Assembly (NCBI GenBank): GCA_010672965.1
Contig: JAAHFN010000022.1
Location: forward strand, 124,001 to 188,000
Direction: 5' to 3'
Length of the DNA: 64,000 nt
Source: Oscillatoria sp. SIO1A7
GTDB taxonomy: Bacteria > Cyanobacteriota > Cyanobacteriia > Cyanobacteriales > Laspinemataceae
This document shows positions 1-64,000 of the stretch, piece after piece; the first letter of the stretch is position 1; the number at the start of each line of letters is the position of its first letter. Made by a program: the position numbers and the translations under genes. The notes under the pieces are model-generated. The model had not been told where the DNA came from and did not search any database. It worked only from the letters and a program-made list of their open reading frames with translations.

Positions 1-1
1 G

Positions 2-94
2 ATAGCAGGCTTTCCAGCCAAAATCATTGGGAATGCACCTCCTAATTTTACGAAAGAGGAGCTATTAAAAATGAATCTTGCATACTGGGGCTAA
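2..94 (+). CDS. C-terminal end of a hexapeptide-repeat acyltransferase (partial)
   Basis: The window opens inside a reading frame that ends at the TAA of 92-94. The visible 30 residues start with AGFPAKIIG. The pattern G-x-PAK-x-I is typical of the last coil of left-handed beta-helix acyl/acetyltransferases (CatB, CysE and sugar O-acetyltransferase type). The acceptor cannot be told because the catalytic part lies upstream of the window. The identity rests on this one motif. Confidence 0.5.
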   Translation: MAGFPAKIIGNAPPNFTKEELLKMNLAYWG

Positions 95-105
95 GAGGCT
101 GATAA

Positions 106-363
106 TCAATTTAAATAAAGCTCTAGATCGGTCGGGGCACCGTTAACCTCTAATTGCAGACCGCCTACATCTAAATCAAATGTCTGATTGGCGGGCATAT
201 AAAATTCTATGCTCAAACCATGCAAATTAGAAGAAAGCGAATTGGGAATTTGATGCAATATTGAGAACTGTGCCCATGAAGTGTTGAAAGATACCCGCCC
301 TATCTCAGTCCAAGGATGCCCTCCACCTGAAATAATGACACCCAGAAAAAAACCGGTTGTGTC
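106..363 (-). pseudogene. C-terminal remnant of a secreted beta-sandwich-like protein
   Basis: On the minus strand a frame of about 85 codons opens after a stop at 364-366 and ends at the TGA of 106-108. It has no start codon. The translation looks like genuine protein: it contains VSFNTSWAQF, GLSIEFYMPANQTF and LDVGGLQLEVNG, a hydrophobic/polar alternation like the last strands of a carbohydrate-binding jelly-roll. Upstream lies repeat-rich DNA, so I read this as the tail of a gene cut off by rearrangement. A frameshifted gene is possible. Its function is unknown. Confidence 0.4.
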
Positions 364-540
364 TTATTTTCTCTTTGCGCCGCTATCCAACTTACTCTCG
401 CTCGTTTTCCCGATTTTAATGCGTAAAACCTTTTCCCTATTTCACAGTCTTAAGCTGCTTTGGTATTGCAATAACATCTTCCAAACTCGATTAAAAAGCG
501 AGCCTCCTTTGCGGAAAAGCTTCGCTTACGCCTCAATTAC

Positions 541-660
541 TAGAAAAGACAGATATTACGATCGCCCGCGCTTATTCCCAAACAAAATAGCGATCGCTTT
601 CTGGGAAAAAAGTCTATCGCTCTCTGGTGGGAAAAAGGCGATAGCCCGTGACTTCGTAAA
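541..660. repeat. Short run of HIP1-type minisatellite units
   Basis: A few imperfect copies of the unit GCGATCGC-TTTCTGGG-AAAAA occur here, two with the HIP1 core mutated. The run joins directly to a segment that is duplicated near 5.1 kb. No gene is supported between 364 and 890: the open frame on the plus strand is made of repeat and of the insertion at 697. Confidence 0.7.
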
Positions 661-696
661 TTACCAATTATCGGCTAGGTCTCCTTCAGGGAATCA

Positions 697-823
697 GGGA
701 GCATTTCAATTTCGTATCTAGCCGCCTAACGCCTATAGGCGTAAGCCCCGCCTCCCAGGCGGCTGGCCCGGCTACACAAACAAAGCCCTCCGGGCTGTCC
801 CGTTACAAAAGTGAAATGCTCCC
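697..823. mobile_element. MITE-like element, family 1, copy 1
   Basis: A 127-bp element has imperfect terminal inverted repeats (GGGAGCATTTCA at the left, TGAAATGCTCCC at the right). It is flanked by the direct repeat AGGGAATCA at 688-696 and 824-832. The homologous segment near 5.13 kb has AGGGAATCA only once and lacks the element, so this is an insertion with a 9-bp target duplication. It has no coding capacity. Related copies are at 41207 and 63717. Confidence 0.85.
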
Positions 824-890
824 AGGGAATCACATCGTATTTTTCTCCTTTAACCTTAAATACTCTAGTAATCTCTTAATTTTTAATGTT

Positions 891-1151
891 TCAATTTTTA
901 TAAACATTTTTTCGATGCTTACAATGAAGCAATAACACCAACAATTTTTTATCATTGATTTCGTAGCGCACGCGATAATCACCAATGCGGAGCCGATATT
1001 CATTGTCACAGCCTTTTAACTTTACAGTTCCGGGAGGCCGAGGGTCTTCACCCAATGGCGTTATTTTTTCAATAATTCGCTCTTGGATATCTTCGGGCAG
1101 ACTATCTAGTTGCTTTTGCAACGGTTTCGGAACTATTACGGTATAAGTTAT
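891..1151 (-). pseudogene. Decayed duplicate of the RelE-type toxin gene
   Basis: This reads as an 86-residue RelE/ParE-superfamily toxin almost identical to the one at 5193-5453, including QLDSLPEDIQERIIEKITP and RLRIGDYRVRYEI. The codon matching the ATG start of the other copy is ATA here (1151-1149). One base change turned the overlap ATGA into ATAA, which keeps the antitoxin stop but removes the toxin start. The only in-frame ATG lies upstream, out of frame inside the antitoxin remnant, so normal translation is unlikely. Confidence 0.8.
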
Positions 1152-1222
1152 GGAGTTTTGTTCTTCCGAGAAGCAATATATCGATCTAGGGTTTGATAGT
1201 CTCCTGCTTGGTAGGCAGTACG
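1148..1222 (-). pseudogene. Truncated antitoxin tail
   Basis: Only the last 24 codons of the antitoxin found at 5450-5710 remain (residues RTAYQAGDYQTL onwards, ending KNKTP). Identity with the intact copy stops abruptly at 1222, where the sequence GGATTTGATATTA begins. That sequence matches the terminus of MITE family 2, so insertion or deletion at that element probably removed the 5' two thirds of the gene. Confidence 0.75.
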
Positions 1223-1238
1223 GATTTGATATTAACAA

Positions 1239-1406
1239 CAGCTAAAACAACGCGGAAAGTAGCCTAAATTATCAACTACAGTGGATCCTAGCTGTATGAA
1301 TTAGTCAAAAGCTATATTTTATAAGGGGCCAAATACTCGGAGACCAAGGCCAATATTTTTAGTAAAGCGCAAATCTGTTGGCCGGGGATCCAGCTATCGC
1401 GACTGA
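1239..1406. other. Intergenic DNA, nothing recognised
   Basis: Between the truncated antitoxin and the RNA locus I see no open frame, repeat or terminator that I can support. Confidence 0.4.
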
Positions 1407-1483
1407 AGCTGTAATATTAGGCTATAGGACAATGCAGAAACTGCGCGAAGTGCAGAAGGCGCAAAAAATTTTTCTATTTAATG

Positions 1484-1512
1484 TTGACATTCGAGAAAAA
1501 CGATGCTAAGAT
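1484..1512 (+). promoter_or_regulatory. Sigma-70-type promoter of structured RNA locus 1
   Basis: A perfect -35 box TTGACA (1484-1489) is followed after exactly 17 bp by TAAGAT (1507-1512). The same layout, with a weaker -35 box TTGTTT and the same -10, stands before the paralogous RNA at 49.65 kb. Transcription should start near 1519. Confidence 0.7.
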
Positions 1513-1518
1513 GGATTT

Positions 1519-1814
1519 ATAGCTCCCGAAGCTTTGGGGTGCATAAATAGGGGCCACGGCTAATAACCGCGACCCATTAGAACTGGAAACATCTGTCAAA
1601 ACTAGCAAGGAGGTATTCTCAGTCAAACAATTTCTCCCTTAAAAAACCGGCCTGCGGCGGGGTAAGCCTTGGACTCTCCGGCAAGTCGGCCGTTGGCACG
1701 CCCCCAATCGCAGCGTCCGGCCGGGAAGATATCCCACCCAATAGCCCGCCGATTTCGCACCCTGTCGCGAGCAGCGGGTGGGTTTTCCTTGGGAGAAATT
1801 CGCTCTTGTTTTTA
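1519..1814 (+). ncRNA. Structured non-coding RNA, paralogue 1 of 2 (family not recognised)
   Basis: About 296 nt, similar over its whole length to 49654-49937, while no open frame is shared. Visible structure: AATTTCTCCC (1629-1638) pairs perfectly with GGGAGAAATT (1791-1800) and closes the 3' half. CCGGCC (1647-1652) pairs with GGCCGG (1719-1724). A 3' hairpin is built from CCCACCC and GGGTGGG. A purine box AAGGAGG precedes the closing stem in both copies. The 17-bp-spaced promoter directly upstream supports transcription. I do not recognise it as tmRNA, 6S, RNase P or SRP RNA. An IscB-associated (HEARO/omega) RNA is a possibility I cannot confirm. Confidence 0.6.
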
Positions 1815-1829
1815 GTGCAATACAGGACT

Positions 1830-1983
1830 TATATCAAATCCGCTTCCGCTGTTCCATGAATACCCCCATAAATACCTTTGGGGCAATTCCCAAGCGAGCG
1901 ATACGACCCCGGCCGCCCAAGACCAACCGGGGCGCTTCCGGGGGACCCCTAGAAACTGTGGCTGTTTAACCGGATTTGATATA
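1830..1983. mobile_element. MITE-like element, family 2, copy 1
   Basis: Inverted termini TATATCAAATCCG and CGGATTTGATATA bound about 154 bp of non-coding DNA. The same termini bound 50200-50294. Single ends are seen at 1222 and 63684. Open frames across it are short and not conserved. Confidence 0.6.
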
Positions 1984-1986
1984 ACT

Positions 1987-2055
1987 CAGAAACCGGGTTT
2001 TTATCAGACATATCGCTTAGCAGGCGTATATTTGTCTAAAAAACCCGGTTTCTTT
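1987..2055. repeat. AAACCCGGTTTCT palindromic repeat
   Basis: AGAAACCGGGTTTTT and its complement AAAAAACCCGGTTTCT enclose a loop containing TATCGCTTAGCAGG. This can fold into a hairpin. Copies in this window also lie at 2207, 2759, 5857, 15461 (three tandem copies) and about 16620. Confidence 0.8.
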
Positions 2056-2068
2056 GCTTGGCAGAAAT

Positions 2069-2206
2069 GGGCGATCGCTTTCTGCTGGGAAAAAAGGCGT
2101 AAGCGAAGCTCCTTCTACGGAGGCTCGCTTTCTGGGGAAAAAGGCGTAAGCGAAGCTCCTCCTACGGAGGCTCGCTTTCTGGGAAAAAAAGGCGATCGCC
2201 CCGACC
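2069..2206. repeat. HIP1-type minisatellite
   Basis: Units of GCGATCGCTTTCTGGG plus an A-run alternate with GTAAGCGAAGCTCC-TACGGAGGCTCG modules, which are short palindromes. There is no coding sequence. Confidence 0.7.
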
Positions 2207-2272
2207 AAGAAACCGGGTTTTTAGGAGAATATTGGTTGGGTGACAGAGATTCTATAAAGAAACCCGGTTTCT
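2207..2272. repeat. AAACCCGGTTTCT palindromic repeat
   Basis: AGAAACCGGGTTTTT and AAACCCGGTTTCT enclose a loop different from the other copies (contains GGTTGGGTGACAG). Downstream to 2544 are three more HIP1 sites and no supported gene. Confidence 0.7.
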
Positions 2273-2544
2273 CATATCCCCAAAAAAGCGATCGCCCACC
2301 TAAAAACTTCGTTCGTAGTAAGGACTTTAGTTTGACCAACCCATCGCCCTCTCAAAAGCGATCGCCGACTAAAAGATATCTTTGGGGATATTTACCGCTT
2401 ACTGCCCCCCATTCATAGGCTCGCCCTTTTTCGTTTCAACTCGCGACACCCACACCTTGCTGTTGTGTGCTATGCTAAAAAGCAGCTATTTTACGCTGAT
2501 TTATGGTGCCAGTCAAAACTCTCATCTAAGAATTAGAGAATAAG

Positions 2545-2811
2545 ATGAACTCAGGAACTTATTCCGAAACAAAATTAATCAAAAAAATCCGCAACTTACC
2601 TCCCGATAAAATTACAGAAGTAGAAGATTTTGTGGACTTCCTGTTAGCGAAAAGTGACAGGATTCTTTTAAGTCGTGCGGCGGCAAAACTTTCGGAAACC
2701 GCTTTTGCCAAGATTTGGGATAACGATGAGGATGCTGACTATGACCAGCTATATAACTCAGAAGCCGGGTTTTTATCAGACATATCGCTTAGCAGGCGTA
2801 TATTTGTCTAA
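2545..2811 (+). CDS. Small DUF2281/VapB-like antitoxin with repeat-derived tail
   Basis: An 88-aa protein. Its first 69 residues look like the cyanobacterial antitoxins that start with an LxxKIRNLPPDKxxEVEDFVDFL helix and end in an acidic DNDEDADYDQL. That is where such proteins usually stop. Here the frame runs on for 19 residues (YNSEAGFLSDISLSRRIFV) encoded by the palindromic repeat at 2759-2825, which seems to have removed the native stop. The gene starts with ATG 24 bp after an in-frame TAG. No PIN toxin follows; the next gene is a HicB-like antitoxin. An orphan antitoxin is the simplest reading. Confidence 0.65.
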   Translation: MNSGTYSETKLIKKIRNLPPDKITEVEDFVDFLLAKSDRILLSRAAAKLSETAFAKIWDNDEDADYDQLYNSEAGFLSDISLSRRIFV

Positions 2812-2825
2812 AAAACCCGGTTTCT
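2759..2825. repeat. AAACCCGGTTTCT palindromic repeat inside a gene end
   Basis: This copy is nearly identical to 1987-2055, with AGAAGCCGGG at the left arm. It supplies the last codons and the stop of the antitoxin gene at 2545. Confidence 0.75.
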
Positions 2826-2841
2826 TTGCTTGGCAGAAATG

Positions 2842-3003
2842 GGCGATCGTTTTCTGGGAAAAAAGGCGATCGCTTTTTGGTGGGAAAAACAGGCGATCGC
2901 TCTCTGGGAAAAAAGGGCGATCGCTTTCTGGGGAAAACAGGCGATTGCTTTCTGGGAAAAAAGGCGATCGCTTACCCAACTCGCCTCAAAAGCGATCGCG
3001 CTT
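2842..3003. repeat. HIP1-type minisatellite
   Basis: Seven GCGATCG(C/T)-centred units with TTTCTGGG and A-runs lie between the antitoxin and the next gene. Open frames through it only reflect the repeat periodicity. Confidence 0.8.
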
Positions 3004-3052
3004 CGGTCGCTTCTACTGTATAATGACAGCAGCAGAACTGGCAGGAAAACCC

Positions 3053-3262
3053 ATGCAATACAAAGTCAGGCTGAAAAAAACAGATCAGGGGTACGCGGTC
3101 TGGTGCCCTTATCTACCGGGCTGTTGCTCTCAGGGTGATACAGAAGCCGAAGCTCTGGAAAACATCAAAGATGCACTTAAATCCTACCTGGAGGTAGTTG
3201 ACGAATTAAATAAGGATGAGAATTATCGTTATGTAGAAGTTGGAGAAACGATTTATGCCTAG
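3053..3262 (+). CDS. hicB: HicB-like antitoxin
   Basis: A 69-aa protein with the HicB fold signature: YKVRLKKTDQGYAVWCPYLPGC, then TEAEALENIKDALKSYLE. It would bind a HicA mRNA-interferase and repress its own operon. The ATG at 3053 is preferred over the one at 3023: it is preceded by AGGAAAA and family members start at MxYKV. The partner gene starts inside the last codons (3255) but is broken, so this antitoxin may be orphaned. HicB before HicA is a known order in cyanobacteria. Confidence 0.75.
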   Translation: MQYKVRLKKTDQGYAVWCPYLPGCCSQGDTEAEALENIKDALKSYLEVVDELNKDENYRYVEVGETIYA

Positions 3263-3345
3263 CGTCCCAGGGGTAAACCATCTGCGTGCTGTCAATGATG
3301 CATGAAAAAGCCGTATTTTCGACCGTTCGCAGCTCATATAATCTG
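3255..3345 (+). pseudogene. Frameshifted hicA toxin remnant
   Basis: An ATG overlapping the hicB end by 8 bp begins MPSVPGVNHLRAV, the usual start of the HicA family that pairs with this HicB type. It meets TGA at 3303-3305 after 16 codons. In the -1 frame the text continues EKAVFSTVRSS, which resembles the expected continuation (EKAGF-x-VR-x-G). A frameshift followed by further decay explains this. The His of the HicA active site is not present. Confidence 0.6.
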
Positions 3346-3409
3346 TATAATTCGCGACTAGCAAATGCCGCAAATGTGAAAATATTTAAAATGAAGTCAA
3401 GGGGCATAT

Positions 3410-3631
3410 ATGCCAAGGAAAATTCGCGCCTACAAAGCTGAGTTGATTAAATTGGGTTTTGTGCAGCGGCGCGGAAAGGGGAGGCATGAAAACTGGAAGC
3501 ATCCGCAACTGCAACTGTTGATTACGATTGCCTTCAAAGACGGTGAGGATACACCGTTGTATCTGGAGAAATTATTAAAACAAGCGATTCAAGAGTTGGA
3601 AACAAGTGCCGGGGAGGAGTCAGAGGCATGA
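3410..3631 (+). CDS. hicA: HicA-type mRNA interferase toxin
   Basis: A 73-aa protein of the HicA/YcfA double-stranded-RNA-binding-like fold. It has MPRKIRAYKAELIKLGF, then RRGKGRHENWKHP, which carries the GxGxH-type active-site histidine, then a strand LLITIAF and a DGEDTPLYLEKLLKQAIQ helix. It should cleave mRNA and be neutralised by the HicB encoded next. The genes overlap by 4 bp (ATGA at 3628-3631), which indicates translational coupling. No strong Shine-Dalgarno sequence is visible. Confidence 0.8.
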   Translation: MPRKIRAYKAELIKLGFVQRRGKGRHENWKHPQLQLLITIAFKDGEDTPLYLEKLLKQAIQELETSAGEESEA

Positions 3632-3846
3632 ATTACCGCTATAGTTTATTAATTGAATGGTCCCAAGCGGATGGACTGTATTTGGTAACGTTGCCAGAGT
3701 TTGCTAAATTGGCGATGCAGCCAAGCACTTATGGGAAAACTTATGAAGAAGCGATCGCCAATGCCCAAGAAGCTATTGCCAGCTATCTTGAGTATTGCCA
3801 AGAAGAAGGTTTGATCCCTCCAAGTCCGACGAAGGTTGCAGGCTAA
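3628..3846 (+). CDS. hicB: HicB-type antitoxin
   Basis: A 72-aa protein with the HicB core: YRYSLLIEWSQADGLYLVTLPEF, then GKTYEEAIANAQEAIASYLE. It overlaps the upstream hicA by 4 bp. It lacks an added ribbon-helix-helix domain, so DNA binding may be weak or absent. It is the antitoxin of the intact pair; the HicB at 3053 is a different subtype. Confidence 0.8.
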   Translation: MNYRYSLLIEWSQADGLYLVTLPEFAKLAMQPSTYGKTYEEAIANAQEAIASYLEYCQEEGLIPPSPTKVAG

Positions 3847-3870
3847 CTAAAAGTCGATCGCTATTGACTG

Positions 3871-4284
3871 TATGCAGGGCGATCGCTTTCTGGGCAAAAA
3901 GGCGATCGCTCTCTGCTGGGAAAAAGGCGATCGCTTTCTGGGGAAAAAAGGCGATCGCTTTCTGTTGGGAAAAAAGGGCGATCGCTCTCTGGTAAAAAAG
4001 GGCGATCGCTTTCTGGGCAAAAAGGCGATCGCTCTCTGCTGGGAAAAAGGCGATCGCTTTCTGGGGAAAAAAGGCGATCGCTCTCTGGTAAAAAAGGGCG
4101 ATCGCTCTCTGCTGGGAAAAAAGCGATCGCTCTCTGGTAAAAAAGGGCGATCGCTCTCTGGGCAAAAAGGCGATCGCTCTCTGGGAAAAAAGGGCGATCG
4201 CTCTCTGCTGGGAAAATAGGCGATCGCTTTCTGGGGAAAAAAGGGCGATCGCCTCCCCACTTCTGGTTAAAAGGCGATCGCTGT
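3871..4284. repeat. Largest HIP1 minisatellite array, about 17 units
   Basis: About 17 head-to-tail units of 22-27 bp follow the form (G)GGCGATCGC-T(C/T)TCTG-(variable)-GG-A(4-6). Variants (GGGC, GCTGGG, GGGG, GGTA) recur in the same order, so blocks of several units were duplicated together. The array sits between two converging genes. All long open frames here are repeat artefacts. Confidence 0.9.
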
Positions 4285-4312
4285 CTAAACGACAATAGGT
4301 TATCGATTTATC

Positions 4313-4756
4313 TTATAAAATCGTCAAATAGGTATCGACAGACTCTTCGGGTAAAACTTTTAAGGTTTGGTTGCGTAAATCGGGTTCCAGCCCCAAGGCT
4401 TCAAGGGGAATTACTCCCACTAACGGATCCCGCCCTCCTGGAAGTTCTAAGCATTCAAAAGTTCCTTCTCGACCGAGCAAAGAAATTTTCGCATCTTGAA
4501 AAATGCGGGCTTTACTGATTCCGGTGGCCGTTCCCACATCTACTTCTTTGAGGAGTTCGAGTCCGAGTTTAGCAATGAGATCGGGAGGTAGGCACAGTGT
4601 TGTTGCTCCCGTATCCACTAAAACATTATCTATGGTGATGGAACGCACTTCCTCTTGAGGAATCAACCCGCGTGCAGCAGCAGATTGGTCGGCACGGTTA
4701 GTAATCGTTAAGGTAGTGAGGATTTTGCCCATTGGGGTCTCTGTTAGAGTTGGCAT
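4313..4756 (-). CDS. Retroviral-type aspartyl protease family protein
   Basis: A 147-aa protein with the clan AA motif VLVDTGATTLCLP (catalytic DTG at about residues 48-50) and a later hydrophobic-G pattern (LVGVIPLEALGL). A single DTG per chain implies an active homodimer. Cyanobacterial relatives of this size are common and uncharacterised. No signal peptide is seen, so it should be cytoplasmic. MPTLTETPMG offers two starts; the internal ATG at residue 9 also fits. It stands alone between minisatellites. Confidence 0.7.
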   Translation of the reverse strand: MPTLTETPMGKILTTLTITNRADQSAAARGLIPQEEVRSITIDNVLVDTGATTLCLPPDLIAKLGLELLKEVDVGTATGISKARIFQDAKISLLGREGTFECLELPGGRDPLVGVIPLEALGLEPDLRNQTLKVLPEESVDTYLTIL

Positions 4757-4864
4757 AGCTGTATTCCCTGTTACTCTACCTTAATTATGACAAATTTTTG
4801 GCGCTGATGGGGCGATCGCCACCTTTCCCTCGTAGGGCGTCCCGTCCGCAAAAGTCTATTGCCA

Positions 4865-5092
4865 AGTAAAATAGCGATCGCTCTCTGGGAAATGGGAAAA
4901 AAGCGCTCTCTGGGGAAAAAGGCGATCGCTCTTTGGTGGGAAAAAGGGCGATCGCTCTCTGGGTGAAAAGGCGATCGCGATCCTTGTCGTAAAAAGGGCG
5001 ATCGCGATCCTTGTGGGAAAAAGAGCGATCGCGATCCTTGTGGAAAAAAGAGCGATCGCTCTCTGGGGAAAATAGGCGATCGCCCGTGACTC
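4865..5092. repeat. HIP1 minisatellite array
   Basis: Eight or nine units occur here. Three in the middle have the altered core GCGATCGCGATCCTTGT in place of GCGATCGCTCTCTGG, a local variant amplified in tandem. The right edge runs into the segment duplicated from 640-690. Confidence 0.85.
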
Positions 5093-5192
5093 CGTAAATT
5101 ACCAATTATCGGCTAGGTCTCGTTCAGGGAATCACATCGTATTTTTCTCCTTTAACCTTAAATACTCTAGTAATCCTTGAATTTTTCATGTT

Positions 5193-5453
5193 TCAATTTT
5201 TATAAACATCTTTTCGATGCTTACAATGAAGCAATAATACCAACAAGTCTTTATCATTGATTTCGTAGCGCACGCGATAATCACCAATGCGGAGCCGATA
5301 TTCATTGTCATAGCCTTTTAACTTTACAGTTCCGGGAGGCCGAGGGTCTTCACCCAATGGCGTGATTTTTTCAATAATTCGCTCTTGGATATCTTCGGGC
5401 AGACTATCTAGTTGCTTTTGGAACGGTTTCGGAACGACTACAGTATAAGTCAT
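5193..5453 (-). CDS. RelE/ParE-superfamily toxin
   Basis: An 86-aa protein with the RelE fold: TYTVVVPKPFQKQLDSLPEDIQERI, then DPRPPGTVKLKG, RLRIGDYRVRYEI and LLVLLLHCKHRKDVY. The conserved basic residues (R-x-R in the RIGDYRVRY strand, H-x-K near the end) fit a ribosome-dependent mRNA endonuclease or a gyrase-targeting ParE. Which one cannot be decided. It overlaps the antitoxin gene by 4 bp (ATGA). A decayed duplicate is at 891-1151. Confidence 0.85.
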   Translation of the reverse strand: MTYTVVVPKPFQKQLDSLPEDIQERIIEKITPLGEDPRPPGTVKLKGYDNEYRLRIGDYRVRYEINDKDLLVLLLHCKHRKDVYKN

Positions 5454-5710
5454 GGAGTTTTGTTCTTCCGAGAAGCAATATATCGATCTAGGGTTTGATA
5501 GTCTCCTGCTTGGTAGGCAGTACGAGATTCCTGGATTTCAGCAAGGACTGCTGGATCTTCCTCCAAGCAGTCTTCTTCTAATTGGGCAATTTCTGTTTCT
5601 AGAAGCTGGAAAAGCTGAATTTTATCTTCTATCGTTAGGGTGGCGATCGCATTGACTAGGGAATCAAAGGGAATTTGGAGTTGAATTGTCGGTTGTGTCA
5701 TCGTGGGCAT
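5450..5710 (-). CDS. Antitoxin of the RelE-type pair
   Basis: About 86 aa. It starts MPTMTQPTIQLQIPFDSLVNAIATL and has a helical, acidic middle (LETEIAQLEEDCLEEDPAVL) and a basic end (RYIASRKNKTP). It matches the cyanobacterial antitoxin type placed directly before RelE toxins. Three in-frame starts are possible: TTG at 5713, ATG at 5710 and ATG at 5701. None has a clear ribosome site. The gene is first in the operon, as is usual for antitoxins. Confidence 0.75.
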   Translation of the reverse strand: MPTMTQPTIQLQIPFDSLVNAIATLTIEDKIQLFQLLETEIAQLEEDCLEEDPAVLAEIQESRTAYQAGDYQTLDRYIASRKNKTP

Positions 5711-5765
5711 CAATTAAGTCGTATTTTTTGATTATATCAAGGGAAAAGGCTATTCGGGGCCGGAA

Positions 5766-6340
5766 GAAAGCGATCGCCCACCCAAAAAAGCGATCGCCCC
5801 CCATTAGCAGTAAGGACTTTAGTCTTACAAACTCTTGCGCCCTCTCAGGGGACGCGCGAAACCGGGTTTCTTTTCCGGTGACACAGTTAACTTCCGATCT
5901 CCACAGAAGAAACCCGGTTTCTTTGCTTGGGCGGCAAGGGGCGATCGCTCTCTGGTGGGAAACAGGTCGATCGCTTTCTGGTGGGGAAAAAGGCGATCGC
6001 TCTCTGGTGGGAAAAAGAGCGATCGCTCTCTGGGAAAAAGAGGCGATCGTTCTCTGGGTGACAAAGGGCGATCGCTCTCTGAGAAGGCGATCTCTCTCTG
6101 GTGGGAAACAGGTCGATCGCTTTCTGGTGGGGAAAAAGGCGATCGCTCTCTGGTGGGAAAAAGAGCGATCGCTCTCTGGGAAAAAGAGCGATCGCTCTCT
6201 GGGAAAAAGAGGCGATCGTTCTCTGGGTGACAAAGGGCGATCGCTCTCTGAGAAGGCGATCGCTCTCTGGGGAAATAGGCGATCGCTTTCTGGGTAAAAA
6301 GGCGATCGCTTTCTGGGTAAAAAGGCGATCGCTATTTATA
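5766..6340. repeat. HIP1 minisatellite array with a duplicated block
   Basis: More than 20 HIP1-centred units occur here. A block of about 130 bp (from GGTGGGAAACAGGTCGATCGC to CTGGGTGACAAAGG) occurs at about 5955-6070 and again at about 6098-6240, showing a higher-order duplication. An AAACCCGGTTTCT palindrome (5857-5925) is embedded. No gene is supported from 5714 to 6403. Confidence 0.85.
5857..5925. repeat. AAACCCGGTTTCT palindromic repeat
   Basis: GAAACCGGGTTTC and GAAACCCGGTTTC arms enclose an unrelated loop. It lies between HIP1 units. Confidence 0.7.
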
Positions 6341-6403
6341 AATACCAAGCTTTACCTGGAAAAGGGCGATCTATTTATAAACCTAAGTTACACGATTTAC
6401 TAC

Positions 6404-9400
6404 TTACCGCAAAGGAATACTCACCTCACTGTCTAACTTTCCCAATATTGTTAAACTCGGATTGCGATATGGTTTAAATTTGAAACTATCTAAGCCTGAT
6501 TTTTCAACGAGATAGCTTAGAAAGTGTAGTGCTCCTTGTAGAACATGATTTGCGTCTGGCAATGTCAACCCTGCTAAGGCAACAAAACCAGAGACGCTTC
6601 GGCTAATAGCTGCCTCAACATCAGCCGGATTTTTTAGGGTTTTTCCCTCTATCTTACCACCGAGTGCTTCACGGATAAATGTCTTGACATTGTCCGAATA
6701 AGAAGTCTCGTCATATTTGCGGATTGCACTGGCAATAGACCCTCTTCGACCAGAGGAGGAGTTAAGTGCAGCACCAACAACAACGGCAGCAATATCGGCA
6801 GAATAATCTGATTCAGAAGCCATTTGATCTAGAGCAGTATTAAGGTTGGTGAAGCGGCCCTCGCCGTAAGCTATAACAGCTGAGCCTATATCTCCAGCCC
6901 ATGAAGTCCAGTCACCGCTCGCATTACCGAGCTGATAGGGGTGCATGACTTGATCGGATAAAGATGCAATGAAGTGACCAAAATCGGTGACTTGACCGCT
7001 TAACAAGGTTGTACCATTAAGCTGATTTCCCAGGTATCCAGGGTTGCTCAAGTTTGTTACTATTGTCCACTTTCCGCTGATATAATCTTCGCGAGTATAA
7101 CCTCGAAGAGTGTTAGCAATTTGGTGAGCTGATTTTCCAGTATTGCGAGACTCAAACTCTAAAATAAACTGCAATTCTTTATATGGGTAGGGAATTGCCT
7201 CGTTTTCTCCGTTTGTCTTGTTGTGAGCAATTCGTCCTCGTTCAAATTCAGCCCAAATGGTAACGCCATCAGGATCGTGCCATTCTGCTTTAGTTGGCAA
7301 ACCCAACCAACTATTTGCAGCACCCATGTTTTCATAGAAACTCGCGATGCTTCCCCAAGTAGCAGTGGAACTTATAGGCGGACTCGACCCATTATGAATC
7401 CGGGCGTTACCGCCCGATCCAGAAAAGCCCTGCCAAACGCCTTTAGTTCCCGTGCTTGAGGAAGTAAAAGGAGTTTCGTCATTGGTGGGAAATCCTAACT
7501 CTCCCCAATAGCCGCCCCAATGCTCGAATTCGCGTAGATTGTCACCATGTACCCAAAAAGCAGTACCCGAGCCATCTTTCAGAGATAGTAGTCGTTTGTT
7601 TCCATTGAAGTGTTTGAATTCCTGATACCAGCCACTGCCATTATCTACTTTAATGTATTTGGGAGAACCAACCGGGTTCCCGACAACGCCAGTGCCGCCT
7701 GCTCGTTGAATTGCAGCTTGTTTAGCTAGCTCAAACTTGGATCGTGGGTCAGAGGTATTGGGCTGAGGGTTAGGAGTCGTATTTCCGGTATTGGCGACTC
7801 CAGTATAGACGCCCTTTTCAAATAGCAGACCTTCTTCGCTGCGCCGCCGCACTAAACCGGGCAGCTTCCGACCGCCCGCATAGACCCAGCGACTCAGTTC
7901 GTAAGGAACCGCATCGTACTCGCCTTTATTCAATCGTGCGAGCAGACTAGATTTTTGGAGATTTCCAGCACCGAGATTAAAAGTAAAGCTAACTAAAGCA
8001 TCAAACTGATGCTGGTTGAGCGGCACTTTAACCAAACTCTTCACGGCTTGGACTGCCGTATTGGCGTCGGAGCGCAGGAGTTCCAAAGCCCGTTGCCTGC
8101 TTATACCCTGGCGAAACTCAGCAGATTCGCTGCCATTGCAAGCACCGTGATGGACTAGATGGCCGTGTCCGATCGTGCAGTGGCCGGCTGGATCGTTGTA
8201 CAAACTCAACCTCAGACCCTCGTGGTTAGCAATAAACTTGAGTCCGGCATCGCTAATTGTCGAAGGCGGACTGCCCGAATTGCCATTAGAGGGAGGTGGG
8301 TTAACAGGCCGACCCGTCCCAGTTTGATAGCTGACTGGCAGATAAACCGATTGACCTACTTTTAAGTTTTGTGCTTCCGCAGAAGTAAACGTAGTGCCAT
8401 CAGCTTTCATAATTTCCCGCCAGCGATCGCCATCTCCCAAGAACCGCTGCGCAATACTCCACAACGTATCCCCCGATTTGACGATGTACTGCATCTGTTC
8501 GCCGGGAATCGCAGCAGGTTCGTTAAGCGAAGACTGCGGCGATCCGTGAATGAGGGTAGCAGAAATCCATTGGTTTGTTCCGGCAATTTTGTACCATTGG
8601 TCGCTTGCCGTTCCCAAACTGGGATAGGAGATAAACTCGCCCGTTGCCGACTCCTCGAACGTCAGAACATCGCCGTATTTTGCCGAACCAACAATCGCAT
8701 TGCTCGTACTTGGACCAGAACGCAGATTAGCACCCCTCGTCGCAATCATTCGCCCCGTAAAGGTTCCCGCAGTCGAGCCGCCGCCGGGATTACTCGGTTG
8801 AGAACTACCATTTGCATTTTTCAGCTCCCAAAACGACTTAATCGGGTTGAGAGTAGCGTTACGGACAGTATCGAGATTTGCACTCTGCGAACTGCGGTAG
8901 TTTGGTCCCGCTTGCACTTCTAAATGTAAGTGACTGCCAACGCTGCCAATTTTGCCAACAACCTCTCCGGCTTCGATACGACTGCCGATAGGACGATCGA
9001 TGCTTCCGAGATGACCGTAGATCCAGAGTTTGCCATCGTCGCCGCGAACGCCGACAAAGTAGTCGCCAGTCTTATTTTGAATCATTGTCGTCGTACCACC
9101 GACAACAGCTTTTACTGGCTCCCAATTTGGCGTATCGATATCAAAACCAGAGTGCCATTTACCGATTTCCTTATGGTAGCCCGGATCGAGCAAGTAGCCT
9201 GCTGTTACCGGATACCGCTTGCCAAACAAAACTTGAGACAAATCGGTGTAGATATTGCGAACCGACTCGGGGGTCAGATGCCGTTCGTCTCGGTAGTCTG
9301 GCCAGCCCACATCAAAGCGAGTGTTATCCTTCGTGTACTCATTCCACTGACTGTCGCTAAGGGATGCTAAATCAGGATAGTAACCCGGATTAGGGGCTGG

Positions 9401-12400
9401 TGCAGGAGTTGGATTGGGGTCTGGCGTAGGATCGGGAGATGCACCAGCCATTTCCGTGCGAGTCGGGCCGTCACCATAAACTATTTTCCCGTTCTCGAAG
9501 TTCTGGATAATGACACCATTACCGATCCCGATTTCGCCACTTGTCGGAAAGCCAAGACGACCGTTTTCTCCGCCTTCTCCATTTAGATAATGACCGCCAA
9601 TGCCACCAAACAATGGGAAAACACCATTCGACGATTTGATAATCGCTCCACCTTGGAAGTTTTGACGTTGGCCGCCGTTCGTATCATAGCGATCGGATGT
9701 AGGATAGCCCAAGATTTCCTCAGCACCACCCGTATCGAGGAACTTATTCCAGAAGTCACTGCCAACCCAATAAGAGAGATCGTTGGCATTGGACTTCATA
9801 ATTGCGCCCCGGCCTTCGGAACCTCCAGAAAAGTCCTGGGTATAACCATTTGCCCAAGGATGAACGTTATTGGTCGGCGAACCCAAACGGGACGAGCCAC
9901 CATTGCGATCGAATGTACTTATGTAAGTTTGATGGGTAGAAGTGCCATCGTAACCGACAGTGTTATTAAGGTCGGGTGGCGGAGGTGGAGCCGGAACCTC
10001 ATAGGGAACCAAAATAGTATTCCCTGCATAAATTTTGTTGGGATCGGCAATACCATTGCGTTGAGCTATAAAGTTGTAGTAGGGCGCAGACCCATTCCCC
10101 ATTGTCCGCAAGGCAATTGTGCTAAGGAAATCGCCGGACTTAATCGTATAGCGTTCCCACTCATAATATTTGCCCATGAACTCAGTGGCGACTGCCCGTT
10201 CCCCTGGCGTTACCGTTCCTTCGCCACTCCAAGTATCGGGAATCCAACTTGAAGGTGCAAAGTGTTCTTCCGGTTCTGTCACTTTAGCCAAATGCACCGC
10301 TGCTGCCATATTCAGCAACCCCGCGCCCGTCTCGGCATCCCAATTGGGAGTTTTCAGGTCGGTAGCCGTGGACTTAAGAAGCTCGATAACTTGGCGATAG
10401 CTCAAATCGGGATTTGCCGCCCAAACTTGAGAGGCCGCACCCGTAACTTTGGCCGCTGCCACGGAAGTACCCGCCATCGTGCCGACTCCATCGCCGGTGG
10501 TAGATAACTCTGGATATTCAATTGTTCCGCCAGGAGCCATAATATCCAGACCTTGACCGTAACTGGAATAGTCCGCTCGGTCGTAAGCCTTCGAGAGTGC
10601 TACTGAATCGTTAATTCGTTCGGCAGAGCCAGCAGTAATAATATTGTCAAACTCTTGCGAAGCCTGACCCAAAACCGACATCACGCCGCCATCGTTACCC
10701 GCAGCAGCCACAATCAGCACGTTATGCTGGCGCGCATACTCGATCGCCGCTCGTTCTTGGGGCGTAAACTCGTAGCGCGTCGTAACGCTGCCATCGGGAT
10801 TAGTCTGAGTCAAATCCAAGCTGAGATTGACAATAGCATTCGGCTGCTCGGACTCCCGAACTTGCTGAACGAATTCCACCAAAGACTCAGCCCATTTGCC
10901 AGAACCAACGGCTCGACCCGCCCAAATCGGCGCTTCATTATTAATGCCATCAATGCCAATCTCGTTATCCTGCTTGGCTGCAATAATTCCCAAAACATGG
11001 GTGCCGTGTTCGTTCCCTTCGCCAGCTTGCAAAGTAGGATCGGTATCTCCATCCACCCGGTCTTCACCCCAGGTAATCCGGGAATAATCAATATCGGGAT
11101 TATCTCCAGCAAAGCCCGTATCGATAACTCCAACTAAAGGCTGAGAAGCTTTAGGAAAATGGAACTGCTCTGGCGGCTCCACTGAATAAGGAGTTACAGA
11201 CTCAACCAAAGTTGCCTCGCTTGACTCTGACTCTACAGAATTCTCCGATGCCTCCGATGCTACAGTCGCGCTGGGTAGAGATGGCTCTGCTGGCGACTCG
11301 CTAGCTGGCTCGCTAGATTCCGCCGGTGCAACGGTCTCGCCGGTCTCGCTGGCAACAGATGGAGATTGCGAATTATCCCCCGTTTCTGCTGGCGCTTCCT
11401 CTACTACTTCTATTTCTTCGACTGCTGGCGACTCGGCTGGCGAATTATCCTCTGTTTCTGCCGGTGATTCTTGTGCCACTTCTCCCGGCAGCGATGGAGC
11501 CGGTTGGTTGTCAACCGCTACAACTTCGTCAACTGTCTCTGGCTCTTGAGCCTCTTCTCCAGAGTCGCTAACATCGCTTGGGCTCTCTTCTACAACCGCA
11601 GCAGTTTCCTCAGAAGGCTCCTCGCTATTTTCCGCCGCCACCTCGGTTTCGGGTGCCGATTCTTCTTCTGCCTCATCGGCGCTATCTTCTACAGCAAGAT
11701 CGCTTTCTTCGGCAGAATCGCTACTTTCCTCTGCTACTTGCTCTGGTTCGTCGGCAGCACTATCGTTTTCTTCGGCAGAATCGCTACTTTCCTCTGCTAC
11801 TTGCTCTGGTTCGTCGGCAGCACTATCGTTTTCTTCGGCAGAATCGCTACTTTCCTCTGCTACTTGCTCTGGTTCGTCGGCAGTAACATCGCTTTCCTCC
11901 GCAGAATCGCTACTTTCCTCTGCTACTGGCTCTGGTTCGTCGCCAGTAACATCGTTTTCCTCGGCAGAATCGCTTGCATCTGCAGCATCCGCAGAATCTG
12001 CCCCATCGCTAGCTTCTGACTCTGGCGTAATGAAATCAACTGGGATTAGGTCTTCTTCGGGAATGTCATAGACAGTTTCCTCGTCATAAACCGTTTTTTC
12101 TGGCTCGGAATTTTCTGCCGCTATTTCATCGGCTATTTCTTCCGTAGCGGCGATTCGCGAATCGTCCCCCTCTGTATCCTCAGCGTTTTCTGGCTCGGAA
12201 TCTTCTGCTGCTATTTCATCGGCTATTTCTTCCGTAGCGGCGATTCGCGAATCGTCCCCCTCTGTATCCTCAGCGTTTTCTGTCTCGGAATTTTCTGCCG
12301 CTATTTCATCGGCTATTTCTTCCGTAGGAGCGAACGGCCGTTCGCCCCTACCCTCTGCATCGTCAGCGTTTTCTACCTCTGTTTCCGACTGAGTTTCCTC

Positions 12401-13909
12401 AGTTGCTACCTCATCCTCAGACGAAGCAACATCCTCGCTGCCTTCCGGCTCGCCAACAGTTATCTCGCCGACTTCCGCTTCCGGCGCTTCCTCTGGAGTG
12501 ATATAGGCTTTGACATATTCAATCAAACCTTTGCCCAGATCGGACTTGCGCCAATCTTTCGCAGGATTGACTAAATTGTCCATCAAATCCGCCCGTCCGG
12601 TGGCACCGCGCACTTGGAAAATCATGTCGTTGTAGTCGCGGTCAGTCCAGCCATCGACCCGCAAATCTTCCATTGCGAAAGCATTGCCATCCCCGGTGAT
12701 ATCGGCAATCTGACCGATATGATAAGCATCGTCGGGATTGGCAGTTGCCAGAGAGAACAAGGGTCGCAGCGCACCTTCCGCCGTTGGATTGTCAGCAAGC
12801 TGCTCTAGAGTTCCGTGGGGCACCAGCATGACGAAAAACTCATCCCCCGGATTCATGGAGAAAGTTTTCACTCCCGAATAAGAGCCGGAGTTCTCGGCAC
12901 TGCTAAATCGGGCGGCTTCGCTGATGTCGTCAATAATCCGAAACCCCTTATGGGAACCGCTCAGGCCGCGACTAACTGATTCTTGGATAAATTCGGGCGA
13001 GCCAAACTCGAATTCATCCATCCCTTCCATATTGACGATCGCCACTTGTCCTTTATAAGAGCCACCGTCAAACACGAAGTCAAACTCGACTTGCCCAGTC
13101 GCACCTACTTTAAATACGCCTCGGTCGAATTTGACTTTAGGTTTAGCCAAATCCAGATCGACTACGGCATCCTCGGAATCTTCCTCGCCCTCGCTGCTAG
13201 AAGAATCCTCGGTTTCTTGCCCAGAATCCGATTCTGTCTCCTCGTTAGTAGGCTCGTTGCTAGAAGCGCTTTCGGGTTCTTCCCCAGAATCCGATTCTGT
13301 CTCCTCCTCGCTAGAAGTGCTTTCGGTTTCTTGCCCAGAATCCGATTCTGTCTCCTCCTCGCTAGAAGTGCTTTCGGTTTCTTGCCCAGAATCCGATTCT
13401 GTCTCCTCCTCGCTAGAAGTGCCTTCGGGTTCTGTATCCGACGCCGAATTGCTATTATCGGGCTCGTCAGCAAGCTCGGAATTCTCTTGGCCGCCTTCTG
13501 AAGTAGAAGCCGAATTATTGCCAGCTCCCTCTACCTCGGCAACAGGCTGGGTTTCTGTTTGCCCCCCGTCGCCGCCCTCAGACCCTTCGGGTTCGTCTTC
13601 AATGAAGGGAATTTCTTCTAAGTCTTCCTCGGGAATGTTTTCCTCTGCCCCGCTGCCATCCGCTCCTTCTGGAGTCTCGGGAACCTCATCGATATTTGTC
13701 GGTTCCTCAGAACCCCCGTCACCTTCTATTTCTTCTATCTCTTCTGTGGCTCCCGGGTCTTCTATCTCGGGCTCGCCATCATCTGCCACCGGAACCAAGG
13801 TGCTGGGCGTCAAAATTTTTTCGAGAATTATCGTCTCTCCCGCCCAACTCTTTTTCCGAGGGGTTTCTTCCTCAGACTGCTTCTTGCCGCCAAAAATATT
13901 TTTTAGCAT
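6404..13909 (-). CDS. Giant S8 protease with cell-wall hydrolase modules (2501 aa)
   Basis: Order by approximate residue: leader with [14 protein letters not shown] (25-45); [14 protein letters not shown] motif (about 91-104); acidic repeats; DUF4114 (262-437, ends [13 protein letters not shown]); more acidic repeats; subtilisin-like S8 (about 920-1215) with Asp in VIDTGFAGD, His in EHGTHV and Ser in GTSVAAAKV; LysM; LGFP-like repeats (1316-1476); M23 peptidase (1556-1673) with HSGFDID and HLHLEV; SH3b; LysM; GH24 lysozyme (1883-2030) with HEGLRL and [12 protein letters not shown]; second LGFP-like set (2073-2236); an unrecognised C-terminal domain of about 260 aa. All catalytic residues I can place are present. 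I infer a secreted or surface bacteriolytic protein, self-processed by the S8 domain. No classical signal peptide is visible. Confidence 0.85.
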
Positions 13910-14146
13910 GGCTGCACTTCTCCCTGATGTTTATTTATGGGTCAGTTGCCTTACCTATTAGCCTTTCGCACTACCGCACTGCCGACATTATATATGGCCA
14001 TACCTGATTTTTGTCATCAGCGATCGCACCTAAATTTTTGCCAGTTTTGACCAACTTTTTGGGAATTTTTACGCAATTAAACATTTACAATATTTCTGTT
14101 TTTTTTATAAAAATAAGCAAGCGAATATGAGCCGCAGAAAAAGGCT
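13910..14146. other. Upstream region of the first giant gene
   Basis: AT-rich DNA contains one HIP1 site and, on the minus strand, CATATATAATG. I do not find the full 80-bp shared element here, only a weak resemblance (TGTAAATGTTTAATTGCGTAAAA on two short stretches). So this gene may have a diverged version or another promoter. Confidence 0.4.
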
Positions 14147-14182
14147 AATTGCCAATCTAATTACGAATCTAGATTGGCAATT
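14147..14182 (-). terminator. Rho-independent terminator of the GNAT gene
   Basis: AATTGCCAATCTA and TAGATTGGCAATT form a 13-bp perfect stem with a loop of 10. On the minus strand it is followed by AGCCTTTTTC. It lies 51 bp beyond the stop of the acetyltransferase gene. Confidence 0.65.
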
Positions 14183-14232
14183 ACCGTACCGACGGCTCTG
14201 GATATCTACGGTAAAAAATTTAGAAGTTTATA

Positions 14233-15318
14233 TTATTCATGTGATTTATTTGAGAAGGACTTAAATACAGGCTGCCCTGTAGGCGATCGCATAATTTGTC
14301 CCTCGTCATCCCGTTCCACCTCGCGAAACAGATAGTTTCCTTCGGCATCCCGCTTCAGGTGCAGTTTTCCCTCGGCAAATTCATAAGCGGGAGGATGAAA
14401 CAGAGGAATGCCTCGGTCTTCCAGCACCCGACCGTTTTCATCTCGCAAAAGCGGACAAACTACTAATTCACCATTAGGAGCAAAAACCAAATCCTGACTC
14501 TGAGGGTCGCGGGCGGGGGTCGGATAAATGGGCAAACCACCAGATGTTTTTAGGAGTTCCCCAGCATCATCCTCTAGGGGCATCAAAAATACCGGCTCTC
14601 CTTGAGGATTGCGAACCAATTCGTTACTATTGGGGTCGCGCAGGGGAACTGCCCCCGGTTTCGGCGGCTCTGGCAAATCTAGCTCTGGATGAGGCGGATG
14701 CAGAGAAGGCAACTCAGTCTCGACCGGAACATCGTAATGCTTGACATATTGAACCGCCGCCTTAGTAAAACCCGCCCGTTGCAGCAGGGCTTGGATGCCG
14801 GTTTGGTCGGCACCAATTAATAAGTCAATATCGGTGACTTTCATATCCTCGGCTTTGCCCAAGGCAGCATCCGCCAGCATCTTGATATTTTCCGGCTGCC
14901 GGTGTTCGGGATGGACGTACAGTCCCAACACAGAACCGACGCGACGGGGCGCGAATGGACTTTCTCGATCGCTTTCCTCCCGCATCTCTTCGGGAAGATT
15001 CGGCGGTGGAGCTTCATCGTAGAAATAGACAAACAAGCATCCCACGATCGCAGCGGCACCAGCGGAGCGATCCGGTAGAGCCTCGGCTTCGCTATTGCTG
15101 CATTCCAAAACCCAGCAATAGCAAAGAGGTTGTTCGAGCCGCTCCCCAACGTATTGTTCAAAATCGAAATTTGGTTTTATGACCATTGAGGGGTCGGCAG
15201 CGGCGCGCTCTTTGGCGAAAGCTTCCCACAGGGGCGCGATCGCTCTGGCATCTTCTGGAGTAGCAAGGCGATCGCTATAAGATAGCCTTGCCGATTTCAC
15301 TAGCGTTGCAGTCGTCAT
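14233..15318 (-). CDS. GNAT N-acetyltransferase with C-terminal repeats
   Basis: 361 aa. The N-terminal half is a GNAT fold: RLATPEDARAIAPLWEAF, then GSVLGLYVHPEHRQ (acetyl-CoA-binding strand and loop), then ALLQRAGFTKAAVQYVKH. The C-terminal half has about four repeats of 30-40 residues with patterns such as DPNSNELVRNPQGEPVF, predicted to form small strands. The acceptor is unknown. It sits between two giant S8 genes and has the shared promoter element directly upstream, so it may modify products of this locus (inference). Its start is fixed because the GNAT fold begins within 15 residues; that leaves a very short leader after the element. Confidence 0.8.
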   Translation of the reverse strand: MTTATLVKSARLSYSDRLATPEDARAIAPLWEAFAKERAAADPSMVIKPNFDFEQYVGERLEQPLCYCWVLECSNSEAEALPDRSAGAAAIVGCLFVYFYDEAPPPNLPEEMREESDRESPFAPRRVGSVLGLYVHPEHRQPENIKMLADAALGKAEDMKVTDIDLLIGADQTGIQALLQRAGFTKAAVQYVKHYDVPVETELPSLHPPHPELDLPEPPKPGAVPLRDPNSNELVRNPQGEPVFLMPLEDDAGELLKTSGGLPIYPTPARDPQSQDLVFAPNGELVVCPLLRDENGRVLEDRGIPLFHPPAYEFAEGKLHLKRDAEGNYLFREVERDDEGQIMRSPTGQPVFKSFSNKSHE

Positions 15319-15329
15319 GGTTTTTTTTA

Positions 15330-15403
15330 CTCTCTATTTGTCTATCGGGATAAAAGCTTCGACTTTTACGAGAATCCGCCGCTTTTGTTACAAAACTTTA
15401 CAT
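15330..15403 (-). promoter_or_regulatory. Shared 80-bp element, copy B (before the GNAT gene)
   Basis: On the minus strand: ATGTAAAGTTTTGTAACAAAA (split as ATGTAAAG and TTTTGTAACAAAA), then TTCTCGTAAAA, then CGATAGACAAATAGAGAG. The core TTTTGT(A/T)ACAAAA is a palindrome. The match to the other copies is clear for the first two blocks and weaker for the last. The ATG follows about 12 bp after the last block. Confidence 0.7.
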
Positions 15404-15460
15404 CATGCTATTAGGGCCTTACGGTTTTGTGAGGGGCAGGCGAGGCGATCGCCCGTGACT

Positions 15461-15757
15461 CAGAAACCGGGTTTTTATCAAAAAATCTCGCTTACCAGGC
15501 ATACATTGTCTAAAAAACCCGGTTTCTTTGCTTTGGGAAAACGGCGATCGCCCGTGATTCAGAAACCGGGTTTTTATCAAAAAATCTCGCTTACCAGGCA
15601 TACATTGTCTAAAAAACCCGGTTTCTTTGCTTTGGGAAAACGGCGATCGCCCGTGATTCAGAAACCGGGTTTTTATCAAAAAATCTCGCTTACCAGGCAT
15701 ACATTGTCTAAAAAACCCGGTTTCTTTGCTTTGGAAAATAAAGGCGATCGCCCCTGG
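15461..15757. repeat. Three tandem 99-bp units with AAACCCGGTTTCT palindromes
   Basis: CAGAAACCGGG starts at 15461, 15560 and 15659, so the period is exactly 99 bp. Each unit holds the palindrome, a TTACCAGGCATACATTGTC loop and a HIP1 core (GGCGATCGCCCGTGATT). The units are almost identical, so the expansion is recent. The stretch 15404-15783 holds no gene. Confidence 0.9.
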
Positions 15758-15783
15758 GGAGGGCGAGCTGACTCCGATCGTAT

Positions 15784-16176
15784 TTAATAATTGACTCTTC
15801 CAATATCAGTTTGGATAAAGTCATTCCCTTTGAAAAGTAAGGGTTGCCCCATCGCCTTGGCTAACCCATAGGAAAAGCAGTCTCCCATATTCAGTTTAGC
15901 TGGGTGACGACCTTTGCCAAATTTTAAGAAGGCTTCAGTCGCTAACCGGGCTTGTTCTGGACTGAACGGTACTACAGTAATTGATAATTCCTTGAGTAAT
16001 AAATCTAAATTTTCTACGCCCTTTTCACCATATCGAGATCCCAAGACGATCGATGTCTCGACATATCCAGGCGAGGAGAGTAAGCAGAGGTTGCTCTTCC
16101 CAATCAGCCGAAGAAATGTTTCGGCTTCAGCTTCACCGTATACGATCGCCAGAATCGCTGATGGGTCAATTACCAT
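15784..16176 (-). CDS. vapC: PIN-domain ribonuclease toxin (VapC family)
   Basis: 130 aa. It starts MVIDPSAILAIVYGE with the first acidic residue of the PIN site (D4). Then come ETSIVLGSRYG (E near 40) and LNMGDCFSYGLAKAMGQPLLFKGNDF with D at about 97 and D at about 116. All four PIN acidic positions seem present, so it should be an active metal-dependent RNase. The gene overlaps the upstream antitoxin by one base (TAATG). Confidence 0.85.
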   Translation of the reverse strand: MVIDPSAILAIVYGEAEAETFLRLIGKSNLCLLSSPGYVETSIVLGSRYGEKGVENLDLLLKELSITVVPFSPEQARLATEAFLKFGKGRHPAKLNMGDCFSYGLAKAMGQPLLFKGNDFIQTDIGRVNY

Positions 16177-16433
16177 TAATCCAGACCCCCAAATTGATTG
16201 TAGCCAATAATTTCTTCAGCAGAGCGACTATCGAGAACAGGTAAATTTCTGGTTTGCTCGCAGATTTGATGCACCGCCTCCAAGTTAATTTTTGGATTCT
16301 CGGGTTTAGAACTGTGAGTTTCTTGTTGTAATAATTCGACTAACCATCTTAGTAATACCCAGCGATCGCTAACGGAAAGCTGCTCGATCGGCTGTTTCAG
16401 TTCTGCCAGTGCGTTGTTAAAGTTCGCTGCCAT
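16176..16433 (-). CDS. VapB-like antitoxin
   Basis: 85 aa, predicted helical. The middle contains SVSDRWVLLRWLVELLQQE. The end RSAEEIIGYNQFGGLD is typical of cyanobacterial antitoxins that precede PIN toxins, where the C-terminus plugs the toxin site. It is first in the pair and overlaps vapC by one base. Confidence 0.7.
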   Translation of the reverse strand: MAANFNNALAELKQPIEQLSVSDRWVLLRWLVELLQQETHSSKPENPKINLEAVHQICEQTRNLPVLDSRSAEEIIGYNQFGGLD

Positions 16434-16599
16434 AGGAACACCTCAGCTTTGGATCTCAGTCCAATTCATTATATAGGCAATCGGTGAGGGCGATGGCTTT
16501 CTGGATAAAATAGCGATCGCCCGCGATTCAGAAAGACAAGGCGGGACAAGGGGGGACGAGGGGACAAGGGGACAGGCGGGACGCCCGTCCTACGGGAAG

Positions 16600-16695
16600 C
16601 CCAATGCCCAATGCCCAATGCCCAATGCCGGTTTTTTATCAAAAATATCGCTTGCGAGGCATACATTTGTCTAAAAAACCCGGTTTCTTTGCTCG
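16600..16695. repeat. Heptamer run and AAACCCGGTTTCT palindrome
   Basis: Four CCCAATG heptamers (16602-16627) abut a degenerate palindrome (GCCGGTTTTTT ... AAAAAACCCGGTTTCT). The stretch 16434-16710 also contains GGGGACAAGG repeats and one HIP1 site but no gene. Confidence 0.75.
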
Positions 16696-16710
16696 GGAAA
16701 GCAGCTATTT

Positions 16711-19700
16711 CTACAAAACCCAATGCTGGTCAATCAGAGACTGCTTATCTTGTTCGAGCTTGACTATGGTATTTTCCGCTGCAGTGAATTGAGGTTGCAA
16801 AGCAGCCACCAGAGCTTGGGCGCTAGCGTGAGCCGCATTTTGTTGATGTGCCAAAGCATTAGCTGCCGCTTGTGCCGCATTGTAATTAAGGTGCGCTTGG
16901 TGATTATAAACCCAGCCGTAAACCCGCTTGCGGCGTCCGCTCCGCCCACGGCGATAGCCCACAACTCCCCAGGTATGAATTCGGGCGTGCCAGTAATTAG
17001 CTGCATTCTGCTGATTTTGTCGTTGCTGGTCTAGCTGGACGACCCTTTCATTAGCCTGGTTTACCCGCTGTTGGAGGTTTTGCAGGATAGATTGCTGTTG
17101 CTTAATCTCCGTATCTTTAACTCCTATCTGACGAACCAGAGCATCTGCCCAAACTCGTAAATTGGTAATCTCTTTGCGGAGTTTGGCCACGCGATCGCGC
17201 AGAGTTTTCGCCTCGTCCTGCCGCAGTTTTGCTTGTTTCTCCAGGTCGGCTTTATCTCGCAGTTCCGCCGCTTCTTGCTTGAGCTTGGTCGCCTCTTGGC
17301 GCTTGGTCGCCGCTTGCTGTTTTAGGGTAGCAGCGTTCTGGCGGAGACTGGCAGCAATAGTCGGAGAAACAGTTGCTAAAATCTTCGCTTGTTCCTCTAG
17401 TTTGATAGAGACTCCTTCCTGAGTCTTCGCCTCTTGTTCGGCCTTGGTAGCCTTTTGCTCTCGCTCCGCCGCTTGTTGCAGAAGTTTGGGGCTCGGGTCG
17501 AGAGCATCTGCTTCTTTGCGAAGCTTGGCCGCTTCTTGGCGCAGATTGTCAGCCTCGCGATCGCGGCTTTGAGCTTGTTGCCGGAATTGCGCCGCCTGTT
17601 GCTGAAGCTGACTCGCTTCTTGGAAAAGTCGATTCGCCTTCTGGCGCAGGGGTGCCGCCTGTTGCCGGAACTTAGCCTCTTCCTGTTCTTTCTGAGTTGC
17701 TTGTTGCTTTAATTGGTTGGCTTCTTGTTCTTTTTGAGTTGCCTCCTGCTGTAATTTGGTCGCCTTTTGCTGTTGTAAAAGTGCTGGCTTTTCGAGAGCG
17801 ATCGCATCCCGCTCTTTTCGAGCAGCTAAAAGCTTCCAGGTAATCGCCTGCTGCCGACTTTGCGCCGCCTGCTGTTTTAGCTTAGCAGCATTTTGGCGGA
17901 GACTGGCTGCTACACTGGGACTACTTGCCTCTAGATCCTTGGCAGTTTGCTCTAGAGTAGCGGCGGACTTTTCTGCAGTAGTCGCTTTCTTTAATTCGTC
18001 AGTTGCCTTTTGCTTCAAGGAAGCAGCGAACTGCTTAATAGCGATCGCTTGTTTCTTTATAGCAGCAGCCGCTTGATTTGCTTCTGTCGCTTTTTGCTTC
18101 AATTCAGCAGCCGCTTGGGTTGCTGCCGTCGCTTGTTTTTGGAAACTTGCAGCCGCTTGCGCCGCAGCAGTCGCCTTTTGTTCTAAGTCCGTCGCTTGTC
18201 GGTCTGGGCTTGCAGCTTCTGCCAGCTTCTTAGCTCGTTGCTGTTCGGCGGCGATCGCCTTTTGCTCTAAAGCAGCAGACTCTTGTCGCGCCAAAGTCGC
18301 TTTTTGCTCCCGCTCCGCCGCTTGCTGGCGCAACAATTTAGGTCGCAGAAGTTTTTGAGCTTCTTGCTCCTTGGCATTAGCTTGCTGCTCTAGAGATGTA
18401 GCTTCTTGCTCCTTCTGATTTGCGCGTTCTTTGAGGCTGAGATTGGGCGGGCCGCTTACTTGCTTCACCGAGCCCGTCGTATTGTAAACCCAGCGCTGGT
18501 GCCGCCCCGTTACCACGGTAATCGTCCAACCAGTAATATGACGCCAGAACGAGTGGCCGGAATAGTGGGCGGTTTCGGATTCAATTCGGAAAACAGAAGT
18601 AGGCAATCCCGTGCGATCGCTCAAATTTTGTAACACGGCATTTCGCGCCCATTCCTTGCTCTGGCTCGGATTTACCTTTTTAAATACCTTCTTAATTCCG
18701 CTCCATAGCTTCTTGAAGAAAGCTTGGCGTTCCCGAGCTAGCTCGTCTGCGGCAAAAGTTCCTTGCTCTGGAAGATTGACGGGACTTTTGAAGGGATTTT
18801 TGAAATTTTGCAGTTCGGCAGAATCCGGTTCTGTTAACTTAGCAAAAGCCACAGCAGCCGCTACATTGAGCAAGCCCGCACCAGTTTCCGCATCCCAATT
18901 AGCAACATTCAAATCGGTAGCGGTTCGCTGGAGCAAGTCAACTACTTGCTGATAGCTTAAATCGGGATTGGCCGCCCAGACTTCAGACACTGCACTGGTT
19001 ACTTTAGCGGCGGCTATAGAAGTGCCAGCTATCTCGTCCCCTTCCACTGCTGCCATAATGCTAAGACCGTCGCCGTAGCTAGAATAGTCGGCGCGCTCCC
19101 GTCCGTCGGCAGCACCTACAGTAATAACATTATCAAAGGCACCGGAAGCTTGACCGAGGGCAGACATTTCTGCTCCCTGGTTGCCCGCCGCAGCCACAAC
19201 TAGAACATTGCGATCGCGAGCGTATTGCAGAGCTTCCCATTCTCGGGCAGTCAACTGGCTGCGAGTAGAAACCGTGCCATCGTCGTTAATTTGGGTCAGG
19301 TCAAAGCTAAGATTAACAACCGCATTAGTTTGTCCCGATTCTTGGGCAGCATCTACAAACTCAACTAGGGATTCTGCCCATTTACCAGAACCCACAGCGC
19401 GACCCACCCAAACTGGAGCCTGATTTGCTTCTTCGATTTCTGTATTAGCAGCAATTTCTTTTAAAACTTCGGTGCCGTGATTGTCGCCTTCTCCTTCTGC
19501 CAGTAATGGGTTGCGATCGCCATCTATTCGGTCTTGCCCTAAAATCAAATCTAGGGAATCAAGCTCGGAATCGCTAGCGCTAAATCCAGTATCGATAACG
19601 CCAATTAAGGGGCGATCGGAGCTTGGATTTGGCAAGTTTGGCAAGTTTACCGGCGAGTTTACCGGCGAGTCAGAGCCGCCGCCGCCTGCAATATCGGGAA

Positions 19701-22700
19701 GCGGTTCTAACTCAGCTTCCGCCACAAGCTGCCCTATAGCTTCCGGCCGAGCGATAATTTCATCTAATTCTTGCACCAACTCGGCTTCAGCCCGAGCGAA
19801 ATACTCGGAAACGGTATCCGGGTCGTTTAGCAGTTCGTCGAGTTTTTCTAAAGATTCTATTCCCGACTCTTCGAGAAACCGAACTCGGGCTTCTGGGTCG
19901 CTGCGCAGGGTTTCTAGTTCTTGCTCTAATTCCGCTTTTTGTTGCGCGACTAACTCGGCGATCGCTTCTGGATCGTTACGCAGCTCTTGCAAGTCGCGCA
20001 CGGCCTTCGCTTCATCAAATTCCGTAACTATTTCCGGCTCTGGGGCGGGCTCTGGGGCGGGCTCTGGCGTCGGAACTTCGGGAACTTCTGGGCTGCTAGG
20101 CACTGGCGGCGCAGCAGTTGGCGACTCCGTTGCAGCCAGCAATTCCGCAGTAGCATCCGGGTCATTTTGCAGCGTTTCTATCTGCTGCTCGAAATCGGCG
20201 CGAGCCTCGGCAAATGCTTCGGAAACTGCCTCGGGATTATCCAGCAGCTCCTGAATATTCCACGACAAACCATCAGCTTTTACCTCGGACTGGAGCTGAG
20301 CCACAGCCTCTGGATCGTGCCGAATTTCTTCCAGCTTCTCCACGAACTCAGCCTCAGCAGCAGTGAATAACTCCGCTACTGCCTCTGGGTTACTTGCTTC
20401 CAGGTCGGCAGCAATTTCAGAATTATCTACTACTTCTGTGTCCGGCGTTGCTTCCGGCTCGCTCGCAGTTTCAGAATTATCTGCTACTTCTGTGTCCGGC
20501 TCGCTCGCAATTTCGGAATTATCTGCTACTTCTGGTTCCGGCTCGGCATCAGTTTCATAGTTATCTGCTACTTCTGTGTCCGGCGTTGCTTCCGGCTCGG
20601 CATCAGTTTCAGAATTATCTGCTACTTCTGCTACTTCTGCTTCCGGCGTTGCTTCCAGCTCGCTCGCAATTTCAGAATTATCTACTACTTCTGATTCCGG
20701 CGTTGCTTCCGGCTCGCTCGCAGTTTCAGAATTATCTGCTACTTCTGTGTCCGGCTCTGGTTCCGGCTCGCTCGCAGTTTCAGAATTATCTGCTACTTCT
20801 ACTACTTCTGCTTCCGGCTCGATCGCAGTTTCAGAATTATCTGCTACTTCTGCTTCCGGCTCGCTCGCAGTTTCAGAATTATCTGCTACTTCTACTACTT
20901 CTGCTTCCGGCTCGATCGCAGTTTCATAGTTATCTGCTACTTCTGTGTCCGGCGTTGCTTCCGGCTCGGCATCAGTTTCAGAATTATCTGCTACTTCTGC
21001 TACTTCTGCTTCCGGCGTTGCTTCCGGCTCGATCGCAGTTTCATAATTATCTGCTACTTCTGCTACTTCTGTGTCCGGCTCGCTCGCAGTTTCATACTTA
21101 TCTGCTACTTCTGCTACTTCTGTGTCCGGCTCGCTCGCAGTTTCATAGTTATCTGCTACTTCTGCGTCCGGCGTTGCTTCCGGCTCGATCGCAGTTTCAG
21201 AATTCTCTACTACTTCTGTGTCCGGCGTTGCTTCCTGCTCGGCATCAGTTTCAGAATTATCTGCTACTTCTGCTACTTCTTTGTCCGGCTCTGCTTCCGG
21301 CTCAACTTCTGCGTCCGGCTCGATCGCAGTTTCATAGCTATCTGCTACTTCTGCGTCCGGCGTTGCTTCCGGCTCGGCATCAGTTTCAGAATTATCTGCT
21401 ACTTCTGCTACTTCTGTGTCCGGCTCTGCTTCCGGCTCAACTTCTGCTTCCGGCTCGCTAGCAGTTTCAGAATCATCTACTACTTCTGGTTCCGGCTCGC
21501 TAGCAGTTTCAGAATCATCTGCTACTTCTGCTTCCGGCTCGCTAGCAGTTTCAGAATTATCTGCTACTTCTAGCTCCGGCTCTGCTGCTGGAGTGACATA
21601 AGGTTCGGCATAAGCAATTATCGCTTCGCCCAGCTCCGAGCTGCGCCAATCTTTGGCCGGGTTAATAACGTCATCTAAGCGAGCTGCTTCTCCAGTGGCA
21701 CCGCGCACTTGAAAGATAATATCGTTGTAGTCGCGATCGCTCCAAGCATCAACCCGCAAATCCTCCATCACAAAAGTATTGCCATCGCCAGTGACATCGG
21801 CAATTTGACCGATATGGAAGCTATCGTTGGGGTTAGCAGTAGCCATCGAGAACAGAGGACGAACCGCGCCACCGATGCTTGGGTTTTCAATCAACTGCTG
21901 CACCGTGCCATTGGGAATTAGCATGATGCCAAACTTATCCCCCGGACGCATATTAAAAGTACGGGCACCTTCATATTGACCGAAATTCCAACTCCGAGAC
22001 TCCCCTAGCAAGCCATCGAAGCGGCCAGCCTGAGTCACATCGTCGATCGCTATGTAACCTTTGTGGGTGTTACTAGCTCCCCGAATAGCTACTTCCTTGA
22101 TAAATTCTTCCGAACCGGGCTCTATCCCTTCTAAACCGTCAATGCTGAAAAGGACGACTTGTCCCTTATAGGCACCGCCATCAAACACGAAATCAACCGT
22201 AACTTCGCCGGTTTCTCCAACCTCAAAAACTCCAGAGGTATAGGTTTCGCTAGCATCTTGCGTCGCTGATAATACCCCCGCTTCTGACTCTGCATCTTGG
22301 TCTGCTTCTGGCTCTGCTTCTGGCTCTGCTTCTTGACCTTCGGTAGCAGCAGCCTCGGAGCTAGACTCGACTGGATTGCGATCGCCAGCCGTTTCCTCCG
22401 CAAGCTCGGCAACAGTGCTATTGGCGATCGAATCTAGCTCGCTCTCAATTTCTTCTGCTGATTCGGCGATCGCCTCGGAATCATCGCTGCCATTCTGGTC
22501 TGGCTCGCTATCAACTTCTTCCGCCGATCCTGCAGCAATATCCTCCGATAAACTAGCCTCAGTTTCTGGGTCAGTTTCTGGATCGGTTTCTGGGTTAAAC
22601 TCGCTTTCTACAGTCTCGGAGCTAGCGATCGCCGACTCCTCTTCTGCCGACTCCTCTTCTGGCGACTCTATCTCAGAATCTGGCTCAATAGCTTCCGCGC

Positions 22701-23250
22701 TATCCTCCGCACTATCCTCGGCGCTATCTTCCACAGATTCCTCTGAAGCAGACTCTATCTCAGAAACTGACTCGGCGCTATCTGCGGCGCTATCTTGTAC
22801 CGCTTCCTCCGCTTCCTCTCCTGATATAAAGGGAAGATCCTCCAAATCTTCTTCGGGGATTGGCTTATCTACTATATTCTCAGCTACCAGAGAATCGAGA
22901 TTATCTTCTAACTCTGAATCGCCGTCGGTATCGCTACCCTCAGCATCGGCACTAGCCTCGCCGCCCTCCTCAAAATCTTCCTCAAAACTCTCCTCAGAGT
23001 CGCTATCCGATTCTAAAGAATCGGCATCATCGACTTCTGGGACTTCTGCCTCGGAAGTTTCTGGCGTATCTGGCGCATCCTCAATCTCAGGTACTTCTAC
23101 TTCAGATATATCGGGGCTCTCCTCGAACCCTTCCACCAGCAAGCCGCTGGGAGTTTCCATCCGTTCCAGAATAAAAGTCTGACCCTGAAATTCTTCCGGC
23201 TGGGAACGCTTTTGGCGCTTTTTGGAAAATAAATTTGCGAAAAACATCAA
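16711..23250 (-). CDS. Giant S8 protease with long coiled-coil C-terminus (2179 aa)
   Basis: Order by approximate residue: leader [14 protein letters not shown] (22-35); [14 protein letters not shown] (about 131-144); acidic stretch; DUF4114 (335-517); about 400 residues of tandem repeats around [14 protein letters not shown]; helical repeats with NDPEAVAEL; S8 domain (about 1210-1473) with [22 protein letters not shown] and AGTSIAAAK; a cationic [16 protein letters not shown] (about 1511-1527); a coiled coil of some 470 residues made of Q/A/K/E repeats such as [13 protein letters not shown]; a basic aromatic patch [19 protein letters not shown] (about 2098-2116); a final helix. No signal peptide is evident. 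I infer a secreted structural or lytic fibre protein, possibly self-cleaved. The repeats are variable, so the length may differ between strains. Confidence 0.85.
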
Positions 23251-23262
23251 CGATTACCTTTT

Positions 23263-23318
23263 GAATTGGGAATTGGGAATTGGGAATTGGGCATTGGGCA
23301 TTGGGCATTGGGCATTAT
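23263..23318. repeat. Heptamer tandem repeat GGGAATT/GGGCATT
   Basis: About eight heptamers in a row lie just upstream of the second giant gene (first TTGGGAATTGGG type, then TTGGGCATTGGG). Its start codon and any ribosome site are within 20 bp of this repeat. Confidence 0.85.
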
Positions 23319-23370
23319 TATACTGCAAAATTACCTGCTAAAAATTTCTTTATTTGGAGTTTTTTTTCAG

Positions 23371-23540
23371 ACCAATTCTTTATGAATTTGCACGCAATAG
23401 TAACCTTGACTCGCCGTTCGGGCGCTCGCTTGTCGTAGGCTCCGCCTGCCCTCTGGGGCATAGCCCTAAACTACGCCAATGGAGGCTTCGACAAGCGAGC
23501 GCCCGAACGGCTAATTGTTGCATTTTAATACAGAAATGGT
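23371..23540. mobile_element. MITE-like element, family 3, copy 1
   Basis: The inverted termini are ACCAATTCTTTATGAA and TACAGAAATGGT. An inner long inverted repeat is built on GCCGTTCGGGCGCTCGCTTGTCG and its complement (two stretches). It is the same family as 46092-46228. Between it and 23662 lie only short repeats (GAATAGTGAA types). Confidence 0.7.
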
Positions 23541-23661
23541 ATAACCACTTGAGCTTGGTAGCCGGGGGGTCAAAACCCCCTGCTGTCGGCTAAAAATGAA
23601 TAGTGAATAACGAATGGTGAATAGTTGGTTTCTTCACTTTTCACTATTCACTATTCACGTT

Positions 23662-26600
23662 TTACGAGAAGCGATGCTCCTCTGCAGCGGGAACGCCACC
23701 GGATTGGAGCATGATGCTAACCGCTAAATCTTTCTCAGCATCGGAAAGATTGGGATTGCCCAGAAAATCGACAATCTTGCTAACCCCAGCCGGATCGCCT
23801 TTAAAGAGAGGCTGATACTTGCTGTCTAAAGGCGGATTCTTTGTCAGAGGGAAAAGCGCCTGCTGCTGCTGAGGACTGAGAGTAACCCAGGTAGCAATCA
23901 CTGAAGAAAAAGTGACATTATTCCCTTGTTCGATAATCGGCAACAAGCCCTGCTGTTGTTGGGGCGTCAGAGTATTCCAAACAGCTTGGTATTGCAAAAC
24001 TTCTCCGCCATTAGGATCGCTGCCGTCAAACAGGGAATGATATTGGGCGGGAAGTCCGTTGAGCAGGTTGACGCGAATTGCATCCTTCTGCGGGGTCGTA
24101 AGCTTATTCCAAGCCCCCTGGAGATCCAGAATTTGCTGGTTGACTTGTACCACTTGGGTAGCTTGCTGCTGCTTCTTGCGCTTGAACCAGGAAACAACAC
24201 CGGCGATCGCACCTCCTACTAGGGCAACGCCGCCCAAAACTACCCCAATCTTACCTAAGACCGGCAGCGCAACGAACTTCTTGACAACGCCGCCTATGAA
24301 GCCCACTACCTTTTTGATAACCGGGATAGCTTTCTTAACGAAGCTAACCACCTTTTTCACGAAGCTGACGACTCGCGTGACGACCTTAACGACTTTCTTG
24401 ACGACCTTAACGACCTTCTTGAAAACCTTCTTAATACCGCGCCAGAGTTTCTTAAAGAAGGCAGGTCGTTCTCCCTCGCCAACTTCACCGCCAAAACCGG
24501 CAGCCGATGCTCCTAGGGCAGCAATACCATCGGAGGCAGCAGCTTGCGACTCCACTTCCCGCGCTAGCTGCACTGCCAGTGCCATATTCAGCAGCCCCGC
24601 TCCGGTTTCCGCATCCCAACCAGAAGTATGGATATCTGTGGCAGTCGCCTTAAGAATTGTTTTCACCTCTGAGGCGCTCAGATGTGGATTAGCCGCCCAA
24701 ACTTGGGAAGCAGCTCCGGTGACTTTGGCCGCCGCAAAAGAAGTTCCCTCGATCGCTTCCAATCGCTCTACAGAAAGATTGCTATCGTCAACTTCTCCCA
24801 GAGATTCCAGAGCCTTTTGCAACATTTTTTGTGCGGCTTGGAAAGCTTTAGCCTCGTCCTCGTCCCCTAAAGTAGGAGTTTCCTCCCCAGAGTCCTCCGG
24901 CAAATCGCCCACTTCCAGAGCCTGCTCGATTAATTGGCGCTCTTCCGCCGTCAAATCTTGGAAAAGATCTATTTCCTCAGTCCCAGTCGCAGCATTTGGA
25001 TCTATTACCTGTTCGCCGTAAGCCACTATGTCCAATCCCGCTCCGTAGCTGGAATAAGAAGCGCGATTTGCCTCGGCATCCGCCGCGCCAACAGTAATAA
25101 TATTGTCAAACTCTTGGGAAGCTTGACCCAAAGCAGACATCGCCGCTTCCCCCTGGTTGCCCGCCGCCGCAACAATCAGCACGCCATTATCGCGAGCGTA
25201 CTCGATCGCCGCTCGTTCCTCCGGCGCGAATTCAGTACGGGTCGTAACAGTGCCATCGGCATTAACTTCGCTCAGGTCAAAGCTTAGATTCACTACAGCA
25301 TTGGGTTGATCCGATGCCTTAGCAGCATCCACAAACTCCACTAAAGACTCTTCCCAATTGCCAGCACCAACCCCACGTCCTATCCAAATAGGAGCATCAT
25401 CATTCACCCCATCAATGCCAATGCCATTGTTTTGAGTAGCGGCAATAATTTCTAGCACCTTATTGCCATGTTCTTCCTCCCCTTGTCCCGCAGGTACAAA
25501 AGGATTATCATCGCCATCCACTCGGTCTTGGCCTAGAGTAATGCGGCTGTAATCCAAATCGGGATTATCCCCCGCAAAGCCCGTATCGATCGCGCCAACT
25601 AGGGGCTGGTCTTCCGGCGCAAACTCATATTCCCCTGCTAAGGCATTGACATCAGCAAAGTTATCCTGGGTTAGCTCCGCAAAAGCTTCCTCTAATTCCA
25701 GATCCCAACCAGCAATAAGCTGGTCTTGTTCCTGTTCGCTAGGAACGTCCGGTCCGGGTTCCTCTAATACACTGTCTGGATTGCTAGTAATTTCCGCCAG
25801 TTGAAGGCGAAGAGAATCCAAAGTATCCTGAAGTTCCGGCACCAGCTCGGTATTAACGTCCTCGACGACTTCTTGAACCGCCACTGTTTCCTCTTCAGAC
25901 AAAATATCCTCAGTATCCTCAGAGTTCTCAGTATCCGACGAATCATCGGAACTCTCATCCTCATCCGAAGAGTTATCCGCTACATCAGTTTCGTCAGAAT
26001 CCGTATCGGAATCATCAGTTTCGCCATCGGAATTCTCATCCTCATCGGAAGAGTTATCCGCTACATCAGTGTCCTCGGAATCCGTATCGGAAGAATCATC
26101 AGTTTCGCCATCGGAATTCTCATCCTCATCGGAAGAGTTATCCGCTACATCAGTATCGTCAGAATCCGTATCCGACGAATCCGTATCGGAATCATCAGTT
26201 TCGCCATCGGAATTCTCATCCTCATCGGAAGAGTTATCCGCTACATCAGTGTCCTCGGAATCCGTATCCGACGAATCATTGGTTTCGCCATCGGAATTCT
26301 CATCCTCATCGGAAGAGTTATCCGCTACATCAGTATCGTCAGAATCCGTATCCGACGAATCATCGGTTTCCTCATCGGAATTCTCATCCTCATCGGAAGA
26401 GTTATCCGCTACATCAGTGTCCTCGGAATCCGTATCCGACGAATCCGTATCCGACGAATCATCAGTTTCGCCATCGGAACTCTCATCCTCATCGGAAGAG
26501 TTATCCGCTACATCAGTAGCGTCAGAATCCGTATCCGACGAATCATCAGTTTCGCCATCGGAACTCTCATCCTCATCGGAAGAGTTATCCGCTACATCAG

Positions 26601-28626
26601 TAGCGTCAGAATCCGTATCCGACGAATCATCAGTTTCGCCATCGGAATTCTCATCCTCATCGGAAGAGTTATCCGCTACATCAGTATCGTCAGAATCCGT
26701 ATCCGACGAATCATCAGTTTCGCCATCGGAATTCTCATCCTCATCGGAAGAGTTATCCGCTACATCAGTATCGTCAGAATCCGTATCCGACGAATCATCA
26801 GTTTCCTCATCGGAATTCTCATCCTCATCGGAAGAGTTGTCCGCTACATCAGTATCGTCAGAACCTGTATCGGAAGAATCATCGGTTTCGCCATCGGAAC
26901 TCTCATCCTCATCGGAAGAGTTGTCCGAAGAGTTGTCCGCTACATCAGTATCCTCGGAATCCGTATCGGAAGAATCCGTATCCTCGTAATCCTCAGCGTC
27001 GGAAGAGTTATCCGTATCCGAAGAGTTATCGGCTACGTCGTTATTATCGGTCGAGCCATCATCGCCGGAGTCGGCAGTGACGTAATCCAGAATTTCTTGC
27101 CCCAGTTCGGAACTGCGCCAATCTTTAGCGGAATTAATTGCTTCCTCAAGCTGCACCGCTTTTCCGGTCGCACCTTTGATATGGAAGATAATATCGTTGT
27201 AGTCGCGATCGCTCCAAGCATCCACGCGCAAATCTTCCATCGCGAAAGTCTTGCCATCCCCCGTCACATCAGCGACCTGGCCGATATGGAAAGCATCATC
27301 GGGATTGGCCGTGGCCATAGAAAACAACGGACGCAGAGCGCCACCAGCAGTTGGGTTCTCAAGTGCCTGCCGTACCGTACCATTGGGAACTAGCAAGAAG
27401 CCAAACTTAGACCCCGGACGCATGGTAAAAGTTTTAGCGCCTAGATATTCGCCGCGATTGGCATCAGTTCCATCCATTTTGCCGCTGATTCCGGCACCCT
27501 CCTGGGCATCAGAAATGACAATCCGACCATCCTCAGAATCGCTGAGGGAGCGAGTAAGAGCTTCTTGGATAAATTCTTGCGAACCCGGTTGCAAATTACC
27601 CATATTCTCCAGGCTGAACATGGCCAAGTCACCCTTATACCAGCCGCCATCAAATACAAAGTCAACAGTGACTTCGCCAGTTTCGCCGACCTCGAAGATG
27701 CCCGATTCAAAAACATCCTCGATATTGCCGCTTACCGCAGCGGGACGTTCCCCAAAGGAGCGATCGCCCTCTGTTGCATCTTCCTCGGATTCCGTCTCGC
27801 TAGCAGACTCGTCCTCTATTAAATCTGAGTTTGAGTCAGAGTCCGTTTCGCTAGCAGACTCGTTGCTGGGCTGCGGCTCCGATTCCGTCTCGCTAGCAGG
27901 TGAATCCTCTATTAAGTCTTCCTCTGCCTCCGTTTCGCTAGCAGATTCATTGCCCTGCTCCGGCTCCGATTCCGTCTCGCTAGCAGGTGAATCCTCTATT
28001 AAATCTGAGTTTGCTTCGCTAGCAGGTGAATCGCCCTGCTCCGGCTCCGATTCCGTCTCGCCGGCTGACTCTTCCTCCGTCGCATCTGAGTCTGTTTCGC
28101 TTTCTAATTCATCGTTATCGCTAGAAGCATCGGAGCGATCGCTCGAACCATTGTTTGAGTCGGTCGGGTCGGCACTCGAATCAACATCTTGGCTCGAATC
28201 GACATCTTGGCTCTCCGAGACTTCGGCGACCAGCTCGTCTAGCCCTACCTCAGCGTCCTCGGCTTCTCCGGCATCCTCAATAAAGGGAAGATCTTCGAGA
28301 TCTTCTTCCGGGATAAGCGATTCTAGAGTGCTTTCAGCAATAGATGAGGCGCTATCGTCGTCGAGATCTGGCTCTTGCTCTGAAAAGTCAATCTCTTCCT
28401 CGCCACCATCGATATCGATATCTTCTCCAGACAGATCGTCAATCTCAATATCTGGCGGTTCTAGTTCGGATATTGCCAGATCTGGACTGTCTTCTAAGCC
28501 GTCGATTAATGCCCCACTGGGAGTATGGATTTGCTCCAGAACAAATGTCTGAGACTCAAAGCCTTGAGCCTTGGGTCGTTTTGCCTGCTTTTTACCCTGG
28601 GTGCGAAACAAATCAATGAAAAACAT
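23662..28626 (-). CDS. Giant S8 protease with cationic membrane-active C-terminus (1654 aa)
   Basis: Order by approximate residue: leader SQTFVLEQIHTPSG (27-40); [14 protein letters not shown] (about 103-116); acidic stretch; DUF4114 (304-487); about 370 residues of D/S/E repeats around DVADNSSDEDENSDGE; S8 domain (about 1000-1355) with [24 protein letters not shown] and GTSFAAAKV, and with an insertion of about 80 residues before the Ser; then [17 protein letters not shown] running into VVKVVKK-type amphipathic repeats and a glycine/valine hydrophobic stretch (about 1382-1485); finally three related WxxLTPQQQ(Q)-like units. The shared promoter element is 40 bp upstream. The acidic repeats could bind calcium. 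I infer a secreted, self-activated membrane-damaging or surface protein. Confidence 0.85.
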   Translation of the reverse strand: MFFIDLFRTQGKKQAKRPKAQGFESQTFVLEQIHTPSGALIDGLEDSPDLAISELEPPDIEIDDLSGEDIDIDGGEEEIDFSEQEPDLDDDSASSIAESTLESLIPEEDLEDLPFIEDAGEAEDAEVGLDELVAEVSESQDVDSSQDVDSSADPTDSNNGSSDRSDASSDNDELESETDSDATEEESAGETESEPEQGDSPASEANSDLIEDSPASETESEPEQGNESASETEAEEDLIEDSPASETESEPQPSNESASETDSDSNSDLIEDESASETESEEDATEGDRSFGERPAAVSGNIEDVFESGIFEVGETGEVTVDFVFDGGWYKGDLAMFSLENMGNLQPGSQEFIQEALTRSLSDSEDGRIVISDAQEGAGISGKMDGTDANRGEYLGAKTFTMRPGSKFGFLLVPNGTVRQALENPTAGGALRPLFSMATANPDDAFHIGQVADVTGDGKTFAMEDLRVDAWSDRDYNDIIFHIKGATGKAVQLEEAINSAKDWRSSELGQEILDYVTADSGDDGSTDNNDVADNSSDTDNSSDAEDYEDTDSSDTDSEDTDVADNSSDNSSDEDESSDGETDDSSDTGSDDTDVADNSSDEDENSDEETDDSSDTDSDDTDVADNSSDEDENSDGETDDSSDTDSDDTDVADNSSDEDENSDGETDDSSDTDSDATDVADNSSDEDESSDGETDDSSDTDSDATDVADNSSDEDESSDGETDDSSDTDSSDTDSEDTDVADNSSDEDENSDEETDDSSDTDSDDTDVADNSSDEDENSDGETNDSSDTDSEDTDVADNSSDEDENSDGETDDSDTDSSDTDSDDTDVADNSSDEDENSDGETDDSSDTDSEDTDVADNSSDEDENSDGETDDSDTDSDETDVADNSSDEDESSDDSSDTENSEDTEDILSEEETVAVQEVVEDVNTELVPELQDTLDSLRLQLAEITSNPDSVLEEPGPDVPSEQEQDQLIAGWDLELEEAFAELTQDNFADVNALAGEYEFAPEDQPLVGAIDTGFAGDNPDLDYSRITLGQDRVDGDDNPFVPAGQGEEEHGNKVLEIIAATQNNGIGIDGVNDDAPIWIGRGVGAGNWEESLVEFVDAAKASDQPNAVVNLSFDLSEVNADGTVTTRTEFAPEERAAIEYARDNGVLIVAAAGNQGEAAMSALGQASQEFDNIITVGAADAEANRASYSSYGAGLDIVAYGEQVIDPNAATGTEEIDLFQDLTAEERQLIEQALEVGDLPEDSGEETPTLGDEDEAKAFQAAQKMLQKALESLGEVDDSNLSVERLEAIEGTSFAAAKVTGAASQVWAANPHLSASEVKTILKATATDIHTSGWDAETGAGLLNMALAVQLAREVESQAAASDGIAALGASAAGFGGEVGEGERPAFFKKLWRGIKKVFKKVVKVVKKVVKVVTRVVSFVKKVVSFVKKAIPVIKKVVGFIGGVVKKFVALPVLGKIGVVLGGVALVGGAIAGVVSWFKRKKQQQATQVVQVNQQILDLQGAWNKLTTPQKDAIRVNLLNGLPAQYHSLFDGSDPNGGEVLQYQAVWNTLTPQQQQGLLPIIEQGNNVTFSSVIATWVTLSPQQQQALFPLTKNPPLDSKYQPLFKGDPAGVSKIVDFLGNPNLSDAEKDLAVSIMLQSGGVPAAEEHRFS

Positions 28627-28666
28627 TGAGAATCATCCTTGTATGGTGTTTTGTTTGAAAAGCTGT

Positions 28667-28746
28667 TGCAGCCTTCTATTCATATATCGGAGCGAACTCT
28701 TGGCTTTTTACGGAAAATGCTGACTTCTGTAATAAAACTTTACATT
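28667..28746 (-). promoter_or_regulatory. Shared 80-bp element, copy A (before the third giant gene)
   Basis: On the minus strand: ATGTAAAGTTTTATTACAG, TTTTCCGTAAAAAGCC, CGATATATGAATAGAAGG, CTGCAA, in the same order and spacing as copies C, E and F. It ends about 40 bp before the ATG at 28626, a normal promoter distance. AAGGATG lies close to the start codon. Confidence 0.75.
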
Positions 28747-28840
28747 GGCTGCTGTCTGTAGATAGCTGTTAATGCTTTGGGGCGATCGCGAACTGGAGCC
28801 AGAGACCAGGTTTCTCAAACAATACCCTCGCCATTTTCCC

Positions 28841-28906
28841 GTAGGTTGGGTTTCGCTCCGCTCAACCCAACGTATTTGTTGGGTTTCGTGCCCGGGCCCA
28901 ACCTAC
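28841..28906. repeat. GTAGGTTGGG hairpin repeat
   Basis: GTAGGTTGGG and CCCAACCTAC bound a 66-bp element with an inner inverted pair around AACCCAAC. The same element is nested in the MITE at 63717, and a variant is at 51922. The rest of 28747-28994 shows no gene. Confidence 0.7.
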
Positions 28907-28994
28907 GAATCAGAGTTTTTTTCGGATTGGCGAAGGTATTGTCAAAGAAACCGGGTTTCTCTGATATCGCGAACAATTTAGAATTGCTAGATTT

Positions 28995-29498
28995 CTAGGG
29001 TGGAGAGCGAACCCTATAGGTTTCAGTTACTCTGGGAGAATCTCTAAGTAGGGAGCAAAAAGAACGCCGATCGCCAGAGTAGCTAGGGCTGACTGGTGCT
29101 GGCCTTGCCGTATCCTGGATAACCCGCAAGACGCAAAGGCGATCGCTCGAAACGAGCTGCGAAGTATTTTCACCCAGGTAGTCGCCGCTATGGAAGTTAA
29201 TTCTACCTATTCTGCCGCAAGCGCGAGCGCCTGCATCGGTCTCGCAATTAACGACTATACTCAGTTCTGAATTTCTCTTGGCTCGACAAATAGAAGATTC
29301 TATCCCTTCGAGGGGAAAGGGGATTAATTCCTGTCGAGACCAGCGGCGGCCAACTACAAAACTAATTATTCTAAATTCGTCGAGTTCGCAGACCGGCAAA
29401 GCGCCCAATTTCAAAATAGCTTCTATCTTCACAATTACCTCGGAGGGAGGCTCGCAGGTTATGGGGCGATCGCTCTTCTTTATTTCCTCTATTTCCAT
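28995..29498 (-). CDS. Unknown protein, 167 aa
   Basis: No family recognised. The N-terminal half reads as ordinary globular protein (VKIEAILKLGALPVCELDEFRI, FPLEGIESSICRA). The C-terminal half is rich in R, S and P and less convincing. It lies on the same strand as the gene at 29584 with an 85-bp gap, so the two may be co-transcribed from the elements at 30.2-30.4 kb. The real start may be the ATG at 29498; TTTTCTTTTGC precedes it on this strand and no ribosome site is visible. Confidence 0.4.
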   Translation of the reverse strand: MEIEEIKKSDRPITCEPPSEVIVKIEAILKLGALPVCELDEFRIISFVVGRRWSRQELIPFPLEGIESSICRAKRNSELSIVVNCETDAGARACGRIGRINFHSGDYLGENTSQLVSSDRLCVLRVIQDTARPAPVSPSYSGDRRSFCSLLRDSPRVTETYRVRSPP

Positions 29499-29583
29499 CA
29501 GGTTTTCTTTTGCTGGCTATCTTCTTCGCTTCCCTCGTATCCCTATGCGCTGCCGAGGTTTCGGTTGCTCTATCTAGCCTTGC

Positions 29584-30018
29584 TTACCTCGTTAGAGCCT
29601 TAGGTTTTTCTATCCTTAATACTTCAAAATAGCCACTTTTAGAATTGCTCCGCTCGATATTGTACTTTGCATCTGAGTTTTGTAAACCCTCGACAAACTC
29701 TTCTAGGTCTTGTTGGAATGAGTTATTGGTCAAAGTTAATTCATAAATATCGTTTGGGCGCTTATCTTCTTCCGACTCGCCATCCGACATATCCATAAAA
29801 TGTTCGAGGGTTGGCGTTATTGGTAGAGCATCATCTATTCCACCAATTGTGCTACCCGTATAATTTGAGTCCTTAATAAATGTTTCAGATTCAGACACTT
29901 GTTGAGCTGTAAGGGGTTTGCTGGTGTTTCTGGACGAGCATCGCAACAGATTGATATAAAACACGAACGGTTCTCCTGATTGGGTCGCTTTGCCATTTGG
30001 TAGGTTATATAGAAGCAA
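29584..30018 (-). CDS. Unknown acidic protein, 144 aa
   Basis: No family recognised. Features: hydrophilic, acidic middle (MSDGESEEDKRPNDIYELTL), then a helix NSFQQDLEEFVEGLQNSDAK and a final strand YFEVLRIEKPKAL. The part from DIYELTLTNNSF to the end looks like a small alpha/beta domain. Two tandem copies of the shared 80-bp element (D and E) point at it from 200-380 bp upstream. The start is uncertain; the first 40 residues may not be translated. Confidence 0.45.
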   Translation of the reverse strand: MLLYNLPNGKATQSGEPFVFYINLLRCSSRNTSKPLTAQQVSESETFIKDSNYTGSTIGGIDDALPITPTLEHFMDMSDGESEEDKRPNDIYELTLTNNSFQQDLEEFVEGLQNSDAKYNIERSNSKSGYFEVLRIEKPKALTR

Positions 30019-30220
30019 GCCATTCCCGACTCTCTATTAATCAATTGGTAAGAAATATGCTCTTTTTTATTTTTGCAACAAACCTTTTTATTGCAATAAA
30101 TTGACGTAATAGGGCCGAGAAAGGCTCGCCAACGGAATCAAACAATAAACTGTCTGCGTACCTTGGTAGAAAACCGAAACGGGATTTGGGAAATATTGGA
30201 CAATGGTAGGCCCCGCCCGA

Positions 30221-30299
30221 TTTGCCACCTTCTATATATATCTCGGTTGTCGCTGAAGGTGTTTTACGAGAAGTAGCAGTTTTTGTAACAAAACTTCAT
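30221..30299 (-). promoter_or_regulatory. Shared 80-bp element, copy D
   Basis: On the minus strand: ATGAAG, TTTTGTTACAAAAA, CTTCTCGTAAAACACC, ACAACCGAGATATATATAGAAGG (read as ACAACCGAG and ATATATATAGAAGG), GGCAAATCGGGC. It has lost two bases (TA) in the first block. Copy E follows upstream at a 98-bp offset, so this is a tandem duplication. Confidence 0.75.
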
Positions 30300-30317
30300 G
30301 GTAGGCTCCAACCCGGA

Positions 30318-30397
30318 TTTACAACCTTCTATATATGTCTCGGTTGTTAGTTGAGGCGTTTTACGAGAAAAGCCGACTTTGTTACAAAACTTTACAT
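30318..30397 (-). promoter_or_regulatory. Shared 80-bp element, copy E
   Basis: On the minus strand: ATGTAAAG, TTTTGTAACAAAG, TTCTCGTAAAACGCC, ACAACCGAGACATATATAG, AAGGTTGTAAATC. It is almost identical to copy C before the sigma factor and faces the opposite way. Confidence 0.8.
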
Positions 30398-30413
30398 TTA
30401 CTATCTTGTTGCA

Positions 30414-30436
30414 ATATTATAATTGAGTTATAATAT
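30414..30436. promoter_or_regulatory. AT-rich inverted repeat
   Basis: ATATTATAA and TTATAATAT form a perfect 9-bp inverted repeat with a 5-bp spacer TTGAG, just upstream of element E. It could be an operator or a promoter -10 region. The stretch 30437-30657 shows nothing else I can support. Confidence 0.35.
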
Positions 30437-30657
30437 CTCTATTGAATTTATTTGCTGCTAACACGGGTTCTGGAATCTTTTTTACCCCCGCGTTCCTTAT
30501 ACCCTTACTAACTAATGGCCCCCAATTATCTTGTCCCCAAATCTCTTTGCTTTGTCATGGCCCAAATTTTTTGTGGACCTCAAGTATCCTCAGAAGGAAC
30601 GAAGCATTCCGAGGGTGAAGTAGAGAGCGATCGGGGAAGGTTGTCTGTAGGATGCTT

Positions 30658-30767
30658 AGGACTTAGGCAAAATGTCCATATTTGCTTGTTTGTAGGGGCA
30701 ATACCCCGCGCACCGCAACTCAGAGCGAAGCTATCGTCCCGATCTATAGCGTCGTTGCGTAAGTCCT
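30658..30767. mobile_element. MITE-like element, family 4, copy 1
   Basis: Inverted termini AGGACTTAGGCA and TGCGTAAGTCCT bound 110 bp. GATGCT occurs on both sides (30651-30656 and 30768-30773), a likely 6-bp target duplication. A plus-strand open frame of 84 codons crosses it and is not supported as a gene. Related copies are at 35151 and 46251, with a variant at 49305. Confidence 0.65.
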
Positions 30768-30804
30768 GATGCTGTTGCCCCTACTTCAAAAATAAAAGAG
30801 CCTT

Positions 30805-30885
30805 ATGTAAAGTTTTGTAACAAAATTCCCCATTTCTCGTAAAAAGCCTCAAGCCAAAACCGAGACATATATAGAAGGTTGCAAA
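30805..30885 (+). promoter_or_regulatory. Shared 80-bp element, copy C (before the sigma-factor operon)
   Basis: ATGTAAAG, TTTTGTAACAAAA, TTTCTCGTAAAAAGCC, AAACCGAGACATATATAG, AAGGTTGCAAA, about 80 bp before the ATG of the sigma-like gene. If the sigma factor reads this element, the operon is autoregulated (inference). A -10 role for TATATAG is plausible; a standard -35 box at 17 bp is not visible. Confidence 0.8.
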
Positions 30886-30955
30886 TCGGGCTGGCGATAC
30901 CCCAACACTTCTAGCTGTCTGGCAATTGATTTTTGATCGCGTGTGGTGCTTGTAT

Positions 30956-30961
30956 AGGAGG
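30956..30961 (+). promoter_or_regulatory. Strong ribosome binding site AGGAGG
   Basis: AGGAGG lies 4 bases before ATG 30966 and fixes that start over the in-frame upstream codon at 30933. Confidence 0.75.
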
Positions 30962-30965
30962 GCCA

Positions 30966-31601
30966 ATGTACGAAGGGCGGAAGGATACCCCGGAGGAGGG
31001 ACTGCAAGAGCTGGCGATCGCCGCCCAAGGTCACCCACCTCAGAGTCTGAAACAACAACTTCTTCTAAATCAGTTGGTCGAGAAAATTTGGCATTCCGAG
31101 CAACTTTGCTGTCCCTACCAAGGTCGATTTCCTCCAGAACTTTATGAAGAAATTTATGAAGAAGCACGCCAGCAGCTCTGGATCTATATCTGCACCAACA
31201 TTGAAAGATATGACCCGAATCGCGGCTCCGTACTTGCTTGGGTAAATTACTTGTTTAAAAAGCGATTTTTCCCGGAAGTTATGGAGGATATAATAGAGGG
31301 CGAAACAGATTCAGTGACCGACAACAGCCTGGGAAGCTTCGAGGAAAATCCGCTCTTATCAGAATTACTTCGCGAAATCATCATTGAAGATCCAGACAAT
31401 CTCTTCAAAACTACGCATCTCAAGGGAGAGCCTCGGGCTAACTGGCAATTTATATCGATTGCCAAGCTTGAAGGGAAAACTTGGAAAGAAATTGGTGTAG
31501 AAGTCGAGCGTCCTTTGAATACCGTGCGGGAGTGGTATATTAGAAATACCCCTGCAATGCGTGAGAAGATTAAGCATTATTTGAACAATCGGTCTTCCTA
31601 G
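30966..31601 (+). CDS. Sigma-70-like factor of the cyanobacterial DUF1822-linked type
   Basis: 211 aa. The N-terminal region is helical (SLKQQLLLNQLVEKIWHSEQL, then EEARQQLWIYICTNIERYDPNRGSVLAWVNYLFKKRFF), which fits sigma region 2: the DPxRGSxxAWV motif is typical of this subfamily. The C-terminal region has FISIAKLEGKTWKEIGVEVERPLNTVREWYIR, a region-4-like helix-turn-helix. It resembles ECF-size sigma factors but keeps unusual spacing. It is first in an operon with DUF1822 and CHAT-CHASE2 genes (gaps 18 and 20 bp), a grouping known from other cyanobacteria. Copy C of the shared element lies upstream. Confidence 0.8.
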   Translation: MYEGRKDTPEEGLQELAIAAQGHPPQSLKQQLLLNQLVEKIWHSEQLCCPYQGRFPPELYEEIYEEARQQLWIYICTNIERYDPNRGSVLAWVNYLFKKRFFPEVMEDIIEGETDSVTDNSLGSFEENPLLSELLREIIIEDPDNLFKTTHLKGEPRANWQFISIAKLEGKTWKEIGVEVERPLNTVREWYIRNTPAMREKIKHYLNNRSS

Positions 31602-31619
31602 ACTAGGAGAAAATAGGAA

Positions 31620-32624
31620 ATGCAAACAACCAAGCAATTAGGGTTCACCAGTCGAATTACTCTAAAAAACCGACGTCTGGCCGAAAAATTTAGCCGCCAG
31701 GAAACAAACCCAGAAAGAGCCCGACAAATTTATCTGAACACTTTAGCCGTATGCGCAGTTGATTTTTACTGCCAATGCATGGGGATTGAGACAGATTTGC
31801 AAGCAAGCGATAGTTGGGATGGAGTAATGCGATCGCTAACCAATGTTGCAGATTTACAGCTAAAAAATTCTGGCAAAAATTTGGGCAAAATAGAATGCCG
31901 TCCGGTATTGGTATCTTCGGATAAAGTAGAAGTTCCCCCAGATGTATGGCAGGGCAGGATTGGTTATATAGCGGTACAGATAGACGAATCTGCAAAGGAA
32001 GCAAAAATAGTGGGGTTCGCCCCTAAAGTAAACAAGGAAATGTTGCCTTTAAAACAGTGGCATAGTTTGGAAGATTTTCTCACGCTAGTCCACAGACTAA
32101 AGCAAACCGAACCGCAAGGGGAGAATATAGTAACCAAGTTGAGCCAATGGTTGGAAGGGGTTTTCGAGCCCGGTTGGGATTCGTTGCAGCCCGCTTTCAG
32201 AAATGCCGGGGGAACGATGGATTCGTTGCAGCCAGCTTTCAGAAATGCCGGGGGAGCGATCGCGCTAAAAGGAAGCGAGCAAAATATCGGCGTTCCCTAC
32301 GACTATCCATCTGTTTCGATAGGGCGACGCAAGCAAATAGATTTGGAATGGGCAGGAGAACAGGTTACTTTGGTAGTAGTATTGCAGTCTGCCAAAGCTA
32401 CAGAAATAGATATCTGGGCGCAGATCTATCCTACGAACGGTAAAATCTATTTGCCCCAGGATTTGGAGTTTATGGTGCTGGATGAGACCGGAGAAGCAGT
32501 CATGCAAACCAAAGCAAAAAGTTCGGAAAATATTCGATTTGAATTTAGCGGCGAGTATGGAGAAAAGTTTAGCATCAAATTAGCTTTAGGTGATTTCAGG
32601 TTTACCGAACTCTTTTCAATTTAA
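31620..32624 (+). CDS. DUF1822 family protein
   Basis: 334 aa. Recognised by TLAVCAVDFYCQCMGIETDL, CRPVLVSSD, RIGYIAVQID, KIVGFAPKV and LPLKQWHSLEDFL, the usual DUF1822 blocks. The biochemical role is unknown. Because it always sits between sigma-like and CHAT/CHASE2 genes, a role as anti-sigma or as a bridge between them is a fair guess. A 42-bp in-frame tandem duplication (DSLQPAFRNAGG, twice) occurs at about residues 187-214, in a linker before a strand-rich C-terminal half. AGGAGA precedes the ATG. Confidence 0.85.
   Translation: MQTTKQLGFTSRITLKNRRLAEKFSRQETNPERARQIYLNTLAVCAVDFYCQCMGIETDLQASDSWDGVMRSLTNVADLQLKNSGKNLGKIECRPVLVSSDKVEVPPDVWQGRIGYIAVQIDESAKEAKIVGFAPKVNKEMLPLKQWHSLEDFLTLVHRLKQTEPQGENIVTKLSQWLEGVFEPGWDSLQPAFRNAGGTMDSLQPAFRNAGGAIALKGSEQNIGVPYDYPSVSIGRRKQIDLEWAGEQVTLVVVLQSAKATEIDIWAQIYPTNGKIYLPQDLEFMVLDETGEAVMQTKAKSSENIRFEFSGEYGEKFSIKLALGDFRFTELFSI
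32177..32260 (+). repeat. 42-bp in-frame tandem duplication
   Basis: Two copies of a 42-bp unit encode 14 residues each (DSLQPAFRNAGG-TM and DSLQPAFRNAGG-AI). Few differences separate them, so it is recent. Confidence 0.85.
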
Positions 32625-32644
32625 AAATCAGAAGTGATTTTCCT

Positions 32645-35074
32645 ATGACTAAGTTAGTAGTTCTTAAACTAGATGGTAATCTAGAAAAGCAGGGGTTTGG
32701 CGTAACCCTAGAAATTGCAGAAGAAGGGGAGGCTCGAACAGTAGCGATCGCTGGCTCTTTGCCCGCAAATCCAAATCTGCTCGATCGCTTAGACGAGTGG
32801 GAAAAAAAATATCGCCATGCAGGGGCGGCTTATCGCCTCAAGCATAACAATTATTTCCATAACTGGTTGACTTGGGGACAATTGCCGAACCTATCCCTAG
32901 GCTCTATGCGCATTACACCAAAAACAATTAAGTTCGACGTTTCCAGAGAAGAGCTGGAGCAATGCCAGCAATCTGCCGAAGAACTGAAAGCCGATCTCGC
33001 AGACTGGCTGGGTTCCAAAGATTTTCTGCCCGTCAACAATAAAATTCGCTCCAAACTCAACCAAGACGAAAGAATTCGGGTGTTAATCTGTAGTGAAAAT
33101 AGTCAGCTAGAAAAGCTACCCTGGCATCTATGGGATTTTTTTGCAGACTATTCTCAGGCGGAAGTCGCCCTCAGTTTGCCAACTTTTGAAGAGCCCAAAC
33201 AGCCGTCAACCCCTAAGGCAAAGATAAAAATTTTAGCTATTCTCGGACATAGCGAAGGAATTAATATTGACGAGGATCGCAAACTCCTGGAAAAATTACC
33301 CAATGCAGAAACTATTTTTCTCGTCGAGCCGCAACCAGAGCAAATTAGTAATAAACTCTTGGAACAAGACTGGGATATCCTCTTTTTTGCCGGACATAGC
33401 GAGACCCAAGAAGACCGAGGCCGAATTTATATCAATAAAACAGATGGCTTAACCATTGAAGAGTTAAAATATGGTCTGGCAAAAGCGGTGGAGCGAGGAT
33501 TGCAATTAGCAATTTTTAACTCCTGCGATGGCTTGGGATTGGCTAGAGATCTGGCAGAGCTAAATATTCCCCAAACTATCGTGATGCGGCAGCCGGTTCC
33601 CGATAAAATAGCCCAAACATTTTTAAAGCATTTTCTCAAAGAATTTGCCAGCAATAAGCCATTTTATTTAGCAGTGCGGGAGGCCAGACAGCGCTTGCAC
33701 GATGAATTCGAGCGCGATTTTCCCTGCGCCAGTTGGCTGCCGGTCATCTGCCAAAATCCAGCAGTTATTCCCCCCACTTGGAACGAGTTGCTCGGTATGC
33801 CCCGAGACCCGGCAATATCCTCAACTGCCCCTGTTATCCCCAGAGTTCCAGAAGCTAAAAAACAGGACGAAGAAGACAAGACCGTAACTTGGTGGCGCGG
33901 ATGGGAAACTGTGGCGGTATCTAGCGTGGTGGCGACGAGCTTGGTGATGGGAGTGCGATCGCTGGGTATATTGCAACCTTTAGAACTGAATGCTTATGAC
34001 TACTTAATGCGCCTGCGACCCGATGAAGGTGCCGACCCCAGATTATTATTAGTATTAATGACCGACGGAGATATTAAGGAGCAGCCTGCGGAAGAAAGAG
34101 GAAACCTTATTTCAGAAGAAATCCTAGAGCTTGCTCTGGCCAAACTAGAGCCGCATCTACCTATAGCGATAGGTTTTCACTTCTATCGCGAGAGCCCGGT
34201 TGGTGAGGAATACGAAGATTTAGCGGCTCGGATGACAGGTAAGAAGCGAGATCGCGTCATTGCTTTGTGTAAATACGGCAAAGAACGAGGGATTTCTGCG
34301 CCGCCAGAAATATCGCCAGGGAGCCAAGGCTTTAGTAACGTATTGCGCGACGCCGATGGCGTTATCCGTCGCCAGCTCTTAGCAGTGGAGTCTCCAAGCC
34401 CTTGTCAAGACGAATATTCTTTTAGCATTCAGTTAGCCCGCCGCTATCTTAGCGATCGCGGCATAGAGCTGACATTTTCAGATGGTCTGCTTCAGCTTGG
34501 GGATACAATTTTTAATACCCTCGAACCGAATAGCGGCGGCTACCAAGATATAGATGCACGCGGCCACCAAGTTTTGCTCAACTATCGCGCTACCCGCCAG
34601 ATTGCCCACACAATTACTTTCGATCAATTGCTAAAAGGCGACTTTAATCCCGACTTGGTTCGCAATCGCCTAGTTATTATTGGCCGCAGCACCCTCCGTT
34701 TTGGCGATCGCCGCTGGCTTACTCCCTACAGCAAGACTCGGGGGTCTATTTCGGAAATAACTGGAACCGAAATTCAAGCGCAGATGGTCAGTCAAATTCT
34801 CAGTGCCGTCATGGACGAGCGACCTTTAATTGGCTCTTGGTCGGAGCAAGGCGAAATGCTTTGGGTTTTGTGCTGGTCTGCAGTAGGAGGAATTATGGCT
34901 TGGCGATTCAGCGAGCGATCGCGCCTCATACCTAGAATGGCATTAGCCCTTATGATTTTATCCGGCAGTTGCTTTTGGCTCTTGCTGCAAGGGAGCTGGG
35001 TTCCCCTAGTTCCCTCGGCCTTAGCTTTGGTCGCAACCGCTGGAGGTACTGCCACCTATAACCGCGATCTCTAG
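32645..35074 (+). CDS. CHAT protease domain fused to CHASE2 sensor, membrane protein
   Basis: 809 aa. Residues 1-170 are a domain common in this family. A CHAT (caspase-like) domain spans about 190-385, with the catalytic His in DILFFAGHSE and Cys in LAIFNSCDGLGLA, both present. One membrane helix follows (about 425-440). A CHASE2 extracellular sensor (about 440-710) begins LNAYDYLMRLRP and includes ITGTEIQAQMVSQIL, a CHASE2 hallmark. Two or three C-terminal membrane helices close the protein. I infer an outside signal sensed by CHASE2 that controls a cytoplasmic protease. The target may be DUF1822 or the sigma factor (inference from the operon). Confidence 0.85.
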   Translation: MTKLVVLKLDGNLEKQGFGVTLEIAEEGEARTVAIAGSLPANPNLLDRLDEWEKKYRHAGAAYRLKHNNYFHNWLTWGQLPNLSLGSMRITPKTIKFDVSREELEQCQQSAEELKADLADWLGSKDFLPVNNKIRSKLNQDERIRVLICSENSQLEKLPWHLWDFFADYSQAEVALSLPTFEEPKQPSTPKAKIKILAILGHSEGINIDEDRKLLEKLPNAETIFLVEPQPEQISNKLLEQDWDILFFAGHSETQEDRGRIYINKTDGLTIEELKYGLAKAVERGLQLAIFNSCDGLGLARDLAELNIPQTIVMRQPVPDKIAQTFLKHFLKEFASNKPFYLAVREARQRLHDEFERDFPCASWLPVICQNPAVIPPTWNELLGMPRDPAISSTAPVIPRVPEAKKQDEEDKTVTWWRGWETVAVSSVVATSLVMGVRSLGILQPLELNAYDYLMRLRPDEGADPRLLLVLMTDGDIKEQPAEERGNLISEEILELALAKLEPHLPIAIGFHFYRESPVGEEYEDLAARMTGKKRDRVIALCKYGKERGISAPPEISPGSQGFSNVLRDADGVIRRQLLAVESPSPCQDEYSFSIQLARRYLSDRGIELTFSDGLLQLGDTIFNTLEPNSGGYQDIDARGHQVLLNYRATRQIAHTITFDQLLKGDFNPDLVRNRLVIIGRSTLRFGDRRWLTPYSKTRGSISEITGTEIQAQMVSQILSAVMDERPLIGSWSEQGEMLWVLCWSAVGGIMAWRFSERSRLIPRMALALMILSGSCFWLLLQGSWVPLVPSALALVATAGGTATYNRDL

Positions 35075-35150
35075 AGTTTTAAGTTTTAAGTTTTAAGTTT
35101 TAAGTTATTAGCTTGAGAGTTATTAGCTTGAGAGTTTTTAATTTTAATCG

Positions 35151-35239
35151 GGACTTACGCATTACCCTTATATTTGGTATGGTTTATTGGCGAATAACCC
35201 CTACATTTAGGTCTGCATAAGACAATTTGCGTAAGTCCT
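35151..35239. mobile_element. MITE-like element, family 4, copy 2
   Basis: GGACTTACGCA and TTGCGTAAGTCC bound 89 bp downstream of the CHAT-CHASE2 gene. It is preceded by four TTTTAAG heptamers (35078-35106). Confidence 0.65.
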
Positions 35240-35400
35240 ATTTAATTTTTGTAGGGGCGATCGCATCGCGAAATTTTTCTAGGCAAAATACTGAATAGCC
35301 AGCCCTATAGCCAATTGGCTATAGGGCTTATCTGCTTGCGCCCGGAGCAAGGTGGGCAGAGGGAGCAGGGAGTAGGGGAGCAGGGAGCAGGGGAGCAGGG

Positions 35401-35515
35401 GAGCGAATTTCCCCTCTGCCCCCTCTGCCCCCTCTGCCCCCTCTGCCCCCTCTGCCCCCTCTGCCCCCTCTGCCCCCTCTGCCCCCTCTGCCCCCTCTGC
35501 CCCCTCTGCCCCCCT
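35401..35515. repeat. 9-bp tandem repeat CCCCCTCTG
   Basis: About 12 perfect nonamers occur here, flanked on the left by GGGAGCAGG repeats. All frames through it give Gly/Arg or Pro/Leu/Cys repeats and are not genes. The stretch 35240-35568 holds nothing else. Confidence 0.9.
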
Positions 35516-35568
35516 TGCTCCCTGCCTCTTCCCCAATGCCCAATGCCCAATGCCCTTATATCTATATC

Positions 35569-35723
35569 CGGGTCTCTCGCATAAAACTTATTATTAACCC
35601 CCAATAGTATTTTCAGAAGGCAGAAAACATTAAGGAAGGCGCTATATGTTTACTCGGGTTTCTCGCATAAAACTTATTATTAACTCCCAATAGTATTTCA
35701 GAAGGCAGAAGATATTAAGGAGG
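35569..35723 (+). repeat. Duplicated leader of about 70 bp
   Basis: Two copies at 35569-35639 and 35655-35723 (offset 86) share CGGGT(C/T)TCTCGCATAAAAC, TTATTATTAAC, CCCAATAGTATTT, CAGAAGGCAGAA and a final TTAAGGA(A)GG. Each ends in a ribosome-site-like purine box. The second one serves the gene at 35733. The first precedes an ATG with only 15 codons. Confidence 0.75.
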
Positions 35724-35732
35724 TTTTGTTTT

Positions 35733-35957
35733 ATGCCTGGAAGGTCGATAAATATTGTTCGATATCTAGACGATCGCCATTTAGCATATTGCTTTAATCT
35801 AGCGACTTCTTTGATTATAAGCCATTTTGGAGGCGAACCACTATTGCTGCTTATTGGTTTGGACAATAACGTAATTTTCCTCAAAGCTTGTGCTTTAGCT
35901 TATCGCTTACCTATCTCAAATCTACTCTCATCTCTTCATAGTAGGTTGGCTCCTTAG
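35733..35957 (+). CDS. Unknown small protein, 74 aa
   Basis: The ATG is preceded by AAGGAGG at a spacing of 9. The protein is mostly hydrophobic in the middle (SLIISHFGGEPLLLLIGLDNNVIFLKACALAYRL) with a basic start. No family recognised. The conserved, duplicated leader upstream supports expression. Confidence 0.4.
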   Translation: MPGRSINIVRYLDDRHLAYCFNLATSLIISHFGGEPLLLLIGLDNNVIFLKACALAYRLPISNLLSSLHSRLAP

Positions 35958-36196
35958 CAACTATCCTTAGCTTATTTAATTTTTGGCGGTTTGTCAAGAA
36001 TTTAAGCGTTATAACAGACAGCATTTGATCTATAGAGCGCCAAGGATGGCGTTGCTAGCAAATTTTTAATTATTTTCATAGCTTACTGGCGTTGCAAATA
36101 TCCCTTGATTTGACATCGCCCTAGGACTTCTTGTGCGTTTTTGAAGATCGGCTCTTGTGCGATCGCTCTTATTGGCGTTATATCGGGTTTAATCTT

Positions 36197-36583
36197 ATGA
36201 CTTCTACCACTCAGATCGAGCGATTGCCCTTGCAGGTGTCTGCAGCAGACTCGCTCCGACGTAATAGTCTTGTTCTTTTTTTAACAACAATTATCGGTTT
36301 CGCTGGAGCGTACCCACTATTATTGCAAAAGCCAGAACAAGAAAACAGCAGCAATTATAAATCGCATTCTTTGCTTTTCGCACAGGCAAATAGCAACGAA
36401 AATAGTGAGGGAAAACCATTAAATAATGGGACTCCCGATTCTACCGATAGTACAGCTTCAGTCGAGGACAGCGGTACTCCCGGCAACGGAGGTTCCGGTC
36501 CTGGCAATCAAGGAACTCCTCGATCCGGACCGGGGACGGGAGCCCGTCCGGCTAATTCCGGCTTGCTAAGGCAATCTATTTAA
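36197..36583 (+). CDS. Small exported or membrane-anchored protein, 128 aa
   Basis: Starting at the ATG of 36197 it has a basic start, one hydrophobic helix (SLVLFLTTIIGFAGAYPLLL, residues about 26-45), and then a disordered S/G/P/N-rich tail (GTPGNGGSGPGNQGTP). This fits a signal-anchored protein with an exposed flexible tail. Such proteins are often seen near sigma/DUF1822/CHAT loci, but this one is about 1.1 kb away. Its stop overlaps the stop of the convergent pyrF-pyrE gene by 3 bp. Confidence 0.5.
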   Translation: MTSTTQIERLPLQVSAADSLRRNSLVLFLTTIIGFAGAYPLLLQKPEQENSSNYKSHSLLFAQANSNENSEGKPLNNGTPDSTDSTASVEDSGTPGNGGSGPGNQGTPRSGPGTGARPANSGLLRQSI

Positions 36584-38067
36584 TGAGTAGCGGTAAAAGC
36601 CTCGAATTGTTCTGGCTGAATGCGATCGCACTCATAAAGAGTTTTGGCAATTTCGGAAATGCTCAAAACCGAATGCCCTCGATAGCCATTATCCCGCAAT
36701 CGCTCTTTGACTCCTTTTTCGTGGTCGATAAAGACGACAATATCCTCAACTATCAAGCCCGTAGATTGTAGTTTTCCAGCTCCTTCCATTGCGCTTTTGC
36801 CGCTAATGAGAATATCGTCAACTACCACCGCCGTCTCTCCGGGAACGAAGTGACCTTCGACTACCCGTCTAGTGCCATGAGCTTTTACTTCTTTGCGGGG
36901 AAAAATCATCGGATAATTCATGCGCAGGGCTAGCCCCGTAGCCGTGGGCAGAGCGCCGTAGGGAATTCCAGCGATGCGATCGAAAGTCAGATCTTTGAGA
37001 AGATCGGCATAGGCGGCGATAATTTTCTCGAATATTTGGGGATTGGAGATAATTTTGCGCAAATCGATGTAGTAAGGAAATGTAGCTCCCGAGGCTTGAA
37101 CGTAATCGCCAAACATGATGCAGCCCAGGTCGTGGAGCTGGAGAATTAAATTAAGATGAGGGTGCTTATACAAAGAACAGACATTGGGAAACCAGACGGG
37201 ACAGGCAGTATTTTCATGGTCAATCCGATTTCTGGCTTGATTAATTGTTTCCCGCAAGACCGTAATTTCTGGCTTGGGCTGTTCGTGACTTAATAAGTCT
37301 GAAGGGACTGGAATAATTAGTCCCTCGCCGCTAGAATTCAAACCCTCGGACAAAATAGTGGCTAAATCGGAGCCTTCAGTCCAGACGCTGCGAGCGAGAA
37401 TTAACCTTTCTGGAGCGAGCGATCGCACCCTCGCCAGAGCTTCCGGCATCGCCACCCCCACTTCCAATCCCACTTGTTCCGCCGTACCCCAGGTTTGTAC
37501 TTCTTTAACAATTTGAAGATAAAAAGGAGAGTTTGAATTGGGATATTCCTGCAAAGGCAATGCTGCCGGATTGGAAGTATGGCAAAGTAGGAACACTCCT
37601 TTATCTGGATAAAGCAAAAACGGCGCTGCCAAGTCTTGGCCGGGATAGGGACTTAGAGTCACCGCATCCACATTCCATTTCTCAAAAACAGTTTCGGCAA
37701 AAACCGTACTGCTATTGAGGTCGGCATGTTTGGCATCTAGAATAATCGGGATGCTGTCGGGGATAATCGCTAGAGTATGTTGCAGCAACTCTAGACCCTG
37801 GGTCCCGAGAGCGGCGTAAAAGCCCAGAGTTGGTTTATAGGCGCAGACCAAATCTGCAGTTTGGGCAATCAGAAATCGCAGCCAGTCGCGCAAGCGATCG
37901 ATGAGACTGCTATCTTCGTCTGGGACAATCAGACAAGACTGACCCACAAAAGGCGACTGGGGGGTGCCATAGCTGACCGGCAATGTTTCTGGATTGGGGT
38001 CGAGTCCTACATATAAGAGACTTTGGTTCCGAGCGATCGCGGCATTTAATTTATCAAAAAAGTTCAT
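36580..38067 (-). CDS. pyrF-pyrE: Bifunctional orotidine-5'-phosphate decarboxylase / orotate phosphoribosyltransferase
   Basis: 495 aa. The N-terminal part is a type 2 PyrF: LLYVGLDPNPETLP, then PIILDAKHADLNSS with the catalytic Asp-Lys-Asp set, then RLILARSVWTEG. The C-terminal part from about residue 300 is PyrE, with the PRPP-binding motif AVVVDDILISGKSAMEGA. It performs the last two steps of UMP synthesis; the order PyrF-PyrE is the one common in cyanobacteria. It stands alone as an operon, with no regulatory leader seen. Confidence 0.92.
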   Translation of the reverse strand: MNFFDKLNAAIARNQSLLYVGLDPNPETLPVSYGTPQSPFVGQSCLIVPDEDSSLIDRLRDWLRFLIAQTADLVCAYKPTLGFYAALGTQGLELLQHTLAIIPDSIPIILDAKHADLNSSTVFAETVFEKWNVDAVTLSPYPGQDLAAPFLLYPDKGVFLLCHTSNPAALPLQEYPNSNSPFYLQIVKEVQTWGTAEQVGLEVGVAMPEALARVRSLAPERLILARSVWTEGSDLATILSEGLNSSGEGLIIPVPSDLLSHEQPKPEITVLRETINQARNRIDHENTACPVWFPNVCSLYKHPHLNLILQLHDLGCIMFGDYVQASGATFPYYIDLRKIISNPQIFEKIIAAYADLLKDLTFDRIAGIPYGALPTATGLALRMNYPMIFPRKEVKAHGTRRVVEGHFVPGETAVVVDDILISGKSAMEGAGKLQSTGLIVEDIVVFIDHEKGVKERLRDNGYRGHSVLSISEIAKTLYECDRIQPEQFEAFTATH

Positions 38068-38239
38068 AAGCGCTTAAATGAGATTGCCCCACTAAAAGAA
38101 ATTTAGGTTGGGGCAGAACGTTCTTTATCTTAGAATACTAAATTTTGCTCGGAAAAGCGCGATCGCACGGAAGCAGAACTTTGGCACTGCACAAAATTGA
38201 CATCACCTGCCAGGATGAGGCCAATTGCGCCCGATCGCC

Positions 38240-39292
38240 TTAAAAAAACCAGTTTCGATCTCTAAGGCGCTCCCATGCTTTGCGTATCTGCTGAGGTTTA
38301 AACTGTTTTCGCTTGCGATCGCTCCATTCTTGTACGAGCGCGATCGCCCTCTCGCAATCCCTCGCTGCCTCGAAATCCTCCTCTTCCACAACCCAATGTA
38401 CTGTTGCCAACAACTCCATGCTATGAGGAGTTTCAAAGCCTTCGATCAGTTTTCTAACCCTATCTAGTCTATTCTTGGCTTCGGCTACCTTTTCTAAAAA
38501 TTTTTGCGCAGCTCTTCTTCCCTCTGGCAATACATAAATTTCTGCGTCTTCACTTTTATCTCCATAGCCTCGGATATAATGCCCTTCCAGCTTCTGCAAA
38601 ACGTGATTGAGATTATTAGCATAAGGTCCGTACTTATCTTTCACATACTGCAACTTGAGAGGTTCCCCTGCCATCTGGAGAAAATAAGCGAGCTTTTGTA
38701 TTTCCAACCTGCTTAACCGATAACCTGCTATTCCGTACAATTCCAGCAAGCTAATCAATAAGGCTCTGGCGCGAGTCATTCTAGGTTTTTTAGTTGCCAC
38801 GGGCATAGAATCAGCTTCAGGCGCACCTTTAGGCTCAAAAAGCAAAACTTGCACCTCTGGAAGTTCCTCAAATGCTTGCTCTATTAAAGGCTTGACCTGA
38901 CTCCACAATAATCCGCCATTGCCACAACCTAGGGGAGGTACTGCAATAGAGCGAATCTCTAGACGCTTAACTTCTTCAATCAGTGCCTTAAGTCCAGTCT
39001 CTATATCTTCAATTCGTGACTTACCCCTCCAGTGGCGCTTGGTTGGGAAATTGATGATGTAGCGGGGATTTATCAACTGGCCAGCGTCCGTCACAAACAT
39101 ACGACCGGGCTCTACTTCACTCGCATCGCAAGCCTGCTTGTATTGACGGAAGTTTTCGGGAAATGCTTGCTTGAACTGCAAAGCAATACCCTTGCCCATC
39201 ACGCCAACAGCATTAACTGTATTAACTAGGGCTTCTGCATCTGCTTTTAAAAGGTTACCTCGTGTTATCTTAATCATTTTATTATTACTCAT
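38240..39292 (-). CDS. darG: DarG macrodomain antitoxin (DNA ADP-ribosylglycohydrolase)
   Basis: 350 aa. The N-terminal macrodomain (1-155) has GNLLKADAEALVNTVNAVGVMGKGIALQFK and SIAVPPLGCGNGGLLW, the DarG signature loops that bind ADP-ribose and remove it from thymine in DNA. The C-terminal half (RARALLISLLELYGIAGYRLSRLEIQKLAYFLQ ...) is the helical domain that binds DarT directly. It lies 7 bp downstream of darT on the same strand, so it is one operon, toxin first. Full length for the family. Confidence 0.93.
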   Translation of the reverse strand: MSNNKMIKITRGNLLKADAEALVNTVNAVGVMGKGIALQFKQAFPENFRQYKQACDASEVEPGRMFVTDAGQLINPRYIINFPTKRHWRGKSRIEDIETGLKALIEEVKRLEIRSIAVPPLGCGNGGLLWSQVKPLIEQAFEELPEVQVLLFEPKGAPEADSMPVATKKPRMTRARALLISLLELYGIAGYRLSRLEIQKLAYFLQMAGEPLKLQYVKDKYGPYANNLNHVLQKLEGHYIRGYGDKSEDAEIYVLPEGRRAAQKFLEKVAEAKNRLDRVRKLIEGFETPHSMELLATVHWVVEEEDFEAARDCERAIALVQEWSDRKRKQFKPQQIRKAWERLRDRNWFF

Positions 39293-39299
39293 ATTTATT

Positions 39300-39941
39300 T
39301 TAATAATACCATTCTTTGCGCATTTTTACTATAGGCTTGTGCATAACATTTTGTGACTTTTGTAAAGATTGTTCTATTTTAGTTATATTTTGTAAATTAA
39401 ATACTCCTATCTCTGTCACAAGCTCCCAGGGTAAAAAGCTATGAACTAAAAACTCAGCTTGACGCCTGCGCTTTCTATCCATGTCTTGATTAGTATCGTT
39501 CCAATACTTTTCTTTCATAAGATGCCAGTCTATTTTATCTAGTTGAGTTAGGGTATCAAAAAAATTTGTAATTTCCATTATGGCGTGACCGTCGGTAAAT
39601 ACAAAAGGCAATTTCGCCTCTTGCACTGCTTGAGCCGTAGAAACGAGGTAAGCTACTAGCTCTTGACCTGGATAACCTTCTACGTTTCCTTTGTGAATAG
39701 CGTACAGCATAGGAGAGCGTGGTGCAAAGTAAAATGGTACATAGTGGTGCAGTTTACCACCAGACCCGCAGGGTACGAAGGTTGTGGCACGGCGGTTTTG
39801 AATATTTTGGTGAGCGATGTTCTTATATTGTATTCTTTCTTTTTGCATGGTGCTATAGGATAGCAATCTTCCGCTTTTGATAATCGATTCTAAATTATTG
39901 ACATGAGGAATGTGGTATATTGGAGTTGTTATAAGCTTCAT
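39300..39941 (-). CDS. darT: DarT DNA ADP-ribosyltransferase toxin
   Basis: 213 aa (DUF4433/DarT). Visible landmarks: IYHIPHVNNLESIIKSGRL with the NAD-binding His; RRATTFVPCGSGGKLHHYVPFYFAPRSPMLY, part of the substrate-binding ARTT-like region with the conserved Arg; and RRRQAEFLVHSFLPW with the catalytic Glu at about residue 164. It transfers ADP-ribose to thymine in single-stranded DNA and acts in toxin-antitoxin control and phage defence. darG follows. Confidence 0.93.
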   Translation of the reverse strand: MKLITTPIYHIPHVNNLESIIKSGRLLSYSTMQKERIQYKNIAHQNIQNRRATTFVPCGSGGKLHHYVPFYFAPRSPMLYAIHKGNVEGYPGQELVAYLVSTAQAVQEAKLPFVFTDGHAIMEITNFFDTLTQLDKIDWHLMKEKYWNDTNQDMDRKRRRQAEFLVHSFLPWELVTEIGVFNLQNITKIEQSLQKSQNVMHKPIVKMRKEWYY

Positions 39942-40026
39942 TATTATTTTTTTCGTTAAATTTTGTAAATTGCAGGTAAAAAGACAGGTACTCAGGACTT
40001 ACTGAGTAATTCCTGAGTACAGATAG

Positions 40027-40377
40027 TCAAGTCTCATCCGCAATAACTCGACCTAGTTGCTCGACTAGCGGGGACAGATCGTTAGCGACCGTATCCCAAA
40101 CAACGTCCAAATCTATCCCGAGGTAAGCATGAGTTAAGGACGTTAAAAGATTGCGCATTGCGATCGTTTCTGACCAAGGTAGTTCGGGATGTCTAGTTCT
40201 GCATTCCGAGGAAACATTCTTGGCCGCTTCCCCAATAATTTCTAAGTTTTTAACAACAGCCAGCATCAGCATCCGATTATTGTCGAGATCGCTTCAGCCG
40301 CGTCCCGACATAAAACTCAGCGCTTCTCTCGCTGCATCCTGCATATGATGCAAGCGAGTTAAATCGTCAATTACCAT
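40027..40377 (-). pseudogene. hepT: hepT (HEPN toxin) with in-frame TGA
   Basis: On the minus strand an ATG at 40377 starts MVIDDLTRLHHMQDAAREALSF, meets TGA at 40296-40294 (codon 28), and then continues in the same frame SDLDNNRMLMLAVVKNLEIIGEAAKNV to the stop at 40027. Family members have Arg at this site (CGA to TGA). The HEPN active motif R-x4-H also looks disturbed: RNLLTSLTHAY has seven residues between R and H. Both changes suggest an inactive toxin. It overlaps mntA by 11 bp. Confidence 0.8.
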
Positions 40378-40669
40378 ATTGTAACACCGCCTCAGCCATA
40401 ACGCGATCGCGAAAATAAGGACTCAACTCATAGGGAATTTTCAAATCTATCTTTCTGCCCTCGATCATTTCCGATAGCTCTCTTTCCATTCGAGCTATCT
40501 TGAAAAATCCTGGAGTTTTTCCTGCTTCAAATTCCACCAAAAAATCCACATCGCTATCCGGTCTGAAGTCATCCCGCAACACGGAACCAAATAGAGAAAG
40601 CCTGTGAATGTGGTGGCGCTGGCAGAATTCGGTCAGCTTTTCTGAGGGAATCTCAATCGGTAATAACAT
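40367..40669 (-). CDS. mntA: MntA nucleotidyltransferase antitoxin
   Basis: 100 aa. It carries the minimal nucleotidyltransferase motif SLFGSVLRDDFRPDSDVDFLVEF (GSxxR-x5-SDxDxxV), with both metal-binding Asp present. MntA adds AMP to a Tyr of its HepT partner and so switches it off. The gene is intact while its hepT partner is interrupted. Confidence 0.88.
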   Translation of the reverse strand: MLLPIEIPSEKLTEFCQRHHIHRLSLFGSVLRDDFRPDSDVDFLVEFEAGKTPGFFKIARMERELSEMIEGRKIDLKIPYELSPYFRDRVMAEAVLQYGN

Positions 40670-40804
40670 TTACTCTATTTTAATTTTATTTTGTGTTTTT
40701 GTCATGGTCAACGGTCAGCTATTAGCTCTGAAGCTTAAATTGTAGCCGATCGCCGATCGCTTCTCAGCCACCACATCTGTAGGGCCGCGACAGCGGACAG
40801 GTCA

Positions 40805-40885
40805 ATGTAAAGTTTTGTTACAAAATCGGCAATTTCCGTAAAACGCCCTCCTTTTGCACCGAGAGACATATAGAAGGACGCAAAA
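40805..40885 (+). promoter_or_regulatory. Shared 80-bp element, copy F (before the orphan leader gene)
   Basis: ATGTAAAG, TTTTGTTACAAAA, ATTTCCGTAAAACGCC, CACCGAGAGACATATAG, AAGGACGCAAAA. It ends 45 bp before ATG 40930. The order and spacing match copies A, C and E. Confidence 0.78.
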
Positions 40886-40929
40886 GCCTTCTTTCCCAAC
40901 GATTAACTCTCGCCTTTAGGAGTATTGCT

Positions 40930-41157
40930 ATGAGCCGGTTTGACTTTTTGAAAAAATGTGACGAAAAAAACAAACAGCCAAAATCTTTAGAGTGCCAGCT
41001 ATCGGAGATTGGGACTGGGTTTTTCTCTCTCAAACAGATTTTCACTCCCAGCATAAACTTGGCAGGGGGCGAAGGTATCGCAGATCTGGAATTAGCAGAA
41101 CCACAAGCATTGCGTTCTGAAGATTTCGAGCTTGAATGGGCTCAGATGAGCTGCTGA
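40930..41157 (+). CDS. Orphan copy of the giant-protease leader, 75 aa
   Basis: AGGAG at spacing 8 precedes the ATG. The N-terminal half follows the leader of the giant proteins: short basic start (SRFDFLKKCDEKNKQPK), then GTGFFSLKQIFTPSINLAGG, which aligns with SQTFVLEQIHTPSGALIDG and [15 protein letters not shown] short acidic end follows and then a stop. It may be a remnant of a deleted fourth giant gene, or a true small protein that uses the same targeting signal. The shared promoter element upstream argues that it is expressed. Confidence 0.55.
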   Translation: MSRFDFLKKCDEKNKQPKSLECQLSEIGTGFFSLKQIFTPSINLAGGEGIADLELAEPQALRSEDFELEWAQMSC

Positions 41158-41206
41158 AAAGCGATCGCCTGCCTTTCACCATATAGTTTTTTGGTTGAAC
41201 CAATTC

Positions 41207-41305
41207 GGGATCGTTTCAATTTTGTACGGCGCAGCCTTACGCCCGACCGGCGCGGCTACACAAAACGCCTTTGCGGGCTAGCGAGTACAAAAATGAAATG
41301 CTCCC
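41207..41305. mobile_element. MITE-like element, family 1, copy 2
   Basis: GGGATCGTTTCAATTTTGTAC and GTACAAAAATGAAATGCTCCC form the inverted ends (each read in two stretches). ACCAATTC occurs on both sides (41199-41206 and 41307-41314), an 8-bp or near-9-bp target duplication. It is 99 bp long. Confidence 0.8.
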
Positions 41306-41338
41306 GACCAATTCAAGCAGCGCCCCCCGTATCGATCG

Positions 41339-42073
41339 TTAATCTTTATCCTGCATTGCTCCTATATTTTCGCTTAACTGTCGGATAAAATCTTGATGCT
41401 CTACGGAATTAATGCCTGCTTGTAAGACCGTCAATACCTGCTGCATATTGCCTTGCAACATGGCAGCAACATCTAAGCGCAAACCGGGAAAAACTAGAGA
41501 AGCGATCGCCCCTGTTCGATCGGGTTTCAAGGCAACATAATCGCCATTTTGCAAGCTAAACCAATCAATTTTGCGATCGAATACCTGCCAAACAATATAT
41601 TCTCTTACGCCACTACGCCGATAGGCACGCTTTTTATCCCCTAGGTCTATAGCGGCACTACTGGCGGCAATTTCAACGACCAATTCCGGCGCTCCTTCTA
41701 AATATCCATCATCGCTAAAACTGGCCTGACCGCCACTTTCCGGGCTGATGAGTAAAACGCCGTCCGGTTGGAGTTCGTTATCGATATCCAAGCGAACCGT
41801 TGGCTCGATTCCCATTTGTACTTGGGGGGTAGCTACTTTATAGAGTCCCAGCCAAGTAATTAAATCTCCGTGGGGTTCTGCGTGGGGTCTAAATCGCAAA
41901 GGGGAAGCCATATATACAATTCCTTCAATCAATTCAGCTTTTTTGAGTTTGGGCATAGCATGGTAGCGACGCTCGAATTCATAACGAGTCAAGCGATCGC
42001 CATTTTCCAAGGGAGGCAATTCCTCGAAGGAGGAGCTTTGAGCGATCGCCGACTTAGGTAATGAAGAAGTCAT
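41339..42073 (-). CDS. Uma2 family (DUF820) putative endonuclease
   Basis: 244 aa. PD-(D/E)XK-like core: AELIEGIVYMAS, ELQPDGVLLIS, LEGAPELVVEIAASS and KKRAYRRSGVREYIVWQV, with the acidic residues and the Lys in the usual places. Cyanobacteria carry many such genes; their role is not known, though many spread like mobile genes. The start MTSSLPKSA is the first in frame; the core begins near residue 25. Confidence 0.88.
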   Translation of the reverse strand: MTSSLPKSAIAQSSSFEELPPLENGDRLTRYEFERRYHAMPKLKKAELIEGIVYMASPLRFRPHAEPHGDLITWLGLYKVATPQVQMGIEPTVRLDIDNELQPDGVLLISPESGGQASFSDDGYLEGAPELVVEIAASSAAIDLGDKKRAYRRSGVREYIVWQVFDRKIDWFSLQNGDYVALKPDRTGAIASLVFPGLRLDVAAMLQGNMQQVLTVLQAGINSVEHQDFIRQLSENIGAMQDKD

Positions 42074-42438
42074 AATAATAGCTACTTTTTTTTGATTGTA
42101 AGATCGAATCCGCGTCGTGAAATAATTGTCGGCTCTGGCACCACAGATAACTGACGCTTTTTCTCGACAGATGAATTATTTCTTTTATGCGGGTCCCTTG
42201 CTAAGTCGAGATGTAATGCCCGTTTTTGCTGGGGCGAGCGTGGAAAATTTTTATAGCATTACACATTGAAGTTAGACAAGTCTCACGGTCGCCAAAGCTA
42301 TAATCGGCAGGACTTTAGCTGACTGCTGACTGCTGACTGCTAATCGCTTACTGCTATATTTGCTCTCTCAGACTTAATATAAGAGTCGAGAGCTTATCCC
42401 TCTCCAAGAGATAACATATAATCAACAACCAATTTACA
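42074..42438. other. Divergent intergenic region, uma2 / ppk
   Basis: It contains a run of GACTGCT heptamers (about 42319-42340) and no gene or element I recognise. Promoters of both genes should lie here, but I cannot place them. Confidence 0.4.
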
Positions 42439-44637
42439 ATGGCGGTAACGGAACAGACTGAGACAAGCAGCCCTGAAATCAATCTGCAAGATCCGCAATA
42501 CTACTTCAACCGCGAACTAAGTTGGTTGGAATTTAATTATCGAGTATTGCACGAAGCGCTAGATCCTAGGACGCCTCTGCTGGAGCGACTCAAGTTTTTA
42601 TCCATCTTCAGCTCCAATTTGGATGAATTTTTTATGGTGCGAGTCGCCGTCCTCAAGCAACAGGTGGAAGCCAATGTCAGTAAGTTAACGCCGGACGGAC
42701 GAACCCCAGAGGAGCAATTGAATGCAATAAGCGATCGCCTCCATCCAATGGTCGCCGAGCAACACCGACATTTTCAGCAAGTCTTGCGGCCCTTCCTAGG
42801 CAGCCACGGCATCCACATCCTAGACTATATAGATCTCAACCAAGAGCAGCGGCGATATTTGCAGCGCTATTTTGAAGAGCAAATTTTTCCGGTGCTGACC
42901 CCCCTAGCCATCGACCCCGGTCATCCTTTTCCCTATATTTCTAACTTGAGTTTGAATCTAGCGGTGGTGGTCAAAGACCCAGAAAGCGATCGCGAATATT
43001 TTGCTAGGGTGAAAGTACCCAGCTTGCTGCCTCGCTTTATCCCCCTGCCCGAAGGAATCCCCACCGACGACCCCAAAAATTGGAAAATTAAAACCGAAGA
43101 TTTAATCTCTCAATTCTCTAAGGTCAGTTCAACGCGATCCTGCGTGCCCCTAGAGCAGGTCATTGCCCACAATCTGGAATTCCTTTTCTCTGGAATGAAT
43201 ATCCAGGAATATCACCCTTTCCGAATTACCCGCAATGCCAGCTTAGAAGTAGAAGAAGAAGAAGCGGACGACTTGCTGCTAGCCATAGAACAGGAACTGC
43301 AGAAAAGACGTTTTGGCGGTTCGGTCGTGCGCCTAGAAATCCAATCGGATATGCCCCAGCCCGTGCGGGATATGCTTATGGAGGAGATGGGGATAAGCGA
43401 TCGCGACCTTTACGAAATTGAGGGTTTATTAAACCTCAAAGATTTAATGTTCTTTATGGGTTTGCCTCGCCCGGAACTGAAAGACCAGCCGTGGACTCCC
43501 GTAGTACCCCCTCGCCTGCGGGGTCTTAAAGAGCTGCCAGAAAACTTGCAGGGAAACGAGGATGGAGAAGATTTCTTTGCTTTAATTCGCGATCGCGACC
43601 TGCTCTTACACCATCCTTATCAATCTTTTGCCGCCACGGTTCAGCGCTTTATTACCCAAGCAGCAATAGACCCAGCAGTGCTAGCCATTAAAATGACGCT
43701 CTACCGCACTTCTGGCGATTCGCCGATTGTCAAGGCTTTGATAGAAGCTGCCCAAAATGGCAAGCAAGTAGCGGTTTTGGTCGAACTGAAAGCCCGCTTT
43801 GATGAAGAAAATAATATCCAGTGGGCGCGGAAGCTAGAAAACGCCGGGGTTCATGTAGTTTATGGGCTAGTGGGGCTGAAAACCCATACTAAAACTGCTA
43901 TGGTAGTGCGGCGCGAGGAAGACGGCATCCGTCGCTACGTTCATATTGGCACGGGAAATTACAACCCAAAAACCGCTCGGATTTATACAGATTTGGGATT
44001 GCTGACTTGTCGAGAAGAATTAGGTGCCGACCTGACGGATTTATTTAATTATTTAACCGGCTACTCGCGGCAGCGGTCTTATCGCCGGTTGTTGATAGCG
44101 CCAGTTAATATGCGCGATCGCATGATGGAGCTAATCGAACGAGAAATCCAGTACGCCCGAGACAATCGTTCCGGTCGCATTGTCGCTAAAATGAATTCCC
44201 TCTTAGATCCAAAAATTATTGCCAAACTCTACGAAGCCTCTCAGGCAGGAGTTAAAATAGACTTGATAATACGAGGAATCTGCTGCCTGCAACCGCAATT
44301 GCCCGGAGTCAGCGATAATATCCGAGTTGTCAGTATAATTGGTAAATTTCTGGAACACTCGCGTATTTTTTATTTTTATAATAACGGCGACGATGAAGTC
44401 TTTATCGGCAGTGCTGATTGGATGCCTCGCAATCTCAATCGGCGCGTTGAGGCTATTACTCCCGTCGAAGAACCCGATTTGGCCAAAGACCTCCAAGAAA
44501 TTCTCGGCATTCTCCTGGCCGATAACCGCCAAGCTTGGGATTTACAGCCGGATGGCAGTTACCTTCAACGCCGTCCCGAACCCGGTGCCAACGAGCAAAG
44601 CGCTCAAAACATTTTCATGGAAATGGGACTGCAGTAA
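42439..44637 (+). CDS. ppk1: Polyphosphate kinase 1
   Basis: 732 aa, full length for the family. Starts of the domains: NRELSWLEFNYRVLHEA (N domain), LTPLAIDPGHPFPYISNLSLNL (H domain) and the phospholipase-D-like C1/C2 domains. The autophosphorylated His is in YVHIGTGNYNPKTA. A second conserved His lies in ARKLENAGVHVVYGL. It makes polyphosphate from ATP reversibly and provides phosphate and energy storage. Monocistronic; no PHO-box-like repeats seen. Confidence 0.95.
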   Translation: MAVTEQTETSSPEINLQDPQYYFNRELSWLEFNYRVLHEALDPRTPLLERLKFLSIFSSNLDEFFMVRVAVLKQQVEANVSKLTPDGRTPEEQLNAISDRLHPMVAEQHRHFQQVLRPFLGSHGIHILDYIDLNQEQRRYLQRYFEEQIFPVLTPLAIDPGHPFPYISNLSLNLAVVVKDPESDREYFARVKVPSLLPRFIPLPEGIPTDDPKNWKIKTEDLISQFSKVSSTRSCVPLEQVIAHNLEFLFSGMNIQEYHPFRITRNASLEVEEEEADDLLLAIEQELQKRRFGGSVVRLEIQSDMPQPVRDMLMEEMGISDRDLYEIEGLLNLKDLMFFMGLPRPELKDQPWTPVVPPRLRGLKELPENLQGNEDGEDFFALIRDRDLLLHHPYQSFAATVQRFITQAAIDPAVLAIKMTLYRTSGDSPIVKALIEAAQNGKQVAVLVELKARFDEENNIQWARKLENAGVHVVYGLVGLKTHTKTAMVVRREEDGIRRYVHIGTGNYNPKTARIYTDLGLLTCREELGADLTDLFNYLTGYSRQRSYRRLLIAPVNMRDRMMELIEREIQYARDNRSGRIVAKMNSLLDPKIIAKLYEASQAGVKIDLIIRGICCLQPQLPGVSDNIRVVSIIGKFLEHSRIFYFYNNGDDEVFIGSADWMPRNLNRRVEAITPVEEPDLAKDLQEILGILLADNRQAWDLQPDGSYLQRRPEPGANEQSAQNIFMEMGLQ

Positions 44638-44639
44638 AG

Positions 44640-44672
44640 GGCATTGGGCATTGGGCATTGGGCATTAGGCGT
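44640..44672. repeat. Heptamer tandem repeat GGGCATT
   Basis: Four to five GGGCATT units begin 3 bp after the ppk stop, followed by GGGAAGAGCGGAATT repeats and TTTTGAGTT runs up to the convergent gene at 44859. No terminator hairpin stands out. Confidence 0.85.
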
Positions 44673-44858
44673 TGGGCATTGGAGAGATGGGGAAGAGCGG
44701 AATTGGGAAGAGCGGAATTGGGAAAAGCGGAATTGGGAGAGTTTTGAGTTTTAAGTGCTAAGCTAAAGACTTTTAACTCAAAACTCTCAAGCTTTGAACT
44801 CAAAACTCTCCCCTTGTCCCCTTGTCCCCTTGTCCCCCCATCTCCCCCCATCTCCCCC

Positions 44859-45992
44859 CTATTTTGCGGCAATGGGTATAGGGGTCAGTTGAGTTCGACG
44901 TTGCCAGAAGGGTAGATCTAACCACCGGTTTTCCAGGGCATAATACCGATATCGAATTCCCAAATAATTATCAAAATTACGTTCTAGGGCTTTCTGGTAT
45001 TGTTTGAGTAATTCATCTTTATTATTGCTCAGATATTCTATCAGGGCAACAGCCGCATCGCATCCGGAAGTTATGGCATGGCCGATACCCATTGAAGAAA
45101 GGGGATCGAAAGCGGTGGCGGCATCTCCCACTGCCATCCAGTCTTCCCCCACAGCGCAATCGAGAATGTGAGAATGGGCGGGTTTGACTGCCAGGGGATA
45201 AACTAAAGTTCCTTCCCGAGCCCGGTGCTTGGTATGGCAGGCTTTAGATAACAGTTCTACCCACTGCTCCTCCTTGTGGAGTTTCCCCTGTCGCATAATA
45301 TCGATATCTGTCATCAATACCGCGATTAATTTCCCATCTGGAAGCCACGCCGAGTACCACCATCCTTCAGGAATTGATTCGACTAGGACTTCTTCGGCTG
45401 GAGAGCGATCGCTTTCAAAACTCAGAAAGGCACTGATGCCGACGAGAGAATCCCAGACAAGGGACATTGCGCCCAGGCGCTTGGAAATTCTCGCTTGTCT
45501 GCCCGTCGCATCGACTAAATAACGGCTTTCTAGCTCAAAAGATTCCCCCAAACCGTCCTCAAGGAAAAGCTTCCATCCTCCTCCTGCTAATGGTTCTCCT
45601 TCAACGCACTTCGTTTGCATATACAGTTGACCGCCTTTACAAGCGACCTGTTCGGCCAACATCCTATCGAATTTTCCGCGATCGAGGAGATAACCTTCGC
45701 CCATTTGATTGAGGATAGACGATCGGCTGTGGAGTTCTGAATGTCCCCAGATGGCAGCAACGTTGTAAACGGGGACGTGACTGTCTGCGAGGAAAGGTTC
45801 TTTCACTTGCAGGTAACTTAGCAACGGGAGCAAGCTGGCCGATACATGTTCTCCCGTGCGGATGTTGTCGTAGGCCGTTTTCTCGATTACAGCGACGGTC
45901 AGTTTTGAATAGAGACAGAGCGTTAAAGCTAAAGCCGTTCCAGCAGGCCCTCCACCAATAATAGCCACGTCAACGCTGCGAGTTAATGACAC
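44859..45992 (-). CDS. LodB-like FAD-dependent oxidoreductase
   Basis: 377 aa. It has the Rossmann FAD motif VAIIGGGPAGTALALTLC, a second FAD motif VGEDWMAVGDAATAFDPLSSMGIGHA and the DATGR motif. It belongs to the group of flavoproteins with tryptophan halogenases and LodB. LodB proteins make the cysteine tryptophylquinone cofactor of LodA-type oxidases. A lodA-like gene lies upstream on the same strand, 541 bp away, which supports this role rather than halogenation; the halogenase WxWxIP motif is not seen. Confidence 0.75.
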   Translation of the reverse strand: MSLTRSVDVAIIGGGPAGTALALTLCLYSKLTVAVIEKTAYDNIRTGEHVSASLLPLLSYLQVKEPFLADSHVPVYNVAAIWGHSELHSRSSILNQMGEGYLLDRGKFDRMLAEQVACKGGQLYMQTKCVEGEPLAGGGWKLFLEDGLGESFELESRYLVDATGRQARISKRLGAMSLVWDSLVGISAFLSFESDRSPAEEVLVESIPEGWWYSAWLPDGKLIAVLMTDIDIMRQGKLHKEEQWVELLSKACHTKHRAREGTLVYPLAVKPAHSHILDCAVGEDWMAVGDAATAFDPLSSMGIGHAITSGCDAAVALIEYLSNNKDELLKQYQKALERNFDNYLGIRYRYYALENRWLDLPFWQRRTQLTPIPIAAK

Positions 45993-46091
45993 TTTATTCT
46001 TCCTCTTGAATCTTCAGGGGATGTATAGCAGTAAGCTTTCAGCTTTCAGCTTTCAGCTAGAGCTTCTGAAACCAATTCTTTCAGGACTTAT

Positions 46092-46228
46092 ACCATTTCT
46101 GTATGAAGCTGCAACAAATAAGATCTTTATCTACCGTTCGGGCTGAGCCTGTCGAAGCCCAGTCAGCCTTGGGCTTCGACAGGCTCAGCCCGAACGGAGA
46201 ATTTGTTGCAGCTTCATAAAGAATTGGT
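46092..46228. mobile_element. MITE-like element, family 3, copy 2
   Basis: ACCATTTCTGTATGAAGCTGC and its counterpart GCAGCTTCATAAAGAATTGGT form the ends (each in two stretches). Inside, CCGTTCGGGCTGAGCCTGTC and its complement form a long second stem. It is inserted between the lodA- and lodB-like genes. Confidence 0.75.
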
Positions 46229-46250
46229 CTTACGCAAAACATCTATATCA

Positions 46251-46337
46251 GGACTTACGCACAATACCCATATATGGTGCTTTGTAGGGGCAATCCCCCC
46301 GTGGTTGCCCCGCCGATAGTGTCGCTGCGTAAGTCCT
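46251..46337. mobile_element. MITE-like element, family 4, copy 3
   Basis: GGACTTACGCA and TGCGTAAGTCCT bound 87 bp. It lies 22 bp from the family 3 element. The open frame crossing 46214-46498 consists of these repeats and is rejected as a gene. Confidence 0.7.
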
Positions 46338-46533
46338 ATATATATAGCGTTTGTAGGGGCAGTCCCCCCGTGGCTGACCGCTGTTGGGCGCCAGCCCTTG
46401 CCGCAGGCTAAGCTGACCGCTGACTGCTTACTGTGATAATTTTCAAGGAAGCCGAACCGCCCAGCCAGTGGCGATTCGGCTTCCAAAACGGACTGCAAAG
46501 GTATTGCAGATAGCGGGATAAAACGGGCGCTAA

Positions 46534-48951
46534 TTAAAAGCGAATCCGCCGTCCAGAGCGAGGAACTTCTCCAAGTTTGCGAGTCACTTTAATTTTACGG
46601 AAACTCTGCACAGCCTTCAGCCGTTTTTGCAGTTTGTCTCGGTATTCTTGAGCAAGCTGTATTAGGGTTTCGGGCTCCATCTGCTCCAGCTCCGATTTTA
46701 CATATGAAATTCCTGGGTCTTCATGGACGATAGGAATAAGTTTATTCAAACCTGCCACAGTGACTGGTCGCATCAAGTTTTCTACATTCTTGAGCTTTTC
46801 GTTAATAAGACCCTTTTCTACCTCGATTTTTCGTTCTACTGGTTCTAAATCAGTTACGATAAACTCTACTTCTTCTTCCATACCAGGAAATTTGATAGCA
46901 AACTTGTGGTATTGAAACTCATCGTAATTCCGCTCTGTCTCCACAAAATAGGGGAATAACTCAGAAGACTTCGGTCCGTTTTCTCCAATCTGTTCGTCTT
47001 CTCCCACATTGCGGATGAATGCTAAACTAGCCCAGCCTAGATTAACCATTTGCGAGTAGCTGTTGATTCCCCGGAAGTAGTTCATCTGCCAGCCAGCCTT
47101 TTCATTATCGTATGAATCCTTCTCTATAGTTGCTGCCCTGTGCTCATGCTGATTGGCAATAAGATTCAAGCCGTTAAGGACGTCCCAAGGAGCTTGCGGC
47201 GGCCACCAGTAGGCAAAGTAATTTGGGCGAAGAGGTACTGATTCTCCTCCTTCTTCAACCTTGTTCGTGTCGGGATCCGTGTAGTTGACGAGCTGGTAGG
47301 TGCAGTTGTAGAAATCAGCCTGCCAGGGAATTGCCATGCGCTTCGTTAAATCGCCAGGCTCGCAGCTCTGATAAGTAGTTGCGCATTCATCGCGGTTTTC
47401 GTCACCGAGCGATCCACTTACCACTGCCTGTTTAATTTCAATTTGACTTTTATTGCTTTGGCCTATCTGGTTTACTTCATATATGGCCTGATTTTGCGTC
47501 GTCCAAGTGACCTCGATACCCGGACATTGAGGAAGTCCGACAACATTACCGATACTGGCACTATCTTCTGGACAGAGTGGGTATTCTGCTACCACATTGC
47601 CATGATTATCTGTAGGGGTCTCCCCTTTATAAAACTTGCCTTCCGACCACTGGTACAGTAAAAAATACTGGGTTTCAGTCAGTGTCAAAAACTTTTTGAT
47701 GTTGGCCTCTGATACAGAATTGCTCCCAGAATTGAGTGGCATCAGAGGAATTCCAGTATATGGTTGACTGCCATTTGTTTGACCGCTAAACAAGTTGGTT
47801 TGAACGCTGGGTGCAGAATAAGGAGGAGGGGGATTTCCATTCGCTACAACCTCCTTAGATTCCGGTTGGCGAAAATAGCTAAAATATTTTTGGCGATTCG
47901 GTTTATTATCGTCACTAGGATCCGAGAAATCAAAGATATTTGATGAGAAGGCTATCATCGACTGTACGTTGGCGACCCAATGGTAGCCGGAGATGCGATT
48001 GATAATTGGCAGAATATCGCGCTCGTAACTTGCCATAAAGTCAGGATTCCATCCAGGAATACCGAGAAATCCAAGCGGCCGTTGTCCTTTCAGGTACATC
48101 TCTGGAACGAGATCGAATTCACGCACAGCCACGTCAAAAGCAGTGTCGTCCCATGAGGAAATATTACTAATCTCTGGGGCAAAATCAGGAGGCCCAACGA
48201 TTACCCAAGCCTGTAGCTTTTGTGCAGTGCCACCTACTGGCGTAAACTCGCAGGTGACAGAACCGTCCGATATATCGTCGAACCAATAGTTTCCACCGCC
48301 ATAACCCTCTAACTCTGTCAGTCCCCAAGAGTCCCCATGTCCTCCAAGAACGATAAGATTGCCTTGGCTATCAGTTTTTAAATCGCCAATTTTTGTAAAC
48401 AACGTACCATAATTATCGTCTGGTTTTCCCGGGAAATCGAATTCATCTGGGTTTGGGAAATGAGAGCCAGGTACTTGGTCGTTAAGTTCCTTTTGAGCTT
48501 CTGTCCCCGTGATTTGTACCTCGCCAGAGTCAATAATTAGCGTCTGTCGATCGCTCACATCGTCGTTTCGCCGAGGAACATTCTGGTTTTGATAGCTGTT
48601 GTTTTCTCCTAGCAATAGGTTGCCTAGCAGCTCGCTGTATTCGTACCAGACGGCCTTTTTGTTGGCTAAACGTACAGTCCATGTGACCGATTCTACCTGA
48701 GTTGAATCGGATAAGTCCACTTCTGTCGCGTTTCCGGTATCATCGTATTTATAGACGCGAAACTTTTGTCCTTGCCGTTTTATCTTACCCCCGACCTTAA
48801 ATTCGCTGACTGCCCCCCCTGTTTCATTGCCATTAGCGTCGCAATTAATGGGTAGGCCACCGATTTCATTGGGAGCTAAAAAGAATTCATCGTCGTGATT
48901 GCCAACCCGAGCAACTCCAATTGCTGGATGAATTACATATGTATCTGTCAT
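46534..48951 (-). CDS. LodA/GoxA-like quinoprotein amino-acid oxidase
   Basis: 805 aa from ATG 48951, which has AGAAGG five bases upstream; a TTG 15 bp earlier is also in frame. The N-terminus YVIHPAIGVARVGNHDDEFFLAPN is a LodA hallmark, as are WVIVGPPDFAPEI, PGIEVTWT and DLTKRMAIPWQADFYNC. The Trp in the last motif (about residue 543) should be the CTQ tryptophan. The partner Cys is less clear: the Cys directly before PGIE (about 476) is not where I expect it. It should oxidise an amino acid and release H2O2. The LodB-like gene downstream would build the cofactor. Confidence 0.8.
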   Translation of the reverse strand: MTDTYVIHPAIGVARVGNHDDEFFLAPNEIGGLPINCDANGNETGGAVSEFKVGGKIKRQGQKFRVYKYDDTGNATEVDLSDSTQVESVTWTVRLANKKAVWYEYSELLGNLLLGENNSYQNQNVPRRNDDVSDRQTLIIDSGEVQITGTEAQKELNDQVPGSHFPNPDEFDFPGKPDDNYGTLFTKIGDLKTDSQGNLIVLGGHGDSWGLTELEGYGGGNYWFDDISDGSVTCEFTPVGGTAQKLQAWVIVGPPDFAPEISNISSWDDTAFDVAVREFDLVPEMYLKGQRPLGFLGIPGWNPDFMASYERDILPIINRISGYHWVANVQSMIAFSSNIFDFSDPSDDNKPNRQKYFSYFRQPESKEVVANGNPPPPYSAPSVQTNLFSGQTNGSQPYTGIPLMPLNSGSNSVSEANIKKFLTLTETQYFLLYQWSEGKFYKGETPTDNHGNVVAEYPLCPEDSASIGNVVGLPQCPGIEVTWTTQNQAIYEVNQIGQSNKSQIEIKQAVVSGSLGDENRDECATTYQSCEPGDLTKRMAIPWQADFYNCTYQLVNYTDPDTNKVEEGGESVPLRPNYFAYWWPPQAPWDVLNGLNLIANQHEHRAATIEKDSYDNEKAGWQMNYFRGINSYSQMVNLGWASLAFIRNVGEDEQIGENGPKSSELFPYFVETERNYDEFQYHKFAIKFPGMEEEVEFIVTDLEPVERKIEVEKGLINEKLKNVENLMRPVTVAGLNKLIPIVHEDPGISYVKSELEQMEPETLIQLAQEYRDKLQKRLKAVQSFRKIKVTRKLGEVPRSGRRIRF

Positions 48952-49304
48952 TCTAACCTTCTGCAATACACTACAATCTTACAGCGTTCTTCACCTGATA
49001 GACTATCTAGCAGCAGCAAGGATACCCTAGCCTCCCAGCACATAGCTAATGCCTGCATATTGGCGAGACTCTCCAACACGGGGATCCTAACCGATCTGCC
49101 TTTTCTACCTTATTAACTACAACTATACCGATCTGACTTAAATTTAAATTGGAAATTATTTAGCTAAAATGTGACATTTTTACGATATGTTAATAGAGTC
49201 AAGACCACGGTCTCGGGTCCCTATCTCCCCGAGCTGCGTTTTGTGGCGAGGGAAGCGCCGCCGTCTGGACTTAGTGGCCAGATTTATTTCGGCCAGTATT
49301 TTTC
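48952..49304. other. Upstream region of the lodA-like gene
   Basis: No gene or element recognised. Confidence 0.35.
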
Positions 49305-49350
49305 GGGACTTAAGCAAAGACACTATATATATAGTATTTTTGCTTAAGTC
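49305..49350. mobile_element. Short variant of MITE family 4
   Basis: GGGACTTAAGCAAAGACACTA and TAGTATTTTTGCTTAAGTC (two stretches each) form a 46-bp near-palindrome. It could equally act as a hairpin terminator. Three GGGCATT heptamers follow at about 49447-49467. Confidence 0.5.
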
Positions 49351-49618
49351 TAAAGTTTTGCCTACAAGCTCTCAGAAACGCGAGGTTACACTAAAGCGGA
49401 CCTCTTAGCAGTGGACCTCTTAGCAGTGGAGCGGCCATTGGTAGTTGGGCATTGGGCATTGGGCATTCATAGCTATCAGCGATCGGCTATAAGCTCGCCC
49501 AACGGGCAGCGGGCCTCGCCCAACAGCGATCGGCAAAAAGCTGCCTGTAAAATTAGGCTATACAAGACGCAGGGGGTGCAGAAAGTCCAGAAGGTTCAAA
49601 AAATTTCTACATTTAATG

Positions 49619-49647
49619 TTGTTTTTCGAGCCAAATGATGCTAAGAT
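49619..49647 (+). promoter_or_regulatory. Promoter of structured RNA locus 2
   Basis: TTGTTT (49619-49624), exactly 17 bp, TAAGAT (49642-49647). The spacer TTCGAGCCAAATGATGC resembles that of locus 1 (TTCGAGAAAAACGATGC). Confidence 0.65.
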
Positions 49648-49653
49648 GGCTTT

Positions 49654-49937
49654 ATAGCTCCCTAGAGGGGGCAAAAAATAAGGACCGCAGTTAACCGCGA
49701 CCCTTTGACAAAGACAAAAAGTAAACTCTAGGAAGGAGGTTTTTTCACTCAAAGGATTTTTTCCCTCAAAAAACCCCGGCTGCTAAGGCTGCACGCCAAT
49801 GGACTTGCGGGCAACAAGTTCATTGGCACGCCTCCAATAGCTAGCCGGGGAGGGAAGATAGCCACCCATTCCCGCTGACAATGCCTAAGATTGCGGCAGC
49901 GGGTGGGTCTCCTTTGAGAAAAATTCAAGCTAGTTTT
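49654..49937 (+). ncRNA. Structured non-coding RNA, paralogue 2 of 2 (family not recognised)
   Basis: About 284 nt, similar to 1519-1814. The closing stem is CTCAAAGGA (49748-49756) with TCCTTTGAG (49910-49918). CCCCGGCT pairs with AGCCGGGG. GCCAATGGACTTG pairs with CAAGTTCATTGGC, a long stem-loop with one mismatch. A 3' hairpin uses CCCGCTG and CAGCGGG. Several helices are kept in locus 1 with different bases, which is the mark of a selected RNA structure. No shared open frame. Confidence 0.6.
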
Positions 49938-50199
49938 TATAGCAATACGAGCGATCGCCCAACGCCTAGAGCGATTCGCAGAGGACATATTTGCTCTAGC
50001 TTGTATTTGAGCGAGGACCTCCTTGCCTTTTCTTATTCTACAACGACTGGCTTTGTTTTGTATGCGATCGCGCTGTGCCGCTGCGCACGAGATTCAAAAT
50101 TCAAAATTCAAAATTCAAAATTCGCGCATGAGCCCGGCCACAAGGATCGCGCTCGCTTATTATTTCTGCCGCTCTGCACTAGATAACGCGATCGCACCT

Positions 50200-50294
50200 T
50201 ATACCAAATCGGTTTAATTAACCTAAAAAAGTTAATTCTCGCGTAGGACGGGCGTCCAAGTTTTTTGTACGAGCATTTAACCGGATTTGATATT
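50200..50294. mobile_element. MITE-like element, family 2, copy 2
   Basis: TATACCAAATCGGTTTAA and TTTAACCGGATTTGATATT bound 95 bp. Upstream at 50095-50122 is a run of ATTCAAA heptamers. The stretch 49938-50199 shows no gene. Confidence 0.65.
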
Positions 50295-50335
50295 AAGACT
50301 CAAAACTTAAAACTTAAAGCTCTCAAGCTAAGAAC

Positions 50336-50509
50336 TCAACTATCGGGAAAGGTGCGCTTGAACTCCACAACTAAGTCATCTAATTCCTCGATAGCTTGAT
50401 TAACATCTATTCTCAAAGAACCTAAATTGGGCTTCTCCAATAGGCGGAGCAAATATTCTCGCTTGCTCTCAATTAGGGCAATTCGCTCTTGCAGTTTTTC
50501 CTTATCCAT
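50336..50509 (-). CDS. Small helical protein, 57 aa
   Basis: ATG 50509 to TGA 50336 on the minus strand. The protein starts MDKEKLQERIALIESKREY, continues LLRLLEKPNLGSLRIDVNQ, and ends in an acidic helix EELDDLVVEFKRTFPDS. The heptad pattern suggests a two-helix coiled coil. Codon use and the clean frame argue for a real gene. No family recognised with certainty. No strong ribosome site (only GAGG 15 bases upstream). Confidence 0.6.
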   Translation of the reverse strand: MDKEKLQERIALIESKREYLLRLLEKPNLGSLRIDVNQAIEELDDLVVEFKRTFPDS

Positions 50510-50534
50510 CAGATTTATAACCTCAATCTACAAT

Positions 50535-50585
50535 AGGGTATTGGGAATTGGGCATTGGGAATTGGGCATTGGGCATTAGGCATTG
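50535..50585. repeat. Heptamer tandem repeats GGGAATT/GGGCATT
   Basis: Seven units occur here, followed by TTTTAAA and AACTTAA runs to about 50670. The stretch 50510-50787 holds no other feature. Confidence 0.85.
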
Positions 50586-50787
50586 GGAAAGTTTTAAATT
50601 TTGAGTTTTGAGTTTTAAATTAAAGATGTGCAACTCAAAACTTAAAACTCAAAACTTAAAACTTAAAACTCTCCTTGTCTTTTGGTCCCCTTGTCACCTT
50701 TTACCCCGGTCCCCCCATCTCCCCTCTTCCTCTTTGGCTTAATCAATGATATGGTAAGCGCAGAAGAAAATAGCCATCAAAAAAAAT

Positions 50788-51345
50788 ATGTTCCGTAAAA
50801 TATCTCTAGCCAATGCGGGTTTAGTCATTGGCTTTTTGCTAACTTCCCTAGGCTTTGTCGCTTATTATGCGAATTGGGCGGCCTTAAATATAGGCTCGTT
50901 ATTTTACGGCGTAGGAATCTTGCTAGCAGGTTTTGCCCTAAAAAGCTCGGAACTAGAGCCCCTGCCGTATTCTAAACCCACCCCCGAATCAACTCTGGCA
51001 CTGCGCGAAAAGCAAGCAACCAGCACCCAGGAGCAAATTATTAAAGACGTGACCCGATTTCGCTACGGTCAAGAAGTTCACTTAGAGGAATCTTTAGAGC
51101 GATTGGGTCTTAGTCCTTCCGATGAAGAACGACCATTGCTGCAAAGTCTGCGAGAAGAGGAGAGAGACGGTGCTTATGCTTTGGTACTCGAATTTGATTC
51201 GCCAAACACTTCCTTAGAAGTCTGGCAAAAAAAACAGGAGAAAATAGCCAAATTCTTTGGGCCGGGAATACGAGCTGAAATAGCACAACCTGCCGATCGC
51301 CGCGTTGACGTGGCTTTGGTTGTGGAGGAGTCAGACCGGACGTAA
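50788..51345 (+). CDS. DUF2854 family membrane protein
   Basis: 185 aa. Two membrane helices at the start (LANAGLVIGFLLTSLGFVAYY and ALNIGSLFYGVGILLAGFAL), then a soluble domain with DVTRFRYGQEVHLEESLERLGL and ending RRVDVALVVEE. This is the conserved cyanobacterial/plastid DUF2854 layout; its role is unknown. The downstream stretch 51346-51589 has GGGCATC and GCCAAATTCGCG repeats only. Confidence 0.82.
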   Translation: MFRKISLANAGLVIGFLLTSLGFVAYYANWAALNIGSLFYGVGILLAGFALKSSELEPLPYSKPTPESTLALREKQATSTQEQIIKDVTRFRYGQEVHLEESLERLGLSPSDEERPLLQSLREEERDGAYALVLEFDSPNTSLEVWQKKQEKIAKFFGPGIRAEIAQPADRRVDVALVVEESDRT

Positions 51346-51589
51346 ATAGGGGGCAATCGGGCATCGCGGGCATCGGGCATCGGGCATCGCAAAAAATTGC
51401 AAAATTATTTTGCCAAGGATTGTTATAGCAGTAGGGTATTTCCGGCCGGAAAGCCCCTACTGGCTGCGCGTATCGGCCAAATTCGCGGCCAAATTCGCGG
51501 TCAAATTGAAATTCAATTTTGTTACCCAAATTACAAACAAATAACCCCAAACAATATTTACGCTTCTACCTTATCTCTATAAGTTATCT

Positions 51590-51856
51590 TTATTTTTCTA
51601 ACCTCACTGCATACCACTGTAGAGACTTTCCGGGGCTAAGTTCGAGTTCGCAGTTATTGTCACGGAGATATTCTGCTTGCTCTTTAACAGAGGACAATTT
51701 TTGTAAATATTGGGGCAATTCTCCTTGACGAGAGGCTAAAACAGTCTCTAGTTTTTGTTGGAGTTCGGTGGCCGTTAAAAATTCCTCCTGGCATTCTGGC
51801 TCCAAGACTACAAAGTGGTTTTCATCTTGATACATAATTGAGTCGGGCATTGGCAT
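51590..51856 (-). CDS. CRR7-like NDH-1 accessory protein
   Basis: 88 aa. PDSIMYQDENHFVVLEPECQE, then TATELQQKLETVL, then QYLQKLSSVKEQAEYL and the end GKSLQWYAVRLEK. The end and spacing fit chlororespiratory reduction 7, a factor for the photosynthetic NDH-1 complex in cyanobacteria and plants. The start may be the ATG at residue 3 (MPDSIM). Confidence 0.72.
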   Translation of the reverse strand: MPMPDSIMYQDENHFVVLEPECQEEFLTATELQQKLETVLASRQGELPQYLQKLSSVKEQAEYLRDNNCELELSPGKSLQWYAVRLEK

Positions 51857-51921
51857 TCCTTATTTAGATCTGCAAAAATTTACTAGATCGATCTTACTAC
51901 TGGTCTGGCACGCTTAAAATT

Positions 51922-51997
51922 GTAGGGAGCGTTTGAGGAACGAAACAAGGGCGTAACCACTGCTATTGTTGGGTTTCGTTCCTCAACCGCTCCCTAC
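51922..51997. repeat. Inverted repeat GTAGGGAGCG ... CGCTCCCTAC
   Basis: GTAGGGAGCGTTTGAGGAACG pairs with its counterpart around TCGTTCCTCAACCGCTCCCTAC (read in two stretches). The loop contains GTTGGGTTTCGTT, which links it to the hairpins at 28841 and 63741. The stretch 51998-52296 has no gene. Confidence 0.7.
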
Positions 51998-52296
51998 AGT
52001 TAGAAGCCATTTTAGCCTTGCCAATCCACTACTTTACAATCGATCTTGCTTATTTTCGATTTCAAGTTTAGGACTGGCAATATTGAATAGTCGCCGATTT
52101 AGAGGCAAAATAGGAAAAGGGGTATGTTCGCATTGGGCATCGGGCTTTGGGCATTGGACATGGATTAAGGTAAAAAAGGAAATCGCTCGATCTCCAAAAT
52201 ATCTTGAAATATATACTAGACCTTATATCCTATACAATTAAGTATAACAATTTGCTTAAGTCCCGAGGAATTGAAGATTAACTTAAGAGGAGTTTT

Positions 52297-55200
52297 ATGT
52301 TACAACTTTTGGACCTGACTCTCTCTGGGGCAATTGGCAGTAGCGCATACAAGCTGCTCAATTTAGCAACAAGCGACTTTATCCCCCAAGGTCGCTGCTA
52401 CCTGTGGAAAACAGGATTGATATGGTTGCATGGATTGTCTGACGGGCTAATTGCCTTTTCATATTATGCGATCGCTCTTGTGCTGGTTTATTTTATTCAC
52501 CAAAGAAGAAGTACGTCTTTTAAGTGGATATTATTATTGTTTGGGGCTTTTCTTATCGTTTGTGGCACCACCCACATAATGGAAATCTGGACTTTGTGGC
52601 ACCCAGACTATTGGATTTATGGTGGCATCAAAGCCTTGAATGCAGTAATTTTTGTTGCCTTGGCGATCGCTTTAGTCCCCCTAATTCCCAACTTCTTAGA
52701 ACTTCAATCCTCGGCGAGCTTGCAATTAATGAACGAAACGCTGCAAAAAGAAGCCTCGCGCAGCAAAGAAGCAGAAGAAGAAATACGCCAAATCAATGCC
52801 ATTTTAGAGAACAGAGTCCAAGAAAGAACAGCCCAGCTTGAAGCCTACAATCAGATGCTGCTCGACGAAATCGATCGTAGGGAGGAGTTGGCCTCTTCTT
52901 TAGAAGAAAGCGAAAAGCGACTAAGAACTTTAGTCACCAACGCCCCGATAATACTCTACGCAACGGATAGCAAGGGAAAGATTATCTTTTGTGAAGGAAA
53001 AGGAATCCAACTTTTAGGACTGCAACCGGGGGAGGGCGTTGGTAGGGAGATAGTTGACTTCTACAGTTTCGAGCCCAGCATCCAGAGGCAAGTAGAAAAC
53101 GCTCTGGCGGGCAGCGAAGAAAATTGGATGGCCTCGATGCTGGGTGCCTGCTTCGACCATCGCGTGACTCCCGTGCGAGACGATGAAACTGGACAAGTCA
53201 CGGGTATTATTGGCGTCGCGACAGATATCACCGAGCAAAAGCAAGCGGAGATAGAGCGGCAAAGGTCTTTGGCGCTCTTGCAGGCAACCTTTGATTCGAC
53301 TGCAGATGGCATATTAGCAGTAGATAAGGATGGCAAGATAGTCGCCTTTAACCGGCAATTTCAGCAAATGTGGAGCATTCCTGACAAGATTGGATTGGAC
53401 GAACTGGATGCTTTTTTCCTGGAGTTAGTCTTAGCCGAGCTGAAAGCCCCAGACGCTTTTTTAAGCGGAGCATGGCAGTTGTATAGTTCTCCAGATATAG
53501 AGTCTGCCGATCTTCTAGAGTTTAAAGACGGTCGCGTTTTCGAGCGTTACTCCAAACCCCAAAAAGTAGGCGAAAAAGTTGCGGGCAGAGTATGGAGTTT
53601 CCGAGACGTTAGCGATCGCCGCCACCAAGAAGAAGCCCTACGGCGTCAGGCGTTAGTCTTTGAGAATATCTATGACGCAGTAATTCTGACGGATTTAGCC
53701 GGAGAAATTACTGACTGGAACCAGGCTGCAGAGCGGATGTTTGGTTATACCAAAGCAGAGGCATCGGGGCACAGTACCGGAATCTTATATAGACCGGAAG
53801 AGGCTCCGGTGCTAACCGAGCAGATTATTGAGGGCATGACCGGCGACGGTCGCTGGTCTGGGGAAATTAATTTTATCCGTAAGGATGGTAGCAGCGGCAT
53901 TTGCGAAACGGTGGTTTTGCCGATAAGAGATAAAACCGGAGAGACAATTGCCACTTTGGGGGTCAATCGGGATATCAGCGATCGCAAGCAGGCCGAGGAA
54001 GAGCGCGATCGCTTTTTCACCCTTTCCGTAGATATGCTCTGTATCGCTGGATTTGATGGCTATTTCAAGCGCCTCAATCCCGCTTGGGAAGCTGCCTTGG
54101 GTTGGACTGTCGAAGAGCTGCTCTCCAAACCCTTCCTGGAATTCATACATCCAGACGACCGAGAAGCTACTATCGCCGAAGCCCAAAAACTCAGCCTTGG
54201 CGGCATCACCATTTCATTTGAAAATCGCTATCAATGTGCCGACGGTTCCTACCGATGGCTTTTATGGACTTCTACTTCCCATATTGACCAACAACGGATC
54301 TATGGTGTAGCCCACGATATTACCAATCGCAAGCAAGCAGAAGAAGCCCTGCGGTTGACTCAGTTCTCGGTAGATCGCGCTGCTGAAGCGGTATTTTGGA
54401 TTGGTGCGGATGCGAGACTCTTATACATTAACGATGCAGCCTGTCGCTCCCTCGGCTATTCTCGCTCCGAACTGCTCTCCATGACAGTCTATGACTTTGA
54501 AATGGATTTACCCCCAGAAGCTTGGCCGCAACACTGGCAAGAAATGAGAGAAAAAGGTGGGCTATCTCTAGAGTCTCGCCACCGCCGCCAAGATGGCAGC
54601 ATTTTGCCGGTAGAAATCAGTATTAATTATTTGCATTTTAACGATAGAGAATATATTTGCGCTTTTGCCCGCGATATTACAGAACGCAAGCAAGCCGAGA
54701 AAGAAAAAATAGAATTAATCGGTTCTTTACAAGAGGTAACAAGCCTTCAAAATGCGATTTTGAATGGTGCCAATTACGCTATAGTTTCCACTAGCACTAA
54801 TGGCACTATTCGCACCTTTAATGCTGGGGCAGAGCGTTATTTGGGCTATAGCGCCCAAGAGTTAGTCAATGAAAAAACTCCGGCTATTTTCCACGATGCC
54901 AAGGAAGTCGCCCAGCGAGCTGAAGAATTATCGGCAGAACTGGCAGTGCAGATTGAGCCCGGGTTTGAGGCTTTCGTTGCTAAAGCTCGTCGCGGAAAAC
55001 CAGACGAACGAGAATGGTCTTATATTCGCAAGGATGGCAGCCGCTTCCCCGTGCGGCTATCAGTTACTGCACTCAGGGACGATAGCCAAAATATCGCTGG
55101 ATTTTTGGGAATTGCCAGCGATATTAGCGATCGCAAAGCCGCCGAGGCTGAAAAAGCCATGCTTCTGGCCTCTATCCAGCAGAGCGAGCAGAAGTATCGC

Positions 55201-58200
55201 TCGGTAGTCAATAATATTAAAGAAGTGATTTTCCAGCGAGATACTTCGGGGGTATGGACTTTTCTGAATCCTGCTTGGAGCGAACTAACCGGCTGGACTG
55301 TAGAAGAAAGCCTGGGAACGAATTTCTTAAATTACGTCTATACAAAAGACCGGGAAAAAAAGCAAGAATTATATCGGCAGCTCATAGCGGGTAAAATAGA
55401 GTTTTACCGCACTGAGGTTCGCTACCTTAGCAAATCTGGGGAGTACCGCTGGGTTGAGGCGCTCGACCGGCCTACTCGGGACGAAAATGGTGCGATAACC
55501 GGTACGCTAGGGACGCTCAATGATATTACAGAACGCAAGCTCGCTGAAGAAGAATTGCGATCGAGCGAGGCAGCTATTCGCGAACTATATGCCGTGACCG
55601 CGACTCAGGAGCTGGACTTTGATAAGCGCTTAAAACGGTTGCTGGAAATGGGATGCTCCCGGTTTGGCTTAGAAATGGGAATTGTGTTGCGAGTGGCGAG
55701 CGATCGCGATAGAGCCACTGCGATCGCCGTTAAATTTCCTTCAGGCTTATTTCCCATTCTCAAAGGAGATTCTTTTGCTCTCAAGCTGCTCTACGACCGA
55801 GAAACCCTCGCTGCCGACGAGCCCATCTGTTTCGAGCGAGCGGGGATAATATCCCAGTGGCGAGAGCATCCCGCTTATGCTGCCCGCAGATTAGAAGCTT
55901 ATATCGGCGCTCCAATTGCCGTCAAAGGGCAAATCTACGGAACCATTAGTTTTGCCAGTCCGATACCGCGAAGAGAACGCTTCAAACCCACAGACAAGCA
56001 ACTTTTGAAGCTAATGGCTCAGTGGGTTGGGGGCGAAATCGAACGCGAAGAAGCCCGCAACCAAATCCAGCAGCAATTCTCGCGCAGCTTGCTCCTCGGG
56101 CGCATTACTCAGGAAATTCGCCAAAGCCTAGAGATAAAACAAATTTTCCAGACCGCTGCCACTCAAATCGGTCGGGCATTTGGCGTCAATCGCTGCGTAA
56201 TTCATTCTTATATAAGATACCCAAAACCAAAAGTGCCGTTTGTGGCCGAGTATCTAGAACCGGGCAGCTCTGAATCTATTTTGGAATTGGAAGTTCCCAT
56301 TGAGGGCAATCCTCATATGCAGCAACTCTTGGAGCAAGACGAGGCGATCGCTTCTCCCGACGTTTATGCAGACCCCTTACTCAAAGCAGCCCAGCCTCTC
56401 TCTCGCCAAATAAAACTAAAATCTATGTTAGCGATTCGCACCTCCTACCAGGGAGAACCCAATGGCATTATTGCCTTGCATCAGTGCGATAGCTTTCGCC
56501 AGTGGAGAGAGGATGAAATCGAACTTCTCGAAGATGTTGCAGCTCAGGTAGGCATTGCTCTGGCTCAAGCAAAGTTGCTGAAAAAAGAAACCAATGCCCG
56601 AGAACAAATGGCCGCGCAAAATATCGCCTTAGAGCAAGCCCGAGAAGCTGCTGAATCTGCCAATCGTGCTAAAAGTGAATTTTTAGCCACGATGAGTCAC
56701 GAAATTCGTACTCCTATGAATGCAGTTATCGGCATGACGGGTCTTCTGCTCGATACCCAGCTCGATAGCGACCAGCGAGACTTCGTAGAAACCATTCGCA
56801 CTAGCGGCGATGCCCTGCTAACCCTGATTAACGATATTCTCGATTTCTCTAAAATAGAATCGGGCAAGCTAGAGCTAGAAGAACATCCCTTTAACCTGCG
56901 CGTTTGCGTAGAAGACTCCCTAGACTTGCTGGCATCCCGAGCGGCAGAAAAGGAATTAGAGCTGGCCTATCTGATAGACCCCCAAACTCCAGAGACGATT
57001 GTGGGAGATGTCACTCGCTTGCGCCAAATATTGGTCAATCTCCTGAGCAATGCAGTTAAATTTACCGAGAGGGGCGAAGTTGTCGTATCTGTAACTGCCC
57101 GAAAAATCAAAAAACAACCCCTTGCCTCGCAGCTAGCTTTTGCTTCTAAACTCTCCAGTCCCAGCCAAGAGATTACAACTGCCAACTCACGATTCTCTAT
57201 CCAATTCGCCGTTCGCGATACTGGCATAGGCATTCCTCCAGAACGGATGAATCGTCTATTTAAATCATTCAGTCAGGTGGATTATTCTACTACTCGTAAA
57301 TATGGCGGTACGGGTTTGGGTCTGGCGATTAGCAAGCGCCTGAGCGAAATGATGGGAGGAACTATGTGGATAGTCAGTGGCAATGCGATCGCCGGCAATC
57401 CTCCCAAAGAATGGGAAAAACCGAAAGATGGAATTGCACGGGGTTCGACTTTCTATTTTACTGTCTCCTGCCCAGCGGTCTTCTCCTCAGCCAACCCAAG
57501 AGAGAAACTTCATTCTCTGACTGGCAAGCGATTGCTGATTGTAGATGACAATGCCACTAACCGGAAGATTTTAACCCTACAAGGTCGCTCTTGGGGAATG
57601 GTAACTCGGGCGGCTGAGTCTGGTTCGGAGGCTCTACAGTGGCTCGAAGCTGGCGAGTATTTCGATCTGGTTATTATGGATATGCAGATGCCAGAAATGG
57701 ATGGGTTAGCCGTAGCCGCTGCAATCCGCAAGCTGCCCGGACGTCGTCGATTGCCTTTAGTGATGTTGACTTCGATCGCCAAGCAATCTATGGATATACA
57801 GGGTTCGGGAGTTGATTTTGCCGCTTGTTTGAATAAGCCGATTAAACAGTCTCAGCTTTATAACATATTGACGGGAATTATCAGTCGTGCCCCAGTTTCT
57901 GTGGCACTACCCGCTCCCCAAAGCAAAACCAAAGAAAAATCCCTAACTCCTAATGCTAACGCTGCTAATTTACGAATTTTGCTCGCCGAAGATAATGTGG
58001 TAAACCAAAAAGTTGCTCTGCGGATGTTGGAGCGATTGGGCTATCGGGGGGATTTGGCTGGCAATGGCCTAGAGGTTCTCGATGCTTTGCGGCGGCAGTC
58101 TTATGATGTGGTCTTGATGGACATACAGATGCCGGAGATGGATGGGCTGGAAGCTACCGGCCGTATTTTCAAAGAATGGGAGCCTTCGGCTCGTCCTTGG

Positions 58201-58926
58201 ATTATTGCCATGACTGCTAATGCGATGCAGGGCGATCGCGAAGTCTGTCTGCAAGCGGGAATGGATGACTATCTCAGCAAGCCTATTCGCCTGGAATCCC
58301 TGCAGAAAGCCCTCTCCCAATGTCACCCCCTTTCCTCTCGCGCTCCCTACCCTACTGTCAAAGATGAGCTAGAACTGACAGCAGCATTGCCTAACCGGGC
58401 AAATTCTATTGAGCAAGCCCCAGCCGAACCAGAAAAAGCAGCGATCGATGCTTTGGCATCCGCTACCTCAGCCGAGTCTGTCCGAGTGGAGCCAGAAAAA
58501 GCAGCGATCGATGCTTTGGCATCCGCTACCTCAGCCGAGTCTGTCTCAGTGGAGCCAGAAAAAGCAGCGATCGATGCTTCGGCGCTGCGATCGCTCTGGG
58601 AACTGGTGGGTGAAGATGACCCGGAAGGTTTTGCCGAGGTAGTTGAGAGCTATCTAGAAGACTTGCCCCAACTTCTGCAAAAAATCCAGACTGCCATAGC
58701 ACAGGGGGATGCATCTGCCCTACAAATGGCAGGTCATACTTTGAAATCTACCAGCAAAACTTTTGGCGCGATGAATCTCGGCGAAATGTGCAAAACTCTA
58801 GAATTTATGGGGCGCTCTGGCACCCTAGAAGGAGCCGAGCTAATTTTACCCGACCTGATCTCCGAGTCCGAACAAGTCAAAACAGAACTCTTAGCTGAAG
58901 TCGAAAGAGGGAATTCTAAGTTTTGA
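52297..58926 (+). CDS. Hybrid histidine kinase with ethylene-receptor-like sensor domain (2209 aa)
   Basis: Three membrane helices (about 40-135) match the ethylene-binding domain: Asp and Tyr in [13 protein letters not shown] (spacing D-x6-Y as in ETR1 D25/Y32), and Cys and His in [12 protein letters not shown] (as C65/H69, the Cu(I) site). Then seven PAS units (about 205-1085), each ending in a DI(T/S)(E/D/N)RKxAE-type linker; two GAF domains (about 1090-1265 and 1266-1425); HisKA with SHEIRTPMN (about 1467); HATPase with [13 protein letters not shown]; two receiver domains (phospho-Asp in [14 protein letters not shown] and [14 protein letters not shown]); an [12 protein letters not shown] repeat linker; and an Hpt domain with AGHTLKST. 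It is a complete phosphorelay in one chain at the membrane. RBS AGAGGAG precedes the ATG. Confidence 0.9.
58426..58590 (+). repeat. 63-bp in-frame tandem repeat in the kinase linker
   Basis: Two full copies and a partial one encode [19 protein letters not shown] with small changes. It lies between the second receiver and Hpt domains. Confidence 0.85.
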
Positions 58927-59137
58927 ATTTTGAGTTTTGAGTTTTGAGTTTATATTATATAGCAGTAAGCAGTCAGCTTTTAGCTGAGCTACCGCTGCAC
59001 CAACAGCGCTCGGCTTATGGGCGATCGCGTAGGCGGAGCCATACGAGTAAGGCATATATAGCGCTGCGGAGCGAATTTTATCTTGTTGTTTGCCTTCAAC
59101 TTAAAACTCAAAAATCACAACTCAAAACTTAGAATCA

Positions 59138-59920
59138 ATGATTTCTGTAAAAGATCGAATCATTTTAATCACGGGTGCGAGCGCCGGCATAGGAATGTCC
59201 TGCGCTAGCCTTTTTGCCGAGGCCGGAGCAAAACTGATTTTAGCAGCGCGCCGACAAGAGCGGCTGGAGCAGCTAGCAGCAGAACTAAAGGGACAATTTA
59301 ATAGCGAAATTTATCTATTGCCTCTAGACGTGCGGGACAGAGCCGCCGTAGAGTCTTCTCTCTCTAGTCTTCCAGAGCCTTGGTCGTCAGTAGATATTTT
59401 GATTAACAATGCCGGATTGTCTCGGGGATTGGACAAACTCTACCAAGGCAGCATTGAAGATTGGGAAGAAATGATTGATGCCAATGTTAAAGGCTTGCTC
59501 TATGTGACTCGCACTATCGTGCCGGGAATGGTGCAGCGAGGCCGAGGTCATGTCGTTAATATCGGTTCGATCGCCGGTCGCGCTGCCTACCCGGGCGGCA
59601 ACGTCTATTGCGCTTCCAAGGCTGCAGTCCGAGCTATTTCCGAAGGATTAAAGCAAGATTTGTTGGGCACGCCAGTGCGGGTCACCGAAATCCAGCCCGG
59701 ATTGGTAGAGACAGAGTTTAGCATCGTTCGCTTTCATGGGGATACAGATCGCGCTCAAAAAGTTTATGAGGATTTGACCCCTTTGACCCCGGACGATGTT
59801 GCTGATGTGGTCTTTTTTGCAGCCACGCGATCGCCCCATGTCAATATTTCTGAAGTTTTACTGGTTCCTACAGATCAAGCCAACGCCACTCTAGTTCACC
59901 GACACCGGACTGGGGTTTGA
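59138..59920 (+). CDS. SDR family oxidoreductase (YdfG-like)
   Basis: 260 aa classical short-chain dehydrogenase. Cofactor motif TGASAGIGMSCASLF, NNAG motif ILINNAGLS, catalytic Ser in NIGSIAGRAAYP and YxxxK in VYCASKAAVRAI. The ARRQERL segment after strand 2 favours NADP. The close resemblance to YdfG-type enzymes suggests 3-hydroxy acid (serine or allo-threonine) oxidation, which I cannot prove. The 211 bp upstream hold TTTTGAG heptamers and one HIP1 site. Confidence 0.85.
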   Translation: MISVKDRIILITGASAGIGMSCASLFAEAGAKLILAARRQERLEQLAAELKGQFNSEIYLLPLDVRDRAAVESSLSSLPEPWSSVDILINNAGLSRGLDKLYQGSIEDWEEMIDANVKGLLYVTRTIVPGMVQRGRGHVVNIGSIAGRAAYPGGNVYCASKAAVRAISEGLKQDLLGTPVRVTEIQPGLVETEFSIVRFHGDTDRAQKVYEDLTPLTPDDVADVVFFAATRSPHVNISEVLLVPTDQANATLVHRHRTGV

Positions 59921-59990
59921 GCGGGCTGGGGATATAGCATTAGGTGATTTCTGTTAATAAAAGTACCAGAATATCGGAGCCCTGGCCCCC

Positions 59991-60082
59991 TTCCCCTCCT
60001 GCGGGCGGTGTGGGTGGGTTGAGGGGGTTGGGGGTGGGCACTGCGACCGGGTAAGAACCCACACCGCCCGCAGGAGGGGAAG
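59991..60082. terminator. Long G/C-rich inverted repeat between convergent genes
   Basis: Arms of about 25 bp (CTTCCCCTCC followed by GCGGGCGGTGTGGGT; counterpart ACCCACACCGCCCGC followed by AGGAGGGGAAG) flank a G-rich loop of about 40 bp. It lies between the SDR and methyltransferase genes, which converge. It may stop transcription from both sides. No clear U-run follows, so it could also be a repeat element. Confidence 0.5.
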
Positions 60083-60161
60083 CGGTACTTTCTTTCCCAG
60101 AAGTCTCCTTAGTAGGTTGAATGCGATCGCATTAAATCTACCAACGCTATATCCTCAACTC

Positions 60162-60947
60162 CTACTTCCAGCACTCAATGCCAACCATATTTGGATATTT
60201 GACATAATCCTGCCAGAACTCTTCGCCAAATTCCCGTATCCCTGCCTCCAAGAGAGTCTGTTCGTGCCAGCGAATCTCTTTAAAGCCAGCTTCTAGGAAT
60301 GCCCATTCATAAGTGGCTTTGCTGAGATAATAGTCTTCAATTACGACCGTTTTGTCCTCCAACTGATAGATAAGACTGGGTAGAGGCTTTCCTTCCTCCT
60401 TGGATCCGCTAATGCTTTCCTCATATCCATATTCTTCCAAAAACCGATAGGACTCGGGAGGCCGATCTAGGTTATTATTGATATATATCAAGGACTCGGG
60501 AGCCCGATCTAGGTTATTGTTGATAGCAACGAAGCGACATTCTGGTTTGAGGTTGTCATATATAGTCCGACACATTGCCAGCAGTTGTTCCTTGGTTTGG
60601 GCATGATTGAGCGAATAGGCGGCAGTCACCACATCAAAACTGCCAACTTGGCCTAGTTCTTGCATATCGGAGAGGATATATTCAATTCCGAGGGGCTCTT
60701 TGGCCTCTTGTTCTTTTGCTAGTGTTAGCATACCCTCAGATATATCCACTGCCACTACTCGTCCAGCCCCCTTTTTCTTAAAGTTCCGGGCGTAGATTCC
60801 TTCTCCACAACCGAGATCCAAAATTGATTTTCCAGTAATATCCCCCAGCATATTAAAGTAAGTCGGTTCCTCAATATACAAGGCAAAAGCTGTATTAGGG
60901 TGACGCGATTCTTGGTACTGCTTCGCTATTGGATCGTAAACTGACAT
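60162..60947 (-). CDS. Class I SAM-dependent methyltransferase
   Basis: 261 aa. SAM-binding motif I SILDLGCGEGIYARNF, the acidic residue after strand 2 in VVAVDISEGML, motif DVVTAAYSLNHAQT. A domain of about 100 residues follows (IYQLEDKTVVIEDYYLS). The substrate is unknown. A 42-bp in-frame duplication gives INNNLDRAPESLIY and INNNLDRPPESYRF after strand 5, near the active-site rim, and may alter function. Confidence 0.82.
   Translation of the reverse strand: MSVYDPIAKQYQESRHPNTAFALYIEEPTYFNMLGDITGKSILDLGCGEGIYARNFKKKGAGRVVAVDISEGMLTLAKEQEAKEPLGIEYILSDMQELGQVGSFDVVTAAYSLNHAQTKEQLLAMCRTIYDNLKPECRFVAINNNLDRAPESLIYINNNLDRPPESYRFLEEYGYEESISGSKEEGKPLPSLIYQLEDKTVVIEDYYLSKATYEWAFLEAGFKEIRWHEQTLLEAGIREFGEEFWQDYVKYPNMVGIECWK
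60451..60534 (-). repeat. 42-bp in-frame tandem duplication
   Basis: GACTCGGGAG starts two 42-bp units (60451 and 60493) inside the methyltransferase gene. It is the same unit length as the duplication in the DUF1822 gene, with unrelated sequence. Confidence 0.85.
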
Positions 60948-61142
60948 AATTCCTACTTTATGGAATAGTTATTTTTACTCAGACAAAAAAAACTCGCTAG
61001 TTCATTGTATATGCCCGTGGGTCGATTGGAGACAAGGAGAATTGGGCCATTGGGCGGGGGTGGGTGGGCTCGGAAGGACTGAAGAAAATTCTCCCCACGC
61101 TCTCCACACTCTCCCTCATTCCCCCTCTCTCCCCACTCTCAA

Positions 61143-61316
61143 GGGTATGTTTTTTATAATCCTCCTTTTTGATGTTGTCGGTAGGCTTCATAGCTTTCTG
61201 GGGCGAAGCATTCCAATTGCATTGGTTTTATGTTATAAAAATAGGCTATCTCTGGAATCCTGTCGCCCCTACGCAGTCGATCCGCCTCGGGAACGTCACA
61301 TCTAAAAAACATACCC
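61143..61316. mobile_element. Possible MITE-like element with GGGTATGTTTTTT ends
   Basis: GGGTATGTTTTTT and AAAAAACATACCC are perfect 13-bp inverted ends of a 174-bp non-coding stretch, with CTCTCCCCA repeats on both sides. Only one copy is seen here, so mobility is a guess. The rest of 60948-61659 has no gene. Confidence 0.5.
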
Positions 61317-61659
61317 CGAAGTAAGCTCTGTGCCCTCTCTGCCCACACTCCCCTCTCTCCCCACCCTTAAGCTTAGGACCGCAATAAATCGCCCATTTTT
61401 TTTTTCTAACCCCTTGACTTTGAATAAAAAACTGGTTACTATAAATTTTGGCAAGGCAAAGCGGGGTTAATTTTCCTTGTTGCTGAAGCCGTCATAAACT
61501 TATAAAAGTTAAGGATTTTTGTTGTTTTTTTTATTCGCTGTGTATCCTTGATGTCTGCATCGAAAGCTAGGAATTAACCAAGAAGCTAGCCGCGTTAAGA
61601 TCAAAACAAACACAGCTAACAGCAGCAATCAAGTAGCACCCAGAACCAAAACAGTAATT

Positions 61660-62547
61660 ATGTCCGATCGCTTTGAACCTTTAGTTAGCATTATCATTCC
61701 AGCATACCGAGCCGAAGAGACGATCGCTGCGGCAATTAAAAGCATCCAAGCCCAAACTTATTCAAACTGGGAAGTAGCGATAGGTTCGGATGACAAGGTA
61801 GATTATTTGGCGTTACTATCTCGCCAAGGCATTCAAGAGGCGAAATTGAAACAAGCTTATACCGGTGGCTGCGGTACTGGAGAAGCCCCTGCTAGGAACG
61901 TGGCTGCTGCTATTGCTGAGGGTCAGATACTGGCCAACCTCGATGCTGACGATGCTTACGAACCCAATCGTCTGGCGGAACTGGTTCCCTTAGCTATAGA
62001 ATACGGTGCGGCGATAGATAACACGGGGGTATATAACACGGATCTCGTTCTGTATAAGCGCCCTTTCGGCGATCGCACAACGGTTACCTTTGCCACGCCA
62101 GATGACATTCTCAAACCCCGCGTTCCCTTCTTCCCAGTATTCCGCCGCGAATTTCTCGGTACTGGTTGGACTAAAGTTCCTTTCGCCGCTGACGTGCTAT
62201 TCAATCTGGAACTATTAAGCCGCTTGGAGAAAGTAGCAATTCACCCTCAGCCCCTTTACCAATACTACAAGCGCGACAACTCAATCACCCAGTCAGCCAC
62301 AGCTTTTGAAACAGCCGAACTAGCTTACGAACAAATTTTAAGTCTGTTAGATAGTGGCAAACTAGAATTAACGGCAGACATCCGCAATGCTGCTCGCGAG
62401 GAGTTCGCCCAAAACCTCATACTCAATCGGCTATTTCGTAAGTATATGCAAGATGGACGCTGCCAAAACCTTGAGGAATTTCTAGATATGACTGAAAATG
62501 GACATGCTCAGTGGCTAAAGCAAGAATTGGAATCTGTTACGGTTTAG
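61660..62547 (+). CDS. Family 2 glycosyltransferase
   Basis: 295 aa. GT-A start VSIIIPAYRAEETIAAAIKSI and QTYSNWEVAIGSDD; nucleotide/metal motif ANLDADDAYEPNRL (DxD type). The acceptor part is ordinary for the family. The donor sugar is unknown. No membrane helix, so it acts in the cytoplasm. A second glycosyltransferase follows after 9 bp, so the two are probably one operon. Confidence 0.85.
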   Translation: MSDRFEPLVSIIIPAYRAEETIAAAIKSIQAQTYSNWEVAIGSDDKVDYLALLSRQGIQEAKLKQAYTGGCGTGEAPARNVAAAIAEGQILANLDADDAYEPNRLAELVPLAIEYGAAIDNTGVYNTDLVLYKRPFGDRTTVTFATPDDILKPRVPFFPVFRREFLGTGWTKVPFAADVLFNLELLSRLEKVAIHPQPLYQYYKRDNSITQSATAFETAELAYEQILSLLDSGKLELTADIRNAAREEFAQNLILNRLFRKYMQDGRCQNLEEFLDMTENGHAQWLKQELESVTV

Positions 62548-62556
62548 GATTGCTAG

Positions 62557-63630
62557 ATGAAATTACTGTTTGTTTCTTTCTATCTCCATCCATTAAGCCT
62601 TTCTGGTAAGCTGGGGGGAGTAGAACTCAATATAAAGAATATTGCAAGGGAAATGCTACGGCGGGGAAATCAATTGCAAATTGTCGCTCCTACCAACTCG
62701 GCAGTTGAATCCTTGCCTATTAAAGAGATATCCGGAGAACTTCAACCCGCGTTCCCTGTAATCCCAGGACAAATCTATAAGCACCCGGCAGTGATTCCGG
62801 ACAACGCAGTTATAGCCAATATTTGGGATTATGTTCGTCAAGTACAGGCTGATTATGACCTGATTGTTGATTTCGGTTATGATTGGTTGCCGTTTTACCT
62901 CTCACCATTTTTTAGTTGTCCCGTTCTCCACTACCTATGTATGAGTTCCTGGATATCAATAACCGATCGGGAGATAGAGCGGGTTGCTCGCCTATGTCCG
63001 GGAACCCTAGGAGTTCATACGAAAGCCCAAGCTGAAACTTATCCAGTTCCTCAAGAATCATTTCGTATTTTAGGCGGAGCCATTGATATAGCTCAATACG
63101 AATTTTGCGCGGAACCCGGAGATGGCTTTGCCTGGGCAGGAAGAATTTCCCCAGAAAAAGGTCTTGAGGATGCTGTTGCTGCGGCTGAGGCTATAGGCGT
63201 CAAGCTCAAAATTTTTGGCTATTTGCAGAATCCAGAGTATTGGCAAGAGATTTGCGATCGCTATCCCAACGCAAAGCTGGAGTACATGGGGTTTTTACCG
63301 ACGGAAACTTTCCAAGCCGAACTAGGAAAATGTCGCGCATTATTGATGACCCATAAGTGTGTAGAAGCCTTCGGCATGGTAGCGCCAGAGGCACTGGCTT
63401 GTGGCGTTCCCATTATTAGCTACAGCCGTGGCGGTCCCGCAGAAATTGTCGTCGATGGCAAAACTGGCTTTTTAGTAGAGCCGGATAATCTAGATGAGTT
63501 AATCGCAGCTATTAAGCGAGTTGACCAAATCGATCGCCATTTTTGTCGCCAACGGGCAGAGACAGAATACTCGTTGCCAGCATTGGGCGATCGCTTAGAA
63601 CAATGGTTTCAGGATGTTTTATTGAGTTAA
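62557..63630 (+). CDS. Family 4 glycosyltransferase
   Basis: 357 aa, GT-B fold. The N-terminal GGVELNIKNIAREMLRRGN loop and the C-terminal donor-binding motif EAFGMVAPEALACGVPIISYSRGGPAEIV (E-x7-E) are clear. The N-terminal half, with DYDLIVDFGYDWLPFYLSPFF, recalls the cyanobacterial UDP-glucose:tetrahydrobiopterin glucosyltransferase; I hold this only as an option. It is co-directional with the GT2 gene, 9 bp downstream. Confidence 0.83.
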   Translation: MKLLFVSFYLHPLSLSGKLGGVELNIKNIAREMLRRGNQLQIVAPTNSAVESLPIKEISGELQPAFPVIPGQIYKHPAVIPDNAVIANIWDYVRQVQADYDLIVDFGYDWLPFYLSPFFSCPVLHYLCMSSWISITDREIERVARLCPGTLGVHTKAQAETYPVPQESFRILGGAIDIAQYEFCAEPGDGFAWAGRISPEKGLEDAVAAAEAIGVKLKIFGYLQNPEYWQEICDRYPNAKLEYMGFLPTETFQAELGKCRALLMTHKCVEAFGMVAPEALACGVPIISYSRGGPAEIVVDGKTGFLVEPDNLDELIAAIKRVDQIDRHFCRQRAETEYSLPALGDRLEQWFQDVLLS

Positions 63631-63716
63631 TTAAAAGCTAAAGACTTTCAGCGGATTCTAAATATATGGGAATTCCAAGAAATAATATCAAATCCGGTTA
63701 AACAGTTACAGTATCT

Positions 63717-63852
63717 GGGAGCATTTCACTTTTGTAAGTAGTAGGTTGGGCCCGGGAACGAAACCCAACAAAACTCTCGCTATTGTTGGGTTTCGTTGAT
63801 GGCGGGCCCAACCTACATTGCTATGTATCTCTTGCAAAATTGAAATGCTCCC
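63717..63852. mobile_element. MITE-like element, family 1, copy 3, with nested hairpin
   Basis: GGGAGCATTTCACTTTTGTAA and TTGCAAAATTGAAATGCTCCC (two stretches each) are the ends. CAGTATCT flanks both sides (63709-63716 and 63853-63860). The middle (63741-63816) is the GTAGGTTGGG hairpin also seen at 28841. A lone end of family 2 (TAATATCAAATCCGGTTAAA) lies at 63683-63702. Confidence 0.8.
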
Positions 63853-64000
63853 CAGTATCTGTGGTTGAACAAGACAATTTGCGTAAGTCCTGAGCATTTC
63901 TAAAATTGATGTGAGATTGCCTGGGGCGAAGCATCCCAATACGGAGGCTCCTTCCTATAGCGGAGATTATCGAAGGGATGCTGTCGCCCCTACATTCTCC

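Follow-up and report, generated by a model that had tools for sequence, protein, structure and literature searches.

HIP1 is among the most over-represented octamers known in bacteria, and its function has been a puzzle since the 1990s. In cyanobacteria it is known as dispersed sites, whereas in the DNA considered here the identical octamer, GCGATCGC, is the core of tandem arrays. How did these arrays arise, and do they tell us anything about what HIP1 does? The main text of one paper on the site calls its significance little known, gives its recorded links as those with GATC/CGATCG methylases and with site-specific recombination and excision, and does not contain the words tandem, cluster or array (PMC4390886); the link to site-specific recombination and excision also appears, as cited, in PMC9239245. 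In the open-licence literature, mostly its titles and abstracts, I found no description of HIP1 arrays linked with toxin-antitoxin cassettes.

By the window I mean the whole 64-kb stretch of DNA that was analyzed, positions 124001-188000 of contig C98 of its genome (G000, 9.08 Mb in 182 contigs). The host is a cyanobacterium of the family to which Planktothricoides belongs. C-codes denote contigs of this genome, G-codes other genomes and L-codes individual stretches.

HIP1 in head-to-tail units

There are 131 HIP1 octamers in the window, far more than expected, since 100 dinucleotide shuffles average 1.49; 52 of them fall in bases 1-6400 and 79 in the remaining 57.6 kb. Those first 6.4 kb contain five arrays on the same strand and one remnant (Table 1). 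Segmentation of the window gives a unit of the form GCGATCGC-TYTCTGG(TGG)-A-run-G, repeated head to tail, well within the 10-100 bp of minisatellite units. Its core, HIP1-(N)YTCTG, occurs 33 times on the plus strand of bases 1-6500 and not once on the minus strand, and a single 48-bp step in the spacing is seen where the HIP1 of one unit has degraded. The first-pass annotation had described a minisatellite of 22-26 bp in five arrays within 6.4 kb. The arrays are real and its positions for arrays 2, 3 and 4 hold, but the unit ranges from 19 to 27 bp and the remnant makes a sixth. Of the HIP1 sites in its array at 2069 just two are intact, and what it took for an array at 5766 is a pair of sites with other spacers (5770 and 5790), outside the fifth array.

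Table 1. Arrays, repeats and genes in the first 6.4 kb of the window
Feature	Position	Strand	Basis
Array 0, remnant of 2-3 HIP1 units, adjoining the second ParE copy	590-645	+	segmentation, repeat comparison
Second ParE copy, 96% identical to 5125-5529	823-1226	-	
Hairpin segment and start of array 1; 95.9% identical to 2751-2868	1979-2099	+	
Array 1, HIP1 units; hairpin element fills the HIP1 position in two	2071-2199	+	segmentation
SDR-like hairpin element in HIP1 position, first copy	2096-2128	+	
SDR-like hairpin element in HIP1 position, second copy	2143-2175	+	
DUF2281 gene between arrays 1 and 2	2545-2811	+	Pfam
Second copy of hairpin segment, continuing into array 2	2751-2868	+	
Array 2, directly 5' of HicB-like antitoxin gene; units to 2973, further HIP1 at 2992	2843-2999	+	
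HicB-like antitoxin gene; C100-homologous block begins at HIP1 2992	3023-3262	+	
HicA toxin gene	3410-3631	+	
HicB-like antitoxin gene	3628-3846	+	
Array 3, 17 intact HIP1; HicB and aspartyl-protease genes converge on it	3879-4281	+	
Aspartyl-protease-like gene between arrays 3 and 4; HIP1 56 bp 5' and 32 bp 3'	4313-4756	-	
Array 4, between ParE gene and aspartyl-protease gene	4874-5083	+	
ParE toxin gene between arrays 4 and 5	5193-5453	-	
Putative ParE antitoxin partner, without Pfam match	5450-5713	-	inferred from overlap
Array 5, with a duplicated block inside (95 bp exact)	5941-6332 (start about 5940)	+	

In array 1 the only intact sites, at 2071 and 2192, enclose two HIP1 positions taken by a hairpin element, GCG-TAAGCGAAGCTCC..GGAGGC-TCGC. 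The element sits after the GCG of HIP1, and I liken it to SDR5 from the published description, which places the insertion point of that repeat between the third and fourth nucleotides of HIP1 (Elhai, PMC4390886). Array 4 has three units with a different spacer, GATCCTTGT. Far downstream, at 15444-15753, lies a HIP1-bearing tandem repeat of another kind, 3.1 copies of a 99-bp unit with HIP1 and a AGAAACCGGGTTT hairpin.

That the arrays grew by duplication is plain. Array 3 contains an exact internal repeat of 82 bp (3878/4001) and array 5 one of 95 bp (5948/6094), the higher-order blocks to which the first-pass annotation drew attention. A 121-bp segment that includes a hairpin with 26-bp arms is duplicated, running into array 1 and again into array 2. 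The block carrying ParE is present twice (823-1226 and 5125-5529, with no third copy found in a search of the same genome), and its flanks differ in array length, with 2-3 units at 584-692 and about 8 at 5019-5130. Copy number thus varies between paralogous copies, as it should in a minisatellite. Because of the exact internal repeats and the unequal flanks of the ParE duplication, I take the arrays to be minisatellites grown by local duplication. To judge from the sequence, they clearly lengthen and shorten by replication slippage, which had been suggested at the outset, or by unequal recombination. They share with bacterial minisatellites, or VNTRs, the head-to-tail units of 19-27 bp, the higher-order blocks and the variable copy number, and they differ in that the core octamer is preferentially conserved and that array loci, as far as examined, cluster next to toxin-antitoxin genes. 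One copy of the ParE duplication also has a MITE-like insert (window 697-823), with 20-bp terminal inverted repeats that are 90% complementary and a 9-bp direct repeat, AGGGAATCA; the insert is missing from the other copy.

The arrays are most likely non-coding. Only 48 of the 125 unit spacings below 40 bp, counted over eleven arrays, are multiples of three, too few for coding repeats. In array 3, C103 and three G002 clusters a simple gene caller still finds open frames; the frame at C103 covers 67% of the array and changes twice within it.

Nor is the unit an element dispersed through the genome, HIP1-TYTCTGG having been seen once in 680 kb where 0.56 is expected. The unit core occurs at 40 places in the genome, 31 of them in the window cluster and at 430-432 kb of C150. 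Arrays of this unit type are present in other genera of the host's family and in G002, a relative assembled as a single contig, which speaks to the suspicion of an assembly artefact, and HIP1 arrays with other spacers are found both in the same genome (C103, 24 HIP1, mostly 27 bp) and in other families. HIP1 triples of some kind occur in 34 of 59 genomes, the host's own and coding triples included. In 1.08 Mb of unselected sequence, taken from three genomes, there was no array by a stricter definition. A scan of named genomes for the unit, in which two exact units were required and near records were left out, returned only Planktothricoides sp. SR001, and a unit pair had no exact match in viral contigs. 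At L123 217-1416 (G035:C186), an array with units of 27-29 bp adjoins a C5 DNA methylase gene.

The genes beside the arrays

The first-pass annotation remarked in passing that the HIP1 sites of the window are packed around toxin-antitoxin genes, and this aside has turned out to be its most informative part, since the remark generalises. Thirteen array loci of the host's family were scored outside the window, each with at least three HIP1 18-28 bp apart and judged non-coding, and at nine of them an immediate neighbour of the array carries a toxin-antitoxin Pfam family. The hits in the same genome are DUF3368 (C95), Unstab_antitox (C96), HicB (C100), HigB (C103) and Phd/YefM with ParE (C150). 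Those in relatives are DUF5615 with RHH (G002), HicA (G003), PIN (G004) and HEPN with Phd (G013). DUF3368, DUF5615, HEPN and PIN I take to be toxin families. The misses are C2, G002 at 2.754 Mb, G007 and G012, the last two having DUF2442 as their only array neighbour.

The five own-genome loci on C2, C95, C96, C100 and C103 come from the triple pattern, among the matches listed, about half of 107 places; that on C150 comes from the unit pattern. One array locus was examined per relative (G003, G004, G007, G012 and G013; the number of places is 17 in G004, 35 in G006 and 32 in G008), except for G002, which contributes loci at 0.995 and 2.754 Mb, the former scored once, with two of its four array groups lacking a toxin-antitoxin neighbour. 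Loci at which a predicted gene spans the entire array were dropped as coding (C57, G006 L144, G008 L145 and the shared g4 locus L134-136/L141, their neighbours scanned in part). The G002 arrays and array 3 were taken as non-coding although the gene caller drew frames across part of them, and so was C103, because its frame shifts twice.

Three controls, drawn from the same genome and one G002 region, give much lower counts. Next to 70 intergenic gaps of 150 bp or more, drawn at random from the genome, there are at most 3 toxin-antitoxin genes (Fisher p 4e-7), judged by the best 25 families for 114 genes and all 12 for 53 short ones, with genes of 1800 bases or more left out. Beside 46 gaps at least 1.5 kb from arrays there are at most 4 (Fisher p 3e-5), in seven own-genome regions (one being the first 30 kb of the window) and the one G002 region, mostly array regions. 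And for 140 tandem arrays without HIP1 there are at most 6 such neighbours (Fisher p 3e-8), an upper bound because the best 25 of 30 families were listed; here 66 short neighbours were scanned, and the sample is common with the random-gap control. If C103 is scored by its small second cluster alone, the count becomes 8/13 (p 2e-4 against the weakest control); if the four loci dropped as coding are added as misses, it becomes 9/17 (p 4e-4); with both recounts together, it is 8/17 (p 1.6e-3). Across the three controls, p under the recounts runs from 5e-7 to 1.6e-3. In other families, 3 of 12 non-coding array loci have a toxin-antitoxin neighbour (p 0.04 against a control from another genome), coding loci having been dropped and all but four flanking genes scanned. 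At the loci examined, then, HIP1 arrays are associated with toxin-antitoxin genes.

The aspartyl-protease gene of the window offers a different kind of neighbour. Six of the 16 copies examined, the window copy included, have HIP1 within 130 bp upstream and 32 bp downstream. Elsewhere (L286 9280-11130, G035:C125), an aspartyl-protease-like gene stands in four tandem copies, with a period of 472 bp and without HIP1. A segment of about 440 bp (window 1372-1815) recurs at about 10 further places in the sampled genome with 67-73% identity, and neither it nor the window arrays match Rfam at gathering scores; window 1232-1926 has a 96% copy in C95.

HIP1 at the borders of cassettes

I propose that HIP1 arrays, together with nearby single HIP1 sites, are the recombination borders of small exchangeable cassettes, mostly toxin-antitoxin pairs, and I would give this reading, whose mechanism is one I infer, an even chance of being right. 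Recombination between HIP1 sites or arrays of the same orientation would insert, delete, duplicate or swap the cassette between them. Each joint would be left with a HIP1 or an array, and it is at such joints that arrays would grow. Candidate agents are RecA, short-repeat slippage or a HIP1-specific enzyme. If the proposal is true, it would help explain how toxin-antitoxin genes spread in cyanobacterial chromosomes without a transposon at their edges. Filled and empty alleles at array loci offer a concrete route to testing the role of HIP1 in recombination.

Such alleles exist. As the sequences align, HIP1 stands at the exact border of a variable cassette in three cross-species comparisons, and on one side only in others. 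The clearest of the three is the array with a DUF5615/DUF433 pair in G002. In G007 (L246) one finds CTCAGAAAT-HIP1-CCCCAATCCC, that is, a left flank, a single HIP1 and a right flank. In G002 (L111) the same left flank (90.7% over 709 bp) continues up to HIP1 at 8495-8502, after which come the array and DUF5615/DUF433, then HIP1 at 9546-9553 and the right flank (87.6% over 467 bp). The filled allele is therefore HIP1-cassette-HIP1 and the empty allele a single HIP1. G012 and G003 differ in the interval between a cyclase-like and a phosphoribosyltransferase gene (named from their translations and one weak Pfam match). The flanks are 87% and 91% identical, and in both genomes the left flank stops at a HIP1 and the right flank opens with an array of four HIP1. 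What they enclose is 0.5 kb with DUF2442 in G012 and 5.8 kb in G003, with HicA, a HicB-like gene (UPF0150), DUF559, a subtilase and more HIP1 clusters. In the cyclase-pyrE interval of G007, HIP1 is not at the borders. A group II intron with reverse transcriptase and maturase domains (L244 2844-5159, G012:C187) splits the position of tRNA-Met (CAT), a gene intact in G003. Finally, a Phd/ParE-like block of 0.7-0.9 kb, found in G013 and G006, which belong to two genera, has HIP1 at its left edge in both and, at its right edge, HIP1 in one and the one-off CCGATCGC in the other. The block of G013 is interrupted by an insert of about 140 bp, the copy of G006 came from an unselected stretch, and the toxin, without a Pfam match, matches the ParE of C150.

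At some other loci the picture is one-sided. The HicB blocks of C98 and C100, within the one genome, both start at HIP1, and a block of array and DUF559 common to G003 and two places in G002 (87.7-90%) has HIP1 at a single end, its far ends lying away from the site. The HicB and ParE duplications, too, have 3' ends that do not coincide with HIP1. In G014 the aspartyl-protease gene has HIP1 on each side, in the order PPIase-HIP1-aspartyl protease-HIP1-DUF5615/DUF433, where its counterpart in G002 reads PPIase-array-DUF559-array-Uma2-array-DUF5615/DUF433. Taking all cross-genome matches, every one of them at a locus chosen for its array or matching such a locus, HIP1 lies within 10 bp of the end in both sequences at 6 of 28 ends (p 1e-4, though the ends are not independent), as compared with 2.8% of the internal positions of all matches, cross-genome or not. 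Three comparisons are few, and they were found by starting from array loci, where conservation of HIP1 could help alignments to end. The evidence on borders consists, moreover, of alleles and not of recombination observed. In plasmids neither the Phd/ParE cassette nor the HicAB cassette nor array 3 was matched, and the DUF5615/DUF433 cassette had a single match of 70%, to DUF433.

It is too much to suppose that HIP1 attracts rearrangement wherever it occurs. G004 and G006, both of genus g5 and one of them a Planktothricoides, are 98.8-99.5% identical over 257 kb and differ by 7 clean indels and 9 divergent gaps, and HIP1 is at 1 of 14 ends of the former and 1 of 18 ends of the latter (2/32), the random rate. 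Intragenomic matches have HIP1 in both copies at 6 of 132 ends (p 0.17), with no excess over chance. HIP1 is accordingly no general hotspot of indels or duplications. Nor is every toxin-antitoxin operon bounded by it: among the seven found in an unselected sample with the queries used, none is flanked on both sides by HIP1 at 100 bp or less, the G006 Phd/ParE-like cassette, one of the seven, not having been scored because its right border is the one-off HIP1. From these results it follows that the border effect, as far as seen, is a property of array loci and not of HIP1 or toxin-antitoxin genes generally. The platform for recombination imagined in the first-pass annotation gains comparative support at particular loci, but not as a genome-wide property.

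Integron cassette arrays (superintegrons) hold small genes, often toxin-antitoxin, between repeated sites of one orientation. HIP1 arrays likewise stand between groups of one to three small genes, often toxin-antitoxin, but HIP1 is an 8-bp palindrome, often in tandem, whereas an integron has a single attC site per cassette, with a conserved core and a hairpin; the borders here range from one HIP1 to arrays of up to 17, and no integron integrase was found among the array neighbours scanned. A bolder claim, which I think doubtful, is that cyanobacteria of this group have a cassette-exchange system, integron-like without attC, by which they gain, lose and swap toxin-antitoxin and defence-like genes at HIP1, possibly by means of an enzyme that acts on (methylated) HIP1.

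Competing explanations

An alternative view is that the arrays are neutral minisatellites. Slippage in a genome rich in tandem repeats would have chanced on units that contain a common octamer, arrays and toxin-antitoxin genes would share regions under weak selection, and the HIP1-bordered alleles would be ordinary deletions between short direct repeats. This is a contender to be taken seriously, if somewhat on the improbable side. The arrays did grow by duplication, and indels in general do not favour HIP1. Nor does HIP1 seed tandem repeats in general: outside the window, over 680 kb of the genome, tandem arrays with HIP1 in most units number 3 where 3.2 are expected in non-coding sequence and 7 where 6.6 are expected in coding sequence, just what the density of the site predicts. 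Yet toxin-antitoxin genes are few in the array regions once one moves 1.5 kb away; tandem arrays without HIP1 seldom have them as neighbours; and unselected sequence lacks strictly defined arrays. The units themselves also argue against neutrality. In a wrap-around alignment pooled over eleven arrays, substitutions are found at 31 of 1156 HIP1 positions and at 259 of 2298 spacer positions, and only 9 of 100000 random rotations of an eight-column window have as few distinct variants per column as HIP1. The four window arrays alone give a weak result (6461 of 100000 rotations), HIP1 varies no less than its spacer when array 2 or one of the G002 arrays is considered by itself, and the pooled figure is favoured because the arrays were partly found by exact HIP1. 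With HIP1 kept and the spacer left to drift, the arrays form a natural record, and a setting for the model of methyl-directed repair put forward by Elhai in the main text of PMC4390886.

Could the arrays instead insulate transcription? Adjoining HIP1 copies would pair as hairpins and, with a T tract, serve as tandem terminators between small operons. Arrays 0, 3, 4 and 5 are each 3' of a minus-strand gene, the RNA fold of array 3 has a z of -11.3 against shuffles, three terminator-like sites made of HIP1 pairs occur on the minus strand of arrays 3 and 5, and terminator-like sites of all kinds number 16 in 6.6 kb against 8.4 in shuffles. The mean d-score of most array types, -17 to -56, is also above the -54 to -57 of background HIP1 pairs, with C103, G013 and G035 lower on one strand. 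Arrays fold well, however, because palindromic repeats do so by construction, and nearly every unit has a negative Carafa-type d-score: in arrays 2-5 it is positive in 1 of 31 HIP1 pairs on the minus strand and in 0 of 31 on the plus strand, which does not befit intrinsic terminators. Within the window, the two strands score alike in arrays 2, 3 and 5, and only array 4 does better on the minus strand. By a count from coordinates, moreover, arrays lie on either side of toxin-antitoxin genes, about 7 times 5' and 10 times 3'. Insulation is very unlikely.

That the arrays would be dense docking sites for HIP1-directed methylases or a nucleoid protein seems highly improbable. Every intact unit does have GATC and CGATCG, and the genome has one Dam homologue above cut-off and 15 PF00145 matches, all above cut-off though some are partial. 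There is a precedent in the published description of CRISPR1 of Synechocystis 6803 (PMC6604393), where each repeat of a regular array has a CGATCG core and the methylated sites are clustered. The likeness ends there, the spacers of the window arrays being near-identical repeats of variable length where those of a CRISPR array are unique and constant in length. Against docking, unit length ranges over 19-27 bp and the HIP1 positions of the window arrays show no helical phasing at 10.5 bp, so that the binding of a nucleoid protein in helical register, one of the early suggestions, is not supported; arrays a and d of G002 give nominal p of 0.004 and 0.033 at their best period, uncorrected.

Two loci are of interest for their gene content. 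In G002 (L112 5814-6344), an IS200-like transposase gene (Y1_Tnp, just above cut-off) is found beside HIP1 arrays. On C150, an array of 14 HIP1 and a second HIP1 cluster bracket the Phd/ParE pair, and the array adjoins a pPIWI_RE gene (L071 5866-8532) that is probably defence-related.
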